Part shown: positions 1 to 64,000 of the stretch, one piece after another
Layout: each line of letters begins with the position of its first letter
How positions within the stretch are numbered: the stretch's first letter is position 1
Assembly (NCBI RefSeq): GCF_001187505.1
Contig: NZ_CP012150.1
Location: forward strand, 124,001-188,000
Direction: 5' to 3'
Origin: Mycolicibacterium goodii
GTDB taxonomy: Bacteria; Actinomycetota; Actinomycetes; Mycobacteriales; Mycobacteriaceae
Length of the DNA: 64,000 bases
Notes under the pieces: model-generated
Told to the model about the DNA's origin: nothing
The model's database searches: none
The model's input: only the letters and a program-made list of their open reading frames with translations
Program-made: the position numbers and the translations under genes

Positions 1-263
1 GTGTAGGCGACGCCGTAGAGCCTGCGGTTGCGTTTGAGCAGGAACCGGTACACACCCTCGGTGTTCTCGTCGGGTTTGCGGCACACGAACGCCTCGACGC
101 GCACCGAGTGCTCGCCGATGCTCAGCAGGGTGTTGGTCTTGAGCCTGCGCTCGCCGGGCAGTTCGACGACGATGCCGGGCAGGCTGCCGTTGGCGCCCTC
201 GTGGACGTGGTACGGCAGGTCGTGCTCGTCGAGGGTGTCCTCGATGATCTTCCTGACGTTCAC
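1..263 (-). CDS. YbjN-domain protein, 3' end outside window
   Basis: Partial gene running off the left edge of the window; about 87 N-terminal residues are visible. The GTG start overlaps the mshA stop as GTGA, so it is translationally coupled to mshA. The visible protein starts [16 protein letters not shown] and continues with [16 protein letters not shown] and [15 protein letters not shown]. That is the pattern of the YbjN / putative sensory-transduction regulator family, and the gene directly downstream of mshA in M. tuberculosis (Rv0487) belongs to it. No biochemical role can be read from the sequence. The family call rests on synteny and the short conserved segments. Confidence 0.75.
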
Positions 264-1564
264 GTGCGTACTCCCCTGCGCATCGAGAACCGGCGTGCCG
301 GACGCCGCGCCGCCGGTCTGGGGTGGCGGGCCCGGTAGTCGTTCATGGCCCGGCCGTAGCCGGCGAGCAGCGCATCGACGGTGTGTGCCCAGGAGAACTG
401 GGCGGCGTGCTCGGCGGCGGCGCGGCTCAGGGCGGTGGGTTCGCGGTCGAGCACCTCGCTGATCGTGTCGGCCCAGTCGCCGGGGTCGTGACCGTCGACC
501 AGCGCGCCGCTGACCCCGTCGGCCACCGCGACCGGCAGTCCGCCGACGGCGGCGGCGACGACGGGCGTGCCGCAGGCCTGCGCCTCGACGGCGACCAGGC
601 CGAACGACTCGGAGTAGCTGGGCACCGCGACCAGGTCGGCGGCCCGGTAGACGTTGACCAGTTGCTCGCGGGTCTGGGGCGGGAGGAAGGTCACCCGGTC
701 GCGGATACCCAGTTCGTCCGCGAGCCGAACCAGGTTGTCGGGGTGGGCCAGTCCGGATCCCGACGGTCCGCCTGCGATCAGCACGCGCACGCCGGGCAGT
801 TTGGCGGCGGCGCGCAGCAGCACATCGGGGGCCTTGAGCGGCTGGATACGGCCGATGAACGCCACGATCTTGCCCTCGGCAGGCAACCCGAGCACCGCGC
901 GGGCCGCCTCGCGCGGACCGGGCGTGAACAGGTCGAGGTCGACGCCGGGATGCACGACGTCGATGCGGGAGCGGTCGGCGTTGTGTAGTGCGACCAGTTG
1001 CTGCGCTTCGACCTCGGTGTTGACGATGAGCCGGTCGGCCTCGTCGACCACCTGTTGCTCGCCGACCGCGCGCAGCGGCGGTTCGGGTGAGTCGCCCTCG
1101 GCGAGTGCGGCGTTCTTGACCGCGGCCAGGGTGTGCGCGGTGTGCACCAGCGGTACCGCCCAGCGGTCGCGGGCGAGCCATCCGACCTGACCGGACAGCC
1201 AGTAGTGGGAGTGCACGATGTCGTAGTAGCCGGGTTCGTGGGTGGCCTCGGCGCGCAGCACGCCTGCGGTGAACGCGCACAGCTGCGTGGGCAGATCGTT
1301 CTTGTCGAGCCCTTCGAACGGGCCTGCGACGACGTTGCGTACCCACACCCCTGGGGCGACCGGCACGATCGGCGCGTCGGTGGACGCTGTGGCCCTGGTG
1401 AACACCTCGACCTCGACGCCGCGCCGGGCCAGGTGCAGCGCGGTCTGCAGCACGTAGACGTTCATGCCGCCCGCGTCACCGGTCCCCGGCTGGGCCAGCG
1501 GGGAGGTGTGTACGGACAACACCGCCACGCGGCGGGGAGTCTCGAGGTCTGTTGCTAGACGCAC
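260..1564 (-). CDS. mshA: MshA, D-inositol-3-phosphate glycosyltransferase
   Basis: First committed enzyme of mycothiol synthesis: it transfers GlcNAc from UDP-GlcNAc to 1D-myo-inositol 3-phosphate in the cytosol. The protein is a GT-B fold, GT4-family retaining glycosyltransferase of 434 residues. The N-terminal acceptor loop [12 protein letters not shown] is at about residues 26-37, followed by the HSHYWLSG segment. The donor-side EX7E motif is [15 protein letters not shown], about residue 315 onward. I chose the GTG at 1564 because the longer reading frame would run into the upstream ROK gene, whose stop is only 10 bp away. Length matches the family. It is the second gene of a ROK regulator-mshA-YbjN run. 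Confidence 0.95.
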
Positions 1565-1574
1565 ATCGTCATGT

Positions 1575-2927
1575 CTACACCGCCGTTGCGCGACGGGTTT
1601 GGGCGCGCCGCATGGCGCCGATCGGATCGGCGTAGAGCCCACCGAGCGACACCACGCCGGCACCGGCCTCCTGAACGCGATTTCCGAAGGCGGTCAAGCG
1701 GATATCGCGCGGGCCGAGCATCGAGCGCTCGGTGAACGCGGCCTCGACCAGCGGCATGCCCTCGGGGTACTCGGTGAAGGCCTGGCCGCCGACCACCAGT
1801 TCATCGGGGTTGAGCATGTCGCGCAGCAGTGCGACCGCCTCACCGAGCACGCGGGCCCGGTCGGCGAGCAGTTCGACGGCCTTGTCGTTGCCGGCGCGGG
1901 CGGCGCGCAGCACGGCGGGCAGCGTGGAGGCCGGGCCGCCGGCGGGCACGATGCGCATCCGGCGGGCCGCGGTGAGCACCGCCTCGTCGCTCACGGTGGA
2001 TTCGAGTTGTCCTGTGCCGCCGAGCAATTCGGAACGAGCGGGCAGCCCGGCGATGGTGCCGGGGCCGCTGGCGGGCGAGTGCACGCGACCGTCGATGGAC
2101 AGCGCGTAGCCGACGGTCTCGCGGGCGTAGACGTACAGGCTGGTGCGGGACCGGCCGCTCGCGTCGTCGACGCGACGGCCGCTCAGCAGCAGCTCGGCGC
2201 CCGCCATCGCGTCGACGTGCGAGGCCATCGAGACCGGCAGGCCCAGCGCCTCGGCGAGCACCGGGCCGACGGGGGCGTCGGACCAGCCGAGACGCGGGTG
2301 GTCGAGGTAGCCGGTGGCGCTGTCGACGACGCCACCCGCGGCGATACCGACCCACAGGGGGCGACGGCGGTGCCAACGGCTCAGGTAACGACGCGCGCTC
2401 GCGGCCAGCGTGGCCAGCGCGGCGGCCTGCGTACCCGAGGGCGTCGGGGTCTCGACCACGTCGAGTGTGCGGCCGAGCAGGTCGGTCGCGACGATCGCGG
2501 TGGCCTTGGCCCCGATGTGCACGCCGAGGGTCAGGTACGGCTCGTGGTTGACCTCGACCGGCACGCGCGGGCGACCGATGGCGCCGGACACCGCGAGATC
2601 GGCGCGCTCACGCAGCACACCGGCCTCCAGCAGGGCCGTGACCTGGCGGTTCACCGTCGCGATGCTCAGCGAGGTGTGCTGGGCGATGACGTCACGGGCG
2701 ATCGGACCGCGCAGGCGAACGGCGTTGAACACCGAGGCGGCGGCCGCGTCGGGAACCTTCAGCGACGGGGCCACGATGTGCAGCAGTCGCGACTGCGGGT
2801 AGCGGGAGCCCGCCGACGGGAGCGACCGGGCGGCGCGAACCGAGCCGCGGGCGGTGCGACGGGCAGAGGTGGTGACGGGGGCCGGGGTGGCGGAAGCGGC
2901 CGGAGTGGTGGCGACGGCGGCGGTCAT
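1575..2927 (-). CDS. ROK-family transcriptional regulator (Rv0485-like)
   Basis: A protein of about 450 residues with an Ala/Thr/Arg-rich N-terminal tail of about 60 residues. A winged helix follows ([20 protein letters not shown], then [16 protein letters not shown]), then a ROK sugar-kinase-like domain ([40 protein letters not shown]). The kinase-type DxGxT motif is degraded to GVHIGAKAT, so this is a regulator rather than an active sugar kinase. Synteny with mshA points to Rv0485, which is reported to control PE/PPE gene expression in M. tuberculosis. The ATG at 2927 has TGAGGA upstream at good spacing, so it is preferred over the GTG at 2942. A perfect inverted repeat lies in its promoter region. 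Confidence 0.85.
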
Positions 2928-3020
2928 GTGAATGGTCCTCACTGGTTGTCGGCTGGTGGGTTCGCGGCCACACCTGGCGACTCAGCGGGACGGGAAGATG
3001 TCCGGGCGCAGTCAGGCGCG

Positions 3021-3051
3021 GCAGTGTGCGCAACAACAACACGCACACTGC
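3021..3051. promoter_or_regulatory. Perfect 10-bp inverted repeat, candidate ROK operator
   Basis: GCAGTGTGCG (3021-3030) and CGCACACTGC (3042-3051) are exact reverse complements separated by 11 bp (CAACAACAACA). The arm centres are 21 bp apart, two helical turns, as expected for a dimeric helix-turn-helix protein. The element sits between the divergent ROK regulator and SDR genes, so it could serve either. An RNA hairpin in a 5' leader is the alternative. Binding by the neighbouring regulator is inference. Confidence 0.5.
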
Positions 3052-3116
3052 GCGAAACAGGACTGGGACTTCCGGGTCACGTAGGCGAACTTAGCACGCC
3101 AACTAGAGTTGGGTGA

Positions 3117-3866
3117 ATGTCGACACCACATTCCGATCGTCCGGTCGCCGTGGTCACCGGCGCCAGTGCAGGCATCGGCGCAGCAACCGCGAAAACCCTT
3201 GCCTCACTGGGCTTTCACGTGGTCTGCACGGCCCGTCGCGCCGACCGGATCGACGCTTTGGCCAAGGAAATCGACGGTACCGCCATTGTGGCGGACGTCA
3301 CAGATGACGATTCGGTCAACTCGCTCGCGGCCCAACTGAACCGGGTGGACGTCCTGGTGAACAACGCAGGCGGCGCCAAGGGACTCGAACCTGTCGCCGA
3401 GGCCGATCTGGACCACTGGCGCTGGATGTGGGAGACCAACGTGCTGGGCACATTACGGGTCACCCGCGCCCTGCTGCCCAAGCTGATCGACTCGGGGAAC
3501 GGACTGATCGTCACGATCACCTCCATCGCGGCGTTCGAGACCTACGACGGCGGTTCCGGCTACACCTCGGCCAAGCACGGCCAGGGCGCGCTGCACCGCA
3601 CGCTGCGCGGTGAACTTCTCGGAAAACCCGTGCGGCTCACCGAGATTGCGCCGGGCGCGGTCGAGACGGAGTTCGCCCTGGTGCGGTTCGACGGCGACAA
3701 GGAACGCGCCGACAACGTCTACAAGGGCATCACGCCGCTGGTGGCCGAGGACGTCGCCGAGGTGATCGGATTCGTGGCCTCCCGGCCATCGCACGTGAAC
3801 CTGGACCAGATCGTGATCCGGCCGCGCGATCAGGCCCCCAACGGTCGGTGGAACCGCCGGACCTGA
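3117..3866 (+). CDS. Short-chain dehydrogenase/reductase (Rv0484c-like)
   Basis: A classical SDR of 249 residues. The cofactor loop is TGASAGIGAATA near residues 14-25, and CTARRADR after beta-2 suggests NADP(H). It has NNAG at about 81-84, catalytic Ser in ITSIAAFE, and the YTSAKHGQ Tyr/Lys pair. SDRs of this subgroup (YdfG-like) reduce or oxidise small hydroxy acids or aldehydes, but the substrate cannot be read here. It is divergent from the ROK regulator and convergent with the L,D-transpeptidase gene. The ATG at 3117 starts right after GTGA with the promoter region upstream. Confidence 0.85.
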   Translation: MSTPHSDRPVAVVTGASAGIGAATAKTLASLGFHVVCTARRADRIDALAKEIDGTAIVADVTDDDSVNSLAAQLNRVDVLVNNAGGAKGLEPVAEADLDHWRWMWETNVLGTLRVTRALLPKLIDSGNGLIVTITSIAAFETYDGGSGYTSAKHGQGALHRTLRGELLGKPVRLTEIAPGAVETEFALVRFDGDKERADNVYKGITPLVAEDVAEVIGFVASRPSHVNLDQIVIRPRDQAPNGRWNRRT

Positions 3867-3909
3867 TCGGCGGCTCAGCCGCTCGATCTCATCGGCGGCT
3901 CAGCCGCCG
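3865..3909. terminator. Tandem hairpins between convergent genes
   Basis: The 16-mer ATCGGCGGCTCAGCCG occurs twice, at 3865-3880 and 3891-3906. The second copy extends to a 7-bp GC stem, CGGCGGC/GCCGCCG, with the loop TCA at 3900-3902. That loop is exactly the stop codon of the minus-strand transpeptidase gene. There is no long T tract, as is common in mycobacteria. Probably a bidirectional terminator between the SDR and the transpeptidase. Confidence 0.55.
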
Positions 3910-5261
3910 GGCGCGGGCGCCGGGGCCGTCGTCGACGTCGTGGGCGTCCCCGACAACGTCGGGGCGTCTGTCGGGGTCGCGGGCGCCGAGGCCGGGATGT
4001 CCGACGGGGCCTGCGCGCTGGACAAGGCCGACATCGATTTCCACTCATCCCAGTCGACCGCCCAGTCCCAGATGTCGCCGTCGGCGTAGGACAGCTGGAT
4101 GCGGGTGCCCGTCACCTCGACCGGGTCGCCGTACATGGCGGTGTTGAAGTACTGCTCGGCGTCGCTCAGCGACAGGTTGATGCAGCCGTTGGTGACATTG
4201 CTGTTGCCCTGCGCGCCCGAACTGGCCGGGTTGGCGTGGATGAACTCGCCGTTGTTGGAGATGCGCACCGCGAAGCGCTCACGCACGTTCGCGTAGCCCG
4301 CCGCGGGGTTGGTCATGTAGAAGTCCTCGTACTTCTCGGTGACCACGTGGATGCCGCTGCGCGTGACGTTGCGGTCGAGGTCGCCCTCGCCGTAGCTGCA
4401 CGGCAGGTCCATGAGCACCGCGCCCGCGCCGTCGAGCACCTGGATGCGGTGTGACGACGCCTCGGCCCGCACGACCTGCTTGCGCCCGATCGCGAAGTCG
4501 AGGGTGACGTCGGACGCGCCGTAGGCCCCTTCGCCGAATTCGACACCGTACAGCGGCGCCTTGACGTGAACCTGGGTGCCTGCCGGGAAGTACTCGCGGC
4601 TGCGCCAGTGCACGCGCGACCCCGCGGCCTCGTCGGGCAGCCATGCCCAGCTGCCCTCGACCGGCGGTTCGGTGACGACGCTGAGGGCCTTCTCGACGGT
4701 GGCGCGGTACTTGTCGTCGATGGCAGCGTCGAACTGCAGGATGATCGGCGCCGCCACGCCGACCACCTGGCCGTCGGCGAGCTGGAACTGGCCGTTGACC
4801 TGGGTCTGCGGGGCCACCGTGGTGAACTTGCCCTCGATGGGCACGGTCTTGCCGTCCTGCCCGACCACCGAACCCGACCACGTGTAGGTCATGTCGTAGC
4901 CCAGCGGCTCGGTGACGGTGAATGCGGTGCGGTCCTGGTTGAGCCTGCCGCTGACGACCTTGCCCGAGGCGTTGGTCAGCGCGATCCGCTGGATCCAGCC
5001 GTCGGAGATCTCGATGCCCACTTCGGAGGTGGGCAGCACGTCGACGGTGTCGCCCTCCGGCGTGTACTTCAGCGTCGGCTCGGCCGGCTGGGCCTCCGGC
5101 TCGGCGTCCTGGGTCAGCGGCGTCTTTCCCGAGCACGCGGCCAACACACCTGCGCCCATCCCCACCGCGAGCGCTGCCAGGGCGCGACGCCGGTTCACCA
5201 ACGGCGCGGCGGCCTGTCTGTCGGCCGATATTTCGGCCTGGTCATCAGCGGCGGAGCTCAC
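3900..5261 (-). CDS. lprQ: L,D-transpeptidase lipoprotein (LprQ / LdtMt5 type)
   Basis: Makes 3-3 cross-links in peptidoglycan in the periplasm. The 453-residue protein has [20 protein letters not shown] at its N-terminus, a lipobox ending in LAAC, so it should be a lipoprotein with a possible twin-arginine-like start. Ig-like domains follow at about residues 55-250, then the YkuD catalytic domain. The catalytic motif reads HANPASSG... TNGCINLS with Cys362; the usual His before the Gly-Cys is Asn here. The C-terminal 35-40 residues are rich in Pro, Ala and Thr, as in LdtMt5. The GTG start at 5261 lies 6 bp after the murB stop, so it is co-transcribed with murB. Confidence 0.9.
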
Positions 5262-5267
5262 GTGGAT

Positions 5268-6359
<1,092 letters not shown>

Positions 6360-6385
6360 GGCCGCTAACGGTAGCCTGACCAGCT

Positions 6386-6892
6386 ATGCCGCGATCATTC
6401 GACATGGCCACCGAGTACGAAGGCAGCGTCGAACAGGTGCACCGCGCATTCGGTGACGAACGGTACTGGCAGGCGCGGCTGGCCGATTCCGGCGCCGACG
6501 ACGCGGTCCTCGACACGCTGACGGTCGATCCCGACGGCGGTGTCGACGTGGTGACCACACAGGTGTTGCGTTCCGACCGGCTTCCCGGGCTGGTGTCGCA
6601 GTTCCACCCCGGCGATCTGAGCATCCGCCGCGAGGAGACGTGGCAGCCGATCCGCGACGGGCGCGCCACCGGCAGGGTCGCGGGGTCGATCCCCGGTGCG
6701 CCGGTGTCGCTGACCGGGACCATGCTGCTCGAACCGTCCGGTTCGGGTGCGCGGCTGTCGGTGCGCACCACGGTCGAGGTGCGGGTGCCGCTCGTCGGCG
6801 GCAAAATCGAGAACTTCATCGGCAGCCAACTCGTGGACCTGCTGGTCGCCGAACAACGGTTCACCACGGTGTGGATCACCGAAAACGCCTGA
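6386..6892 (+). CDS. DUF2505 (SRPBCC-fold) protein, copy 1
   Basis: A 168-residue protein starting MPRSFDMATEYEGSVEQVHR. It has FGDERYWQARL, QVLRSDRLPGLVSQF and VPLVGGKIENFIGSQLVDLL, all shared with the next gene. The DUF2505 family has a START/SRPBCC-like fold expected to hold a hydrophobic ligand; no function is established. There is no signal peptide or membrane segment, so it is cytosolic. It forms a tandem pair with the gene 22 bp downstream and is divergent from murB. Confidence 0.8.
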   Translation: MPRSFDMATEYEGSVEQVHRAFGDERYWQARLADSGADDAVLDTLTVDPDGGVDVVTTQVLRSDRLPGLVSQFHPGDLSIRREETWQPIRDGRATGRVAGSIPGAPVSLTGTMLLEPSGSGARLSVRTTVEVRVPLVGGKIENFIGSQLVDLLVAEQRFTTVWITENA

Positions 6893-6914
6893 GTGCTGCC
6901 GTAGCGTCGAGTCC

Positions 6915-7430
6915 GTGAGCCGCCGCCTCGAACATCCTATGGCGTTCGCCGCCCCGCCCGGGGCGGTGTTCGCGGCCTTCGCGGGCGAGGACTACTGGCA
7001 GGCGCTGATGGCCCGCTATCGCCAGCACACGCAGGAATCGGAGATCACCGCGTTCGTCTCCGGCGCCGACGGCATCGACGTGACGTTCCGTCAGGTGCTG
7101 TCCCGTTCGGAGCTGCCCGGGCTCGTGCGCACCGTGATCCCGGTCGACATGGTCATCGACCGCCGCCAGCACTTCAGCGCGCTCAACGAGGTCAACAGCA
7201 CCGCGGCGGGAAAGTTCGACGCGTTGGTGCCGCACGTGCCCGGACGGCTCGACGGCACCTACGCGCTCAGTGAGACCTCGACCGGCAGTGAGCTCCTGGT
7301 CACCGGACGCGCCAAGGTGTCGGTGCCGCTGGTCGGGGGGAAGCTCGAAAAGCTGGTCCTCGACTTCATGAAGAATCTGCTGACCCTGGAGGAGGCGTTC
7401 ACCGCTGACTGGATCGCCCAGCATTCCTAG
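6915..7430 (+). CDS. DUF2505 (SRPBCC-fold) protein, copy 2
   Basis: A 171-residue paralogue of the preceding gene. It shares GEDYWQALMARY, RQVLSRSELPGLVRTVIPVD and VSVPLVGGKLEKLVLDFMKNLL with copy 1 in the same order, so the pair looks like a tandem duplication. The GTG at 6915 (MSRRLEHPMAFAAP) is used because the longer open frame overlaps copy 1. Its 3' end merges directly into the methyltransferase-like gene, suggesting one operon. The ligand is unknown. Confidence 0.8.
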   Translation: MSRRLEHPMAFAAPPGAVFAAFAGEDYWQALMARYRQHTQESEITAFVSGADGIDVTFRQVLSRSELPGLVRTVIPVDMVIDRRQHFSALNEVNSTAAGKFDALVPHVPGRLDGTYALSETSTGSELLVTGRAKVSVPLVGGKLEKLVLDFMKNLLTLEEAFTADWIAQHS

Positions 7431-7473
7431 GCCGGTCGGCGCCGTCACCCGGGGCACCACCGGCTACAACCGG

Positions 7474-8220
7474 TTGCGTCGCAGCGACCGCTGGCTGGTC
7501 CACGAGCCGCGGGTCCGCACGGCGTTGCGCAGCGCGAACGATCCGTTGGTGATCGATCTCGGGTACGGCGCGCTGCCCGTCACCACGCTCGAACTCGCGT
7601 CGCGGATGCGGATCGTGCGCCCCGACCTGCGGGTCGTCGGCCTGGAGATCCACCCGGAGCGGGTCGCGACCGCACGGGCGCTGGGCGGGTCGGCGGTCGA
7701 GTTCGCGCTCGGCGGTTTCGAGTTGGCCGGGCTGCGGCCGGTGCTGGTGCGGGCGTTCAACGTGCTGCGCCAGTATCCGGTGCAGGCGGTGCCCGACGCG
7801 TGGGCCACGATGCGACGGCAACTGTCCCCCGGCGGGCTGATCGTCGACGGCACCTGTGACGAACTGGGGCGGCGGTGCTGCTGGGTGCTGCTCGACGCCA
7901 CCGGACCGGTGAGCCTGACGCTGGCGTGCGATCCGTTCGCCATCGACCGCCCGTCGGATCTTGCCGAACGCCTGCCGAAAGTGCTGATCCACCACAACGT
8001 CCCGGGCCAGCCGGTCCACACCCTGCTCACGGCCGCCGACCGGGCGTGGGCCAGCGTGGCCGGGCACGGCGTGTTCGGTCCGCGCGTGCGCTGGCGCGCG
8101 ATGCTGGAGTTGTTGCGCGACGAGGGGTTCGGTGTGCAGCCGCCGCGGCGGCGGATGCGCGACGGTGTGCTCACGGTGGCCTGGTCCACCGTGGCGCCAA
8201 CAGGGCATGCACCGGATTAG
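7474..8220 (+). CDS. SAM-dependent methyltransferase-like protein
   Basis: About 248 residues from the TTG at 7474. The SAM-site motif is VIDLGYGALPVTTLEL near residue 26, the acidic end of beta-2 is VGLEIHPERVATARAL, and later LSPGGLIVDGTCDELGRR. That is a class I Rossmann methyltransferase layout; no substrate can be named. The start is doubtful: the same frame upstream reads IPRPVGAVTRGTTGYNRL, which looks coding, yet no ATG, GTG or TTG occurs there. A rare ATT at 7423 may be the real start. The stop lies 9 bp before the amidohydrolase ATG, so the two are co-transcribed. Confidence 0.75.
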   Translation: MRRSDRWLVHEPRVRTALRSANDPLVIDLGYGALPVTTLELASRMRIVRPDLRVVGLEIHPERVATARALGGSAVEFALGGFELAGLRPVLVRAFNVLRQYPVQAVPDAWATMRRQLSPGGLIVDGTCDELGRRCCWVLLDATGPVSLTLACDPFAIDRPSDLAERLPKVLIHHNVPGQPVHTLLTAADRAWASVAGHGVFGPRVRWRAMLELLRDEGFGVQPPRRRMRDGVLTVAWSTVAPTGHAPD

Positions 8221-8229
8221 GCTGGGGTG

Positions 8230-9027
8230 ATGCGGATCGCTCTCGCCCAGATCACCACCGGTACGGACCCGTCGTCGAATCTGGAACTGGTCGAGACCTA
8301 TACGCAGCGCGCGGCCGACGACGGCGCGCGGCTCGTACTGTTCCCCGAGGCCACGATGTGCCGGTTCGGGGTGCCGCTCGGCCCGGTCGCCGAACCGCTC
8401 GACGGGCCGTGGGCGAGCGCGGTGCGCGACATCGCGGCGCGCGCGGGTGTGGTGGTGGTCGCCGGGATGTTCGCACCGACCGATGACGGCCGGGTCACCA
8501 ACACGCTGGTCGCCACTGGCGCGGGCGTCGACACCCACTATCACAAGATCCATCTGTACGACGCCTTCGGGTTCACCGAATCACGTACTGTCGCACCGGG
8601 CTTCACGCCCACGACGATCACCGTCGACGGCACCGCCGTCGGCCTCACCACGTGTTACGACATCCGCTTCCCGGAGTTGTACGTCGAGCTGGCGCGCCGC
8701 GGCGCGCAGCTGATCACCGTGCACGCGTCGTGGGGCTCGGGCCCGGGCAAGCTCGACCAGTGGACGCTGCTGGCGCGTGCCCGTGCCCTCGACACGACGG
8801 GCTTCGTCGCGGCGGTCGATCAGGCCTACCCGGGTGACGAGATCGCCAAGGCCGGTCCGACGGGCGTCGGCGGCAGTCTGGTCGCCTCCCCCACCGGCGA
8901 CGTGGTCGCCTGCGCGGGTGCCGATCCGCAGCTGCTGACCGTCGACATCGACCTCGACACGGCCACGCGTGCCAGGGAGACCATCGCGGTTCTGGACAAC
9001 CGGTCCGCGCTGGCCGGGCTCGGTTGA
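8230..9027 (+). CDS. Nitrilase-superfamily carbon-nitrogen hydrolase (Rv0480c-like)
   Basis: Hydrolyses an amide or nitrile bond in the cytosol through a Glu-Lys-Cys triad. Glu40 lies in LVLFPEAT, Lys in HYHKIHLYD at about residue 108, and Cys in TTCYDIRFPE at about residue 143. Length (265 residues) fits the Nit2/omega-amidase and deaminated-glutathione amidase branch. Synteny points to Rv0480c. The ATG at 8230 follows GGCTGGGG; a GTG lies immediately before it at 8227. The natural substrate is not visible from sequence. Confidence 0.88.
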   Translation: MRIALAQITTGTDPSSNLELVETYTQRAADDGARLVLFPEATMCRFGVPLGPVAEPLDGPWASAVRDIAARAGVVVVAGMFAPTDDGRVTNTLVATGAGVDTHYHKIHLYDAFGFTESRTVAPGFTPTTITVDGTAVGLTTCYDIRFPELYVELARRGAQLITVHASWGSGPGKLDQWTLLARARALDTTGFVAAVDQAYPGDEIAKAGPTGVGGSLVASPTGDVVACAGADPQLLTVDIDLDTATRARETIAVLDNRSALAGLG

Positions 9028-9076
9028 GCCTCGGTCGCTCACAGTTTGCTCAGTCCGGTAGGGCACAATCGCTGGC

Positions 9077-10012
9077 GTGACCGATCCCTGGGCTCGCCCC
9101 ACCGACCAGGCCCCGCAAGCACCGTCGTCGCAGCCCCAGCAGGGTCTGCCACCTCAGGAACCGCCGCGGACCGCCCCGGCGCCCGGCGGGCCGCACGACG
9201 CGTCCGGCGTCGTACCGCAGGCAGGTGGGGGCGGTCAGCCGCCCAGGGACACCTCGGCCGCGGCGAAGGTCAAGAAGCTGTTCTCCGACCCGCTGTCGGT
9301 CGTGCTGGTCGTGGTGATCGTGCTGGCCCTGGTGATCGCGGGTGTGCTGGGCGGTGAGCTCTACGCCCGCAAGCGAGCCGACAGCATCGTCGCCAAGGTC
9401 GTCTCGTGCGTCGTCGAGGACGAGGCCAATGCGTCGTTCGACCCGCTCCCGCCGTTTTTGCTGCAGCACATGTCTGGGCACTACACGAACATCAACATCG
9501 AGACCGCGGGCAACCAGATCCGCCAGGCCAAGGGCATGAAGGTGGCGTTGGACATCCGCGACGTGCGCCTGGAGGACACGCCGACCTCGACCGGCACGGT
9601 CGGGTCGCTCAACGCCGACATCACCTGGTCCACCGACGGCATCCGCCAGACCGTCGCCGACATGGTGCAGCTGCCGTTCATCGGTTCGGCGATCTCCGAC
9701 GTCAAGACCAACCCGTCGGCGGGAACGATCGAGCTCAAGGGGCTGATCGGCACCATCACCGCGCGGCCGCGGGTGGTCAACAAGGGCATCTCGCTGCAGA
9801 TCACCGAGCTGAACGCGATCGGGCTGTCCTGGCCGCGCGAGACGCTGCAGCCCATCCTGGACAGCTTCACCGCAGAGCTGACCGAGAACTACCCGATGGG
9901 GATCCACGCGGACTCGGTGCAGGTCACCGACAGCGGTGTGGTCGCCCGGTTCTCGACGCAGAATGCCTCGATGCCCAAGGGCGAAGAGGATCCCTGCTTC
10001 TCCGGGATCTGA
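9077..10012 (+). CDS. DUF2993 (LmeA-like) membrane-anchored protein (Rv0479c-like)
   Basis: A 311-residue protein. A Pro/Gln-rich cytosolic segment covers residues 1-65, then one transmembrane helix (SVVLVVVIVLALVIAGVLGG, about residues 74-93), then an extracytoplasmic domain with ARKRADSIVAKVVSCVV, TNINIETAGNQIRQAKGMKV and DSVQVTDSGVVARF. The outer domain has the DUF2993 pattern found in LmeA, a phospholipid-binding periplasmic protein needed for lipomannan maturation. A lipid-handling role is therefore plausible but unproven. GTG start at 9077. Its 3' end converges on deoC through a hairpin. Confidence 0.8.
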   Translation: MTDPWARPTDQAPQAPSSQPQQGLPPQEPPRTAPAPGGPHDASGVVPQAGGGGQPPRDTSAAAKVKKLFSDPLSVVLVVVIVLALVIAGVLGGELYARKRADSIVAKVVSCVVEDEANASFDPLPPFLLQHMSGHYTNINIETAGNQIRQAKGMKVALDIRDVRLEDTPTSTGTVGSLNADITWSTDGIRQTVADMVQLPFIGSAISDVKTNPSAGTIELKGLIGTITARPRVVNKGISLQITELNAIGLSWPRETLQPILDSFTAELTENYPMGIHADSVQVTDSGVVARFSTQNASMPKGEEDPCFSGI

Positions 10013-10020
10013 CCGGATCT

Positions 10021-10039
10021 GACCGGCCTCAGGCCGGTC
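10021..10039. terminator. 9-bp GC hairpin between convergent genes
   Basis: GACCGGCCT (10021-10029) and AGGCCGGTC (10031-10039) are perfect complements around a single C. The minus-strand deoC stop codon (10029-10031) sits at the apex. It lies 8 bp after the plus-strand gene's TGA. Likely a bidirectional terminator without a T tract. Just upstream, ATCTGACCGG is tandemly repeated. Confidence 0.6.
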
Positions 10040-10712
10040 CGAACCCGTCGAGCACCGCGCGGGTACCGGACAGACCCAGCCGGGTGGCGCCCGCGTCGAG
10101 CATGGCCGCGGCCTGCTCGGCGGTGCGGATACCGCCGCTGGCCTTCACGCCGAGTCGCTCGCCCACGGTGCGGGCCATGATCTCGACGGCCCGCACCGAT
10201 GCGCCTCCCGACGGGTGGAAACCGGTGGAGGTCTTCACGAAATCCGCCCCGGCGTCCTTGGCGACGCGGCACACCTCCGCCAGCAGCGGTTCGCCCGAGA
10301 ATTCCAGCAGTGCGGCGGACTCGACGATCACCTTGAGCGTCGCGGCACGCACCGCGGTGCGTACTGCGGTGATGTCGGCGGCCACGGCGTCGAGGTCACC
10401 GGCGAGCGCCGCGCCCACGTCGATCACCATGTCGATCTCGGTCGCGCCCGCCGAGACCGCGAGTTCGGCCTCGGTGGCCTTGATCCCGGGCAGGTGCTTG
10501 CCGGACGGGAAGCCTGCCACCGCTGCGATCGCCAGACCGACCGGCGCGTCAGCGGCGGCGGCGGACACCATCGACGGTGACACGCATACCGCACAGACCC
10601 CGAGTTCGGCTGCCTCGGCGACGACGGCGGTGACGTCGGATACCGTCGCCTCGGGTTTGAGCAGGGTGTGGTCGACGAGGGCGGCGACCTGCGCGCGGGC
10701 GTAATCGGTCAT
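10029..10712 (-). CDS. deoC: DeoC, deoxyribose-phosphate aldolase
   Basis: Cleaves 2-deoxy-D-ribose 5-phosphate to glyceraldehyde 3-phosphate and acetaldehyde via a Schiff base. The protein has 227 residues and a TIM barrel. [11 protein letters not shown] is near residue 13, [11 protein letters not shown] near 66, [12 protein letters not shown] follows, KVIVESALL-type strand next, and the Schiff-base Lys lies in [19 protein letters not shown] comes later. All are standard for DeoC. The ATG at 10712 overlaps the upstream gene's stop as TGATG, which fixes the start and shows translational coupling. Syntenic with Rv0478. Confidence 0.95.
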
Positions 10713-11116
10713 CAGAAGGGCTCCTCGGTGCCGCCCGGGTTGCACCCGGCGGCAGCCATCGCGTCGGGTGACACCTCGGGGCGCCACGGTTCCAGGTTCC
10801 AGCTGGTCTTGCCCGGCTCGACGAGTTCGGCGAAAGTCCAGTGACACAGGAACTGTTCACGCATGCCGGGGATGTCGGCGTCCGGAGAGAGCGCCAGCAC
10901 CTGCTGCCAGGCCGCGTCGGCCAGCGCCGCACCGCCTGGCCCGCGGGACAGCTCGCGCGCCGACGGCGTGGGGTACACGCGCAGGCTCGACAGGTCACCC
11001 CATTTGGCCCACTCGACGTGGTCGACGTACGGCGTCGCCGGGTCGGCGTGCGCGGTCGGAAATGCAGCAGTCAGCACAACACTTGCCACGACAGGCGCGG
11101 CGATCCAGAGACGCAT
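10712..11116 (-). CDS. Secreted DUF2599 protein (Rv0477-like)
   Basis: A 134-residue protein with a clear signal peptide, [19 protein letters not shown] followed by PTAHA, cleavage expected before DPATPY. The mature part has [20 protein letters not shown] and [20 protein letters not shown] with two Cys residues (CHW, GCNPGG) that could pair. The DUF2599 family has no established role. The ATG at 11116 is chosen because it begins the signal peptide; the longer open frame is unlikely. It lies in an operon of a small membrane protein, this gene and deoC. Confidence 0.85.
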
Positions 11117-11120
11117 CGAG

Positions 11121-11405
11121 TCAGCGCGACTTTCCTTGGATCTCAAGCAACTTCGGGCGGACGTCGACCAGGTACACACCCGTGGCGCAGGCCGAGATCG
11201 CGGCCCCGAACGCGTCGCGCAGCAAAAGCAGCAGGAGCAGTCCGACACCGAGGATGATCAGCCACACCGGCTTGGTGAGTTTGCCGGTCGCCGTGTAGGC
11301 GTCCGGGCGCTGCATGGCCGCATGCACGAAGGCATAAACGCCCACGAAGAACACCAGAGCGACGAGTACCAAGACGATGACGCCCGCAAGGTCGGCAAGT
11401 ATCAC
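11121..11405 (-). CDS. DUF2516 small membrane protein (Rv0476-like)
   Basis: 94 residues with two transmembrane helices: [20 protein letters not shown] at about residues 6-25 and [16 protein letters not shown] at about residues 47-62. A tail of about 30 residues ends LLEIQGKSR. The DUF2516 family is widespread in actinobacteria and has no known function. GTG start at 11405 behind GGTGAG. It is the first gene of the run leading to deoC and lies 4 bp from the next one. Confidence 0.85.
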
Positions 11406-11480
11406 CTCACCAGCCTATGCGGGCGTCGACGTCGACGTCGAATGACGTCTGATAATCCCCTCGCGTCGCGTTCTCGCGAA

Positions 11481-12179
11481 CTACTTCTGGGTCACCTTCT
11501 TGGCCGCAGCCTTGGCGGCGGTCTTGGCCGGGGCGGCCTTCTTCGCCGGGGCGGCCTTCTTGGCGGGAGCGGCCTTCTTGGCGGCCGGGGCGACAGCCTT
11601 CTTGACCGGCTCGGCGGTCCGGGCGGCGGCCTCAGAAGCGCTCTCGGCAGCGGCGTCGGCGCGCTTGGGCAGTTCGACGCCCACCAGCTTGGCGGCCCGC
11701 TCGCCGACGGCGCGGGTCTGCGACGCCACGGTGCCGAGGGCCTCCTGGGTCAGTTCCACGGCCTGGTCGGTGTAGCCCTCGACGCGGTTGGCGGCCTCTT
11801 CGATCGCCGGCTGGTTGCGCAGGCGCTCCAGGGCGGCCTCGCCGCGCTCGACGAGCTTGTTGTAGGTCGCGGTGGCCTGGTCGGCGTAGCTCTCGGCGGC
11901 CTTGCGCAGCTCATCGGAGTTCAGCTTCTTGCGCAGCTCGTCGGAGTTGAGCTTCTCGCGCAGTTCGCCGAACTGGCTCGGCAGCTCCTCCTGCAGCTTG
12001 GCCAGGCGGGCGCGGCTCTCCTCGACGCGGGCCTCGGCGTCGCTGCGGGCCTCGCCGGCCCGCTCGCGCAGGGTCGCGACGATCTCGTTGACCGTGGCGA
12101 GGGCCAGATCCGCGGCGCCGACGGCGGCGAGCAGCGGAGCCTTGAGGTCTTCGATGGTGGGTTGGGTCTTGTCAGCCAT
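11481..12179 (-). CDS. hbhA: HbhA, heparin-binding hemagglutinin
   Basis: A surface-associated adhesin that binds heparan sulfate and also bundles or localises lipid inclusions in mycobacteria. 232 residues without a classical signal peptide. A short N-terminal hydrophobic stretch ([17 protein letters not shown]) precedes a long coiled coil (about residues 35-165), and the C-terminus has the methylatable Lys/Ala/Pro repeats [19 protein letters not shown]. Within the coiled coil KLNSDELRK is repeated back-to-back. The start ATG follows AGAAAGGAAA, a strong ribosome site. It is downstream of the XRE regulator gene. Confidence 0.93.
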
Positions 12180-12244
12180 GTCGTGTTTCCTTTCTGCGGA
12201 CTGTGTGCGGGATGCCCCGCGGGTATCGGTTTGTCGGTGCGGTT

Positions 12245-12664
12245 TCAGTCGGTCGTCGACTCGTCATCCGCCGGGGCGGATTCGGGGGCGAGGACCGATG
12301 CCTCGTTCTGCTGGCGAAACGACGTGTAGATGTCGAGCAGCACCTGCTTCTGGCGTTCGGTGATACTCACGTCGTTGACGATGGCGTCGCGGACCTCGCT
12401 GGGTTCGCTGGGTTCCAGGATCCCGGCGCGGACGTAGAGCACTTCCGCGGACACCCGCAGCGCCTTGGCGATCTGGTTGAGCACGTCGGCGGAGGGTTTC
12501 CGCAATCCCCGCTCGATCTGGCTGAGGTAGGGATTGCTCACGCCGGCCTTCTCGGCCAGCTGCCGCACCGATACCTGCGCCGCTTCGCGCTGGGCCCGGA
12601 TGAAGCCCCCGATGTCCTGCGCAGCGCTGGACACCACTGCCGCGAGGTTTTCGTCCTGCGCCAT
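12245..12664 (-). CDS. XRE-family regulator (Rv0474-like)
   Basis: A 139-residue DNA-binding protein. The HTH_3 domain at about residues 18-75 includes [39 protein letters not shown] and [20 protein letters not shown]. An acidic tail ends [12 protein letters not shown]. Rv0474 of M. tuberculosis has been described as a copper-responsive regulator; no metal-binding Cys or His cluster is obvious here. It lies upstream of hbhA on the same strand. An inverted repeat in its promoter (12722-12747) is a candidate autoregulatory site. Confidence 0.85.
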
Positions 12665-12721
12665 GTGTCCCCCTTTCGAGCTCGGTATCCGATGTCGACG
12701 GACACCACGCTACGCGGGGGT

Positions 12722-12747
12722 GCTAACTTTTGCAAGCACTAGTTAGC
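12722..12747. promoter_or_regulatory. 7-bp inverted repeat upstream of the XRE gene
   Basis: GCTAACT (12722-12728) and AGTTAGC (12741-12747) are perfect complements with centres 19 bp apart. TTGCAA lies between them. The stretch is AT-rich compared with its surroundings and sits 58 bp upstream of the XRE start. Probably the promoter and operator of that gene; protein binding is inferred. Confidence 0.45.
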
Positions 12748-12752
12748 GCAGG

Positions 12753-14069
12753 TCAGAATAGTATTTGCGCAATCGAATAGATGACCAGTCCGGCCAGGGC
12801 ACCCACCACCGTGCCGTTGATACGGATGAACTGCAGGTCACGGCCCACATGCAGCTCGATGCGCCGACTCGCCTCGTCGGCGTCCCAGCGCTCGATGGTC
12901 TCGGTGATGATCGCGGTGATCTCCACGCCGTATTCGGACACCAGATGCTGGGCGGCCCGGATGATCCAGTTGTCCACCTTGTCGCGCAGTTCGACGTCAT
13001 CGCGCATCGACTCCCCGATGCGCATCACCGAATCGGCGATGCGGGTCCGCAGCGCCGACGACGGATCGTCGACCGATTCCAGGACGATCCGCTTTGCCGC
13101 GCTCCACGCCGTCTCGGCCGCCCTGGCGACCTCCTCGCGCGCCATGATCTGCTCCTTGACGTTCTCGGCGCGCTGGATCGTCGCCTCGTCGTGCTGCAGA
13201 TCGTCGGCGAACTCGAACATGAACCGCGTCGCCGAACGGCGCAGTTCGTGATCGGGGTTGCGCCGAACCTTGTCGGTGAAATCCATCAGCTCCCGATGGA
13301 TCCGGTCGCCGACGAGGTGGTCCACCCAGCGCGGCGACCACGTCGGCGAATCCCGTTCGATGACCCGCTCGATCACATCGCCCGCGTTCAACGACCACTG
13401 GAACGCGCGGTCGCACAACAGCTGGATCAACGCCTCCTGACGGCCCTCGGCAAGCAGCGACGCCAGCACCCGTCCGATGGGCGGACCCCACTGCGGTTCG
13501 GCAATGCGCTTGACGATCATGCGGTCCAGCACGTGCTGCACGTCCTCGTCGCGCAGCATCTCCACCCCGACCCGCAGCACGGTCGCGGTCTCGGCGGCCA
13601 CCCGCTCGGCATGCGACCGGTCGGACAGCCACTTGCCCACCCGGCCCGCCACCTGCGCGTCACGCAGCTTGCCCGCGACCACATCCGGTGACATGAAGTT
13701 CTCGCGGACGAACGTTCCCAGCCCCTCGCCCAGCTGATCCTTCTTGCGCTTGATGATCGCGGTGTGCGGGATCGGCAGGCCCAGCGGATGCTTGAACAGC
13801 GCCGTGACGGCAAACCAGTCAGCAAGCGCGCCCACCATGCCCGCCTCGGCGGCCGCACGCACATAACCCACCCACGGCGCGGCGCCGTAAGACTGCGCCC
13901 ATGTACACAGCAGGAAGACGACGGTGGCGCCGACCAGGAAGCCCAGCGCCACCACTTTCATGCGCCGTAAACCGCGCCTACGCTCGGCGTCTGCGGCCGA
14001 GTCCGCCCCCGCCAAGGTCTCGGCGAAGCTCGGCCGTGTGGCGGGCAACGCGCGTTGATCCGCATCCAT
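12753..14069 (-). CDS. DUF445 membrane protein (Rv0473-like)
   Basis: About 438 residues. A hydrophobic segment near residues 36-58 (KVVALGFLVGATVVFLLC) precedes the DUF445 signature AGMVGALADWFAVTALFKHP, an amphipathic middle rich in charged helices, and a C-terminal hydrophobic helix (TVVGALAGLVIYSIAQILF). DUF445 proteins are inner-membrane proteins of unknown function. Start is uncertain between the ATG at 14069 (MDADQRALP) and the GTG at 14081. It is divergent from madR. Confidence 0.8.
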   Translation of the reverse strand: MDADQRALPATRPSFAETLAGADSAADAERRRGLRRMKVVALGFLVGATVVFLLCTWAQSYGAAPWVGYVRAAAEAGMVGALADWFAVTALFKHPLGLPIPHTAIIKRKKDQLGEGLGTFVRENFMSPDVVAGKLRDAQVAGRVGKWLSDRSHAERVAAETATVLRVGVEMLRDEDVQHVLDRMIVKRIAEPQWGPPIGRVLASLLAEGRQEALIQLLCDRAFQWSLNAGDVIERVIERDSPTWSPRWVDHLVGDRIHRELMDFTDKVRRNPDHELRRSATRFMFEFADDLQHDEATIQRAENVKEQIMAREEVARAAETAWSAAKRIVLESVDDPSSALRTRIADSVMRIGESMRDDVELRDKVDNWIIRAAQHLVSEYGVEITAIITETIERWDADEASRRIELHVGRDLQFIRINGTVVGALAGLVIYSIAQILF

Positions 14070-14188
14070 TCGATGAGCCACATTCCCATCATCCGCCAAC
14101 GCGCCAACACCACCGAGAACCCACAAGCGGAACTCTGGCGAACCGCCGTAGTATCGAGGTGACCTAGGGAACGGAAAATACTGCGAAA

Positions 14189-14893
14189 GTGGCACAGCAG
14201 ACTCCACCGGCGACGGTGAAGACCGATGGACGCAAACGGCGCTGGCACCAACACAAGGTGGAGCGTCGTAATGAGTTGGTCGATGGCACACTCGAAGCCA
14301 TCCGACGTCGGGGCAGCAACGTCAGCATGGACGAGATCGCCGCGGAGATCGGCGTCTCCAAGACCGTGCTGTACCGCTACTTCGTCGACAAGAACGATCT
14401 CACCACCGCGGTGATGATGCGGTTCGCACAGACCACCCTGATCCCCAACATGGCGGCCGCGCTGTCGTCGAACCTCGACGGCTTCGCGCTCACCCGCGAG
14501 GTCATCCGGGTGTACGTCGAGACCGTCGCCGCCGAACCCGAACCGTATCGGTTCGTGATGGCCAACAACTCCGCGAGCAAGAGCAAGGCGGTGGCCGACT
14601 CCGAGCAGATCATCGCGCGCATGCTCGCGGTGATGCTGCGCCGCCGCATGGCCGAGGTCGGCATGGACACCAGCGGTGTCGAGGCGTGGGCGTTCCACAC
14701 CGTCGGCGGGGTCCAACTGGCCACGCACTCGTGGATGTCCAACCCGCGGATGACCACCGACGAACTGATCGACTACCTGACCATGCTGTCGTGGTACGCG
14801 CTGTGCGGCATCGTCGAGGTCGGCGGATCGCTGGAGAAGTTCAACTCGCAGCCGCACCCATCGCCGATTCCGCCGCGACACCTGCTTGACTGA
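14189..14893 (+). CDS. madR: MadR, TetR-family acyl-CoA-responsive regulator
   Basis: A 234-residue TetR protein. The helix-turn-helix is at about residues 30-65 (GTLEAIRRRGSNVSMDEIAA, EIGVSKTVLYRYFVDKNDL), followed by an all-helical ligand domain. Synteny with Rv0472c identifies the regulator reported as MadR, which controls the fatty acyl desaturase genes desA1 and desA2 in response to acyl-CoA. None of those targets is in this window. GTG start at 14189. The upstream gap to the DUF445 gene has short AGTAT/ATACT arms but no convincing operator. Confidence 0.82.
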   Translation: MAQQTPPATVKTDGRKRRWHQHKVERRNELVDGTLEAIRRRGSNVSMDEIAAEIGVSKTVLYRYFVDKNDLTTAVMMRFAQTTLIPNMAAALSSNLDGFALTREVIRVYVETVAAEPEPYRFVMANNSASKSKAVADSEQIIARMLAVMLRRRMAEVGMDTSGVEAWAFHTVGGVQLATHSWMSNPRMTTDELIDYLTMLSWYALCGIVEVGGSLEKFNSQPHPSPIPPRHLLD

Positions 14894-14897
14894 CCGG

Positions 14898-15764
14898 ATG
14901 TCCGATACCGAACTGCCCACCCTGTGGACGCACGAACCCCACGTGCACTTGGCTTTCCGCCCCGGCGACGAGGTCAGCCGCATCAAGACCGATGGCACCC
15001 CCGGATTTCGCGGTTCGAAGTCAGACGCGGCGACACTGCAGATCGAACGCAACCTGCGGCTGGCGTCGCTGCAGGAGATGCTCTACGCGCGCACCAAGGC
15101 CGGCGACGACAACCGCTCGGTGCTGCTGATTCTGCAGGGCATGGACACCGCAGGCAAGGGCGGCATCGTCAAACATGTTGTGGGCGCGGCGAATCCGCAG
15201 GGCATTCGCTATACCAGCTTCGGCAAGCCGACCGAGGAGGAACGCGCCCACCACTACCTGTGGCGAATCCGCAACGCGTTGCCACCCGCGGGCCACATCG
15301 GCGTGTTCGACCGATCACACTACGAGGACGTCCTGATCGTCCGGGTCCACAACCTCGTGCCGCCCGAGGTGTGGGGCGCGCGCTACGACGAGATAAACGA
15401 GTTCGAGCGTGAACTCGTCGACGCGGGTACCACTTTGGTGAAGGTCGCCATGTTCGTGTCGCTCGCCGAGCAGAAGAAGCGTCTCGCCGAACGTCTCGAA
15501 CGCCCCGACAAGTACTGGAAGTACAACCCGGCCGACATCGACGAACGCCTGCTGTGGCCGAAATACCAGGAGGCCTACCAGGCCATGCTGGAGAAGACCT
15601 CGACCGACTACGCGCCGTGGCACATCGTGCCGTGCGACCGGAAGTGGTACAGCCGCCTGGCCATCACCGAACTGCTCATCGAGGCGCTCAAGCGGCTCAA
15701 CATGTCCTGGCCGCCACCGGATTTCGATGTCGAGGCCGAGAAGCGCCGGTTGGCTGACGTTTAG
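14898..15764 (+). CDS. PPK2-family polyphosphate kinase / phosphotransferase
   Basis: Transfers phosphate between polyphosphate and a nucleotide. 288 residues. Walker A GMDTAGKGG is at residues 81-89, the lid segment is SFGKPTEEERAHHYLWRI, and Walker B is VFDRSHYEDVLIVRV. The N-terminal extension and the TSFGKP lid differ from the ppk2 gene at 40.5 kb, so this is a second subgroup. The preferred nucleotide (AMP, ADP or other) cannot be decided by eye. The ATG at 14898 comes 4 bp after the madR stop, so the two genes are probably co-transcribed. A palindrome begins 3 bp after its stop codon. Confidence 0.85.
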   Translation: MSDTELPTLWTHEPHVHLAFRPGDEVSRIKTDGTPGFRGSKSDAATLQIERNLRLASLQEMLYARTKAGDDNRSVLLILQGMDTAGKGGIVKHVVGAANPQGIRYTSFGKPTEEERAHHYLWRIRNALPPAGHIGVFDRSHYEDVLIVRVHNLVPPEVWGARYDEINEFERELVDAGTTLVKVAMFVSLAEQKKRLAERLERPDKYWKYNPADIDERLLWPKYQEAYQAMLEKTSTDYAPWHIVPCDRKWYSRLAITELLIEALKRLNMSWPPPDFDVEAEKRRLADV

Positions 15765-15767
15765 TTG

Positions 15768-15830
15768 CGCCGACACTACGCTTTGTCGCGCTGAATCGGC
15801 TTTTTCTCGCCAACAACCGTAGCTTCGGCG
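15768..15830. repeat. Imperfect palindrome, 5' copy flanking DUF559 locus A
   Basis: Two 23-bp arms, 15768-15790 and 15808-15830, pair at 17 of 23 positions around a 17-nt loop. The right arm, read in reverse complement, contains GCTACGGTT and matches the 3' palindrome of this locus at 17 of 20 positions. It starts just after the PPK2 stop codon, so it may also act as a terminator. Confidence 0.6.
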
Positions 15831-15871
15831 ATCTTGGAACCGGATGCCCACGCCGTGCGTCGAATACCGGC

Positions 15872-16743
15872 ATGGGGGACATCATCGTGGGTAGCGAAGC
15901 GCTGGCCGGTGGCACGCTCACCCGGTACGCGTTGCAGCCGGTTACCGCAAACTGCACCGAAATGTCTACGTGCCGCGCGATTTCACGCTCGATGCCCGCA
16001 GTAGGGCAAGGGCGGCGTGGCTGTGGTCGGGACGCACCGCGACCATCGCCGGGTACTCCGCCGCGGCGATGCTCGGCAGCAAGTGGTTGCCGGACGACGC
16101 TCCTGCCGAACTCGCCCGCGTCCGTCACCCCTCCCCACCGGGCATCCGGATCCACACCGGCACCATCGCCGACGACGAGATCTGCGTCGTCGCCGGCATG
16201 AACTGCACCACTGCGGCCCGCACGGCCTACGATCTCGGCCGCCGGTTACCCGCTGAGACCGGGGTGATCCGCCTGGATGCCCTGTTAAACGCCACCAAAA
16301 CCGATGTCGCCGAGGTGATTTCGGTTGCCGAACGGTATCGCGGGGCGCGCGGCATCCGCCGGCTGCGCACCTCGCTGGATCTGGTTGACCCAGGTGCCGA
16401 ATCGCCGCAGGAAACCCGGCTGCGGTTGGTGCTGGTCCGGGCCGGCCTCCCGCGCCCGGTCACACAAATTCCGGTGCTCGACGGAAGCGGCCGCGTGCGG
16501 CGTCGCATCGACATGGGCTGGCCGGATCACATGGTCGGCGTGGAGTACGACGGTGCCCAGCACTGGCAGGACCCTGCCGCCCACGCATCAGACATCGACC
16601 GGCTGGAATTCCTGGCCGCGTCGGGCTGGACGATCATCCGGGTGAGCCATGAACATCTGCGGTACCGCGCGCATGCGGTCATCGCCCGCGTCACCCATGC
16701 CCTCCAACGCGCCGAGGCTACGGTTCTTCGCGCGAATTCGTGA
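15872..16743 (+). pseudogene. DUF559 endonuclease-like protein with N-terminal frameshift
   Basis: The paralogue at 47.7 kb gives the intact layout: a short N-terminal HTH-like (AbiEi_4-type) domain, a middle domain and a C-terminal DUF559 (Vsr-like, PD-(D/E)XK-fold) domain. Here the N-terminus MGDIIVGSEALAGGTLTRYA is in one frame. The rest (GYRKLHRNVYVPRDF onward) is in another. The switch falls near 15938, and one missing base would restore a full match in length. The C-terminal part is well kept: RIDMGWPDHMVGVEYDGAQH and DIDRLEFLAASGWTIIRVSH. A shortened protein could start at the GTG at 15970, lacking about 33 residues. It lies between two copies of one palindrome, and its last nine codons form an arm of the downstream copy. 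Confidence 0.75.
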
Positions 16744-16769
16744 GAATCACGCGAAGAACCGTAGCCTCG
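16713..16769. repeat. Perfect 20-bp palindrome, 3' copy flanking DUF559 locus A
   Basis: CGAGGCTACGGTTCTTCGCG (16713-16732) and its exact reverse complement (16750-16769) enclose a 17-nt loop that contains the DUF559 stop codon (16741-16743). It separates convergent genes and can work as a bidirectional terminator. Loop length and arm sequence match the 5' copy at 15768-15830, which plain terminators would not need. Confidence 0.75.
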
Positions 16770-16782
16770 ACGGAAGGAAAAC

Positions 16783-17760
<978 letters not shown>

Positions 17761-17840
17761 CTAGCCAAGCGAAGCTTTCAGTGCCAGCTTGGGGCGGTCG
17801 CCGTCGGAGGGACTCCAGGCCCAGCAGGGGTCAGTAGGTA

Positions 17841-18701
17841 TCAGTAGGAGTAGAAGCCCTTGCCGGACTTCTTACCGAGCTGACCGGCCTCGACCATCCG
17901 CAGCAGCAGCGGCGGCGCCGAGTACAACGGTTCCTTGAACTCGTCGAACATCTTGTCCGCGATCAGCTTCAGGGTGTCCAGGCCCACCAGGTCGGAGAGC
18001 CGCAGCGGTCCCATCGGGTGCGACAGCCCGGCGACGACGGCCTTGTCGACGTCCTCGACCGTGGCGAAGCCGCCCTCGACCATGCGGATCGCCGACAGCA
18101 GGAACGGCACCAGCAGCGCGTTGACCACGAACCCGGACCGGTCCGAGCACCGCACGACCTGCTTGCCCAGCACGGTTGCGGCGAACTCTTCGACCCGGTC
18201 GGCCGCCGACTGTTCGGTGACCAGCGTGGAGACCAGCTCGACCAGCGGCAGCACCGGCACCGGGTTGAAGAAGTGCAGGCCCAGCACGCGCCCGGGGTTC
18301 TGCGTGGACGCCGCGATCTTCATGATCGGAATGCTCGACGTGTTCGACGCCAGCACCGCGGCGGGGTCGGTGATCACGCGGTCGAGTTCGGCGAAGATCT
18401 CACCCTTGACGTTCTCGTCCTCGATCACGGCCTCGATGACCAGCTGACGGTCGGCCATGTCGGCGAGGTCGGTGGTGAAGCGCAGCCGGCCGAGCGCGTC
18501 GTCCTTCTCCCGCTCGGTGACCTTGCCCGCGCTCACGGCGCGCTCCAGCGACTTCGTGATGCGGTTGCGTCCGGCGGTCACGAAGGCGTCGGTGGTGTCG
18601 TAGACCAGGACGTCGACGCCCGCGCGGGCGGACACCTCGGCGATGCCGCTGCCCATCTGACCGGCTCCGACAACACCCACTCGTTCAATCGAATTGCTCA
18701 C
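17841..18701 (-). CDS. fadB2: FadB2, 3-hydroxybutyryl-CoA dehydrogenase
   Basis: NAD(P)-dependent 3-hydroxyacyl-CoA dehydrogenase acting on short chains in beta-oxidation or acetoacetyl-CoA metabolism. From the GTG at 18701 it is 286 residues, the same length as M. tuberculosis FadB2. It has the Rossmann loop VGVVGAGQMGSGIAEVSARA at residues 8-27, the catalytic segment LGLHFFNPVPVLPLVE with its His, and the C-terminal helical domain DLVGLDTLKLIADKMFDEF, LGKKSGKGFYSY. The longer open frame starting at 18794 would run through the terminator hairpin after icl, so it is rejected. It is separated from icl by that hairpin. Confidence 0.93.
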   Translation of the reverse strand: MSNSIERVGVVGAGQMGSGIAEVSARAGVDVLVYDTTDAFVTAGRNRITKSLERAVSAGKVTEREKDDALGRLRFTTDLADMADRQLVIEAVIEDENVKGEIFAELDRVITDPAAVLASNTSSIPIMKIAASTQNPGRVLGLHFFNPVPVLPLVELVSTLVTEQSAADRVEEFAATVLGKQVVRCSDRSGFVVNALLVPFLLSAIRMVEGGFATVEDVDKAVVAGLSHPMGPLRLSDLVGLDTLKLIADKMFDEFKEPLYSAPPLLLRMVEAGQLGKKSGKGFYSY

Positions 18702-18733
18702 TGTCTCCACTTTCGTATTTCGCAGACACGCGA

Positions 18734-18766
18734 CAGGCCCCGCCCAAGAAACCTGAGCGGGGCCTG
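18734..18766 (-). terminator. 10-bp hairpin downstream of icl
   Basis: CAGGCCCCGC (18734-18743) and GCGGGGCCTG (18757-18766) are perfect complements with a 13-nt loop, 61 bp after the icl stop codon on the icl strand. There is no T tract, so an I-type mycobacterial terminator is likely. It explains why fadB2 needs its own promoter. Confidence 0.65.
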
Positions 18767-18826
18767 CGCTGTCAACACTTGTCGGACTACTCACCCGGAC
18801 CGGGCCGAGGGTCCGTCACCGAAGGC

Positions 18827-20113
18827 TCAGTGGAACTGGCCCTCTTCGGTCGAACCCGCGAGCGCGGTGGTCGAGCTGGCCGGGTCGACCGTGGTGGCGA
18901 TGCGGTCGAAGTAGCCCGCACCGACCTCGCGCTGGTGCTTGGTGGCGGTGTAACCGCGCTCCTCGGCGGCGAACTCACGCTCCTGCAGCTCGACGTAGGC
19001 GCTCATCTGGTTGCGGGCGTAGCCGTAGGCCAGGTCGAACATCGAGTAGTTGAGCGCGTGGAAGCCGGCCAGCGTGATGAACTGGAACTTGAAGCCCATG
19101 GCGCCGAGCTCCTTCTGGAACTTCGCGATGGTGGCGTCGTCGAGGTGCTTTTTCCAGTTGAACGACGGCGAGCAGTTGTAGGCCAGCATCTGGTCGGGGA
19201 ACTCGGCCTTGACGCCCTCAGCGAACTTCTTGGCGAGCTCGAGATCCGGGGTGCCGGTCTCCATCCAGATCAGATCCGAGTACGGGGCGTAGGCCTTGGC
19301 GCGCGCGATGCAGGGCTCGAGGCCGTTCTTCACGCGGTAGAAGCCCTCGGCGGTGCGCTCACCGGTGATGAACGGACGGTCCCGCTCGTCGACGTCGCTG
19401 GTGATCAGCGTCGCGGCCTCGGCGTCGGTGCGGGCGATGACGACGGTGGGAACGTCAGCCACATCGGCCGCGAGCCGGGCAGATGTCAGGGTGCGGATGT
19501 GCTGCTGGGTCGGGATCAGCACCTTGCCACCGAGGTGACCGCACTTCTTCTCCGAGGCCAGCTGGTCCTCCCAGTGCGAGCCGGCCACACCGGCGGCGAT
19601 CATCGCCTTCTGCAGCTCGTAGACGTTGAGCGCACCACCGAAGCCGGCCTCGCCGTCGGCGACGATCGGGGCGAGCCAGTTCTCCACCGAGGTGTCGCCC
19701 TCGACCTTGGCGATCTCGTCGGCGCGCAGCAGCGCGTTGTTGATGCGGCGAACCACCTGCGGCACCGAGTTGGCCGGGTAGAGGCTCTGGTCGGGGTAGG
19801 TGTGGCCCGACAGGTTGGCGTCGCCGGCGACCTGCCAGCCGGACAGGTAGATGGCCTTGAGGCCGGCGCGGACCTGCTGGACGGCCATGTTGCCGGTCAG
19901 TGCGCCCAGCGCGTTGACGAAGTCCATGTCGTGCAGCTGCTCCCACAGCACCTCGGCGCCGCGGCGGGCCAGGGTGTGTTCCTCGACGACGGTGCCCTGC
20001 AGGGCGACGACGTCCTCGGGGGTGTAGGTGCGCGTGACGCCCTTCCAGCGGGGGTTGTGATCCCAGTCGTGCTGGATCTGCTCGGGCGACTTGGGGGTGC
20101 CAACGGTCGACAT
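18827..20113 (-). CDS. icl: Isocitrate lyase (Icl1 / AceA)
   Basis: Splits isocitrate into glyoxylate and succinate, the first step of the glyoxylate bypass, and in mycobacteria also serves as methylisocitrate lyase. 428 residues, the same length as Icl1 of M. tuberculosis. The catalytic signature KKCGHLGGK carries the active Cys near residue 191. [20 protein letters not shown] is the typical N-terminus, and [14 protein letters not shown] and [20 protein letters not shown] are conserved. The upstream gap (20114-20361) holds RamB-like boxes. The gene is induced on acetate and fatty acids in relatives. A strong terminator-like hairpin follows it. Confidence 0.97.
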
Positions 20114-20224
20114 TGGACGGCTCCTTCGGTTGTTAAGTCACCGCGGTTGTTAACACCGCAGCAGCTTCACTGGTGTGCTAATCCGACGATGGCACACGAC
20201 ATATCCGCAGGTCCACCCGTTTCC

Positions 20225-20326
20225 TTTGCCAATTTTGGCGAAACCTCCGCGTTAACTTGCGAAGATTGTGAAGAAATATGATGGCTGTACCGGTTCAGAA
20301 GCTACCGACGAGTAGCGAATTTTCGC
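20225..20326. promoter_or_regulatory. icl promoter region with RamB-like boxes
   Basis: TTTGCCAATTTTGGCGAAA (20225-20243) resembles TTTGCCAATATTGCGAAA in the ramB promoter at 21290-21307. A second palindrome, GCGAATTTTCGC, is at 20315-20326, and ACTTGCGAAG lies between them. The 248-bp gap contains no other gene-like feature. RamB of corynebacteria and mycobacteria binds TTTGC-containing sites at icl and at its own promoter; assignment of these boxes is by eye. Confidence 0.6.
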
Positions 20327-20361
20327 AGGTCAGTACGCCCGTACTGTTAAACGTGATTGAT

Positions 20362-21186
20362 TCAGAGCCAGAACAGGCAGGCGACGGCTTTCGTCTCCTC
20401 GCCGACCGCATATGTGAGGGTTGTAACAGTCCGATCGGTGAGCTCCGGACCGAACTTGTCCGTCGAGCCCGGCGGATGGGTGTGCGCGATGATCTCCAAC
20501 TTGTCGCCCAGAGCGACAGGAGCGTCGTGCTCGATCGTCACGCGCAACGGCTGCTTCAAGAGTTCGGCGTGGGTGTAGAGATAGTCTTCGACCACCGTCC
20601 AGTACACCGAGTTGTTCATGTGGTCGAACAGGTCGATATCGGAGACCCGCACGGGGTACTCCCGGATCTCGTCGGCGTCCTCGCGGCTGCCCGCCTTCAG
20701 ATAGGCCTTCCAGCGCAGCCGGTCCACGTCGGTGGTGCGTCGCAATCCCGCCAGGAAGTCGTCGGAGATCCGCGCCGGGCCCTGGGTCTCCCGGTTGATG
20801 TTGATCCAGAACGCCTCGGACTCGACCAGGCCACCCTTGCGGCCATCGATGCGAACCCGCATCTCACACCACCGGTTGGAGGTGCCCGAGCACCAGCGGC
20901 GCATCCGCAGGATGTCCTGGAACTCGATCGGCCGGATCAGGTCGATCATGGTTCGCCGCACGATCCACAGCGGGTGGGTTTCCTCGTAACCCAACTCGCG
21001 CAGCTGATCGGATCCGATGTCCTGAATATGCCGGCACGCGGCGTCGAACCGCAGCCGACCCACGCGGTCGATGTCGCCGACCCGCAACGGCCACTGCCGG
21101 TCGAAGACGTCGGGATGCGGGTCCGGTACGGGCATCATCGTCTTTGCCAAACCCGTGTTCACAGTGCCTTTTGTGCTGCCCGTCAT
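20362..21186 (-). CDS. Acyl-ACP thioesterase-like protein (Rv0466-like)
   Basis: A 274-residue protein with two hot-dog domains of the plant FatA/bacterial acyl-ACP thioesterase type. The first has RVGDIDRVGRLRFDAACRHI and the second has VRVSDIDLFDHMNNSVYWTV, where the DxxxHxNN pattern carries the usual catalytic Asn and His region. It would release fatty acids from acyl carrier protein in the cytosol. It lies upstream of icl on the same strand and is divergent from ramB, so the RamB boxes at 21290-21322 could affect it as well. ATG at 21186; an in-frame alternative is MMPVPDP. Confidence 0.8.
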   Translation of the reverse strand: MTGSTKGTVNTGLAKTMMPVPDPHPDVFDRQWPLRVGDIDRVGRLRFDAACRHIQDIGSDQLRELGYEETHPLWIVRRTMIDLIRPIEFQDILRMRRWCSGTSNRWCEMRVRIDGRKGGLVESEAFWININRETQGPARISDDFLAGLRRTTDVDRLRWKAYLKAGSREDADEIREYPVRVSDIDLFDHMNNSVYWTVVEDYLYTHAELLKQPLRVTIEHDAPVALGDKLEIIAHTHPPGSTDKFGPELTDRTVTTLTYAVGEETKAVACLFWL

Positions 21187-21289
21187 GTCTCGTCTTCCCT
21201 GGTTCCTTCGCCGGCCCGCGGCCGCTGGGCAGGCGATCCCATACTGCCAGAGCGGCCCCGGGCACTGCTCCGATCAGCGCGGACGCGGA

Positions 21290-21322
21290 TTTGCCAATAT
21301 TGCGAAAGCCGGCTTTGCAACA
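21290..21322. promoter_or_regulatory. RamB-like boxes upstream of ramB
   Basis: TTTGCCAATATTGCGAAA (21290-21307) is nearly symmetric and matches the box before icl. GGCTTTGCAACA (21311-21322) adds a further TTTGCAA half-site. They sit 18-50 bp upstream of the ramB start and in the divergent thioesterase promoter region. Autoregulation by RamB is known for M. tuberculosis. Confidence 0.6.
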
Positions 21323-21339
21323 CGTTCTACGATGTAGAC

Positions 21340-22758
21340 GTGCCGAAGACGTTCGTCGGTTCGCGGGTGCGACAGCTGCGGAGCGAACGCGGATTCAGCC
21401 AGGCCGCGCTCGCGCAGATGCTCGACATCTCGCCGAGCTACCTCAACCAGATCGAGCACGACGTGCGCCCCCTGACGGTCGCGGTGCTGCTGCGGATCAC
21501 CGAGGTGTTCGGTGTCGACGCCACGTTCTTCTCACCGCAGGACGACACCCGCCTGGTGGCCGAGGTGCGCGAGGTCACCATGGATCGCGACCTCGGGGCC
21601 TCCGACGTCGACCTCACCGAGGTCGCCGACATGGTGGCGTCACATCCGAAGCTGGCGCGCGCGATGGTGAACCTGCACCGGCGCTACCGGTTGGCGACGA
21701 CGCAACTGGCCGCCGCCACCGAGAACCGCTACTCCGACGGCAGCGGCAGCGGCGCCATCACCATGCCGCACGAGGAAGTGCGTGACTACTTCTACGAGCG
21801 CCAGAACTACCTGCACGAACTCGACACCGCCGCAGAGGATCTCACCTCGCGGATGCGCATGCACAGCGGTGATCTGGCGGCCGAGCTGACCAGCAGGCTG
21901 ACCAACGTGCACGGCGTTCGGGTGGTGCGCCGCATCGACCTCGGTGAGACCGTGCTGCACCGCTACGACCCCGCCACCAAGACGCTGGAGATGAGCAATC
22001 ACATCTCGCGCGGGCAGCAGGTGTTCAAGATGGCCGCCGAGTTGGCGTACCTGGAGTTCGGTGACCTGATCGACAAACTGGTCGACGAGGGCAGGTTCAC
22101 CAGCGACGAGTCACGCACCCTGGCGCGGCTCGGCCTGGCCAACTACTTCGCCGCGGCAACGGTGCTGCCGTACCGGCAGTTTCACGATGTCGCCGAGAAA
22201 TTCCGCTACGACATCGAGCGGCTTTCGGCGTTCTACCAGGTGAGCTATGAGACCATCGGGCACCGGCTCTCCACGCTGCAGCGGCCGTCGATGCGCGGCG
22301 TGCCGTTCTCGTTCGTCCGCGTCGACCGCGCGGGCAACATGTCGAAACGACAGTCCGCCACCGGTTTTCACTTCTCTTCGTCGGGCGGCACCTGCCCGCT
22401 GTGGAACGTCTACGAGACATTCGCCTACCCCGGCAAGATCCTGGTCCAGATCGCCCAGATGCCCGACGGTAGGCACTACATGTGGGTCGCGCGCACCGTG
22501 GAGCGTCGCGCATCGCGCTACGGCCAGCCCGGAAAGACCTTCGCGATCGGCCTGGGATGCGAACTGCGCCACGCCCATCGGCTCGTCTACTCCGAAGGCC
22601 TCGACCTGTCGGGCAACGTGAGCACCCCGATCGGCTCGGGGTGCCGCGTGTGCGAACGCGACAACTGCCCGCAGCGCGCCTTCCCCGCGCTCGGCAAGGC
22701 GCTCGACCTCGACGAGCACCGCTCGACGGTCTCGCCGTACCTGGTCAAGCCGACCTGA
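21340..22758 (+). CDS. ramB: RamB, regulator of acetate metabolism
   Basis: Transcription factor that controls icl and its own gene according to carbon source. 472 residues from the GTG at 21340. The N-terminal HTH_3 has SRVRQLRSERGFSQAALAQM and LDISPSYLNQIEHDVRPLTV. An IrrE-like (DUF955) segment in the middle has GQQVFKMAAELAYLEFGDLI, but without the HExxH zinc motif. The C-terminal short-chain fatty acyl regulator domain carries the Cys pattern CRVCERDNCPQRAFP. The longer open frame beginning at 20278 overlaps the thioesterase and has no coding look. Confidence 0.93.
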   Translation: MPKTFVGSRVRQLRSERGFSQAALAQMLDISPSYLNQIEHDVRPLTVAVLLRITEVFGVDATFFSPQDDTRLVAEVREVTMDRDLGASDVDLTEVADMVASHPKLARAMVNLHRRYRLATTQLAAATENRYSDGSGSGAITMPHEEVRDYFYERQNYLHELDTAAEDLTSRMRMHSGDLAAELTSRLTNVHGVRVVRRIDLGETVLHRYDPATKTLEMSNHISRGQQVFKMAAELAYLEFGDLIDKLVDEGRFTSDESRTLARLGLANYFAAATVLPYRQFHDVAEKFRYDIERLSAFYQVSYETIGHRLSTLQRPSMRGVPFSFVRVDRAGNMSKRQSATGFHFSSSGGTCPLWNVYETFAYPGKILVQIAQMPDGRHYMWVARTVERRASRYGQPGKTFAIGLGCELRHAHRLVYSEGLDLSGNVSTPIGSGCRVCERDNCPQRAFPALGKALDLDEHRSTVSPYLVKPT

Positions 22759-22803
22759 GCACGGCGCCGCGGCGGTACCCGCGCATTCCCTAGACTCGCG
22801 AAG

Positions 22804-23364
22804 GTGACCCGCAACGATCAGACCGAGCCCGCCCGCATTCCGTCCACCCGCAGCCTGCGTGAACTCGGGCCGATCGGCTGGATCGCGGCCCGTGCGGGGG
22901 CACGGACGATCCGGGCGCCGCGCTTTCACCTGTTCGACACCATCGGCCAGCACAAGCTGCTGTTCCTGGCGTTCCTGCCGTACTCGGGTGCGTTGCTGAA
23001 CTGGGGCAAGCTGCCCAAGCGCGACACCGAACTGGTGATCCTGCGGGTGGCCCTCCTGCGCGACAGCACCTACGAACTGCAGCAGCACCGCCGGCTGGCC
23101 CGCACCCGCGGTCTCGACCCCGAGACCCAGGCCAGGATCTTCGCGGGCCCCGACGCCGAGGGCCTGACCGATCGCCAGCGCACGCTGATCACCGCGACCG
23201 ACGAGTTCGTCGTCACCCGGTCGATGTCACCGGAGACCTGGGCCGCGCTGTCGACCTACCTCAACCGGGCGCAGCTCATCGAATTCTGCCTGCTGGCAGC
23301 GCATTACGACGGTCTTGCGGCCACGATGGCGACACTGCGCATCCCGCTGGACTTCCCGGACTGA
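22804..23364 (+). CDS. Carboxymuconolactone decarboxylase-family protein (Rv0464c-like)
   Basis: A 186-residue AhpD/CMD-fold protein. The core is KRDTELVILRVALLRDSTYE, then LQQHRRLARTRGL. The CxxC redox pair of AhpD is absent, and only one Cys is seen, in LIEFCLLAAHYD. That makes a peroxidase role unlikely, so it is either a CMD-type enzyme or an orphan. GTG start at 22804, 45 bp after ramB. It is convergent with the small membrane gene, with 6 bp between the stops. Confidence 0.78.
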   Translation: MTRNDQTEPARIPSTRSLRELGPIGWIAARAGARTIRAPRFHLFDTIGQHKLLFLAFLPYSGALLNWGKLPKRDTELVILRVALLRDSTYELQQHRRLARTRGLDPETQARIFAGPDAEGLTDRQRTLITATDEFVVTRSMSPETWAALSTYLNRAQLIEFCLLAAHYDGLAATMATLRIPLDFPD

Positions 23365-23370
23365 GCGAAT

Positions 23371-23640
23371 CTACAGGTACGTCACGCCCAGCAGGGTCAG
23401 CGAGAACAGCACAGGCGACACCGGCAGGCCCCACAGGAACGCCGCCCACGCCCGGGACCGCTGCTGGTATCGGCGCCAGCCCAGCCAGGCCGCCGCGACA
23501 CCGCCCACCAATGACAGCGCGGCGACCACCAGCACCCATCGGGTGACCCGCGAGCTGTCGGTGGCCAACGTGATGGCGGCCAGCCACAAGATGTGGCCGG
23601 CCACCAAACCGGCTATGCCGGAGATGATCTCGTTTCTCAA
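23371..23640 (-). CDS. Small membrane protein coupled to lpdC (Rv0463-like)
   Basis: 89 residues from the TTG at 23640, which overlaps the lpdC stop as TTGA, so translation is coupled. Three hydrophobic helices are visible: [40 protein letters not shown] and [20 protein letters not shown]. No known domain. The position directly after lpdC matches Rv0463. A longer open frame starting inside lpdC is rejected. Confidence 0.7.
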
Positions 23641-25031
23641 AAGTTGATCATGTGGCCGGCCAGGCCGTGGAAGCATTCCTGCAACGCCTCCGACAACGTC
23701 GGGTGGGTGTGCACGTTGCGGGTGAGTTCGTTGACGGTCAGGTCCCACTTCTGGGCCAGGGTCAGCTCAGGCAGCAACTCGGAGACGTCGGGGCCGATGA
23801 GGTGCCCGCCGAGCAGTTCGCCGTACTTGCTGTCGGCGATGAGCTTGACGAACCCGGTCGGATCGGCCAGACCGTGCGCCTTGCCGTTTGCGGTGAACGG
23901 GAACTTCGCCACCTTCACGTCGTAGCCCTCCTCGCGCGCCTGCTCCTCGGTGAGCCCGAAGCTCGCGACCTGCGGCTGGCAGAACGTGGCGCGCGGCATC
24001 ATCCGGTAATCGCCGAGCGGCAGCGTCTCGGCGCCGGCGATGGTTTCAGCCGCGACCACGCCCTGGGCCTCGGCGACGTGGGCGAGCTGCAGCTTGCCGG
24101 TGACATCGCCGATGGCGTAGATGTGCGGCACGTTGGTGCACATGTAGTCGTCGATGCCGATGGCCTTGCGGTCGGTGAGCTCGACGCCGGCCTTCTCCAG
24201 GCCGTAGCCCTCGACGTTGGGCGCGAACCCGATGGCCTGCAGCACCTTGTCGGCCTTGAGTTCCTCGCTCTTGCCGTCCTTGCTGACGGTGACCTTCACG
24301 GTCGAGCCGTCGTCCGAGATCCCCTCGACCTTGGTGCCGGTGAGGATCTTCACGCCCAGCTTCTTGTACTGCTTCTCGATCTCCTTGGAGACCTCGGCGT
24401 CCTCGTTGGGCAGCGCGCGGGGCAGGAACTCCACGATCGTGACGTCGACGCCGTAGTTCTTCAGGACGTAGGCGAACTCCATGCCGATCGCGCCGGCACC
24501 GGCGATGATGATCGAGCCGGGCAGCTCACGCGAGAGGATCTGGGTCTCGTAGGTGACCACGTTGTCCGACAGTGACGTGCCGGGCACCAGGCGGGTGCTG
24601 CTGCCGGTCGCGATGATCGCGTTGGCGAACTCGACGGTCTCGGTGCCGCCGTCGTTGAGGGCGACCTCCAGGCTGTTGGGACCGGTGAACTTCCCGTAGC
24701 CGTGGATCTCGGTGATCTTGTTCTTCTTCATCAGGAAGTGCACGCCCGCCACGCGGCCGTCGGCGACCTTGCGGCTGCGGTCGAACGCCGCGCCGTAGTC
24801 GAACGTCGCCTCACCACTGATGCCGAAGGTCTTGGCTTCCTTGTTGAAGAGGTGGGCGAGCTCGGCGTTGCGCAGCAACGCCTTGGACGGGATGCACCCG
24901 ACATTGAGACACACGCCGCCCCAGTACTTGGGTTCAACGATTGCGGTATTCAGTCCCAGCTGGGCAGCACGGATGGCCGCGACGTATCCACCGGGTCCGG
25001 CTCCAAGAACGACAACGTCAAAGTGGGTCAC
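23637..25031 (-). CDS. lpdC: LpdC, dihydrolipoamide dehydrogenase
   Basis: E3 subunit of the pyruvate and branched-chain keto acid dehydrogenase complexes and, in M. tuberculosis, part of a peroxynitrite reductase with AhpC/D. 464 residues. The N-terminal FAD loop is [20 protein letters not shown], the redox disulfide is [13 protein letters not shown], and the NAD loop is [17 protein letters not shown]. The C-terminal active-site His is in [10 protein letters not shown]. The GTG at 25031 begins MTHFDVVV. A hairpin lies upstream. Syntenic with Rv0462. Confidence 0.96.
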
Positions 25032-25069
25032 GCTCCCACCCTAGTGGGCCGCGCAATGGCACCACGGGG

Positions 25070-25117
25070 GACGGGTGCAACCGGCCCGTACCTCACACGC
25101 CGGGACAGGCACCCGTC
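25070..25117. terminator. 9-bp inverted repeat between DUF779 gene and lpdC
   Basis: GACGGGTGC (25070-25078) and GCACCCGTC (25109-25117) pair perfectly around 30 nt, part of which can form an inner CCCG/CGGG stem. It follows the DUF779 stop on the minus strand by 6 bp and precedes lpdC by 39 bp. A terminator for the aldehyde dehydrogenase operon is most likely; an lpdC regulatory site is possible. Confidence 0.4.
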
Positions 25118-25122
25118 GGGCG

Positions 25123-25599
25123 TCAGCGCCCCGGCACCGGGCAGGCGTCCTCGGCCTCGGCGACGATGCGGGTCTCGATGTGGACCGGGCGGGCACCCTC
25201 GGCGTACTGCGCGCCGGTGATGGGCGGCTGGGCGGCGAGTTGCTCGTTCTCGTCGTCGCTGAACGCGCGGCCCCGCGACAGGAACCGCATGCCCTCGGGC
25301 GCTTCGAGGCTGAAGCCCCCGCCGCGGCCCGGCACCACGTCGATCACCAGCTGGGTGTGTTTCCACGCCTCGAACTGCGGCCCGGAGATCCACACCGGGA
25401 CACCGTCGCCGACGTCGAGCACCCCGAGCAGGACGTCGCGGTCACCGACGATGAAGTCGCCCTCGGGGTAACACATCGGTGACGACCCGTCACAGCAGCC
25501 GCCGGATTGATGAAACATCAATGCGCCGTGCGTCTTCTGCAACCGCGCCAGCAGATCGGCGGCCGCCGCGGTGATCAGGGCCCTCGACGGGGTGCTCAT
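25123..25599 (-). CDS. DUF779 protein (Rv0459-like), aldehyde dehydrogenase partner
   Basis: A 158-residue protein with a Cys/Gly-rich segment GALMFHQSGGCCDGSSPMCY near residues 25-44. Further on it has GDRDVLLGVLDVGDGVPVWI and SGPQFEAWKHTQLVIDVVPG. DUF779 genes usually sit next to AcoD-type aldehyde dehydrogenases, as here, where the dehydrogenase gene ends 33 bp upstream on the same strand. The three Cys residues suggest metal or redox chemistry, but no function is proven. The ATG at 25599 begins MSTPSRALI. Confidence 0.85.
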   Translation of the reverse strand: MSTPSRALITAAAADLLARLQKTHGALMFHQSGGCCDGSSPMCYPEGDFIVGDRDVLLGVLDVGDGVPVWISGPQFEAWKHTQLVIDVVPGRGGGFSLEAPEGMRFLSRGRAFSDDENEQLAAQPPITGAQYAEGARPVHIETRIVAEAEDACPVPGR

Positions 25600-25632
25600 A
25601 TCGTTCTCCAGTTCTCCCGTGTCAGCGCAGGC

Positions 25633-27156
<1,524 letters not shown>

Positions 27157-27226
27157 CTCGACTCCTCCGATACCTCCGAACCGGTGTTACGCAGCTCACA
27201 TTACGCGCGCAGGCCACAATGTGTGG

Positions 27227-29242
27227 GTGGCTGACGACGACCCCCATCTCTGGCTCGAGGACATCACCGGCGACGACGCGCTGGAGTGGGTGCGCGCCCA
27301 CAACGAACCGACGCTCGAAGCGCTCGGCGGTGACCGGTTCGAGGCGATCCGCAGCGAGTTGCTGGAAATCCTCGACACCGACGCGCGCATCCCGTACGTG
27401 CGCCGCCGCGGCGAGTACCTCTACAACTTCTGGCGCGACGAGGCCAACCCGAAAGGCGTGTGGCGACGCACGACGTTGCAGAGCTACCGCACCGACGACC
27501 CGGAGTGGGACGTCATCATCGACGTCGACGAACTGGCCCGCGCCGACGACGAGAACTGGGTGTGGTCGGGCGCGGAGGTCATCGAACCCGAGTACAGCCT
27601 GGCGCTGATCAGCCTGTCCCGCGGCGGCGCCGACGCCGTGGTGACCCGCGAATTCGACATGCGGACACGTGAATTCGTCACCGACGGCTTCTACCTACCG
27701 GAGGCGAAGTCCTCGGCGTCCTGGGAGGACGAGGACACGCTGCTGGTGTGCACCGACTTCGGTGCCGGTTCGATGACCGAGTCGGGCTATCCCCGGATCG
27801 CCAAGCGCTGGCGGCGCGGCGAGCCGCTCGACAACGCCGAAACCGTGTACGAGGCCGAGCCGACCGACATCCGCGTCATCGCCGGCGTCGACCGCACACC
27901 CGGCTATGAGCACACACGTCTGGGCCGCTACACCGACTTCTACAACCGCATCCGCTACGAGGTGCGCGACGGCGAACTGGTGCTGATCGACGTCCCGACG
28001 GACTCGACGCTGTCGCTGCACCGGGAGTGGATGCTGATCGCCCTGCGCACCGAGTGGCAGTTGGGTGACGTGACCTATCCGGCGGGCTCGCTGCTGGCCA
28101 CCACGTTCGACGAATACCTCTCGGGTGCACGGGATCTCACGATCGTCTACGCACCGGACGCACACAGCTGCCTGTCGAGCTTCAGCTGGACCAAGGACAA
28201 GCTGATCCTGGTGACGCTGCGTGACGTCGTCAGCCACATCGAGATCGTCACCCCGGGCACCTGGGAGCGTCGCGACGCCCCCGACATCCCGCCGGTGGCG
28301 TCCACCGTCGTCGTCGATGCCGACCACCTCGGCGACGAGGTGTTCTACGACTCAAGCGGATTCACCAGCCCGTCGCGGCTGCTGCACGGCACGGCGGGCG
28401 GTCCGCTGGTGCAGCTGAAATCCGCACCCGCGTTCTTCGATGCCGACGGCATCGAGGTCGAGCAGTTCTTCGCGACGTCCGAGGACGGCACGCAGGTGCC
28501 GTACTTCGTGGTGGGCCGGCGTCCCGAACCCGCGCCGACATACCTCTACGGTTACGGCGGATTCCAGAGTTCGCAGACCCCGGGCTATGGCGGCGGGATC
28601 GGCCGCGCGTGGTTGTCGCGCGGAGGCACGTTCGTACAGGCCAACATTCGCGGCGGCGGCGAGTACGGACCACAGTGGCACACCCAGGCCATGCGCGAGA
28701 ACCGGCACCTGGTGTACGAGGATTTCGCGGCCATCGCGGCCGACCTCGTACGCCGCGGAATCACCACCGTCGAGCAACTCGGGGCGTCCGGCGGCAGCAA
28801 CGGCGGCCTGCTCATGGGTGTCATGCTCACGCGCTACCCGGAGTTGTTCGGCGCCCTGGTGTGCAGCGTGCCACTGCTGGACATGAAGCGGTTCCACCTG
28901 CTGCTCGCCGGTGCGTCCTGGGTGGCCGAGTACGGCAATCCCGACGATCCGGCGGACTGGGAGTTCATCTCGAAATACTCTCCATACCAGAACATCTCGG
29001 CGGATGTCAGCTACCCGCCGATTCTGATCACGACGTCCACCCGCGACGACCGCGTACATCCTGGGCACGCCAGGAAGATGACGGCCGCGCTGGAGGACGC
29101 TGGGCACCGGGTGTACTACTACGAGAACATCGAGGGCGGACACGGCGGTGCGGCCGACAACAAGCAGGCCGCGTTCAAGGGTGCGCTGACGTATGAGTTC
29201 CTGTGGCGCGCGCTCACCGGAGGTCTGCCGACAGTCAGGTGA
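27227..29242 (+). CDS. Prolyl oligopeptidase-family serine peptidase (Rv0457c-like)
   Basis: A 671-residue S9A peptidase. The N-terminal propeller begins VADDDPHLWLEDITGDDALE, and the C-terminal alpha/beta-hydrolase domain holds the triad: Ser near 524 in GASGGSNGGLLMG, Asp near 607 in TRDDRVHPGHA and His near 639 in EGGHGGAADNK. No signal peptide, so cytosolic. It cleaves short proline-containing peptides in known relatives. GTG start at 27227. The last 8 bp overlap the convergent aldolase gene. The 70-bp upstream gap with TTACGC repeated twice serves both this gene and the aldehyde dehydrogenase. Confidence 0.9.
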   Translation: MADDDPHLWLEDITGDDALEWVRAHNEPTLEALGGDRFEAIRSELLEILDTDARIPYVRRRGEYLYNFWRDEANPKGVWRRTTLQSYRTDDPEWDVIIDVDELARADDENWVWSGAEVIEPEYSLALISLSRGGADAVVTREFDMRTREFVTDGFYLPEAKSSASWEDEDTLLVCTDFGAGSMTESGYPRIAKRWRRGEPLDNAETVYEAEPTDIRVIAGVDRTPGYEHTRLGRYTDFYNRIRYEVRDGELVLIDVPTDSTLSLHREWMLIALRTEWQLGDVTYPAGSLLATTFDEYLSGARDLTIVYAPDAHSCLSSFSWTKDKLILVTLRDVVSHIEIVTPGTWERRDAPDIPPVASTVVVDADHLGDEVFYDSSGFTSPSRLLHGTAGGPLVQLKSAPAFFDADGIEVEQFFATSEDGTQVPYFVVGRRPEPAPTYLYGYGGFQSSQTPGYGGGIGRAWLSRGGTFVQANIRGGGEYGPQWHTQAMRENRHLVYEDFAAIAADLVRRGITTVEQLGASGGSNGGLLMGVMLTRYPELFGALVCSVPLLDMKRFHLLLAGASWVAEYGNPDDPADWEFISKYSPYQNISADVSYPPILITTSTRDDRVHPGHARKMTAALEDAGHRVYYYENIEGGHGGAADNKQAAFKGALTYEFLWRALTGGLPTVR

Positions 29243-30047
29243 TGAGCTCCTCGGCGACCTCGGCTGCTCGACGGCGCAGGGCGGCGGTGAGCGCCAGCAC
29301 GTCGGTACCTGCCGGATCGTGGGCGATCCGGTCCCGCAGGACCGCCATGTGGCCGCGCCGCAACTCGGTGTTGACATTGAACTTCACCACGCCGAGCTGC
29401 TGCGCCCGGCGACGGTCCTCGGCCGGGAGGCCGGAGGTGCCGTGCAGCGACACGGCCACCGGCAGCTCCTCGACGATGCGGGCCAGCCGCGGCCAATCAA
29501 GCTGCGGGCGTTGGCGATAGGAGCCGTGCACATTGCCGACCGCGACGGCCAGGCAGTCCACGCCGGTGTTCGACACGAATCGGCGCGCCGCGTCGGGATC
29601 GGTCAGGGCGCCCGCCTCCACAGCGAGGTCGATGTCCTCGTCACCCTCGACGCGGCCCAGCTCGGCCTCGACGGCTGCGTCGAACGGTTCGGCGAGCGCA
29701 ACCGCACGCTCCACGAACCGGGCATTGGCCGCGTCGTCCAGGTGTGAACCGTCGGCCATGACAGCACCTGCGCCGAGGTCGAGCGCATGACGGATGCGCT
29801 CGAGGTCGGCGCAGTGGTCGAGCTGAACCCAGGCGGGGACCCGAGCCTGCTGCGCGACGGCGACCAGCGCCGTCACCAGCCGCGCACCTGCGGCATCGCG
29901 CATCGCGGCATCGGAGACCAACAGGATCACCGGCCTGCTCACGGTCTCGGCGGCTTCCAGTACGCCGACGGCGGTCTCCAGCGTGTAGCAGGTGAAGGCG
30001 GGCAACGGGTTTCGCGTCGCGCGGGCCGCGGTCAGTGCGGCCTTCAT
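29235..30047 (-). CDS. Class II (FbaA/KbaY-type) aldolase
   Basis: A 270-residue zinc-dependent TIM-barrel aldolase. It has VPAWVQLDHCADLERIRHAL with the zinc-region His, AVMADGSHLDDAANAR, FDAAVEAELGRVEG, AVAVGNVHGSYR with a further His, and VSLHGTSGLPAEDRRRAQQL ending in GVVKFNVNTELR. These follow the order in fructose- and tagatose-bisphosphate aldolases. The expected substrate is a phosphorylated sugar or sugar acid made by the kinase encoded just upstream, with ATGA start/stop overlap. It is the last gene of a five-gene acid-sugar cassette. The exact substrate is unknown. Confidence 0.85.
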   Translation of the reverse strand: MKAALTAARATRNPLPAFTCYTLETAVGVLEAAETVSRPVILLVSDAAMRDAAGARLVTALVAVAQQARVPAWVQLDHCADLERIRHALDLGAGAVMADGSHLDDAANARFVERAVALAEPFDAAVEAELGRVEGDEDIDLAVEAGALTDPDAARRFVSNTGVDCLAVAVGNVHGSYRQRPQLDWPRLARIVEELPVAVSLHGTSGLPAEDRRRAQQLGVVKFNVNTELRRGHMAVLRDRIAHDPAGTDVLALTAALRRRAAEVAEELIT

Positions 30048-31321
30048 GAAACCTGTTGGCTTTCAACCGGTGCCGCGGCGCCGATGCGCAGCGCGTCGAG
30101 GATCTCGACCAGGGTGTCGTGGTCGCCCACGTTGCCGGGTACGACCACGTAGAGAATGTCGCGGCCGTTGCGGTCTTCGAGTTGCCACACCGACACACCG
30201 GGGCGGATCTGGCCGAGCACGAGGGCGGAGGTGGCGCCGATCCCGGCGCGGGCGACCTCGGCCGACGTGATGCCGCCTTTGGCCACCACGACCGACAGGT
30301 GCGGCACCGCTGCGCGCACCGCGGTGGTCAGCGCCGTCATGATCCGCTCACCATGGCTCAGCGTGTTGTGGTCGGACGACCGGTCGCGTTCGCTCATCAG
30401 CACGGCGAAGGACCGCGCGTCCAGCTGGGCGCGCAGCCGGTCGGCCGCGCGGCGGCCCTCTGCGTCGGGATCGTCGAGGGCACCCGCGGTGTCGACGACG
30501 ACGGGTGCGCCCCACCGGTCGATCACGGGGGCCAGCTGTGCGGTGGCGCCTGCGGTGTGCGATCCGCACACCAACAGCGTCGGCCGCGGCCGGTCGAGCA
30601 GCGGTGCGCCGAGCAGCCCCGGACTCGTGACTCCGGCGAGTTCGGCGGCGACCGGAGCCGCGGTGCGTACCACGATCTTGCGGCCTGCGGCGTCGGCGAT
30701 GGAGATGGCCTCGGCGATCAAGCGGATGTCGGCGTTGTCCACGGCATCGGGCAACACCACGGTGCCCGGCTGTGCGGTGCTCAGCACCGTCGCCAGACCA
30801 CCACCGCGCACCGTTGCCAGCGGAACGGGAACGGCTGTGCGGCCCGACTTCTCGGCCACGTAGTCGGCGAGAACACCGGTGCTGAATCCGAACACCGGAT
30901 CGGCGGCGTATTCGCTTTCGTGCGCGGGCAGGTCGTGGCCGCCGACGTTGACGTAGTGCACCCCGTCGCGGGTGGTGCGGCCACCGTCGGGGAACGCGGG
31001 CACGAACACCATGACGGCGTCGTCGTCGAGAAACACCTCGGTCTCGGCGAAGACGTGGCCACGCAGCGTCGAGTCGCCGCGCAGCACGAACCGGACGGCC
31101 ACGCCGAGGCGTCGGGCGGCTTCTTCGCCGTCTGCCCGGATCCGGCGGACGAGGTCTACCGCGTCCGCCTCGGCGAGTGCGCGGCTGTTGGTCTGCACGT
31201 ACACGCTCTCGGAGTCGCGCAGCGTCTCCTCGATCGCGTCCGCGCTGCACTCCAGCAGTACGCGAACCCCGCTGGCCGACTGCGTACCGGTGGGATCGTC
31301 ATCCAGAACGATTGTCTTCAC
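30044..31321 (-). CDS. Four-carbon acid sugar kinase family protein (DUF1537)
   Basis: 425 residues from the GTG at 31321, which overlaps the transporter stop as GTGA. The N-terminal domain has KTIVLDDDPTGTQSASGVRV with the DDxTG motif, SVYVQTNSRAL, VLRGDSTLRGHVFAE. The C-terminal nucleotide domain has VVVAKGGITSAEVARAGIGA and YVVVPGNVGDHDTLVEIL, matching the KGGITS and PGNxG signatures. DUF1537 proteins phosphorylate threonate, erythronate, 3-oxo-isoapionate and similar acids. The neighbours (dehydrogenase, transporter, class II aldolase) fit oxidation, phosphorylation and aldol cleavage. The particular acid sugar cannot be read from sequence. Confidence 0.88.
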   Translation of the reverse strand: MKTIVLDDDPTGTQSASGVRVLLECSADAIEETLRDSESVYVQTNSRALAEADAVDLVRRIRADGEEAARRLGVAVRFVLRGDSTLRGHVFAETEVFLDDDAVMVFVPAFPDGGRTTRDGVHYVNVGGHDLPAHESEYAADPVFGFSTGVLADYVAEKSGRTAVPVPLATVRGGGLATVLSTAQPGTVVLPDAVDNADIRLIAEAISIADAAGRKIVVRTAAPVAAELAGVTSPGLLGAPLLDRPRPTLLVCGSHTAGATAQLAPVIDRWGAPVVVDTAGALDDPDAEGRRAADRLRAQLDARSFAVLMSERDRSSDHNTLSHGERIMTALTTAVRAAVPHLSVVVAKGGITSAEVARAGIGATSALVLGQIRPGVSVWQLEDRNGRDILYVVVPGNVGDHDTLVEILDALRIGAAAPVESQQVS

Positions 31322-32688
31322 GGCGAAACCTTCGCTTTCGTTGCGGTGCCGGGTGTTTCGGCAGAGTTGATGACCGAGTCGACGGCCGCGCGCTGCGTGG
31401 CGCCCCAGGTCTCGCGCGTCAGGATCGTGCCGACGAGGCCGAGGACACCGCAGCCCAGGTACACCAGCGCAACCCCGGCCCACCCCAGCTGGGCGGCGAC
31501 CGCTGCGGCGATCAGCGGGATGAACCCGGAGATGGCCGCCGAGAACTGATAGCCGATGGAGGCGCCCGACGAGCGGGTGTTGGTCTTGAACAATTCGGCG
31601 AACCAGGTGCCCTGGGTGGCGGCGAGCGCGTCGTGGATGACTGCCAATCCGATGATGTAGACGAGCACGATCAGGACCGTCGAGCCGGTGTTGACCAGCC
31701 AGAACATCGGAAATGCGAACAGGATCAGCAACGCGGTGCCCGCGTAGTAGACCGGCTTTCGGCCCACTTTGTCGGTCAGCATGCCGAACAGGATGGTGGT
31801 GACCGTGCCGGTCGCGGTGGCCGCGATGAGACCGGTGAGTGCGACGGCTTTCGTGGTGATCGGGTCGTCGCCGCTGGTGAGGTAGGACAGCATGTAGGTG
31901 ACGATCACGTAGAAGCCGCCGGATTCGGCCAGGCGCAGTGCGATGATGCGCAGGATGTTGCGCCAGTCGTGGCGGATCACTTCCTTCAGCGGGTTGCTGA
32001 CCACCTTGCCTGCGTCCTTGGTGTCGACGAATTCCGGTGATTCCGAAACCTTGAGCCGGATGATCATGCCCGCCACGATCAGCACCGAGCTCAACAGGAA
32101 CGGCAACCGCCATGCGAGTTCGCTGTCGAGTTGGCTGGAGAGCAGGAAGACCACGTTGGCCAGCAAGACGCCAAGGGGCACACCGGCTTGTGGGATCGCG
32201 GCGTAGCGACCCCGCTTTTTCCACGGCGCGTGCTCGTATGTCATCAGGATCGCGCCACCCCACTCCGCGCCGAACGCGAGGCCCTGGACGACGCGGATGG
32301 CCGTCAGCAGGATCGGCGCCAGAATGCCGACCTGCTGATAGGTCGGTAGGAGGCCGATCATCACGGTGGCGACACCCATGACCAGTAACGCGCCGATCAG
32401 CACCGGCTTGCGGCCGATGCGGTCGCCCAGATACCCGCCGAGCAGGCCGCCGAGGGGTCGCATGGCGAATCCGACGCCGAACGTGGCGAAGCCGATGAGC
32501 ACACCGATCAAGGGATCGTCGGCGTGAAAGAACGCGTCGTTGAAGTACAGGGCCGCGGCGGTCCCGTAGGCCAGGAAGTCGTAGTTCTCGATCGTGGTGC
32601 CGACCGCGCTGCCGATGGCGGTCCGCAGTTTGTCGGGGGAGCCGTGCCGAGCACGCTCCGCTGGTGCCGGGATGGTGGGGGTGTCCAT
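31318..32688 (-). CDS. MFS transporter, metabolite:H+ symporter type
   Basis: A 456-residue, 12-helix major facilitator. It has the loop 2-3 motif GLLGGYLGDRIGRKPVLIGA, RVVQGLAFGAEWGGAILMTY in helix 4-5 and the repeat motif GMLTDKVGRKPVYYAG. This is the metabolite:H+ symporter (MHS) group, which includes proline/betaine, dicarboxylate and shikimate carriers. Its place between the GntR regulator and the DUF1537 kinase suggests import of the acid or polyol used by the cassette. The ATG at 32688 begins MDTPTIPAP. The 72-bp gap to the gntR stop shows no clear terminator. Confidence 0.87.
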   Translation of the reverse strand: MDTPTIPAPAERARHGSPDKLRTAIGSAVGTTIENYDFLAYGTAAALYFNDAFFHADDPLIGVLIGFATFGVGFAMRPLGGLLGGYLGDRIGRKPVLIGALLVMGVATVMIGLLPTYQQVGILAPILLTAIRVVQGLAFGAEWGGAILMTYEHAPWKKRGRYAAIPQAGVPLGVLLANVVFLLSSQLDSELAWRLPFLLSSVLIVAGMIIRLKVSESPEFVDTKDAGKVVSNPLKEVIRHDWRNILRIIALRLAESGGFYVIVTYMLSYLTSGDDPITTKAVALTGLIAATATGTVTTILFGMLTDKVGRKPVYYAGTALLILFAFPMFWLVNTGSTVLIVLVYIIGLAVIHDALAATQGTWFAELFKTNTRSSGASIGYQFSAAISGFIPLIAAAVAAQLGWAGVALVYLGCGVLGLVGTILTRETWGATQRAAVDSVINSAETPGTATKAKVSP

Positions 32689-32760
32689 CAGGATCCGTCT
32701 CTCTCCATTGAGATGTGAGGCAAGGCCTCGATGTCAATGCAGGAGCTGGATTTTCGAACG

Positions 32761-33504
32761 TTATTCGCCGGCCAGCTCGCTGCCGCTGATCTTCAGGTCG
32801 TAGAAGTCGCAGATGTGTGCCTGCATGCGCTGTGCCGCGAGCGGCCCGTCGCGGTCGACGAGGGCTTGCAGGATTTCGCGGTGCTCGCGTCTGACCGTCT
32901 TGGCCGTCTCGCGCCAGTCGGCGAGCGCGGCGTACATCTCGACCATTTGATGGTGGATGGCAGTGCGCAGTGACCCCATGAAGTATGCGGTCAAGGCATT
33001 GCCGGTGGATTGGGAGATCCGAACGTGGAACTCGGCGTCCAGGCGGTTGAAGTCACCGGTCTCGATCGAGGGGTCGTCCATCTGGTCGAGAATGGCGCCG
33101 AGTTCGCGGTGGTCGTCGTCAGTGGATCGATAGGCGGCTTCTCTCGCCGACCACAGCTCGAGCGCCAGCCTGGTCTCCAGCACGTCGTTCCAACTGAAGT
33201 GCGACAGTGCCAGCTGGAGTTTGAGCAAGCTGACCAGCCCGGTGCCCGGGACCGACCGCAGGGCCGCGCCGCCCTCCGACCCGCCGCCGCGGCGGATTTC
33301 GACCACCCCGAGCGCTTCCAGGACGCGCAGCGACTCCCGCAACGAGGGGCGTGACACACCGAGTAGCGCGGCCAGCTCCCGCTCGCTGGGCAGATGGTCT
33401 CCCGGTTGGAGCTGACCGGCGGCGATGCGCTGTTCGATCTGGGCCATCACCTGTTCGTAGGTGCGCAGGCGCTGAACGGGCTCCCAGCGGTCGGCTGCTG
33501 TCAC
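32761..33504 (-). CDS. GntR/FCD regulator of the acid-sugar cassette
   Basis: 247 residues from the GTG at 33504, with AAGGAG about 10 bp upstream. The winged helix at residues 10-75 includes RIAAGQLQPGDHLPSERELA and LLGVSRPSLRESLRVLEALG. The C-terminal FCD domain has the metal-binding pattern: Asp in FNRLDAEFHVRISQSTGN and the His residues in AIHHQMVEM and VRREHREILQAL. It should sense an acid ligand. A palindrome-like TGGTCNGACCA site occurs in its own promoter and in that of the dehydrogenase upstream, so it probably controls both. Confidence 0.87.
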   Translation of the reverse strand: MTAADRWEPVQRLRTYEQVMAQIEQRIAAGQLQPGDHLPSERELAALLGVSRPSLRESLRVLEALGVVEIRRGGGSEGGAALRSVPGTGLVSLLKLQLALSHFSWNDVLETRLALELWSAREAAYRSTDDDHRELGAILDQMDDPSIETGDFNRLDAEFHVRISQSTGNALTAYFMGSLRTAIHHQMVEMYAALADWRETAKTVRREHREILQALVDRDGPLAAQRMQAHICDFYDLKISGSELAGE

Positions 33505-33585
33505 GGTGCGTCGTCTCCTTGTGTCCCGCGCCGCGGGTGGCGGCGCGGCGGATGCATTCACTCATCGTAGGTTCCAAGGTTCGAC

Positions 33586-33602
33586 GGTCTGACCAACTGG
33601 TC
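33586..33602. promoter_or_regulatory. GntR operator candidate, gntR promoter
   Basis: GGTCTGACCA (33586-33595) overlaps GACCAACTGGTC (33591-33602), giving two interleaved palindromes 82-98 bp upstream of the GntR start. The first is the exact reverse complement of the site at 35009-35018 before the dehydrogenase. Both fit TGGTCNGACCA with one mismatch. Binding by the encoded GntR is inference. Confidence 0.55.
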
Positions 33603-33603
33603 G

Positions 33604-34968
33604 CTAGGCGGTGGCGGCGATGTGTTCGGACCGGAATTCCGATTCGAGCTGCCTGCGGATCTTGACGGCGAACTGCGATTCGTCGACGCGCACGTCGTCC
33701 CACGAGATGGTCTCGTCTTTGGCAATGTCACGCACGAGCGTCGCGCCGTGGGCGAGGCCGAGGGGCAAGGCGTTGCGATCGAGGGAGATCTCGGCCGGGG
33801 CGAGCTTGCCGAAGACCGTGAATCCGCCTTCGCCGTCGAGCTTTTCGCCGGCCTTGAGGTCGCGTTTGGCGGTCGTCATGACGTCGCCGCGGAACCCGGT
33901 GGGCGAGCCCGTGGCTTCGTTGCGCAACACGGCCGAGGCGATGCTGACCGCCAGCTCCAGACCGATCATGTGATACGGGCGGTACAGCGAGCCGTAGCGG
34001 CCGGTCTCGTCGGTGTGCACCCCGTACTCGGCGAAGCACTGCACGGCGTAGTCGGTGACGGCCTCGAACGTTACGTACACGCCCCAGCGCAGGTTGTCCG
34101 GAACTTCTTGACCGTCGCGGTACATGCTCGACGCGATCTCGACGGTGCCCCGGCGCGTCAGGCTGCCCCCGGGGAAGCGGTTCTCGCGCAGCACGGTCGG
34201 CAGGTCGTCCTTGCTGGCCGGCGGGAAGAGCAGGCCCTGCTCCTGGGGTAGCAGCCCGGTCGCGTTGGCCACGGCGGCCATCTCGATCGCGGATTTGGTG
34301 CCGTCGAGGAACGAGTTGAACATCTGCGGGTTGTAGTCACCCGAGGCGAGCTGTTCGTCGGTGAATCCGTAGTAATTCCAGACGGTTTCGGGTGTGGAGT
34401 AGTTGTACTCCGGAAGGTACTTGGTGCCCTTGCCTGCCGCGACGACGTCGAAGCCGACGGTTCGGCACCAGTCGACGAGCTCGCAGATCAGGGCGGGCTG
34501 ATCTCCGTAGGCCATCGCGTAGATCACGCCGGCGGCCGCGGCCCGGCGCTGCAGGATCGGGCCCACCATGCAGTCGGCCTCGACGTTGACCATCACCACG
34601 TGCTTGCCGTTGTCGATCGCGGTCACCGCGTGGTAGGTACCGACCAACGGGTTGCCGGTGATCTCCAGGATCACCTCGATGCCCGGGTGGGCCAGCAGTG
34701 CGTCGGCGTTGTCGGTGACCGCCGTGGCGCCGGTGCGCAGCGCCTCGTCGAGCGAACCCGCCGCATACCGATCGGCCGGCCACCCGGTGCGGTTCAAGGC
34801 CGCCTTGGCCTTGGGGACGTTGATGTCGGCGACGCCCACCACATGCAGGCTCGGCGAATTCACCGCCTGGGTGAGAAACATCGACGCGAACTTGCCGGCA
34901 CCGATCACCCCTACGCGTACCGGACCCGACGCTTCGGTTCGTTGCTGCAGGAGCGAGTAGAGGTTCAT
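33604..34968 (-). CDS. NAD(P)-dependent dehydrogenase with C-terminal SAF domain
   Basis: A 454-residue protein. A homoserine-dehydrogenase-like Rossmann domain (VRVGVIGAGKFASMFLTQAV, about residues 17-36) is followed by LEITGNPLVGTYHAVTAIDN and an oxidoreductase core, and the end is a SAF domain (TTAKRDLKAGEKLDGEGGF, ALPLGLAHGATLVRDIAKDE). Proteins of this layout occur in sugar-acid and polyol gene clusters, but their substrates are mostly unassigned. Here it leads a cassette with a DUF1537 kinase and class II aldolase, so it probably oxidises the imported acid or polyol. The ATG at 34968 follows AAGGAAG. Confidence 0.8.
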   Translation of the reverse strand: MNLYSLLQQRTEASGPVRVGVIGAGKFASMFLTQAVNSPSLHVVGVADINVPKAKAALNRTGWPADRYAAGSLDEALRTGATAVTDNADALLAHPGIEVILEITGNPLVGTYHAVTAIDNGKHVVMVNVEADCMVGPILQRRAAAAGVIYAMAYGDQPALICELVDWCRTVGFDVVAAGKGTKYLPEYNYSTPETVWNYYGFTDEQLASGDYNPQMFNSFLDGTKSAIEMAAVANATGLLPQEQGLLFPPASKDDLPTVLRENRFPGGSLTRRGTVEIASSMYRDGQEVPDNLRWGVYVTFEAVTDYAVQCFAEYGVHTDETGRYGSLYRPYHMIGLELAVSIASAVLRNEATGSPTGFRGDVMTTAKRDLKAGEKLDGEGGFTVFGKLAPAEISLDRNALPLGLAHGATLVRDIAKDETISWDDVRVDESQFAVKIRRQLESEFRSEHIAATA

Positions 34969-35008
34969 GCGGACTTCCTTCGACGACTTCGGACTTAGTG
35001 CGGGTAGA

Positions 35009-35018
35009 TGGTCAGACC
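35009..35018. promoter_or_regulatory. GntR operator candidate, dehydrogenase promoter
   Basis: TGGTCAGACC, 41 bp upstream of the dehydrogenase start, is the exact reverse complement of GGTCTGACCA at 33586-33595. The 207-bp gap 34969-35175 otherwise holds CACTATGGTCC and one copy of a 23-bp repeat (35117-35139). No gene is seen in it. Confidence 0.5.
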
Positions 35019-35116
35019 TTCTGTCCGAGACACTATGGTCCAAGTCACCTTGATTCGTCAACTGGGCACCGACTATCTCAAGATCGGGCCGCGCGTGTTC
35101 TCAGCCTGGGACCACG

Positions 35117-35139
35117 TCGGCAAGTCGAATTAGTCGCAG
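35117..35139. repeat. 23-bp direct repeat, left copy
   Basis: TCGGCAAGTCGAATTAGTCG followed by CAG. It recurs at 39594-39616 in the same orientation with one difference (T to A at the eighth base from the right end of the quoted part). The two copies bracket the GntR, lyase, CoA-transferase and transporter genes. No transposase or integrase is nearby. Confidence 0.6.
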
Positions 35140-35175
35140 GACGGTGAGCAGCGAGGATCGGCGGCGCCGCGTTGA

Positions 35176-35817
35176 CTACGGGACCTCTGTTGGCGGCGGC
35201 GTACCCGCGACCGCACTGTGATAGCCGGACCGGATGTGGGCCCGCATGATCGCCTCCACCCAGTCGGGGTCGCGATGCTCCATCGCGTCGACAATCTCCA
35301 GATGATGGCGGGCACTGCGCATCAGCTGCAGTTCGGTATAGACCCGAAAGGTGCGTGAGGCCACCAGGGGTTTCAACATACCCAACGTCATCTCTGCGAC
35401 ACGCGGATTCGGACAGTGCGACACGATCGCGGAATGGAAGGCGTTGTTGAGAACAGCGATCTCCGCCAGGTTCGGATCGTCGGTCACCTTGGCGTACATG
35501 TCGTCGGCCAGCCGCCGCAGCCCCGCGATGTCGTCGTCGGTCATGCGCTCGGACGCCAGGCGGGCCGCATAGGGCTCCATCATCGATCGTGCCGAATACA
35601 TCGCCTCGATCGATTCCGGGGAGTAGTCGACGACGCGGGCTCCCTTGTTCCGCTCGATCGCGATGACGCCGCTGCTGCTCAGCGTCTTGAGCGCCTCGCG
35701 CACCGGGGTGCGGCTCACCCCGAACCGTTCCGCCAGCTCGATCTCGTTGAGCTTCTCGCCGGGTCGGTATGTGCCGGCAACAATCAGATCGAAGATCGCA
35801 TCGCTCAGCTCAGACAA
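35176..35817 (-). CDS. GntR/FCD regulator of the CoA-transferase cassette
   Basis: 213 residues from the TTG at 35817, preceded by GAGGGG. The winged helix starts almost at the N-terminus (LIVAGTYRPGEKLNEIELAE, RFGVSRTPVREALKTLSSSG). The FCD domain has FHSAIVSHCPNPRVAEM, then RSARHHLEIVDAMEHRD. It is the last gene of a CoA-transferase-lyase-gntR operon, so it very likely responds to the operon's substrate or product. TGTATACA at 38102-38109 before the divergent genes is the best operator candidate. Confidence 0.85.
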   Translation of the reverse strand: MSELSDAIFDLIVAGTYRPGEKLNEIELAERFGVSRTPVREALKTLSSSGVIAIERNKGARVVDYSPESIEAMYSARSMMEPYAARLASERMTDDDIAGLRRLADDMYAKVTDDPNLAEIAVLNNAFHSAIVSHCPNPRVAEMTLGMLKPLVASRTFRVYTELQLMRSARHHLEIVDAMEHRDPDWVEAIMRAHIRSGYHSAVAGTPPPTEVP

Positions 35818-35848
35818 TGCTGGCCCCTCGCTCCAGTATCAGACCGAT

Positions 35849-36793
35849 TCAACCAGGCCAGTGTGCACGAGCCACCTCATCTCGCGTACCACCACGGCAC
35901 AGAAATGAGTACGACCCGACGCCGGTCACCTTCTCGACCAAGCGGACCACGTCGAGGTAGCGGTCCAGATCGATCCCGGTATCGACGCCGATGCTGTGCA
36001 ACAGGTTGAGGACATCCTCCATCGGTGCGTTGCCGAGCACGGAGTTGTCGCCGGGGAACCACATGTCGCCCCCGAGCCCACCGAAGGACGCCTCCACCCA
36101 GTCCGCGCCTGCGCCCAGGGCGGCCACGGCGTTGACGGGCCCGAAGCCGTTGCGGTTGTGTAGATGTACGCCCACAGGTAACTCCGGGGCCAGGGATCGG
36201 CACAGTGCGATGCCGCGCTCGAATTCCGCAGGGATCTCCATCCCGCTGGTCCCCGCGAGATACAGCGCGTCGGCTCCCGCGTCGACCACCCGCCGGACGG
36301 CGTCGTCGAGTTCGTGGATGTCGACGGGCCCGCGGCAGGTCGCGAAGAATGCGGTGGCTACCGCGGCGGTCACCTTCTTGCCCGCCCGGTGCGAGTGCTC
36401 GACGACCTCGCCGAGGATCGCCAAAAGTTGTGCCGGCGAGGCATTCTGGTTGCGCCGGGCGGTTTCGGTGTCGATGGGGATCACCATGACGAGCTCGTCG
36501 ATCGCGGTCTCGAGCGCGCGCAGTGCGCCCTTGAGGTTCGGCACCAGCGCCTTATAGGTCACCCCCGGAACCCGTGGCGCATCCGCGATGACGCGCTCGG
36601 CATCGGCGAACTGGGGCAACACCTTGGGATGGGCGAACGAGGTGATCTCCAAAGTGCTGAAACCGGAGGCCAGCAGCCCTTCGAGGATCGCGAGTTTGTC
36701 CTCGGTGCCCACCACGTGTTCGACGGCCTGCAGCCCGTCACGCAGGCCGACGTCGACAACCGTTGCAGTGCTGGGCAGTTCCGCGCCGAACAT
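35849..36793 (-). CDS. HMG-CoA lyase-like protein lacking the catalytic Cys
   Basis: 314 residues, DRE-TIM barrel. The N-terminal motif VVDVGLRDGLQ gives Arg18-Asp19, then EITSFAHPKVLPQFADAE. The metal His pair is VGVHLHNRNG (His210 and His212). Exactly 33 residues later, where HMG-CoA lyase has its catalytic Cys in GLGGC, this protein has Asp243 in GLGGDMWFPGD. The fold and metal site are kept but the acid/base Cys is not, so the substrate may be another 3-hydroxyacyl-CoA such as citramalyl-CoA. The ATG overlaps the CoA-transferase stop as TGATG, so the two are coupled. Confidence 0.82.
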   Translation of the reverse strand: MFGAELPSTATVVDVGLRDGLQAVEHVVGTEDKLAILEGLLASGFSTLEITSFAHPKVLPQFADAERVIADAPRVPGVTYKALVPNLKGALRALETAIDELVMVIPIDTETARRNQNASPAQLLAILGEVVEHSHRAGKKVTAAVATAFFATCRGPVDIHELDDAVRRVVDAGADALYLAGTSGMEIPAEFERGIALCRSLAPELPVGVHLHNRNGFGPVNAVAALGAGADWVEASFGGLGGDMWFPGDNSVLGNAPMEDVLNLLHSIGVDTGIDLDRYLDVVRLVEKVTGVGSYSFLCRGGTRDEVARAHWPG

Positions 36794-38019
36794 CAGATGG
36801 TGCCGTTCCCGGCGAATGTGTCGATGTCCTCGGCGGTGTAGCCGCCCAACCGGGTCAGCACGTCGACCGTGTGTTCCCCGAGCCCGGGCCCGGGCCAGCG
36901 CACCGTGCCGTCGGTGCGGCTCAGCCGGGGGAAGGCGTTTTGCATCGGGACCGAGCCGAGGACCGGGTGTTCGGTCTCGACGATGCTGTGGCGCGCGAGG
37001 AACTGTTCGTCCTCGAGCATGTCGGCAGGCCGGTAGATCTTGCCCACCGGGACGGCGTGTTCGAGCAGCAGCTCTTCGAGCTCTTTGGATTCGTGCTCGG
37101 CGGTGAAGGCGGCGACCAGCCCGTCGAGCTCCTGCTGCCGCTCGCCGCGTGCGATGTGCGAGTTGAACCGCGGATCGGTGGCCAGCTCCGGCTGCCCCAT
37201 CGCCGTGGCCAGACGCGCGAACACCGTGTCCTGGTTGGCCGCGATCAGGATCCAGGCCCCGTCCTTGGTGGGATAGACGTTGCTGGGGGCCACATTCGGC
37301 AGTACCGCCCCGCTGCGCTCGCGTTGGTAGTTCGCCACCACCCACTCCGGGATGATCGACTCCATCACGCCCAGCACGGCTTCGTAGATCGCGGAGTCCA
37401 CCACCTGCCCGCGCCCGCTGCGGGTGCGCTCGTAGACCGCGCTCAGCGTGCCGAGGGCGGCGAACATCGCGGCCAGTGTGTCGCCGATCGAGATTCCGAC
37501 GCGTGACGGAGGGGTCGACGGATCACCGACGACGTAACGCAGCCCACCCATCGCCTCGCCGATCGCCCCGTACCCCGCGCGCGACGAATACGGGCCGGTC
37601 TGACCGAAACCCGAGACCCGCGTGAGGATCAGCGCGGGATCGTGCGCCGACAACTCGGCGTATCCCATCCCCCACCGTTCGAGGGTGCCGGGCCGGAAAT
37701 TCTCGACCACGATGTCGGACTTGGCGATCAGCCGTTTGGCGATCCCCTGCCCTTCCGGTGTCCGCAGATTGACCGTGACGGATTGCTTGTTGCGGCCCAC
37801 CACCGACCACCACATCGACTCCCCCTGCGGCAGACTGCGCCCCCAGACCCGCATCGGGTCGCCGGTTCCGGGTTGTTCGAGTTTGATCACCTCCGCGCCG
37901 AGGTCACCGAGGATCTGACCGCAGAACGGCCCGGCGATCAACTGGCCCATCTCGACGACGCGGAGTCCGACGAGCGGACCCGTGGCGGCGGGTCGGGGGT
38001 TCTGGAGTTGCTGCGTCAT
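36793..38019 (-). CDS. Class III (CaiB/BaiF) CoA-transferase
   Basis: A 408-residue family III CoA-transferase, which moves CoA between carboxylic acids through a glutamyl/aspartyl-CoA anhydride. It has LRVVEMGQLIAGPFCGQILG near the start, GAEVIKLEQPGTGDPMR, VVENFRPGTLERWGMGY, and the catalytic Asp180 in VGISIGDTLAAMFA. It is the first gene of an operon with the lyase-like protein and is divergent from a 2-hydroxycarboxylate transporter. It probably activates the imported acid, with succinyl-CoA or acetyl-CoA as donor. The acid itself is unknown. Confidence 0.9.
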   Translation of the reverse strand: MTQQLQNPRPAATGPLVGLRVVEMGQLIAGPFCGQILGDLGAEVIKLEQPGTGDPMRVWGRSLPQGESMWWSVVGRNKQSVTVNLRTPEGQGIAKRLIAKSDIVVENFRPGTLERWGMGYAELSAHDPALILTRVSGFGQTGPYSSRAGYGAIGEAMGGLRYVVGDPSTPPSRVGISIGDTLAAMFAALGTLSAVYERTRSGRGQVVDSAIYEAVLGVMESIIPEWVVANYQRERSGAVLPNVAPSNVYPTKDGAWILIAANQDTVFARLATAMGQPELATDPRFNSHIARGERQQELDGLVAAFTAEHESKELEELLLEHAVPVGKIYRPADMLEDEQFLARHSIVETEHPVLGSVPMQNAFPRLSRTDGTVRWPGPGLGEHTVDVLTRLGGYTAEDIDTFAGNGTI

Positions 38020-38101
38020 CTGGGACTACTCCCTCAAATCGATCGTGATGTATGCACTTTTAAATTTCCGGAATGAAAAAAGCCTAGATGAGGAGATGCC
38101 G

Positions 38102-38120
38102 TGTATACAACTTGTTGACA
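38102..38120. promoter_or_regulatory. TGTATACA palindrome beside a -35-like TTGACA
   Basis: TGTATACA (38102-38109) is a perfect 8-bp palindrome in an AT-rich stretch of the 196-bp divergent gap. TTGACA at 38115-38120 is a good -35 box for the transporter, about 95 bp before its start. An operator next to the promoter fits control by the GntR at 35176-35817. Elsewhere in the gap TGTATGCACTTTTAA is the only other notable motif. Confidence 0.4.
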
Positions 38121-38215
38121 GCCGTGACGCGGAGCACATAGCCTTCCGTGCGTTGTCACCCCGACGGTGCAGGCCGCCAGTCCCCGGCCCGTCGCCGCGA
38201 TTCGTTAGGAGCACG

Positions 38216-39562
38216 ATGACGTCCGCTCACGTGGAACAGGCCGGCACCGAACCAGCCCGGCCCGAACGCAAACCCGATATGAACGCCACGCTCGGGCTGC
38301 CGCTCAAGTGGTTCATCCCGTCCGCCCTGGTGGTCACGGCACTGGCGTTCGCCGTCACCCCGGCCCCGGGAATGACCAGCGGCTTCGCCATCACCATGGC
38401 CATCGGCGGGTTGCTCATGGTCGTGGGCAACGCGATCCCCGGCCTCAACAAGATCGGCGGCGGGGTGATCCTCGCAATCCTGGCGCCGGCCGTCCTGCAC
38501 ACCTACGGCCTGATGCCCGAGGGCGCGGCCAAGGCCATCGAGAACTTCTACGACCTCTCGGAATTCGGCGAGTTCATCGTCGCCGCACTGATCGTCGGGA
38601 GCATCCTGGGCATGAACCGCGACGTGCTGATCAAGGCCGGTTCGCGGATCATCCTGCCCATCATCGCCACGATCGCGATCTGCTTCTCCTTGTTCGGCGT
38701 GATCGGATGGCTCACCGGTTACGGCGCGGGCAAGATGCTGTTCTTCGTCGTCGGCCCGGTGCTCGGCGGCGGCGTGGCGGCCGGCGCGATCCCGATCTCC
38801 GAACTCATCGCCTCGAACTCCGGCGGTGAGGCCGAGCAGTACCTCTCGCAGCTGGTGCCCGCGGTGGTCGTGGCCAACACGGTGTGCATCATCGTCGCCG
38901 GTCTGCTCGCGTGGATGGGGCGACGCCGCACCAACCTGTTCCGCAACTTCAACGGCGACGGCGACCTCGCCCGCTCGAAGACCCGCTTGCTGAAGGCCGA
39001 TTCACGCAAGGTGGCGCCGGTCGAGGCAGTCAACAGCACCATCACCGGGTTCTTCACCGCCGGAGTCCTGTTCATGGTCTCCCACGCAATCTCCGGTTTC
39101 ATCCCGACCATCCACAGCTACGTCATCTTGATCATCCTGTGCGCGGTGGCCAAGGTGTTCCTGCCGATCCCGGACCGGATCGTCGACGCCGCCGACCTCT
39201 GGTACCGCATGGTGGCCAATGCGTTCATCCCCGCCGTGCTGGTGGCCGTCAGCATCGTCGCCATCGATTTCCACCTGGTGATCTCGCTTCTCGCCGACCC
39301 GATCTACATGATCTCGACCGTCGCGGTCGTCTTCGTAGCGACACTCGCCGCGGGCTTCATCGGCTGGCTGGTGAACCTGTACTTCATCGAGTCGGCGATC
39401 TCCGGCGGGCTGGGGCTCGCGGATTTCGGCTCGAGCGGCGATCTTGCGGTCCTCGGCGCGTCGAACCGCCTGGAGCTGCTTCCGTTCCTGTCGATCTCGT
39501 CGCGGATCGGCGGCGGACTCGTCGTCCTGGCGCTTTCCCTGCTGGGCCCGATACTCCTGTGA
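38216..39562 (+). CDS. 2-hydroxycarboxylate transporter family (CitS/MleP-like)
   Basis: A 448-residue, 10-12-helix membrane carrier. It has both reentrant-loop signatures of the 2-HCT family: VLGGGVAAGAIPISELIASN in the N-half and SGGLGLADFGSSGDLAVLGA with SNRLELLPFLSISSRIGGGL in the C-half. Relatives move citrate, malate or citramalate with Na+ or H+. The ATG at 38216 has an ideal AGGAG site. It is divergent from the CoA-transferase-lyase-GntR operon, which suggests import of the acid those enzymes degrade. Confidence 0.9.
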   Translation: MTSAHVEQAGTEPARPERKPDMNATLGLPLKWFIPSALVVTALAFAVTPAPGMTSGFAITMAIGGLLMVVGNAIPGLNKIGGGVILAILAPAVLHTYGLMPEGAAKAIENFYDLSEFGEFIVAALIVGSILGMNRDVLIKAGSRIILPIIATIAICFSLFGVIGWLTGYGAGKMLFFVVGPVLGGGVAAGAIPISELIASNSGGEAEQYLSQLVPAVVVANTVCIIVAGLLAWMGRRRTNLFRNFNGDGDLARSKTRLLKADSRKVAPVEAVNSTITGFFTAGVLFMVSHAISGFIPTIHSYVILIILCAVAKVFLPIPDRIVDAADLWYRMVANAFIPAVLVAVSIVAIDFHLVISLLADPIYMISTVAVVFVATLAAGFIGWLVNLYFIESAISGGLGLADFGSSGDLAVLGASNRLELLPFLSISSRIGGGLVVLALSLLGPILL

Positions 39563-39593
39563 TCGACAGCCGGCACGACCACCACAACCCGTA

Positions 39594-39616
39594 CTCGGCA
39601 AGTCGAAATAGTCGCA
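39594..39616. repeat. 23-bp direct repeat, right copy
   Basis: TCGGCAAGTCGAAATAGTCG followed by CAG, matching 35117-35139 at 22 of 23 positions in the same orientation. It starts 32 bp after the transporter stop and ends just before the next gene's stop at 39620. It thus marks the right edge of the cassette. Confidence 0.6.
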
Positions 39617-39619
39617 GCC

Positions 39620-40519
39620 TCAATGTGAGCGACGCAGACCGCCGAGCAGCGCGGCGACCACCCCGAGCACCACGAGTCCACCACCGGCGGCCAGGGTCAG
39701 GTTGAGCCAGCGGTGCAGGCTGTCGATGCCGTGGCCGACCATGGCGTCGGCGATCTGACGCAGATCGCCGCTGGTGTGGTTGAGCGCGTCGTTGATGTAG
39801 CGGCGCGCCACCTCCAGCCCGGCCCAGCCGGCCGCACCCACCAGCAGCGCGGAGATCCCCAATGCGGCAAGGGTTTTGCCCCGCGAGCGCGCCGCGGCCA
39901 ACGTCAACAGGGCGAACACACCGGCCAGGACGGCCGCGCCGACGCTCACCCACGGGCCCCAGGTGGCCAACGGCCGCAGCCGTCCGGGCTCCAGGCCCGA
40001 CGGCGGCTCTGCGGCGATCGGCACCGTGAGCGTCTGCGGCACTTCGACATCGAAGTTCGACAGGGTCTGCTGGAAGGACGAGTCGGCCAGCATCGGCGCC
40101 AGGTCGATCACCCAGCTGCCGCCGTCGTCGCGCCGCACGCTGTCGGTGAACAGCCAGGTGTGGGCGATCTCGTTGGCCCGCGCGAACTGTCCGGGAAAGT
40201 CCTCGCCTGCGGTGTAGCCGTTGGCGACCCCGCGCACCATGTCGGCGTTCACCGTGCCGCCGTTGTCGCGCACCAGCGTCGTCACCTGGGTGGTGAGTTC
40301 ACCGGCGACAGCCTGCTGCAATTGCGGGTCCTCGGCGGCGGTCTCGGCGAACGCCGAATACCCCGCCGCGTCGATGACGTTCTTCTGCGCCCACACACTC
40401 GGCACCGCGGCAGCGAGCAGCACCGTCGTCAGCAGCCACAGGAACAGCGTCATCAGGAAACGCACGCCGTCCTCCTCTTCGGGGCGGCGCTCGGGCTCGG
40501 GCTCAGTCCGAGAGGGCAC
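39620..40519 (-). CDS. Conserved membrane protein of unknown function
   Basis: 299 residues. A charged N-terminus (PSRTEPEPERRPEEEDG) precedes a first helix (FLMTLFLWLLTTVLLAAAVP), then an outer loop of about 150 residues with FPGQFARANEIAHTWLFTDS. Three more helices follow (WVSVGAAVLAGVFALLTLAA, LAALGISALLVGAAGWAGLE, LTLAAGGGLVVLGVVAALLG). I do not recognise a named family. The layout of one helix, a large external domain and three helices suggests a surface or signalling role. The GTG start overlaps the 3' end of ppk2 by 17 bp, so it is in the ppk2 operon. Confidence 0.75.
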   Translation of the reverse strand: MPSRTEPEPERRPEEEDGVRFLMTLFLWLLTTVLLAAAVPSVWAQKNVIDAAGYSAFAETAAEDPQLQQAVAGELTTQVTTLVRDNGGTVNADMVRGVANGYTAGEDFPGQFARANEIAHTWLFTDSVRRDDGGSWVIDLAPMLADSSFQQTLSNFDVEVPQTLTVPIAAEPPSGLEPGRLRPLATWGPWVSVGAAVLAGVFALLTLAAARSRGKTLAALGISALLVGAAGWAGLEVARRYINDALNHTSGDLRQIADAMVGHGIDSLHRWLNLTLAAGGGLVVLGVVAALLGGLRRSH

Positions 40520-41354
40520 GCCCCACGATCAGCGGATCGGCCTGGCCGACCACGTCATGGTCCTTGTTGTCGTAGTCGAACTTACCGAGCACGTAACGCA
40601 TGGCGTTGACACGGGCGCGCTTCTTGTCGTTGCTCTTCACCACCGTCCACGGCGCGATCTCGGTGTCCGTCCAGGCGAACATGTCCTCTTTCGCGGCGGT
40701 GTAGTCGTCCCATTTGTCCAAGGATGCGAGGTCAGTCGGTGAGAGTTTCCACTGCCGCACCGGATCGACCTGGCGGATCGTGAACCGGGTGAGCTGCTCG
40801 GACCGGGTGACCGAGAACCACAGCTTGGTCAGGCTTATGCCGTCGTTGACCAGCATCTGCTCGAACAGCGGCGCCTGCCGAATGAATTCGGCGTGCTGCT
40901 TGGGCGTGCAGTAGCCCATCACCCGTTCGACGCCGGCACGGTTGTACCAGGAGCGGTCGAACAGCACGATCTCTCCCGCGGCCGGCAGATGTTCGACGTA
41001 GCGCTGGAAATACCACTGGGTGCGTTCCCGCTCGGTGGGCTTCTCGAGGGCGACGACGCGCGCCCCGCGCGGGTTGAGGTGTTCCATGAACCGCTTGATG
41101 GTGCCGCCCTTGCCCGCGGCGTCGCGGCCCTCGAACACGATGACGTGCCGGTGCCCGTGGGCCTGGCTCCACTTCTGCAGCTTGAGCAGCTCGATCTGCA
41201 GCAACCGCTTCTGCTCTTCGTACTCGGCGCGGGCCATCCGCTCGTCGTACGGGTAGCCCTCACGCCAGGTGTCGACGGTCTCGCCGCTGGGCAGCAGCAA
41301 TTCGGGATCATCATCGTCGTCGTCACGGACCGCGTATCCGGTGGAGTCCAGCAT
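40503..41354 (-). CDS. ppk2: PPK2, polyphosphate kinase 2
   Basis: A 283-residue class I PPK2 that makes GTP or other NTPs from polyphosphate. The Walker A loop is FEGRDAAGKGGTIKRF, followed by the lid VALEKPTERERTQWYFQRYV and Walker B EIVLFDRSWYNRAGVERVMG. The ending WTVVKSNDKKRARVNAMRYV is typical of the group. An acidic run (RDDDDDDPELL) lies near the N-terminus. The ATG at 41354 follows a GTG at 41357. It is the second PPK2 in this window and only distantly like the one at 14.9 kb. Confidence 0.92.
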   Translation of the reverse strand: MLDSTGYAVRDDDDDDPELLLPSGETVDTWREGYPYDERMARAEYEEQKRLLQIELLKLQKWSQAHGHRHVIVFEGRDAAGKGGTIKRFMEHLNPRGARVVALEKPTERERTQWYFQRYVEHLPAAGEIVLFDRSWYNRAGVERVMGYCTPKQHAEFIRQAPLFEQMLVNDGISLTKLWFSVTRSEQLTRFTIRQVDPVRQWKLSPTDLASLDKWDDYTAAKEDMFAWTDTEIAPWTVVKSNDKKRARVNAMRYVLGKFDYDNKDHDVVGQADPLIVGRALSD

Positions 41355-41415
41355 CACCGGCCGAAAATAGCGACGCCGGCGAACGCGAGGGTGACGCCGA
41401 GGTGAACAGACGGCG

Positions 41416-42015
41416 TCAGAAACCGGGGCTGATCCCCTCCCGTTTCGGGTCGTGGTGCGCGACGAGTTCGGCCGCCCAGGTCAGTTTGGGCGCCTTGTGC
41501 GGATTGGCCAGCGCCTGCTGCACGACGAGGGACTCCAGGGTCTGCTCCAACCGGTGCCGCGGAAGTTCCTCCTCCGCAGCGGCGACGGCCTCGGCGTAGG
41601 ACCGCCGCAACTCGGGTGGGCCGAATTCGATGAGCACCCCGGTGCGCAGGTAGTGCGGGATGACGCCGCGACGCTCGGGGATGCCGGGGGTGGTGTGCAA
41701 CGCGATCGCCTGCCAGACCGCGTCCACCGCCTCGGCGTCGAACCCGCGGTCGGAGAGGAACTCGGCGGCGGCGTCGGCACCCTCGACCTCGAATCGTTGC
41801 GGCCCGTTGTACACGTCCGCGGTGCCGGAGTCATGGAAAAGTGCTGCGACGCAGAAGATCTCGTCGTCCAGATCGGTGACCCCGTCGCGGCGCGCCGCCT
41901 CGGCGCCCAGCAGGTAGGTGCGGACGCTGTGGTTGTAGATCTGCGGGTGCACCAGCGCGCGGACGTGCGCCGCGGCGTCGCGCACGGTCTTGGTGTCGGG
42001 CAGCGAGTACGTCAC
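41416..42015 (-). CDS. HD-domain protein
   Basis: 199 residues. The metal motif is in FCVAALFHDSG at about residues 55-65, with an upstream His in NHSVRTYLLG and later ALHTTPGIPER. This is the HD phosphohydrolase layout seen in cyanamide hydratase-like and related proteins. The substrate is unknown. GTG start at 42015. It lies between ppk2 and an aldehyde dehydrogenase, all on the minus strand, with 65 bp containing a hairpin upstream. Confidence 0.8.
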   Translation of the reverse strand: MTYSLPDTKTVRDAAAHVRALVHPQIYNHSVRTYLLGAEAARRDGVTDLDDEIFCVAALFHDSGTADVYNGPQRFEVEGADAAAEFLSDRGFDAEAVDAVWQAIALHTTPGIPERRGVIPHYLRTGVLIEFGPPELRRSYAEAVAAAEEELPRHRLEQTLESLVVQQALANPHKAPKLTWAAELVAHHDPKREGISPGF

Positions 42016-42038
42016 GCGTACACGCTAGACACACCACG

Positions 42039-42071
42039 CCGGTCGGTGCACCGATTTGGCACGCCGACCGG
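42039..42071 (-). terminator. 8-bp hairpin downstream of the aldehyde dehydrogenase
   Basis: CCGGTCGG (42039-42046) and CCGACCGG (42064-42071) pair perfectly with a 17-nt loop, ending 10 bp after the dehydrogenase stop on the minus strand. No T tract. It probably separates that gene from the HD gene. Confidence 0.45.
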
Positions 42072-42080
42072 CGGCGCGTG

Positions 42081-43613
42081 TCAGGACTTCGCGACGCGAC
42101 GCGGACGGGCCAGCGCCAGCTTGGTCATCAGCCGGTTCATGCGGGTCAGCGCCTTGTGCGAATTGTTGTAGTAGGTGCCGCCGGCACCGACGCTGGTGCG
42201 CGGCACCACCACGGTCTCCTGCCTGCAGAACTTGCGCACACCGTCGACGCCGCCGAACCGCGCGCCGATGCCCGAGGTCTTCCAACCACCCATGGGCGCG
42301 GTGGTGCACATCAGGTTCGAGATCACGTCATTGACATTGACCGCACCGCAATCGAGCTGCAGCGCAATCCTTTTGGCCCGCTCGGTGTCCCTGGAGAACA
42401 CCGAGGCACTCAGTCCGTAGGGGCTGTCGTTGGCCAGGCGGACGGCCTCCTCGACCGAGGACACCTTCATGATCGGCAGCGTCGGGCCGAAGGTCTCCTC
42501 GGTCATGCACTTCATCGAGTGGTCGACGTCGACGAGCACGGTCGGCAGGTAGAAGCTACCCTCCCCGTCGGGGCGCTTGCCGCCGGTGAGCGCCTTGGCC
42601 CCCTTCGCGAGTGCGTCGTTGACGTGCTGTTCGGTGATGTCGACCTGACCGGAGTCGATCTGCGAACCGAAGTCGTAGCCCTCGCCGGTACCCATCTTGA
42701 GGTTTTCCACGGCGCGCACGGTGGCGGCGACGAACTGGTCGTACACCGATTCGAGCACGTAGACCCGTTCGACCGACACGCAGGTCTGGCCCGCGTTGAA
42801 CATCGCGCCCCACACCGCGGCGTTGGCGGCCAGTTCGATGTCGGCGTCCTCGAGCACGATCATCGGGTCCTTGCCGCCGAGTTCCAGGCTCACCGGCGTG
42901 AGCCGGCGCGCGGCGCGTTCCATCACCTTGGCGCCGGTGGAGCTGGAGCCGGTGAACTGGATGTAGTCGGAGTTGTCGATCACGGCCTCGGACACCGCGC
43001 GGGCGCCCTGCGCGAGGGCGAACACCTCGGGTGCACCGGAGTCGAGCCATCCGCGCAGCAGCACCTCGGCGGTGAGCGGCGTGCGCTCGGACGGTTTGAG
43101 CAGCACCGCGCAGCCCGCGGCCAGTGCGCCGATGGCGTCCATCATGGCGTTGGCGACGGGATAGTTCCACGGCGCGATGATGCCGACGACCGCACGCGGC
43201 CGGTAGTGCACCTCGACCTTCTTGACCGACATGAACGGCAGCGCCGCCGGGCGCTTCTCCGGCGCCATGGCCTTGTCCACCGTCTTGATGTAGTACGACA
43301 GGATCATCAGCAGCAGCGGCACCTCTTGTGCCGCGTCCAGCGCCGACTTCCCGGTCTCGGCGATCAGCAACTTCTCGATCTCGTCGCGGTGCGCACCGAG
43401 CCACACGGCGTAGCGGGCCAGCACCTTGGCGCGGCCTTGCGGGCCGCGGGCCTCCCAGTCTTTCTGCGCTTCGCGCAGACCGGCGGCGATGTGGGGCACA
43501 TCGGCAGGATCGGTCCACCGCACCTCGCCGGCGACGGCGCCGGTCGCAGGGTTGCGAATGGTGCCGGTGCCCGTGTACGGGTTCGGCAGATCAACTTCAG
43601 GCGTCGCTGTCAT
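42081..43613 (-). CDS. NAD(P)-dependent aldehyde dehydrogenase (succinate-semialdehyde type)
   Basis: 510 residues from the ATG at 43613. It has the cofactor strand VGIIAPWNYPVANAMMDAIG, FTGSSSTGAKVMERA, catalytic Glu in LELGGKDPMIVL, and nucleophile Cys in FNAGQTCVSVERVYV. A C-terminal tail of about 60 residues after the core (NSHKALTRMNRLMTKLALAR) resembles mycobacterial GabD2-like proteins. Succinate semialdehyde is a reasonable guess, but the substrate is not proven. It is 23 bp downstream of nothing recognisable; the PAP2 gene upstream ends 14 bp before its start. Confidence 0.85.
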   Translation of the reverse strand: MTATPEVDLPNPYTGTGTIRNPATGAVAGEVRWTDPADVPHIAAGLREAQKDWEARGPQGRAKVLARYAVWLGAHRDEIEKLLIAETGKSALDAAQEVPLLLMILSYYIKTVDKAMAPEKRPAALPFMSVKKVEVHYRPRAVVGIIAPWNYPVANAMMDAIGALAAGCAVLLKPSERTPLTAEVLLRGWLDSGAPEVFALAQGARAVSEAVIDNSDYIQFTGSSSTGAKVMERAARRLTPVSLELGGKDPMIVLEDADIELAANAAVWGAMFNAGQTCVSVERVYVLESVYDQFVAATVRAVENLKMGTGEGYDFGSQIDSGQVDITEQHVNDALAKGAKALTGGKRPDGEGSFYLPTVLVDVDHSMKCMTEETFGPTLPIMKVSSVEEAVRLANDSPYGLSASVFSRDTERAKRIALQLDCGAVNVNDVISNLMCTTAPMGGWKTSGIGARFGGVDGVRKFCRQETVVVPRTSVGAGGTYYNNSHKALTRMNRLMTKLALARPRRVAKS

Positions 43614-43627
43614 GGGCCCTATGTTAA

Positions 43628-44188
43628 TCACGGTTTGTGACGCACGTCGCACCGGGGTTGACACCTGTCAAGAGCGACGACGGCTACCGTGGCCAGCGAC
43701 GTGGCCAGCAACGCCGCACCGACGGTGTCGGTGAAGTAGTGATGGGTGATGGCCTGCCCGAACATGCCGAGCGCCGCCAGCACCGTCGCGGCCGCCACCG
43801 CCCACAACGCGAACCCGGCCGCCACCACCAGCAAGCACAGCGTGGCCACCAGGAAGGTGGTGTGACCGCTCGGGTACGCCAGGCCCGTGCCCTTGTACCG
43901 GACGAACACCCGCTTGAGCACCTGCGCGAGCAGCACGGCCACCGGCGGAATCGCCGCCGCCGCGGCCGCGAACCACCACTGCCTGCGGTACATCGCCACC
44001 ACGATCACCGCCAACAGCACGCACGCGACCAGCCACGGTTCGGTGAACCACAGAAACACCGCACGGCGCGGACCCAGCTCACGCCCGAGGTGGCCGAACC
44101 AGGTGTCGATCGGGGTGGTGCCGTGACGGACCGCCCCACCGAGCAACACCATGGCGGCCAGCCCGAACGGCGGCCACCACCGGATCAC
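43628..44188 (-). CDS. PAP2-family membrane phosphatase
   Basis: 186 residues from the GTG at 44188, which overlaps the DinB gene's stop as GTGA. Several membrane helices are present. The phosphatase motifs are [20 protein letters not shown], with PSGH, and [19 protein letters not shown], with His and Asp of the third motif. It would remove phosphate from a lipid or isoprenoid phosphate at the membrane. The substrate is unknown. Confidence 0.85.
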
Positions 44189-44724
44189 CGCGGGATGATG
44201 CCGCGCAGGTAGGCGGCCTGTCCCAGGTGCTGTGCACAGTCGTCGATGATGCTGACCAGTCGCGCGCTCGCGGTGACCGGCGGGTTCCAGTTCGTGTCGA
44301 CCACCCGGTCCATCTCCTCCGGGGTCACGGTCGCGATGTACTCCAGGGTCACCTTGTGCACGGCGTGGTAGTACCCGGCCAGCAGTTCGGCCGGGGCCTG
44401 CACCTTCGCGACCTCCTCGGGGCTGTGCCCGTAACCGATGTCGTTGGGCGGCAGGCCGAGATCGAACCGGTCGACCCAGCCGTCGCGAATCCAGACCTGC
44501 TCGACCCCCGCGATGTCGCACAACTGCAGATCCTGGCAGCGGGCGCTGTGCCACAGCAGCCACGCGATGCTGTTGGCCTCGGGCGTCGGCCGGTAGGACG
44601 ACCCCTTCTCGGTGAGCCCGTCGGTGAGATCGTCGACATGCTCGATCAGTCGGGTGAACGCGTCGCGCAGCAGTTCTCGCACTGCCGCGGATTCCGTGAT
44701 GGAGCCGGTTTCAGGAGCGGTCAT
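44185..44724 (-). CDS. DinB / mycothiol-transferase-fold protein
   Basis: 179 residues from the ATG at 44724. It is a four-helix bundle with [20 protein letters not shown] (first metal His), a Gly/Pro-rich middle and [20 protein letters not shown] (last metal His). DinB-like proteins of mycobacteria include bacillithiol/mycothiol S-transferases. Such a role is possible here but only suggested by fold. It is divergent from the Ser/Thr kinase gene, with 54 bp between the starts. Confidence 0.82.
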
Positions 44725-44778
44725 GACGCCGACGCTACTCGCGGCGCCGGTTGCCGTCGCGCGGTTACTATCACGGCC

Positions 44779-46275
44779 ATGCCGTTGAACACCGGCGACG
44801 TGTTCGCCGGGTACACGATCGCGCGTCTGCTCGGCACCGGTGGCATGGGCGAGGTCTATCTGGCCCGGCATCCTCGCCTGCCGCGGCACGATGCGCTGAA
44901 GATCCTGCCCGCGTCGCTAACCGGCGATGCGCAGTACCGCCAGCGGTTCAACCGGGAGGCCGACATCGCGGCCGGGCTGTGGCATCCGCACATCGTCGGT
45001 CTGCACGATCGCGGCGAATTCGACGGACAGCTGTGGATCGCCATGGATTACGTCGACGGCACCGACGCGGCCCGCCTGGTGCGCGACCACCACCCGACGG
45101 GGCTGCCGCCGGACGCGGCCGTCGAGATCGTCACCGCGATCGCCGAGGCGCTCGACTACGCCCACACCAGGGGCCTGCTGCACCGCGACGTCAAACCTGC
45201 CAACGTTCTGCTGACCGACCCGGCTGCCGCCCGCCGCCGGATCCTGCTGGCCGACTTCGGGGTTGCCCGACGGGTCGACGACATCAGCGGTTTGACGGCG
45301 ACCAACATGGCGGTCGGCTCGATGGCGTACTCGCCGCCCGAGCAGCTGCTGGGGCAGGACCTCGACGGCCGTGCCGACCAATATGCACTGGCCGCCACGG
45401 CTTTTCACCTGCTGGCGGGACGCTCGCCGTTCCACCACTCCAACGCCGCCGTCGTCATCAGCAAGCATCTGTCGGAACCGCCTCCGCGCCTTGGTGATTC
45501 ACGCCCGGATCTGGCACGCCTCGATGCCGTGATGGTCAAGGGCCTGGCCAAGGACCCCGCAGCGCGCTACCCGACATGCGGTGCGTTCGCCGCGGCGCTC
45601 GCCGACGCCGCCCGCCCGCCGGCTCCGCAGGCCCCTCCCCCGGCACTCGCCGAAGCCGCCCGCCCACCGCAACAACCGCGTCGACCGATCGTCACGCCGC
45701 AGCCACCCCCACCGGTGCCGCTCGCCGCCCCGACCCAGTGGGCCGCTCCGCCGCAAAGCGCCGGCCTGCAGCCGCGCCCACGCCAGAAACGAAGTGCCGC
45801 AACCGTTGTCGCGCCTCTCGTGCTGGCGGTGCTGTTTCTGGCCGCCACGGTGTTCGCGGTCAGCCAGTTCGCCCGCAGCACCCCGGCCGCCGACGACGCC
45901 ACGCAGTGGCAGCCCTACGTCGACTCCGCGAAGACGTTCGCGCTGAATTTGGTGACGGTGAACGCCGACACCGTCGACGCCGACGTGGAACGCGTCCTCG
46001 ACGGTGCGACCGGCGAATTCCGCGACGGCCTGCAGCGGGGCGCGGCGAAGATGAAGAAGGACACCGCCGACGAGGGCAAGCACACCGAGGCCGTGGTGAC
46101 CGGCGCCGGTGTCGAATCGTTCAGCTCCGACGAGGCCGTGGTTCTGGTCACCCTCACCACCAAGACCACGAACAACACGCGTCAACCGCGTGAGGACGCG
46201 CTGCAACGACTCGCGGTCACCGTCGTCGACACCGGCGGCGACTACAAGGTCTCGAAACTGGAGTTCATCGACTGA
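44779..46275 (+). CDS. Ser/Thr protein kinase with Mce-associated-like outer domain
   Basis: 498 residues. A Pkn2-type kinase domain covers about residues 10-270: the glycine loop [14 protein letters not shown], Lys41 in [28 protein letters not shown] and the [10 protein letters not shown] segment. A Pro/Ala-rich juxtamembrane stretch of about 75 residues follows, then one membrane helix ([19 protein letters not shown], about residues 350-368). The outer domain of about 125 residues resembles Mce-associated proteins ([32 protein letters not shown]). It probably senses an envelope signal. Its stop overlaps the next start as TGATG. Confidence 0.88.
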
Positions 46276-46778
46276 TGCGACGCGGCGCGGGTTGGTGGGT
46301 AATGGTGACGGCGCTTGCGCTGGGCACGGTGGTCGCGCTCGGCCTGGGACTGTGGCAGATGTCGGAAAAGAACCGTCCGGCACCGGTTCTGGTGGCCGAT
46401 CAGGCCGGGGCCCGTGACGAGGTCATGCGGTTCGTCGCAACCAACCTGGAGAAGCTGCTCAGCTACACGCCGAGGACCGACGACGCCGACGTCGCCGACA
46501 TGGCCTCGGTGCTCTCCGGCGAGGCAGCCGACACCTATCGCGACGAGATGCGCACCAAGCTCTCGGTCGCGCGGACCAACGGCGTCACCCAGACGTCCAC
46601 CATCCGCCGGACGGCGGTGGAGAGCCTCACCGACGATACGGCCGCGGTGCTGGCCTTCGTCGACCAGACGGTCGCGTCGACGGGTAACAACACCCAGTCG
46701 CAATCCGGCTACGCGATGCGGGTCGAGCTGCGCAGATCCGACGGCGCGTGGACGATCGAGGAACTCGAACCCCTGTAG
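46275..46778 (+). CDS. Mce-associated-like membrane protein
   Basis: 167 residues. One N-terminal helix (WWVMVTALALGTVVALGLGL) is followed by an outer domain with DMASVLSGEAADTYRDEMRT, RRTAVESLTDDTAAVLAFVD and YAMRVELRRSDGAWTIEELE. The domain has the same order of elements as the outer domain of the kinase encoded upstream. The start is fixed by the TGATG overlap. The two products probably act together at the membrane, for instance by pairing their outer domains. No function is proven. Confidence 0.75.
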   Translation: MRRGAGWWVMVTALALGTVVALGLGLWQMSEKNRPAPVLVADQAGARDEVMRFVATNLEKLLSYTPRTDDADVADMASVLSGEAADTYRDEMRTKLSVARTNGVTQTSTIRRTAVESLTDDTAAVLAFVDQTVASTGNNTQSQSGYAMRVELRRSDGAWTIEELEPL

Positions 46779-46781
46779 CCG

Positions 46782-47168
46782 TCACTGCGGCGCGGCGCCG
46801 TGGAACACCGCCTCGACGTTGTTGCCGTCCGGGTCACGCACGAACGCGCCGAAGTAGCCGGGGTGATACTCGGGCCACAGCCGGGGCGCATGCAGCAATT
46901 CGGCGCCCAATTGCACCGCGGCATCGTGAAAGGCCGTGACGGCCTCGACGCCGGAGGCCTGGAAGGCGACGTGGACCTCGCGGTTCGGCCCGGCCACGTT
47001 GCCCGCGGTGGCGTCGGCGATCCAGAAGTCCGGGTGCCCGTCGGCGCCGTAGCCGATGGCCACACCGAAGTCCATCTGGCGGGTGTAGCCCAGCACGCCC
47101 AGCACCTTGTCGTAGAACGTTTTCGACTTCTCGAAGTCCAGACAGTTGATGCCGAAGTGGTCGATCAC
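46782..47168 (-). CDS. VOC/glyoxalase-family protein
   Basis: 128 residues from the GTG at 47168. It has the two-module VOC fold: [20 protein letters not shown] with the first metal His, and [17 protein letters not shown] with the terminal Glu. The middle has [20 protein letters not shown]. It may be a lyase, dioxygenase or resistance protein; nothing points to one. Convergent with the Mce-associated-like gene and divergent from the next gene. Confidence 0.82.
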
Positions 47169-47250
47169 GGGGCGAATCTTGCCATGCCGCAGCGACCCTG
47201 CGGGCGTCAATCCGCACCGGCCTGCCAGGTACGGAAACTATCCTCTCCAC

Positions 47251-47628
47251 ATGAGCGTGAAAGTGGACCTCAAGCAGCTGGCCGACAAGCTGACGGACTA
47301 CACGTTCGCCTACCTCGTCACGGTCGACGACGACTACCACGCGCACACCGTCGCATGCGATCCCAGGCTGGTCGACGGCGTCCTCGACGTGGGCCCGGTG
47401 GGGGATCGCACGCGCAGAAATCTCGCACTGCACGACAACGTGACGCTCATCTGGCCGCCGCGCAGCCCGAGCGGGTTCTCACTGATCGTCGACGGTCACA
47501 GCCGCCCCGGCGGCAGCGACGGCGATGCCCCGCAGGTCGTGCCTGCCCGTGCGGTCCTGCACCGCAAGCGCTCCACCGGGCCGACCGCGGCGAGCATCGA
47601 CGACTGCGTGGTCTTGAGCGAGAACTAG
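47251..47628 (+). CDS. Pyridoxamine 5'-phosphate oxidase-like flavin/F420-binding protein
   Basis: 125 residues. The split-barrel core has [20 protein letters not shown] and [20 protein letters not shown], then a C-terminal strand AVLHRKRS. Mycobacteria have many such proteins that bind FMN, F420 or haem; the cofactor cannot be told here. The ATG at 47251 begins [13 protein letters not shown]. Its 3' end is 14 bp before the palindrome that flanks the DUF559 gene. Confidence 0.75.
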
Positions 47629-47642
47629 CCGGCCGCAACCGC

Positions 47643-47700
47643 CGAGCGTGGGGCCTGTGCACGCTTTTCGGCCGATTTGCGTGCATGAGGCCCACGGTCG
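47643..47700. repeat. Imperfect palindrome, 3' copy flanking DUF559 locus B
   Basis: Arms 47643-47664 and 47679-47700 pair at 17 of 22 positions around the 14-nt loop TTTTCGGCCGATTT. The 49-bp core (47648-47696) matches the copy at 48569-48617 at 36 of 49 positions in the same orientation, with the same loop length. It begins 3 bp after the last base of the neighbouring DUF559 gene. Confidence 0.7.
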
Positions 47701-47703
47701 AGC

Positions 47704-48537
47704 TCAGATCGGGCATCCCGCCGCACGGAGCTTGGCCCGTACCCGCTCGACGACCACATCCGGGCGCGTCAACATCTCCGCGCTCACCCGCACCACCACC
47801 CACCCGGCCTCTTCGAGCAGCGCGATCCGGTCGATGTCCCACGACCGCTGCCTGCGGTCCGACCAGTGCTGCACACCGTCGTATTCGACCGCGACCCGCC
47901 ACTCCCGCCACCCCATGTCGACGCGGATGTGCAGGTCGCGAAACTCGATCTGGGTCTGCGGCGCGGGCAGTCCCCCGCGGATCAGGACCATCCGCAGCCT
48001 GCTCTCCTGCGGGGACTCGGCACCGCCGTCGACCATGGGCAGCACCGCCCGCAGGCGCGCCACGCCGCGGGCCCCCGGGTGCGCATCGGCGACCGCGAGG
48101 ACATCGGCGGGTTTGGTGCCGGTGGCGTTGAGCAGGGCATCCACCAGCGGCACCGCGACCTCGGCGCGATGGAGCCTGCCGAGGTCGAACGCCGTACGCG
48201 CCGCGGTGGTGGCGTCCATCCCGGCGACCAGGCATGTCTCCCCCGCGCCGAGTGTCCAGGAGTGCGCGACGATTCCCGGCGGCGCATGCCGGTCGGCCCG
48301 GACGATCTCGGCGGGCAGATCGGGCTTCAGCCACTTCGTGCCGAGCACCGCGGCGGCCGAGGTACCGGCCAGGGGCGCACCCGTGGCCAGCCATGCGGCC
48401 TCGGCGCGGATGCGAGCGGTCACCTCGAGGTCCCGGGGAACGTAGACGTCGCGGTAGAGCGCTGTGTAGTGGCGGGCCAGTTGGCGTCGGGTGAGCACAC
48501 CACGGCGTACCGCCGCGCTTCCGATGAAGGGTTCCAT
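47704..48537 (-). CDS. DUF559 endonuclease-like protein, intact
   Basis: 277 residues from the ATG at 48537. The N-terminal HTH-like (AbiEi_4-type) domain is FIGSAAVRRGVLTRRQLARH, then ALYRDVYVPRDL. The middle domain has AAWLATGAPLAGTSAAAVLG and CLVAGMDATTAARTAFDLGR. The C-terminal DUF559 domain, related to very-short-patch and PD-(D/E)XK nucleases, has RVDMGWREWRVAVEYDGVQH (candidate Asp and Glu ligands) and DIDRIALLEEAGWVVVRVSA. Function is unknown. The gene lies exactly between two copies of a palindrome, as its frameshifted relative at 15.9 kb does with a different palindrome. Confidence 0.82.
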   Translation of the reverse strand: MEPFIGSAAVRRGVLTRRQLARHYTALYRDVYVPRDLEVTARIRAEAAWLATGAPLAGTSAAAVLGTKWLKPDLPAEIVRADRHAPPGIVAHSWTLGAGETCLVAGMDATTAARTAFDLGRLHRAEVAVPLVDALLNATGTKPADVLAVADAHPGARGVARLRAVLPMVDGGAESPQESRLRMVLIRGGLPAPQTQIEFRDLHIRVDMGWREWRVAVEYDGVQHWSDRRQRSWDIDRIALLEEAGWVVVRVSAEMLTRPDVVVERVRAKLRAAGCPI

Positions 48538-48568
48538 GCCCGCACGCTCGCCGGACCTACCGACGAAA

Positions 48569-48617
48569 GTGGGCCCCGTGCACGGTTTTCGGGTGATACC
48601 TGTGCACAGAGCCCACG
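48569..48617. repeat. Imperfect palindrome, 5' copy flanking DUF559 locus B
   Basis: Arms 48569-48585 and 48600-48616 pair at 15 of 17 positions around the 14-nt loop TTTTCGGGTGATAC. GTGGGC and GTGCAC are the conserved arm blocks. It starts 32 bp upstream of the DUF559 start and ends 9 bp before the groEL2 terminator's A tract, so a terminator role for it is not needed here. Confidence 0.7.
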
Positions 48618-48625
48618 CTGGGAAT

Positions 48626-48660
48626 GAAAAAAGCCCCGACGCGCGGAGCGCGCCGGGGCC
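48626..48660 (-). terminator. groEL2 Rho-independent terminator
   Basis: On the groEL2 strand a 12-bp stem (48648-48659 with 48633-48644, one mismatch) with a 3-nt loop is followed by six T (48627-48632). It comes 17 bp after the groEL2 stop. This is the clearest classical terminator in the window. Confidence 0.88.
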
Positions 48661-48676
48661 TTCTCGAAAGCTGGAC

Positions 48677-50416
<1,740 letters not shown>

Positions 50417-50443
50417 CTAGCACTCACGAATCGAGAGTGCCAA
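50417..50443. promoter_or_regulatory. CIRCE element 1 (HrcA operator)
   Basis: CTAGCACTC-N9-GAGTGCCAA matches the CIRCE consensus TTAGCACTC-N9-GAGTGCTAA at 16 of 18 positions. It lies 115 bp upstream of groEL2 and spans the stop codon of the upstream tetR gene. Confidence 0.9.
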
Positions 50444-51044
50444 CTGCATTCTTAGCACTCGGGCATGTCGAGTGCAAGGTTGTGAGCGGTCGCTCGCGAC
50501 GCCCTCCGAGGCGTAAACCGTCGAACACCACGTCGGTCAGGCGTTCGGCGGTGTCGGCGTCGTAGGTCTGCATGGCCTGACACGCCACCAGCAGCGCCTT
50601 GACGTCCTTGGCGGTGACATCGGGACGGGCCGTGCCCGCCCGCTGCGCGGCGGAAAGCAGCGCCGCGAGCATCTCCATGTATTCGTCCTCGGCTGCGGGC
50701 ACCACGGTCTTGACGTCGATCCCGACGCCCGCGAGCGCGTCGACGAGTCCCCGGTCGGCGGCGCCCCACTGCAGCACCATCATCCGCAGGTGCTCGAACA
50801 GCGCCTCCCCCGGATCGGCGCCGGACAGCAACTTGCGGCACTGCTCGACCATCTCGTGGATGCGTTCGGCGACGACGGCCCGGTACAGGTCCTCTTTGGA
50901 CGGGAAATGCCGGTAGACGGTTCCCGCGCCGACGCCGGCCCGACGGGCGATCTCGTCGATCGGCACCGAGAGCCCCTCCTGCGCGAACACCTCATAGGCC
51001 ACTTCCAGCACTCGGGCACGGTTGCGGGCCGCGTCGGCACGCAT
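50424..51044 (-). CDS. TetR-family regulator
   Basis: 206 residues from the ATG at 51044, with GAGG 8 bp upstream; ATG 51050 is an alternative. The HTH at residues 15-50 has VFAQEGLSVPIDEIARRAGV and GAGTVYRHFPSKEDLYRAVV. The ligand domain is Ala-rich, with DPGEALFEHLRMMVLQWGAA. It is divergent from an SDR gene, and an inverted repeat between the two starts is a good operator, so it probably represses the SDR and itself. Its 3' end contains both CIRCE elements of groEL2. Confidence 0.85.
   Translation of the reverse strand: MRADAARNRARVLEVAYEVFAQEGLSVPIDEIARRAGVGAGTVYRHFPSKEDLYRAVVAERIHEMVEQCRKLLSGADPGEALFEHLRMMVLQWGAADRGLVDALAGVGIDVKTVVPAAEDEYMEMLAALLSAAQRAGTARPDVTAKDVKALLVACQAMQTYDADTAERLTDVVFDGLRLGGRRERPLTTLHSTCPSAKNAVGTLDS
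50452..50478. promoter_or_regulatory. CIRCE element 2 (HrcA operator)
   Basis: TTAGCACTC-N9-GAGTGCAAG matches the CIRCE consensus at 16 of 18 positions. It is 8 bp from element 1 and lies wholly within the last codons of the tetR gene. Confidence 0.88.
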
Positions 51045-51124
51045 CGTCATCACCTCAATCACCAAGACGCCGACAGGACAGCATTGACAAAACGGGGCGT
51101 GCGTTCCGTATAGTCGAAGATCAA

Positions 51125-51142
51125 CCGGAGCGCTTACTCCGG
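51125..51142. promoter_or_regulatory. TetR operator candidate
   Basis: CCGGAG (51125-51130) and CTCCGG (51137-51142) form a perfect inverted repeat with a 6-bp spacer, typical of TetR sites in actinobacteria. It lies between a -10-like TATAGT and the SDR start (25 bp downstream), in the 122-bp divergent gap. Repression of both genes is inferred. Confidence 0.6.
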
Positions 51143-51166
51143 ATAACTGCTCACCAGGAGTCTCCC

Positions 51167-52081
51167 ATGACGAAATGGACCACCGCCAGGATTCCCGACC
51201 AATCGGGCCGGATCGCGATCGTCACCGGTGCCAACACCGGCCTCGGCCTCGAAACCGCCAAGGCGCTCGCCGCCAAGGGCGCCCATGTCGTGCTCGCCGT
51301 GCGCAACCTGCAGAAGGGCCAGGGCGCCGTCGACTGGATCACCCGGCAGGTGCCGAACGCGGACCTCGAACTGCAACAACTCGACCTGAGCTCGCTTGCG
51401 TCGGTGCGCGCGGCCGCCGACGAGTTGAAGCGCAATCACGGCCGCATCGACCTGCTCATCAACAACGCGGGTGTCATGTACACGCCGAAGCAGACCACCG
51501 AGGACGGGTTCGAGCTGCAGTTCGGCACCAACCATCTGGGGCACTTCGCGCTCACCGGCCTGCTGCTGGAGAACCTGCTCGCCGTTCCGGGCTCGCGGGT
51601 GGTAACCGTGAGCAGCATCGGGCACCGCGTCCTTGCCGCCATCCACTTCGACGACCTGCAGTGGGAACGCAGCTATCACCGCGTCCGCGCATACGGGCAG
51701 TCCAAGCTGGCCAACCTGCTGTTCACCTATGAACTGCAGCGCCGCCTCACCGGCCACCAGACCACCGCCCTGGCCGCGCATCCGGGCGGGTCGAACACCG
51801 AACTCGCCCGTCACCTGCCGGCGTTCGAGAAATTCGTCGCGCCGCTGACCCAGGACGCCGCCATCGGCGCGCTGCCGACGCTGCGCGCCGCGACCGATCC
51901 GGGCGCGCTCGGCGGGCAGTATTTCGGACCGGACGGCTTCCTGGAGATGCGGGGCTACCCCAAGGTGGTGGCGTCCAGCGCCCAGTCGCACGACGCCGAT
52001 CTGCAGCGTCGGCTGTGGGCGGTGTCCGAGGAACTGACCGGCGTGACGTTCCCGGTCGGTGCGGCGTTGCAGCGCGCCTAA
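51167..52081 (+). CDS. Short-chain dehydrogenase/reductase (Rv0439c-like)
   Basis: 304 residues of the retinol-dehydrogenase/protochlorophyllide-reductase-like SDR group. The cofactor loop is IAIVTGANTGLGLETAKALA near residues 16-35, NNAGVMY follows, then FGTNHLGHFALTG, catalytic Ser in TVSSIGHR and YGQSKLANLLF. The substrate is unknown. A TetR operator-like site precedes it. The stop overlaps the convergent lyase gene by 4 bp. Confidence 0.87.
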   Translation: MTKWTTARIPDQSGRIAIVTGANTGLGLETAKALAAKGAHVVLAVRNLQKGQGAVDWITRQVPNADLELQQLDLSSLASVRAAADELKRNHGRIDLLINNAGVMYTPKQTTEDGFELQFGTNHLGHFALTGLLLENLLAVPGSRVVTVSSIGHRVLAAIHFDDLQWERSYHRVRAYGQSKLANLLFTYELQRRLTGHQTTALAAHPGGSNTELARHLPAFEKFVAPLTQDAAIGALPTLRAATDPGALGGQYFGPDGFLEMRGYPKVVASSAQSHDADLQRRLWAVSEELTGVTFPVGAALQRA

Positions 52082-53016
52082 CGCACCACCTCGACACCCT
52101 CGCGTTCGAGAATGCCTCGCACAGCGTCGATCTCGCCGCTCTGCAGCGGGAGCAGCGGATCGGCGCAGCGCGGGGTGTCGAGCACCCCGCGCAGGTACTG
52201 GGCCGCCTTGAACGCGCCGAGCGCACCCGCGGTGAAGCCGATGCGGTTGCGGTCGGCGACGTCGATGATCGTGAAAAGCCTTCTCAGTCTTTCCTGTTCG
52301 GCGGCCGCGGTGGCCCAGTCGCCGGCTGCTGCGGCCTGACGGATCCGGACGTAACCGTGCGGGTCGACGTTCGCCAGACCCGGCACGGCGCCGTGCGCAC
52401 CCAGGTGCAGTGCCACGTCGGTCATGGTCTCCGATCCGGTGAACACCCGCAGCCCGGTATCGGCCGTCGCCGAAAGATACGACCGGAAACCGTCCAGGTT
52501 TCCGCTGGAATCCTTCAGCGCGACAACGGTTTTATCGCGTGCCAGCTGTTCGACGACGACCCGCGACAGCGGTGAGTGGGTGGCGCTGGGGATGTCGTAC
52601 GCCACGACGGGCGCGTCGACGGCGTCGGCGATCAACCGGTAGTGCCGGATCACCTCGTCGGTATGCGGTGCCACGTAGAACGGCGGTGTCGCCACCACGG
52701 CGTCGGCACCCGCCTTCACCGCGGCGCGAGCATGGCCGGCCACCCGCGCCGTCCCGGTGTCGATCACACCGGCGAGCACCGGCACCCGGCCCGAGGCGGT
52801 CGCGGCGGCAACCTCGATCACCTTGGCGCGCTGCGCATCCGACAACAGCGCCACCTCACCCGATGAGCCGCACACGAACAGTCCGTCGACCCCGGCGTCG
52901 AGCAGGAACGCGCACAGCCGTTCCAGCGACGCGGTGTCCACGTCGGCCTCGGGGGTCAGCGGGGTGGTCAGCGGCGGGATGATGCCCGTGAGTTGGCGGG
53001 TCATGTCGTGGGTCAT
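52078..53016 (-). CDS. DapA/NanA-family pyruvate-dependent lyase
   Basis: A 312-residue class I TIM-barrel aldolase. It has GIIPPLTTPLTPEADVDTAS, the GSSGE motif in GLFVCGSSGEVALLSDAQR, catalytic Tyr in APVVAYDIPSATH and Schiff-base Lys in VVALKDSSGNLDGF. The family includes dihydrodipicolinate synthase, N-acetylneuraminate lyase and keto-deoxy-sugar-acid aldolases. Being in an operon with a transporter and a GntR regulator rather than lysine genes argues for a catabolic aldolase. The ATG overlaps the transporter stop as ATGA. Confidence 0.87.
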   Translation of the reverse strand: MTHDMTRQLTGIIPPLTTPLTPEADVDTASLERLCAFLLDAGVDGLFVCGSSGEVALLSDAQRAKVIEVAAATASGRVPVLAGVIDTGTARVAGHARAAVKAGADAVVATPPFYVAPHTDEVIRHYRLIADAVDAPVVAYDIPSATHSPLSRVVVEQLARDKTVVALKDSSGNLDGFRSYLSATADTGLRVFTGSETMTDVALHLGAHGAVPGLANVDPHGYVRIRQAAAAGDWATAAAEQERLRRLFTIIDVADRNRIGFTAGALGAFKAAQYLRGVLDTPRCADPLLPLQSGEIDAVRGILEREGVEVVR

Positions 53017-54422
53017 ACCGAAACCCCCTGCTCCTTCTCCAGATCTTTCGGCGCGAACCGCCGGGGTATGTCGAATCCAACCAGGAGGGCCACGAGTGCG
53101 GTGAAGCCCAGGGTGAGCACCATCAGCGCGTTACCCAACCCGATCGATTCCGCGATCGACGCGCCGGCGATGGGCGCGACCGCCCCACCCAAAGCGCCGA
53201 TGTTGTAACAGAATCCGAGCGAGCTCGCCCGCACGTTCACGGGAAGATGGTCGGACAGGAACTTGGGCAGCAGCCCGGAGATGCCCTGGCTGGTGAACTG
53301 CAGCCCGAAGATCAGCACCCACAGCCAGACGATGTGCGCGCCGTCCAGGGCGAACACCGGCACGACGAACGCCAGGGAGATCACCAGACCGAGCACATAC
53401 GTGCGGCGGGTACCCAGCCGGTCGGCGACCACGCCCGAGATCACCGATCCCGCAGCGTATCCCAGCCCGGCCCACAGCAGGACCCGGGAAACCTGGGCCG
53501 GGTCGAAGTGCAGTTCGGTCTTGAGGTAAGTGGGCAGCAGCGACTGCGTCGGCCAGGAGTACAGGAACGCGGCGAGCACAGTCACGACGAGCATGACGAA
53601 CATCGGGGTGAGCGCCCCGGCGATCTGGCGCGCCAGCGCATAGAAGCAGGCCGCGGCGATGGCCGCGAGCAGCCACACCCACGGGCCGGTGACGGTGCGG
53701 CTGAAGATCAGCACCAGATCGGCGATGGCGATCACGGTGATGCCGATGTTCAGGTGTCGCCGATTGCCGTCGAACAGCAGCTGCATCGTGGTGCGCGAGG
53801 CGACGTCGTCGCTGCTGCCGACGGTGCTCTGCCATTCCTGCGCCTCGGGCAGGGTCCGCCGCATCCACCATGCGACGAAGGCGGGCACCAGTCCGATGAT
53901 GAACATCCAGCGCCACCCCAGGTGCGGTACGACGACCGCGTACAGCTGGCTGGCCAGCACCACGCCGATCGGGTAGGCCGACAGCAAAGCGCCGCTGGCC
54001 CGGTTGCGGAATCGCTTGGGCCAGGACTCCATCGCGTAGGTGACGCTGGTGGCGTACTCGCCCGCCATGCCGACGCCGACGATCGCGCGGAAGACGAACA
54101 GCGACCAGTACCCCCACGACAGCCCGCACAGGAAGCTGCCGATCGAGAAGCACAGGATGCTGATCACCATCGCGGGTTGGCGGCCGAACCGGTCGCCGAT
54201 CGCACCGAGCAGCAGTCCGCCGAACCAGCGCGATACGAACGCCGCGCTGACCAGGGTGGACGCGGTCACCAGGTTGAGGTCGAACTCGTCGGCGACTTCG
54301 GTGAGGACGAGTGTGATGAGCAGGAAGTCGAAGCCATCGAGGAGGTAACCGAGCCACGCAGCGAAGAACTGTTTCCACTGCGTGGGGGTCAGCGATCCCG
54401 CATCGGCTTTGGATGTGGCCAT
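53013..54422 (-). CDS. MFS transporter (sialate/sugar-acid type)
   Basis: A 469-residue, 12-helix major facilitator. It has LLDGFDFLLITLVLTEVADE in helix 1, the loop GLLLGAIGDRFGRQPAMVIS, and helix 4-5 AIVGVGMAGEYATSVTYAM. A second-half copy of the loop motif is GVVADRLGTRRTY. This pattern resembles NanT-like and sugar-acid carriers. It precedes the NanA/DapA-like lyase in one operon, so it likely imports that enzyme's substrate or precursor. ATATCAGATAT stands 20 bp upstream of its ATG. Confidence 0.85.
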   Translation of the reverse strand: MATSKADAGSLTPTQWKQFFAAWLGYLLDGFDFLLITLVLTEVADEFDLNLVTASTLVSAAFVSRWFGGLLLGAIGDRFGRQPAMVISILCFSIGSFLCGLSWGYWSLFVFRAIVGVGMAGEYATSVTYAMESWPKRFRNRASGALLSAYPIGVVLASQLYAVVVPHLGWRWMFIIGLVPAFVAWWMRRTLPEAQEWQSTVGSSDDVASRTTMQLLFDGNRRHLNIGITVIAIADLVLIFSRTVTGPWVWLLAAIAAACFYALARQIAGALTPMFVMLVVTVLAAFLYSWPTQSLLPTYLKTELHFDPAQVSRVLLWAGLGYAAGSVISGVVADRLGTRRTYVLGLVISLAFVVPVFALDGAHIVWLWVLIFGLQFTSQGISGLLPKFLSDHLPVNVRASSLGFCYNIGALGGAVAPIAGASIAESIGLGNALMVLTLGFTALVALLVGFDIPRRFAPKDLEKEQGVSV

Positions 54423-54439
54423 GGCGCCCCTGACTTATG

Positions 54440-54452
54440 AGATATCAGATAT
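54440..54452. promoter_or_regulatory. GntR operator candidate, transporter promoter
   Basis: ATATCAGATAT (54442-54452) is a perfect 11-bp odd palindrome. The 10-mer AGATATCAGA (54440-54449) is the reverse complement of TCTGATATCT at 55254-55263 before the gntR gene. Shared sites at both promoters suggest one GntR regulon. Confidence 0.6.
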
Positions 54453-54513
54453 GTGGTGTCCAGCGGACGCTACTCCATGACCCAGGTCACATCAAGAGGC
54501 AGTTCGAGCCGAT

Positions 54514-54563
54514 TCAGTCCGCGAGCGGACGGTTGACTTCAGTCCGCGAGCGGACGGTTGACT
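54514..54563. repeat. Perfect 25-bp tandem duplication at the gntR 3' end
   Basis: TCAGTCCGCGAGCGGACGGT followed by TGACT occurs at 54514-54538 and again at 54539-54563. Each copy holds the hairpin GTCCGC-GA-GCGGAC and the same stop codon. The second copy contains the functional stop (54539-54541) and the last codons of gntR. Confidence 0.85.
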
Positions 54564-55225
54564 TCGGCATCGAGGCTGCGCTGCAGATCCTCGAAGTGGC
54601 GGGCGACCGCATCGGTCATCGCGCCGCGGTCCCCCGTCCGCAGCGCGTCGACGATCGCGGCGTGGTCCTCGACGGTCGGGCGACGCAGATCGAGGACGAT
54701 GCGGTCGGCCGCCCGCCGGAAGATGCTCCAGAAGACGTCGATCAGCTGCAAGACGAAAGGGTTGCCGAGGGGCGCGAAAAGCGCCTGGTGGAACGCCTGA
54801 TCGACCTCGGCGGGCACCCGCCCGTCGACGGTGCGTGCCCGCATCTGCTCGACGAGGTCGTCGAGCCGGTCGAGGTCGTCGCTGGTGACCACCTTGGCGA
54901 CCTCGCAGACCAGTCCCTCCTCCAGTGCGCGGCGCGCCTGCAGCAGCTGGCGCAGCGGGACGTTGTCGGCCTGCAGTCCGTACGGCAGATGCTCGATCAG
55001 CGGACCGAAGCTGAAGGCGCCGACGAACAGGCCCTTGCCTCGCCGCACCTCGACGACGCCGTGCGCCTCCAGCCGACGCAGCGCCTCACGCACCGAGGTC
55101 TTGCCGACGTCGAGCAGGCCCGCGAGCTCACCTTCCGACGGCAGCGCATCGCCCGGCTTGAGGCCGTGTTCGACGATGTAGTCCCTGATGGCGTCGCCGA
55201 CCTCGCGCGACAGCAGTGCCCTCAT
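54539..55225 (-). CDS. GntR/FCD regulator of the lyase-transporter operon
   Basis: 228 residues from the ATG at 55225, with GGGAGG just upstream; a GTG at 55243 is possible. The winged helix has HGLKPGDALPSEGELAGLLD and VGKTSVREALRRLEAHGVVE. The FCD domain has VDQAFHQALFAPLGNPFVLQ and VEDHAAIVDALRTGD with metal-type Asp and His residues. It is upstream of the transporter-lyase operon on the same strand, and both promoters carry TCTGATATCT. The last codons lie in a 25-bp tandem duplication. Confidence 0.87.
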   Translation of the reverse strand: MRALLSREVGDAIRDYIVEHGLKPGDALPSEGELAGLLDVGKTSVREALRRLEAHGVVEVRRGKGLFVGAFSFGPLIEHLPYGLQADNVPLRQLLQARRALEEGLVCEVAKVVTSDDLDRLDDLVEQMRARTVDGRVPAEVDQAFHQALFAPLGNPFVLQLIDVFWSIFRRAADRIVLDLRRPTVEDHAAIVDALRTGDRGAMTDAVARHFEDLQRSLDAEVNRPLAD

Positions 55226-55253
55226 GCGCCCTCCCGACGTCACCGGCCAGTCT

Positions 55254-55263
55254 TCTGATATCT
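55254..55263. promoter_or_regulatory. GntR operator candidate, gntR promoter
   Basis: TCTGATATCT lies 29 bp upstream of the gntR ATG and recurs in reverse complement at 54440-54449. It is in the 88-bp divergent gap with the cupin gene, so it may control both directions. Confidence 0.55.
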
Positions 55264-55313
55264 GCTAGGTTAGCCGTCGTCGCCCGAGCCGACCGAAGGG
55301 CTAGGCTGGGCCC

Positions 55314-55820
55314 GTGTCGCTCTGGAACCCCAGAGAAGTACCGCCCTATCCGCCGGCCCGCTACACCGAGGACGAGCCGGAGGTCAGCGCCTGGCTCAGG
55401 CGCGCCGACACCCCGGCCGACTACGACTCGTTCGGCCTCGTCGAGTACCACTACCTCGCCAACCAGCAGCAGACCGCAGGCGACTACGGGTTGTACCGCG
55501 TCGACATCGGCCCACAGGGCGGCGGACCGGGACCGCATTTCCACCGCGCCATGTCCGAGGCCTTCTTCGTGCTGTCCGGCACCGTCAGGCTCTATGACGG
55601 CAACCAGTGGACCGACGGCAGCCAGGGCGACTTCCTTTACGTACCGCCGGGCGGCATCCACGGCTTCCGCAACGAGTCCGGCGCCCCGACCTCGTTGCTG
55701 ATGCTGTTCGCACCGGGCGCGCCGCGCGAGGCGTACTTCGAGGGATTCGAAAACCTTGCCGACCTGACCGACGAGGAACGGGCGCAGTGGTTCATCGACA
55801 ACGACAACTTCTTCATCTGA
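55314..55820 (+). CDS. Cupin-domain protein
   Basis: 168 residues with one cupin barrel. Motif 1 is GPGPHFHRAMSEAFFVLSGT, with two His and one Glu for metal binding, and motif 2 is GDFLYVPPGGIHGFRNESG with the last His. The metal site is complete, so it may be a dioxygenase or isomerase, but no substrate can be assigned. GTG start at 55314, divergent from the GntR gene. The 163-bp gap after it holds the promoter of the molybdenum oxidoreductase genes; no clear terminator is seen. Confidence 0.85.
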   Translation: MSLWNPREVPPYPPARYTEDEPEVSAWLRRADTPADYDSFGLVEYHYLANQQQTAGDYGLYRVDIGPQGGGPGPHFHRAMSEAFFVLSGTVRLYDGNQWTDGSQGDFLYVPPGGIHGFRNESGAPTSLLMLFAPGAPREAYFEGFENLADLTDEERAQWFIDNDNFFI

Positions 55821-55983
55821 GCGAAAATCCGCTCGACAAAAGCACTTCCACCGGGGCCCGTTGAGACCTGCCAAGTTCGTATGCGTTTCCTATGAGCTTC
55901 GCGCCGTCCGGCCGCCGCCTGCCTACGGTTAGGACATCGACGGTCGCCTTGTGCGCCACCCATCGATGCCCGGAGGATGCCAC

Positions 55984-56610
55984 GTGACGACGAACGAAAC
56001 GCACCACAGCGCCCACGCACCACACGACGGGTGGCACGTGCGAAGGCGGACATTCATCGGCGCCTCCATCACGGTCGGCGGCGCGATCGGGGTGCTGCCC
56101 CTGTTGACCAGCTGCACCACCGAAGATGTTGGCACCGAGGCGGAGTCGACGACGGTTCGATTGCGCATCAACGGTGAGGAACGCGTCGTCGACGTCGACA
56201 ACCGCACCTCACTGCTGGACATGCTGCGTGAACGCGTCGGGCTCACCGGGACCAAGAAGGGCTGCGACCAGGGCGCGTGCGGTGCGTGCACCATCCACCT
56301 CAACGGCGAGCGGGTGGTGTCGTGCCTGACCCTCGCCGTGATGCACGACGGCGCCGAGATCACCACCATCGAGGGTCTGGAACAGAACGGACGGCTCCAT
56401 CCGCTGCAGCAGGCGTTCATCGACCATGACGCCATGCAGTGCGGTTTCTGCACCCCCGGTCAGATCATGTCAGGGGTGGCGTGCATCGCAGAAGGCCGCG
56501 CCGGATCACCCGAGGAGATACGAGAATCCATGAGCGGCAACATCTGTCGATGTGGCGCCTACGTGAACATCGTCGACGCGGTGGCCGCCGTCGCGCAGCG
56601 GGGAGAGTGA
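55984..56610 (+). CDS. paoA: Aldehyde oxidoreductase 2Fe-2S subunit (PaoA-like)
   Basis: 208 residues from the GTG at 55984, with GGAGG 8 bp upstream. An N-terminal Tat signal (VRRRTFIGASITVGGAIGVL) suggests export of the folded complex. The plant-type 2Fe-2S domain has GCDQGACGACTIHL and a further Cys in VVSCLTL. The second 2Fe-2S domain has MQCGFCTPGQIMSG and GNICRCGAYVN. Electrons pass from the molybdenum site in the large subunit to FAD. It is the first gene of a three-gene operon. Confidence 0.92.
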   Translation: MTTNETHHSAHAPHDGWHVRRRTFIGASITVGGAIGVLPLLTSCTTEDVGTEAESTTVRLRINGEERVVDVDNRTSLLDMLRERVGLTGTKKGCDQGACGACTIHLNGERVVSCLTLAVMHDGAEITTIEGLEQNGRLHPLQQAFIDHDAMQCGFCTPGQIMSGVACIAEGRAGSPEEIRESMSGNICRCGAYVNIVDAVAAVAQRGE

Positions 56611-56613
56611 GCC

Positions 56614-57591
56614 GTGCACCCGTTCGTCTTCACCAAGGCCTCCGACGAGGGCTCGGCGTTGCAGGCCGCGGGCTCGGGCGGTCGCTACATCGCCGGCGGC
56701 ACCACCTTGATCGACCTGATGCGTGAGACCGCCGAGCGACCCGGATCGGTCGTCGACATCAACGACCTTCCCTACCGTGACATCGACGTGACGCAGGACG
56801 GGTTGCGCATCGGAGCGCTGGTGCGGATGTCGGAACTGGCGGCGCACCCTGCCGTCCGAACCGAATATCCCGTCATCGCAGAGGCGCTGAACCTCAGTGC
56901 TTCTGCGCAGCTGCGCAACATGGCGTCGATCGGCGGCAATCTCATGCAGCGGCCGCGCTGCCTGTACTTCCGCGATGTCACCGCGCCGTGCAATCGCCGC
57001 GAACCGGGAAGCGGCTGCCCCGCCATCGGCGGACGCAACCGCACCCACGCGATCCTGGGTACCAGCGACCACTGCGTGGCCACCCACCCGTCCGATCTCG
57101 CGGTCGCGCTGACCGCACTCGACGCCCGCGTGGCCCTCCGAAACAGCTCCGGCGAGAGCACGATTGGACTTGCCGACTTCTACCGTGTGCCCGGGACGAC
57201 CCCCGAGCGCGAGCACAACCTGCAGCCAGGTCAGTTGATCACCGCCGTCGAGGTTCCCGCGACGCCCGAGGCTCGCCGGTCCGGCTATTTGAAGGTCCGC
57301 GACCGCGCGTCCTACGAGTTCGCGATCTGCTCGGCCGCGGTGGCACTCGACATGCAGGGGACGACGATCCGGTCGGCGCGGGTGGCTGCGGGTGGCGTGG
57401 GTACGGTGCCGTGGCGGCTCCCCGCGGTCGAGCGCGCACTGGCCGGCAGACCGGCCACCACGGACGCGATCCGGGCCGCGGCCGATCAGGCCGCCGAGGG
57501 CGCACGGCCGTTGTCGGAGAACGGATTCAAGGTCGACCTGCTCAAACGCACCGTCGCCCGTCAGCTCGAGACGATCGCGGGTGTGCGATGA
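56614..57591 (+). CDS. paoB: Aldehyde oxidoreductase FAD subunit (PaoB-like)
   Basis: 325 residues of the CO-dehydrogenase flavoprotein-like family. The FAD loops are GGRYIAGGTTLIDLM and QLRNMASIGGNLMQRPR. An extra Cys cluster, CLYFRDVTAPCNRREPGSGC, fits the additional 4Fe-4S centre known in PaoB. It starts 4 bp after the PaoA-like stop and its stop overlaps the next start as ATGA, so all three subunits are coupled. Confidence 0.92.
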   Translation: MHPFVFTKASDEGSALQAAGSGGRYIAGGTTLIDLMRETAERPGSVVDINDLPYRDIDVTQDGLRIGALVRMSELAAHPAVRTEYPVIAEALNLSASAQLRNMASIGGNLMQRPRCLYFRDVTAPCNRREPGSGCPAIGGRNRTHAILGTSDHCVATHPSDLAVALTALDARVALRNSSGESTIGLADFYRVPGTTPEREHNLQPGQLITAVEVPATPEARRSGYLKVRDRASYEFAICSAAVALDMQGTTIRSARVAAGGVGTVPWRLPAVERALAGRPATTDAIRAAADQAAEGARPLSENGFKVDLLKRTVARQLETIAGVR

Positions 57592-59747
57592 CGGCCCCGC
57601 AGGCCTCGCCGGCGGTGGCCGGGCGGGCGGTGCCCCGGGTGGACGGACGGCTGAAAGTGACCGGGCAGGCCCGCTACGCCGCCGACGCCGAGGTGCCCGA
57701 CGTGCTGTTCGCCTCGATCGTCGGGGCGACCGTGGCGCGCGGCGCGGTGGACGCCGTCCACACCGACGCGGCGCGCAGGGAGCCGGGCGTGGTCGATGTC
57801 ATCACCGACTTCGGCGGCCTGACCTTGCCGTACGATCCGGGGCAGGTCTCGGCGTTCGGGCAGGCGGTGGCCGTGGTGGTCGCGACGTCGCTGGAGGCCG
57901 CTGCCCACGCCGCATCGCTGGTGGCGGTGCGGTACTCGACGCAGGCATCGTTGACCGACATCGATTCTCGTGGCGCCACAGCCGAAACTCCCGAGCCCAG
58001 CCGCGATTACGCGCGCGGAGACGCCGACGGAGCCCTGCGCGCTGCCGCCGTGGTGACCGATCTGCGCTATTCGATGGAGCGCCACAACCACAATCCGATG
58101 GAGATCAACGCGGTTGTGGCGCGCTGGGAGGGCGACCGGCTGACAGTGTGGGACAAGGTGCAGTCCGTCAGCGGGGCCCGTCAGCAGTATGCCGACGCGC
58201 TCGGTGTGCCTGCCGACAACGTGCGGGTGATCTCACCGTTCGTCGGCGGTGCCTTCGGCAATGCCGGCCAGGTGTGGCCGCATCAGATGATCGCGGCCCA
58301 TGTGGCCCGCCGTGTGCGCCGCCCGGTGAAATTGTTGTTGACGCGTCGGCAGCTGTACTCGGTCACCGGTTATCGCCCGCGGAGCAGGCAGCGGCTCGCG
58401 ATCGGCGCCGACCGCTCGGGCCGCATCACCGCCATCGTGCACGAGGGTACCGTCGAAACCTCCAGATACCGCCCGTATGTGGACAACGTCAGCGGCTCGG
58501 CGAGTTACATGTACCAGGCGCCGAACATGCGCTCGACATTGCGCACGGTCACACTCGACGTCAACCCGGGCAACCAGATGCGCGGCCCGGGACACCTTTC
58601 GGGGAACTTCGTGCTCGAGTCGGCGATGGACGACCTCGCGCACCGGCTGGCGATGGATCCGATCGAGCTGCGGCTGCGCAACGAGCCCAGCCGGGATCAG
58701 GAGGACGACATGCCGTTCTCCACCCGTCGGCTCACCGAGTGTCTGCGGTCCGGCGCGGCGAGGTTCGGATGGTCGCGGCGCAATCCGGTACCCCGCTCGG
58801 TGCGCGAGGGCGACCAACTCATCGGCCTGGGTGTGGCGGGTGCGAGCTTTGTCACGATCGTCAGTCCGTGTGCCGCCTCGGCGCGGGTGCTTCCCGACGG
58901 CAACGTCGAGATCCTGTGTGGAGCAAGCGATATCGGTCCGGGAACCTACACCGCGATGAGTCAGGTGGGCGCCGACGCGCTCGGCGTCGGCCTGCACCGG
59001 GTACGTTTCACGTTGGGCGACAGCGCATTACCGGTGGCGCCCGCCCAGACCGGGTCCCGGCTGATGGCCAGCGCCGGTTCCTCGATCCACAATGTCGGCA
59101 CGATGCTGCGCGACCGGTTCGTGCGCATGGCGGTGACCGACCCCGGGTCGCCCCTGCACGGGCTGGCGCCCGGGGACGTCGAGGTGGTCGAGGGCCGCAT
59201 GCGCGCCACCGGCGAACCGGCGCGCGGCGAGCGGTACGAGGATCTGCTGCGCCGTCGCCGCCTCGGCGAGCTCTCGGCCGAGCTGGACTGGGCACCGGAT
59301 GCCGCGCGGTACTCGATGCACGCCTACGGTGCGGTCTTCGCCGACGTCGCCGTCGACGAGGCGCTGGGCACGGTCCGGGTGCGGCGGATGTTCGCGTGCT
59401 ACGACGCGGGCCGGGTCGTGAACCCGATGCTGGCGCGCAGTCAGGCCGTCGGCGGCATGGTGATGGGGATCGGAGCCGCCCTGCTCGAGGCGACCCATCT
59501 GGACCACCGCGACGGGCGCGTGGTCAACGCGAACATGTCCGACTACTTGGTGGCGGTCAACGCCGACGTCCCCGACCTCGACGCGGAGTTCCTGGCGGGT
59601 GAGGATCTGATCGCCGACCCGATCGGCGTGAAGGGTATCGGCGAACTGGTCGTGGTGGGGGTGCCCGCGGCCGTCGCCAACGCGGTGTTCAACGCCACCG
59701 GACGCCGGGTGACCGACCTGCCCATCACCTTGGACAAGTTGCTGTAG
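57588..59747 (+). CDS. paoC: Aldehyde oxidoreductase molybdenum subunit (PaoC-like)
   Basis: The catalytic subunit of a xanthine-oxidase-family enzyme that oxidises aldehydes. 719 residues. The N-terminal domain has VDGRLKVTGQARYAADAEV, and the Mo-cofactor regions have SPFVGGAFGNAGQVWPHQMI and NQMRGPGHLSGNFVLESAMD. The catalytic Glu lies in GVKGIGELVVVGVPA near residue 690. It carries no signal peptide, so it would be exported with the Tat-bearing small subunit. Periplasmic location is inferred. A PaoD/XdhC-type cofactor chaperone gene does not follow. Confidence 0.92.
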   Translation: MTAPQASPAVAGRAVPRVDGRLKVTGQARYAADAEVPDVLFASIVGATVARGAVDAVHTDAARREPGVVDVITDFGGLTLPYDPGQVSAFGQAVAVVVATSLEAAAHAASLVAVRYSTQASLTDIDSRGATAETPEPSRDYARGDADGALRAAAVVTDLRYSMERHNHNPMEINAVVARWEGDRLTVWDKVQSVSGARQQYADALGVPADNVRVISPFVGGAFGNAGQVWPHQMIAAHVARRVRRPVKLLLTRRQLYSVTGYRPRSRQRLAIGADRSGRITAIVHEGTVETSRYRPYVDNVSGSASYMYQAPNMRSTLRTVTLDVNPGNQMRGPGHLSGNFVLESAMDDLAHRLAMDPIELRLRNEPSRDQEDDMPFSTRRLTECLRSGAARFGWSRRNPVPRSVREGDQLIGLGVAGASFVTIVSPCAASARVLPDGNVEILCGASDIGPGTYTAMSQVGADALGVGLHRVRFTLGDSALPVAPAQTGSRLMASAGSSIHNVGTMLRDRFVRMAVTDPGSPLHGLAPGDVEVVEGRMRATGEPARGERYEDLLRRRRLGELSAELDWAPDAARYSMHAYGAVFADVAVDEALGTVRVRRMFACYDAGRVVNPMLARSQAVGGMVMGIGAALLEATHLDHRDGRVVNANMSDYLVAVNADVPDLDAEFLAGEDLIADPIGVKGIGELVVVGVPAAVANAVFNATGRRVTDLPITLDKLL

Positions 59748-59959
59748 CCCGCGGCCGACGCAGCCGTTTGCTCACGGACCGCGCGCCCCAGACCGGGACC
59801 GGGCTTGACCGGGCCCGACTGGCACGACGGCTCCGGGCGGCCCGGGCATCATCGGCGACACGCACCACACTTCGGCACGACACGCCCGGGGATGACCTGG
59901 CAAGATGCACTTCCGGAACGCCCTGGCCTAGACTGCATTCCGACGAAAGGAGTCCTCGG

Positions 59960-61666
59960 GTGCGGGCTGACTCGGCGCCCAGCACCCAGGCATTGCGGGG
60001 CTGGCAGCGCAAAGCGCTGGTGAAGTATCTGACCAACAAGCCGCGCGATTATCTCCTGGTCGCCACTCCCGGTGCCGGTAAGACGACGTTTGCACTGCGG
60101 ATCGCCGCTGAGCTGCTCGCCGACCGCACTGTGGACAAGATCACGGTTGTCGTGCCCACCGAGCACCTGAAGGTCCAGTGGGCGGCGTCGGCGGCGCGCA
60201 ACGGCATCTCGCTGGACCCGCGGTTCAGCAACTCGAATTCGCAGACGTCGGCCGAGTACCACGGCGTGGTGGTCACCTACGCGCAGGTCGCCAGCCACCC
60301 GACACGCCACCGGGTGCGCACCGAGAATCACCGGACGCTGGTGATCTTCGACGAGATCCACCACGGCGGCGACGCCAAGAGCTGGGGCGACGCGATGCGC
60401 GAGGCCTACGCCGACGCGACGCGCCGGCTCGCCCTGACCGGTACCCCGTTCCGCAGCGACGACAGCCCCATCCCGTTCGTCACCTACGAACCGGATGAGA
60501 GCGGCTTCATGCGGTCCCAGGCCGACCACGTGTACGGCTACGCCGACGCCCTCGCCGACGGCGTGGTGCGGCCCGTGGTGTTCCTGGCCTACTCGGGTGA
60601 GGCCCGCTGGCGGGACAGCGCGGGCGAGGAGCATGCGGCGCGCCTCGGCGAGCCCCTGACCGCCGAGCAGACCGCGCGTGCGTGGCGCACCGCGCTCAAC
60701 CCGGCCGGCGAGTGGATGCCCGCGGTCATCAAGGCCGCCGACCGGCGGCTCGAGCAGAAGCGCCAGCATGTGCCCGACGCGGGCGGCATGATCATCGCGA
60801 CCAACCAGACCACGGCCCGTGCCTACGCGGATCTGCTCACCAAGATCACCGGGGAGGCGCCCACCGTCGTGCTCTCCGACGATCCGAGCGCGTCGGACCG
60901 GATCAGCCAGTACAGCGAGTCGAGCAGCAAGTGGCTGGTCGCGGTGCGCATGGTGTCCGAGGGTGTCGACGTGCCGCGCCTGTCGGTCGGTGTGTACGCG
61001 ACGAGCGCGTCGACGCCCTTGTTCTTCGCGCAGGCCATCGGACGCTTCGTGCGGTCGCGGCGCGCCGGGGAGACCGCGAGCATCTTCCTGCCGTCGGTGC
61101 CCAACCTGTTGCTGCTCGCCTCGGAGATGGAGGCGCAGCGCAACCACGTGCTCGGCAAGCCGCACCGTGAGTCCGACGGGCTCGACGACGCGGCGCTCGA
61201 AGATGCCGAGAAACGCAAGGACGAGAAGAGCGAACTCGAGAACGGGTTCGAATATCTCGGTGCCGACGCCGAATTGGATCAGGTGATCTTCGACGGCGCC
61301 TCGTGGGGCACCGCGACCCCGGCAGGCAGCGAGGAGGAGGCCGACTATCTCGGCATCCCCGGCCTGCTCGACGCCGAGCAGATGCGTGACCTGCTGCGCC
61401 GCCGTCAGGAGGAGCAGCTCACCAAGCGCACCGCCGTCGCCGCCGCGACCGGCGCTCCCCCACCGCCGCGCACCACGCACGGCCAATTGCGGGAGCTGCG
61501 TAAGGAACTCAACGCGCTGGTGACCATCGCGCACCACCGCACCGGCAAGCCGCACGGCTGGATCCACAACGAGCTGCGCCGGATCTGCGGCGGACCGCCG
61601 GTGGCCGCGGCCACCACCGAGCAGCTCAAGGCGCGCATCGAAGCGGTGAGGACGCTGCAGGCCTAG
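59960..61666 (+). CDS. Superfamily II DEAD/DEAH helicase
   Basis: 568 residues from the GTG at 59960, with AAAGGAG at good spacing. It has a Q-like LRGWQRKALVKYL, Walker A VATPGAGKTTFALR, motif II IFDEIHHGG, motif III LALTGTPF, motif V VSEGVDVPRLSVGVY and motif VI FFAQAIGRFVRSRR. A C-terminal domain of about 180 residues has LLRRRQEEQLTKRTA and HHRTGKPHGWIHNELRRICG. It is an actinobacterial housekeeping-looking helicase whose DNA or RNA role is unknown. The 212-bp gap before it holds CTAGACT as a -10-like box near 59930. Confidence 0.87.
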   Translation: MRADSAPSTQALRGWQRKALVKYLTNKPRDYLLVATPGAGKTTFALRIAAELLADRTVDKITVVVPTEHLKVQWAASAARNGISLDPRFSNSNSQTSAEYHGVVVTYAQVASHPTRHRVRTENHRTLVIFDEIHHGGDAKSWGDAMREAYADATRRLALTGTPFRSDDSPIPFVTYEPDESGFMRSQADHVYGYADALADGVVRPVVFLAYSGEARWRDSAGEEHAARLGEPLTAEQTARAWRTALNPAGEWMPAVIKAADRRLEQKRQHVPDAGGMIIATNQTTARAYADLLTKITGEAPTVVLSDDPSASDRISQYSESSSKWLVAVRMVSEGVDVPRLSVGVYATSASTPLFFAQAIGRFVRSRRAGETASIFLPSVPNLLLLASEMEAQRNHVLGKPHRESDGLDDAALEDAEKRKDEKSELENGFEYLGADAELDQVIFDGASWGTATPAGSEEEADYLGIPGLLDAEQMRDLLRRRQEEQLTKRTAVAAATGAPPPPRTTHGQLRELRKELNALVTIAHHRTGKPHGWIHNELRRICGGPPVAAATTEQLKARIEAVRTLQA

Positions 61667-62160
61667 CGGTTCTGGGCCAGATCGGCGAGGTGCCGCAGCG
61701 AGTTCTCCAGATGTGACACGGGGAACGGCGGGAACCCGATGTCGGCGCGATGGGCGGGCGGCACTCCCGACCAGTCATAGGTCAGCGTCACCTCGGTGCG
61801 TGCCGGCCCGACATCCTCGAGGTCGTATCGCCAGATCCAACCGCCGAATTCGAGCGCGTCCGTGGGCATCAGGTTGCCGCGGTCGTCGGGACCCTGGCCG
61901 GGTTGCCACGCGATCGCGCGAGGCCGGTCGAACACCTCGACGCGGTTGGACATCTCGTAGTACTTCTGCGGATGGTTGTCGTGGTACATCGCGATCCGGA
62001 AGATCTGGCCGGTCTCGGTCAAGGGCTTACCGTCCAGCGAGTCGCGTACCCAGCCGGTGCCGTCGATCGCCTGATGCGTCGACGGGTCGGCCAACACGTC
62101 GAAGACGGTCTCGGCCGCTGCGTCGACGATGATGCTCGCGTGCACTTGTTCTTCGGTCAT
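61663..62160 (-). CDS. SRPBCC-family polyketide cyclase/dehydrase-like protein
   Basis: 165 residues starting MTEEQVHASIIVDAAAETVF. It has the START-like pattern DVLADPSTHQAIDGTGWV, FRIAMYHDNHPQKYYEMSNR and EFGGWIWRYDLEDVGPARTE. It probably binds or acts on a lipid or aromatic ligand; no substrate can be named. The stop overlaps the convergent helicase by 4 bp. Confidence 0.82.
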   Translation of the reverse strand: MTEEQVHASIIVDAAAETVFDVLADPSTHQAIDGTGWVRDSLDGKPLTETGQIFRIAMYHDNHPQKYYEMSNRVEVFDRPRAIAWQPGQGPDDRGNLMPTDALEFGGWIWRYDLEDVGPARTEVTLTYDWSGVPPAHRADIGFPPFPVSHLENSLRHLADLAQNR

Positions 62161-62209
62161 GCCGATACCGACCGTCGCCGCGGCCGGAACTCATCGCGCA
62201 CGCAGAAAG

Positions 62210-62395
62210 TTAGAACCCCAGCAGCGCAGGCAGGTCGGCCACCGAGTCGATCACGTAGTTGGGTTGCATCGCGAATTCGTCTGCGGCCCAGCGGTCCAAC
62301 GCGCTCTGCCGGAACTTGCCGGTGCGCACCAGCACACCGGTCATGCCGACGACCTGGGCGGCCAACACGTCGTTGTTGAGGGTGGACGTCGCGTG
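62210..62395 (-). pseudogene. 3' remnant of a HAD-IIA phosphatase gene
   Basis: An open frame of about 61 codons ends at 62210. It reads NNDVLAAQVVGMTGVLVRTG, KFRQSALDRW, then VIDSVADLPALLGF. This is the C-terminal end of HAD-IIA phosphatases, where GDDxxNDVLAAQ precedes GVLVRTGKFR. The frame is closed upstream by the TAG stop of the adjacent SDR gene, so the first roughly 200 residues, including the DxDGT nucleophile, are gone. A deletion or insertion breakpoint therefore lies at about 62396. No start codon with a ribosome site is present. Confidence 0.8.
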
Positions 62396-63208
62396 CTAGC
62401 CGGTCTTCTGGATCAACCCTCCGTCGACGACCAGCTCGGTGCCGGTGATGTACCGGGCCTCTTCGGAGGCCAGGAAGGCCGCGGCGTTGGCGATGTCGAA
62501 CGGGGAACCGAACCGGCCGAGCGGGATGGCCGCCTCCCGGCGGGCCCGCAACGTGTCGGCATCGGCCCCGCCGAACACAACGCCGTAGGCCTGATCCGTC
62601 GAGGTCTGCAGTGGTGTGTCGATGACGCCGGGATGGATGCAGTTCGCTCGGATCCCGGCTGCCGCGTACTGCAGGGCCACCGACCGGGTGAACGCCGGGA
62701 TGGCACCCTTCGTGGTCGAGTAGGCGATCATCGGCAGTCCGGTGAAACGCAGCCCGGCCAGTGATCCGATATTGGTGATCACCCCCGAGCGCTGTCGCTC
62801 CATCACGGGCAGCACGTACCTGGCGGTGAGATAGAGCGTCTTGAGATTGACCGTGACGACCCGGTCCCAGTCCGCCTCGTCGAGCTCCACCGGACCGCCG
62901 GGCCTGATGATGCCGATGTTGTTGTGCAATACGTCGATTCGCCCGTCCAGGGTGTGCAGGCAGTGCGCCACCATGGCCTCGGCATCGGCGGCCTCCGACA
63001 GATCGCCGACGAAGATCTGACACACCCCGCCCTCGGCCCGCACCAGGTCCCTGGTCTCGGCCGCGGACGCCTCGTCCAGATCGGCGACCAGGACCCTGGC
63101 CCCCTTTCGGGCATAGGTGAGCGCCGCGGCCCGGCCGTTGCTCATCCCGGCGCCGATGGCGCCACCGCCCGCGACGATCACGCTGCTGCCGGCCAGGCCT
63201 GCGGTCAC
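62396..63208 (-). CDS. Short-chain dehydrogenase/reductase
   Basis: A 270-residue classical SDR. The cofactor loop reads [20 protein letters not shown], which departs from TGxxxGIG. It continues LVADLDEAS (NAD preference), [11 protein letters not shown] in place of NNAG, Ser in [10 protein letters not shown] and [14 protein letters not shown]. The end [15 protein letters not shown] is typical. The GTG overlaps the upstream aldolase stop as GTGA, so it belongs to the same catabolic operon running off the right edge. Confidence 0.87.
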
Positions 63209-64000
63209 CGCGATCCCGCCATGGTGAGCGCGACGTCGACGATCATGTCCTCCTGTCCGCCGATCAGACCGCGCTTGCCGACCTCCACGAGCAGATCGCG
63301 CATATCGACCTGATAGTCCCGCGACGCCTTCTCGGCGTGGCGCAGGAAACTGGAGTACACGCCGGCGTAGCCCAGCGTGAGGGTGTCGCGGTCCACCCGG
63401 ATCGGCCGGTCCTGGATGGGCCGGACCAGGTCGTCGGCCGCGTCCTCCAAGGCGAACAGATCGCAGTCATGCTGCCAGCCAACCAAATTGGCGACCGCGA
63501 TGAACGCCTCCAGTGGGGTGTTGCCCGCCCCGGCGCCGTGACCGGCCAGCGAGGCGTCCACCCGGCGGACGCCCTCCTCGACCGCCACCACCGAGTTGGC
63601 CACCGACAGCGACAGGTTCTCATGCGCGTGGATGCCGATCTCGGTTTCGGCCTTGAGGACCCCGCGGTAGGCCCGGACCCGGTCTCGAACCCCGTCCATG
63701 GTGAGCCGGCCGGCCGAATCGGTCACATACACACAGTGCGCGCCCGCGTCTTCCATGATCTTGGCGGATTTCGCGAGCTCCTCGGGAGGCAGAAAGTGCG
63801 ACATCATCAGGAACCCGGACACGTCCATCCCGAGTTCGCGGGCGCGTTCGATGTGCTGGGGCGCGACGTCGGCCTCGGTGCAGTGGGTGGCGATCCGCAC
63901 CGAACGCACGCCGAGGTCGAAGGCGCGCTGCAGATCTCCGACGGTGCCGATCCCCGGGATCAGCAGCGTGGTCAGCCGGGCCTTGCGCACCACCGCGGCC
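63205..64000 (-). CDS. 4-hydroxy-2-oxovalerate aldolase (DmpG/HsaF-like), partial
   Basis: The 5' part is outside the window; about 265 C-terminal residues are visible. The HMGL-like TIM barrel has [40 protein letters not shown] and [36 protein letters not shown] carries the metal His pair, and the communication domain [20 protein letters not shown] follows. Such enzymes split 4-hydroxy-2-oxoacids to pyruvate and an aldehyde at the end of meta-cleavage of aromatics or steroids. The partner acetaldehyde dehydrogenase and hydratase are expected just beyond the edge. Confidence 0.9.

Follow-up and report, generated by a model that had tools for sequence, protein, structure and literature searches.

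The closest described counterpart of the locus reported here is the REP/REPIN-RAYT system, for which the available text of PMC2817692 and PMC3116915 describes a gene flanked by a pair of palindromes, coevolution of palindrome and protein, dispersal of cognate copies, and doublets as well as singlets of the palindrome. RAYT proteins are HUH/Y1 transposases, their flanking palindromes are inverted, and REP sequences carry GTAG. Among nucleases, Vsr partners a cytosine methyltransferase, and the protein of PDB 3r3p, which we take to be the Vsr-like homing endonuclease I-Bth0305I, is intron-encoded, unlike the gene studied here; we know of no palindrome family that belongs to it. The DUF559 PD-(D/E)XK domain is shared with Vsr and with Caulobacter VsrA, and the available text on the latter (PMC12907096) does not mention palindromes. 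Repeated structured sequences of similar size are on record in the same genus: the available text of PMC2267715 describes stem-loop repeat families of M. tuberculosis, including Myt-1 (72 nt, 75 members) and Myt-8, and lists them without a link to a gene. These two could be palindrome families of the kind described below. In the available text of the literature we searched, where coverage of subscription journals was partial (including PMC3733652, PMC2267715, PMC5217627, and PMC12907096), we found no published link of DUF559 genes to palindromes.

We analyzed a DUF559 gene that is bracketed by two palindromes and lies in a 64-kb stretch of mycobacterial DNA, hereafter the window, which refers to the whole stretch (Table 1). 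On its downstream side is a gene whose product we take to be a homologue of Rv0441c, and on its upstream side is presumably groEL2, as named in the initial annotation. The initial annotation had placed a palindrome at each end of the DUF559 gene and had counted 36 matching positions of 49 by hand. Both positions were confirmed, and a gapless 49-mer comparison reproduced the count exactly: the best match between the two flanking palindromes, at 47648 and 48569, has 36/49 identities, compared to a mean of 23.6 and a maximum of 33 for the same comparison on 396 random window pairs. Allowing up to one mismatch, GTGCACNNTTTTCGG occurs twice in the window versus 0.06 times expected. The exact sequence GTGCACNNTTTTCG occurs twice in the 7.1-Mb genome, both times in the flanking palindromes, and looser relatives of the palindrome are present elsewhere in the genome.

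Each palindrome unit spans approximately 63 bp and thus exceeds the 49-bp core. On the plus strand, both units start with CGNCGA; at the opposite end, the downstream copy has the matching TCG and the upstream copy lacks it. The downstream unit ends 1 nt before the DUF559 stop codon (TCA at 47704-47706), and the upstream palindrome is located between the DUF559 start codon and the groEL2 terminator. Folded over 62 nt, the downstream copy is within the five most stable of 2062 window tiles, while the upstream copy is a weaker palindrome that ranks 275 of 2062 in fold stability. Direct and inverted alignments of the two whole units score equally (50 and 50); in the gapless 49-mer match, the two copies run in the same direction. 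A scan of the window for complementary arms in general was flooded by GC-rich chance matches and missed both palindromes of this gene; family comparison and a covariance model were used in its place.

Table 1. Features of the two DUF559 loci in the window (window coordinates; C1, contig coordinates).
Feature	Position	Strand	Basis or remark
DUF559 gene, 277 aa	47704..48537	-	ORF; Pfam DUF559 above cut-off
Downstream-side palindrome of DUF559 gene	47640..47702	.	Covariance model match C1:171637-171706 (window 47637-47706), E 1.8e-7
Upstream-side palindrome of DUF559 gene	48561..48623	.	Covariance model match C1:172558-172627 (window 48558-48627), E 0.0016
groEL2 intrinsic terminator, separate from palindrome	48633..48649	-	Terminator prediction
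Presumed Rv0441c homologue, downstream-side neighbor	47254..47628	+	Probe for orthologous site in other genomes
Presumed groEL2 ORF, upstream-side neighbor	48677..50407	-	Start codon uncertain
Locus A, upstream palindrome of second window DUF559 gene	15765..15833	.	C1:139765-139833, E 5.3e-5
Locus A, DUF559 open frame (L002 865-1713), N-terminus apparently frameshift-interrupted	15895..16743	+	
Locus A, downstream palindrome, near-perfect, overlaps open-frame end	16707..16775	.	C1:140707-140775, E 8.5e-8

Placement beside stop codons, together with the hairpin potential, would suit palindromes that are ordinary bidirectional terminators or insulators kept alike by gene conversion, with the nuclease being irrelevant to them. 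Arguing against this, none of the four intrinsic terminators (a GC hairpin followed by a T run) predicted between 46000 and 51000 falls on either palindrome. The groEL2 terminator is distinct from the upstream palindrome, in agreement with the initial annotation. We regard the terminator explanation as very improbable, and further evidence that bears on it is given below.

The C-terminal part of the protein scores above the Pfam cut-off for DUF559 (25.7 vs 20.6 bits), and DUF559 and MTES_1575 are the only Pfam domains in the sequence. An AlphaFold2 model (mean pLDDT 94.8, pTM 0.90) predicts a helix-helix-strand-strand N-terminus, a strand-containing middle, and a helical stretch, followed over residues 176-272 by helix-strand-strand-strand-helix-strand-helix. 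We take this last order to be that of a PD-(D/E)XK nuclease core. The layout we read from the model is an N-terminal winged-helix-like (AbiEi_4-like) part, a middle part, and a C-terminal Vsr-like PD-(D/E)XK nuclease. Catalytic-type residues are conserved across 50 sequences (E178 50/50, D207 50/50, E218 48/50, D220 49/50, H224 49/50) and, along with the score above the curated cut-off, place the protein among the DUF559/Vsr-like nucleases. The solved structures nearest to the nuclease part, 3r3p (E 0.03) and 3hrl (E 0.06), are both weak sequence-profile matches. The Pfam domains, the absence of an H-x-H motif from the sequence, and the order of structural elements all differ from those of an IS200/IS605-type HUH/Y1 tyrosine transposase. 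In the search of solved structures, residues 114-168 showed a weak many-repeat likeness to TALE repeats; this likeness is a sum of sub-threshold repeats and probably reflects chance or helical-repeat similarity.

The initial annotation had typed the protein as AbiEi_4/DUF559. The DUF559 assignment holds, whereas the AbiEi_4 N-terminus was detected in just one of the four own-genome DUF559 proteins scanned and the PADLOC AbiEi match of the window protein is weak (E 0.0032). No AbiEii toxin gene is adjacent, the neighbors being groEL2 and the Rv0441c homologue. The predicted helix-helix-strand-strand N-terminus, the similarity to AbiEi-like regulators, and the location of one palindrome ahead of the start codon would be consistent with palindromes that serve as operators, such that a winged-helix protein acts mainly as a regulator binding its own palindromes, with autoregulation from the upstream copy and the dispersed copies forming a regulon or insulator set. 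However, the second copy is located at the stop codon and the catalytic residues are conserved, and we consider the operator explanation unlikely.

A profile (A1) built from four own-genome DUF559 proteins identified 12 DUF559 genes in the genome. Based on alignment score and inspection by eye, seven have paired matching palindromes (L007, L037, L038, L039, L043, L046, and L047), four have a single clear palindrome (L040, L041, L042, and L044), and one (L045) has none. The palindrome arms are gene-specific and vary among these genes. One of the seven is the gene at locus A, which also lies in the window. Both of its palindromes are still recognized despite the apparent N-terminal frameshift in the gene. 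At another own DUF559 gene (L004), three tandem 81-bp palindrome-carrying repeats are found upstream (527-769) and one copy downstream (1684-1744).

Profile matches (E<=1e-10) are present in each of the 98 genus genomes sampled, with 1 to 19 per genome, and the gene is present in 70/81 sampled genomes of the order, covering 36 of the 41 sampled genera. We aligned upstream with downstream flanks at 78 non-redundant genus loci, excluding those with long runs of N or with duplicate or truncated flanks. The median score was 60, whereas mismatched pairs had a median of 33 and shifted windows of the same locus one of 36, and 37/78 loci exceeded the highest shifted-window value. In a set of 145 genus loci with near-full profile coverage, many of which are orthologues and hence not independent, 93 scored above the 99th percentile of upstream-downstream pairs mismatched between different sites, where 1.45 such loci would be expected, and significant flank similarity was absent at the other 52. 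This result bears out the expectation of the initial annotation that most homologous loci would carry paired palindromes. At the 93 significant loci, the flanks are direct in 60 and inverted in 33.

We also ran the covariance model on 42 of 43 loci from named genomes and MAGs (M. septicum, M. wolinskyi, M. rhodesiae, and others; L296, a partial match, was left out), some of which had already served for building it. A palindrome was found downstream of the gene at 38 loci, upstream at 28, and on both sides at 27, with one palindrome place away from gene flanks in 269 kb. At 25 loci outside the genus, the median score of matched flanks was 78 versus 38 for mismatched flanks, and 16/25 were above the 99th percentile (68); this comparison is one of alignment score rather than palindromicity, and some of the lower-scoring alignments resemble plain GC-rich similarity.

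We next compared palindrome type with protein similarity. Among pairs of genes at different sites, 71% shared palindrome ends when the proteins were at least 75% identical (n=14), compared to 20% at 65-75% identity (n=85), 4% at 55-65% (n=868), and 0.5-0.7% below 55% (n=8580). A Mantel test of palindrome against protein similarity, whose statistic ignores phylogeny, gave 0/300. By these comparisons, palindrome type tracks protein similarity. This covariation suggests that the DUF559 protein may recognize its palindrome, and families that are gene-specific and follow the protein argue further against ordinary terminators. Pairs at the same site with less than 55% protein identity still shared end similarity in 33% (n=12) and 27% (n=22) of cases, suggesting that the site also matters.

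We then considered whether the palindromes act as DNA or as RNA. G-U pairs should be tolerated throughout the stem of an RNA hairpin but not in a DNA palindrome. Across 36 palindromes aligned over a 15-pair stem, 86.7% of cells are paired, compared to 29-40% when the arms are slid, and both partners have changed in 14/15 pairs. Within the predicted stem (11 pairs), G-U occupies 6/396 cells and other mismatches 26, where approximately 5 G-U would be expected as ordinary mismatches. G-U is more common in the four pairs outside the predicted stem (14/144 cells), where all of it falls in three pairs (14/108). As the inner arms covary and G-U there is no more common than other mismatches, these statistics point to palindromes that act as DNA rather than RNA. 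The G-U frequency within the predicted stem also argues against terminators. The conserved ends of the 36 aligned genus palindromes are CGA and TCG, and GTAG is not the conserved end at either side of this alignment. Two other candidates were examined and rejected. For an RNA function, the Rfam match at the locus was sub-threshold (23.6 bits; gathering 52) and the pair statistics favored DNA; for phage or plasmid cargo, the records recovered (2 phage and 6 plasmid) were all below 60% identity.

To locate palindromes away from genes, we searched with a covariance model (R1) built from 36 flanking palindromes and biased to some palindrome families. At E<=0.01, the window's own genome has at least 35 palindrome places, 10 of them beside DUF559 genes and at least 25 elsewhere; these counts are lower bounds, with 150 of 4024 first-look candidates scored. 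We compared 32 solo palindromes (down to E 0.071; gene-adjacent places and place 6651296 excluded, and G077 flanks left out) with flanks of nuclease genes. For 24/32 solos, an own-genome nuclease-gene flank was a better match than any of 126 foreign-genome flanks. The remaining eight were better matched by a foreign flank (L166, L169, L170, L175, L176, L188, L191, and L198). For L166, L169, and L176, the better foreign flank sits at a site orthologous to that of the own family's gene (sites by eye), and L191 fits no own-genome palindrome family. L191 aside, the best own match assigns eight solos to the family of the window gene, seven to that of L040, six to L042, five to L039, two each to L037 and L043, and one to L047.

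Copy-to-copy identity in four families is mostly 0.7-0.9 in the arms and approximately 0.25 outside, with a more variable center. The high identity in the arms and its drop outside indicate that the dispersed unit is the palindrome alone. According to a crude ORF call, 19 solos are mostly intergenic, and four (L169, L171, L180, and L181) are located between convergent genes, which argues against operators. Scattering of the same palindromes at unrelated genes, which the initial annotation had taken as grounds for refuting a self-flanking element, does occur. However, 24/32 solos are closest to an own-genome nuclease gene, as a RAYT-like system predicts.

Genomes with few genes provide a simpler view of the pairing. 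The 28 loci fetched from G106, a genome of another taxonomic family with one gene match, contain the palindrome at 17 distinct places, the gene's own flank included. These places include 12 near-full copies and at least 3 single arms, with no similarity beyond the unit. The arms at L247, L250, and L251 are self-palindromic single arms alongside the two-arm copies, and that of L247 lies within a longer perfect palindrome. G083, also with one gene match, has two flanking palindromes and four further places (scores of 70, 62, 48, and 38 to the flanks). A genome with several genes can still yield few matches to R1, with its bias to some families, as in G056 (8 genes, 2 matches).

No R1 match was found in 10 of the 11 order genomes without a gene match. 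We rejected the use of gene-less genomes as a negative control for the link, as R1 was also empty in two gene-bearing genomes, G160 and G167, whose genes are divergent; the zeros in gene-less genomes therefore show only that R1 rarely matches by chance. In G161, a genome of another taxonomic family in which no DUF559 gene was detected, there are four palindrome places of one family (L337-L340). This speaks for a gene that has been lost, missed, or has diverged, or else against a strict gene-palindrome link.

Many features are shared with REP/REPIN-RAYT systems as the available text on those systems describes them: extragenic palindromes are dispersed in the genome, several families coexist in one genome with each tied to one gene, the gene is flanked by two palindrome copies, palindrome and protein coevolve, and the two-arm copies and single arms of G106 resemble REPIN doublets and REP singlets. 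The resemblance to RAYT transposases with flanking REPs that the initial annotation had seen at a single locus is therefore a family-wide pattern, with similar flanks that track the protein and relatives dispersed in the same genome. The DUF559 system differs in its enzyme (a Vsr-like PD-(D/E)XK nuclease that also has a winged-helix-like part), in the CGA/TCG ends of the genus unit, and in flanks that are more often direct than inverted. As it has neither HUH chemistry, GTAG ends, nor consistently inverted flanks, it is not a RAYT.

We think it quite likely that every DUF559 protein serves one ~60-bp DNA palindrome family as its dedicated nuclease, in an arrangement like that of REP/REPIN-RAYT with an unrelated enzyme. 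It also seems fairly likely that mobile palindromes of this class extend throughout the order: a Vsr-like PD-(D/E)XK nuclease would spread its own palindrome family as a convergent counterpart of REPIN-RAYT, with several nuclease-palindrome pairs per genome and a separate recognition sequence for each.

At a typical locus, the gene has its own palindrome on either side, and other copies of it lie dispersed between unrelated genes. We hypothesize the following mechanism. The N-terminal winged-helix-like part may recognize the palindrome arms. The palindrome could extrude as a DNA hairpin or cruciform, for example on single-stranded DNA during replication, and the PD-(D/E)XK domain would then nick it close to, or exactly at, its conserved CGA/TCG ends. 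A released or copied hairpin might be repaired or joined elsewhere, so that a further solo palindrome arises. The pair of palindromes around the gene is probably a mark of the ancestral unit, and regulation of the gene may be another of its roles.

This nuclease-palindrome pairing looks like an unrecognized kind of spreading-repeat system in mycobacteria and related bacteria. It would provide a function hypothesis for a very common protein family of unknown function, account for a set of dispersed palindromes, and represent a REP-like life style that arose independently. The many natural nuclease-palindrome pairs could serve as a source for learning recognition rules.

To follow the gene at one site, we read 30 loci probed with the Rv0441c homologue. 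The DUF559 gene is inside the groEL2 junction at seven, in one orientation at all seven, which fits inheritance in place. At 13 loci, groEL2 is within reach and the junction has no such gene; at the other 10, groEL2 is outside reach. By eye, the gene-less junctions contain a solo palindrome (6/13; L091, L092, L094, L104, L110, and L117), a terminator only (3/13; L096, L099, and L103), a nuclease-like gene (L095 and L109), or other inserts (L112 and L116). L104 has a DUF559 gene on the far side of the Rv0441c homologue, outside the junction. The nuclease-like genes of L095 and L109 are more divergent, fall below profile reporting at E<=1e-10, and have no obvious palindromes.

Solo palindromes at gene-less sites, and the weak profile match between the nuclease domain and the mobile intron protein of 3r3p (E 0.03), could also be explained by homing, in which the palindromes are targets that precede the nuclease gene and the gene inserts into or next to them. 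At this one site, however, five gene-less junction solos (L104 excluded) score just 29-40 against the seven gene-bearing junctions, and we consider homing improbable. Compared with the DUF559 loci of their five genomes, the same solos reach best scores of 50-68 (48 for one). For G018 and G017, the best locus is in the same genome as the solo; for G021 and G020, it is tied with another genome, and for G040 it is elsewhere. The own-genome match of the G021 solo is approximately 700 nt from the gene. Judged by these scores, the five typed junction solos appear to belong to families other than that of the groEL2-site gene, a lineage-specific placement that also favors the dedicated-nuclease reading.

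The term self-flanking element used in the initial annotation does not imply that the gene itself jumps, the junction genes being in one orientation in 7/7 cases. Under the dedicated-nuclease model, the gene would be mostly inherited in place and the palindromes would spread in trans. In our collection of one genome per species, we saw neither an insertion with exact junctions nor a target-site duplication. L172, a solo beside a serC-like gene, has by eye no counterpart in 18 same-genus relatives (L308 over 71 nt only), at a site that is not a clean empty site, as the far-side gene also differs in the relatives. At C1:3064563-3065313, two palindromes of the window gene's family (L163 and L198) bracket a DHFR/RibD-like gene that neighbors a gene for a YchF-like GTPase (both named by eye), and the bracketed gene is possibly cargo or part of a composite unit.
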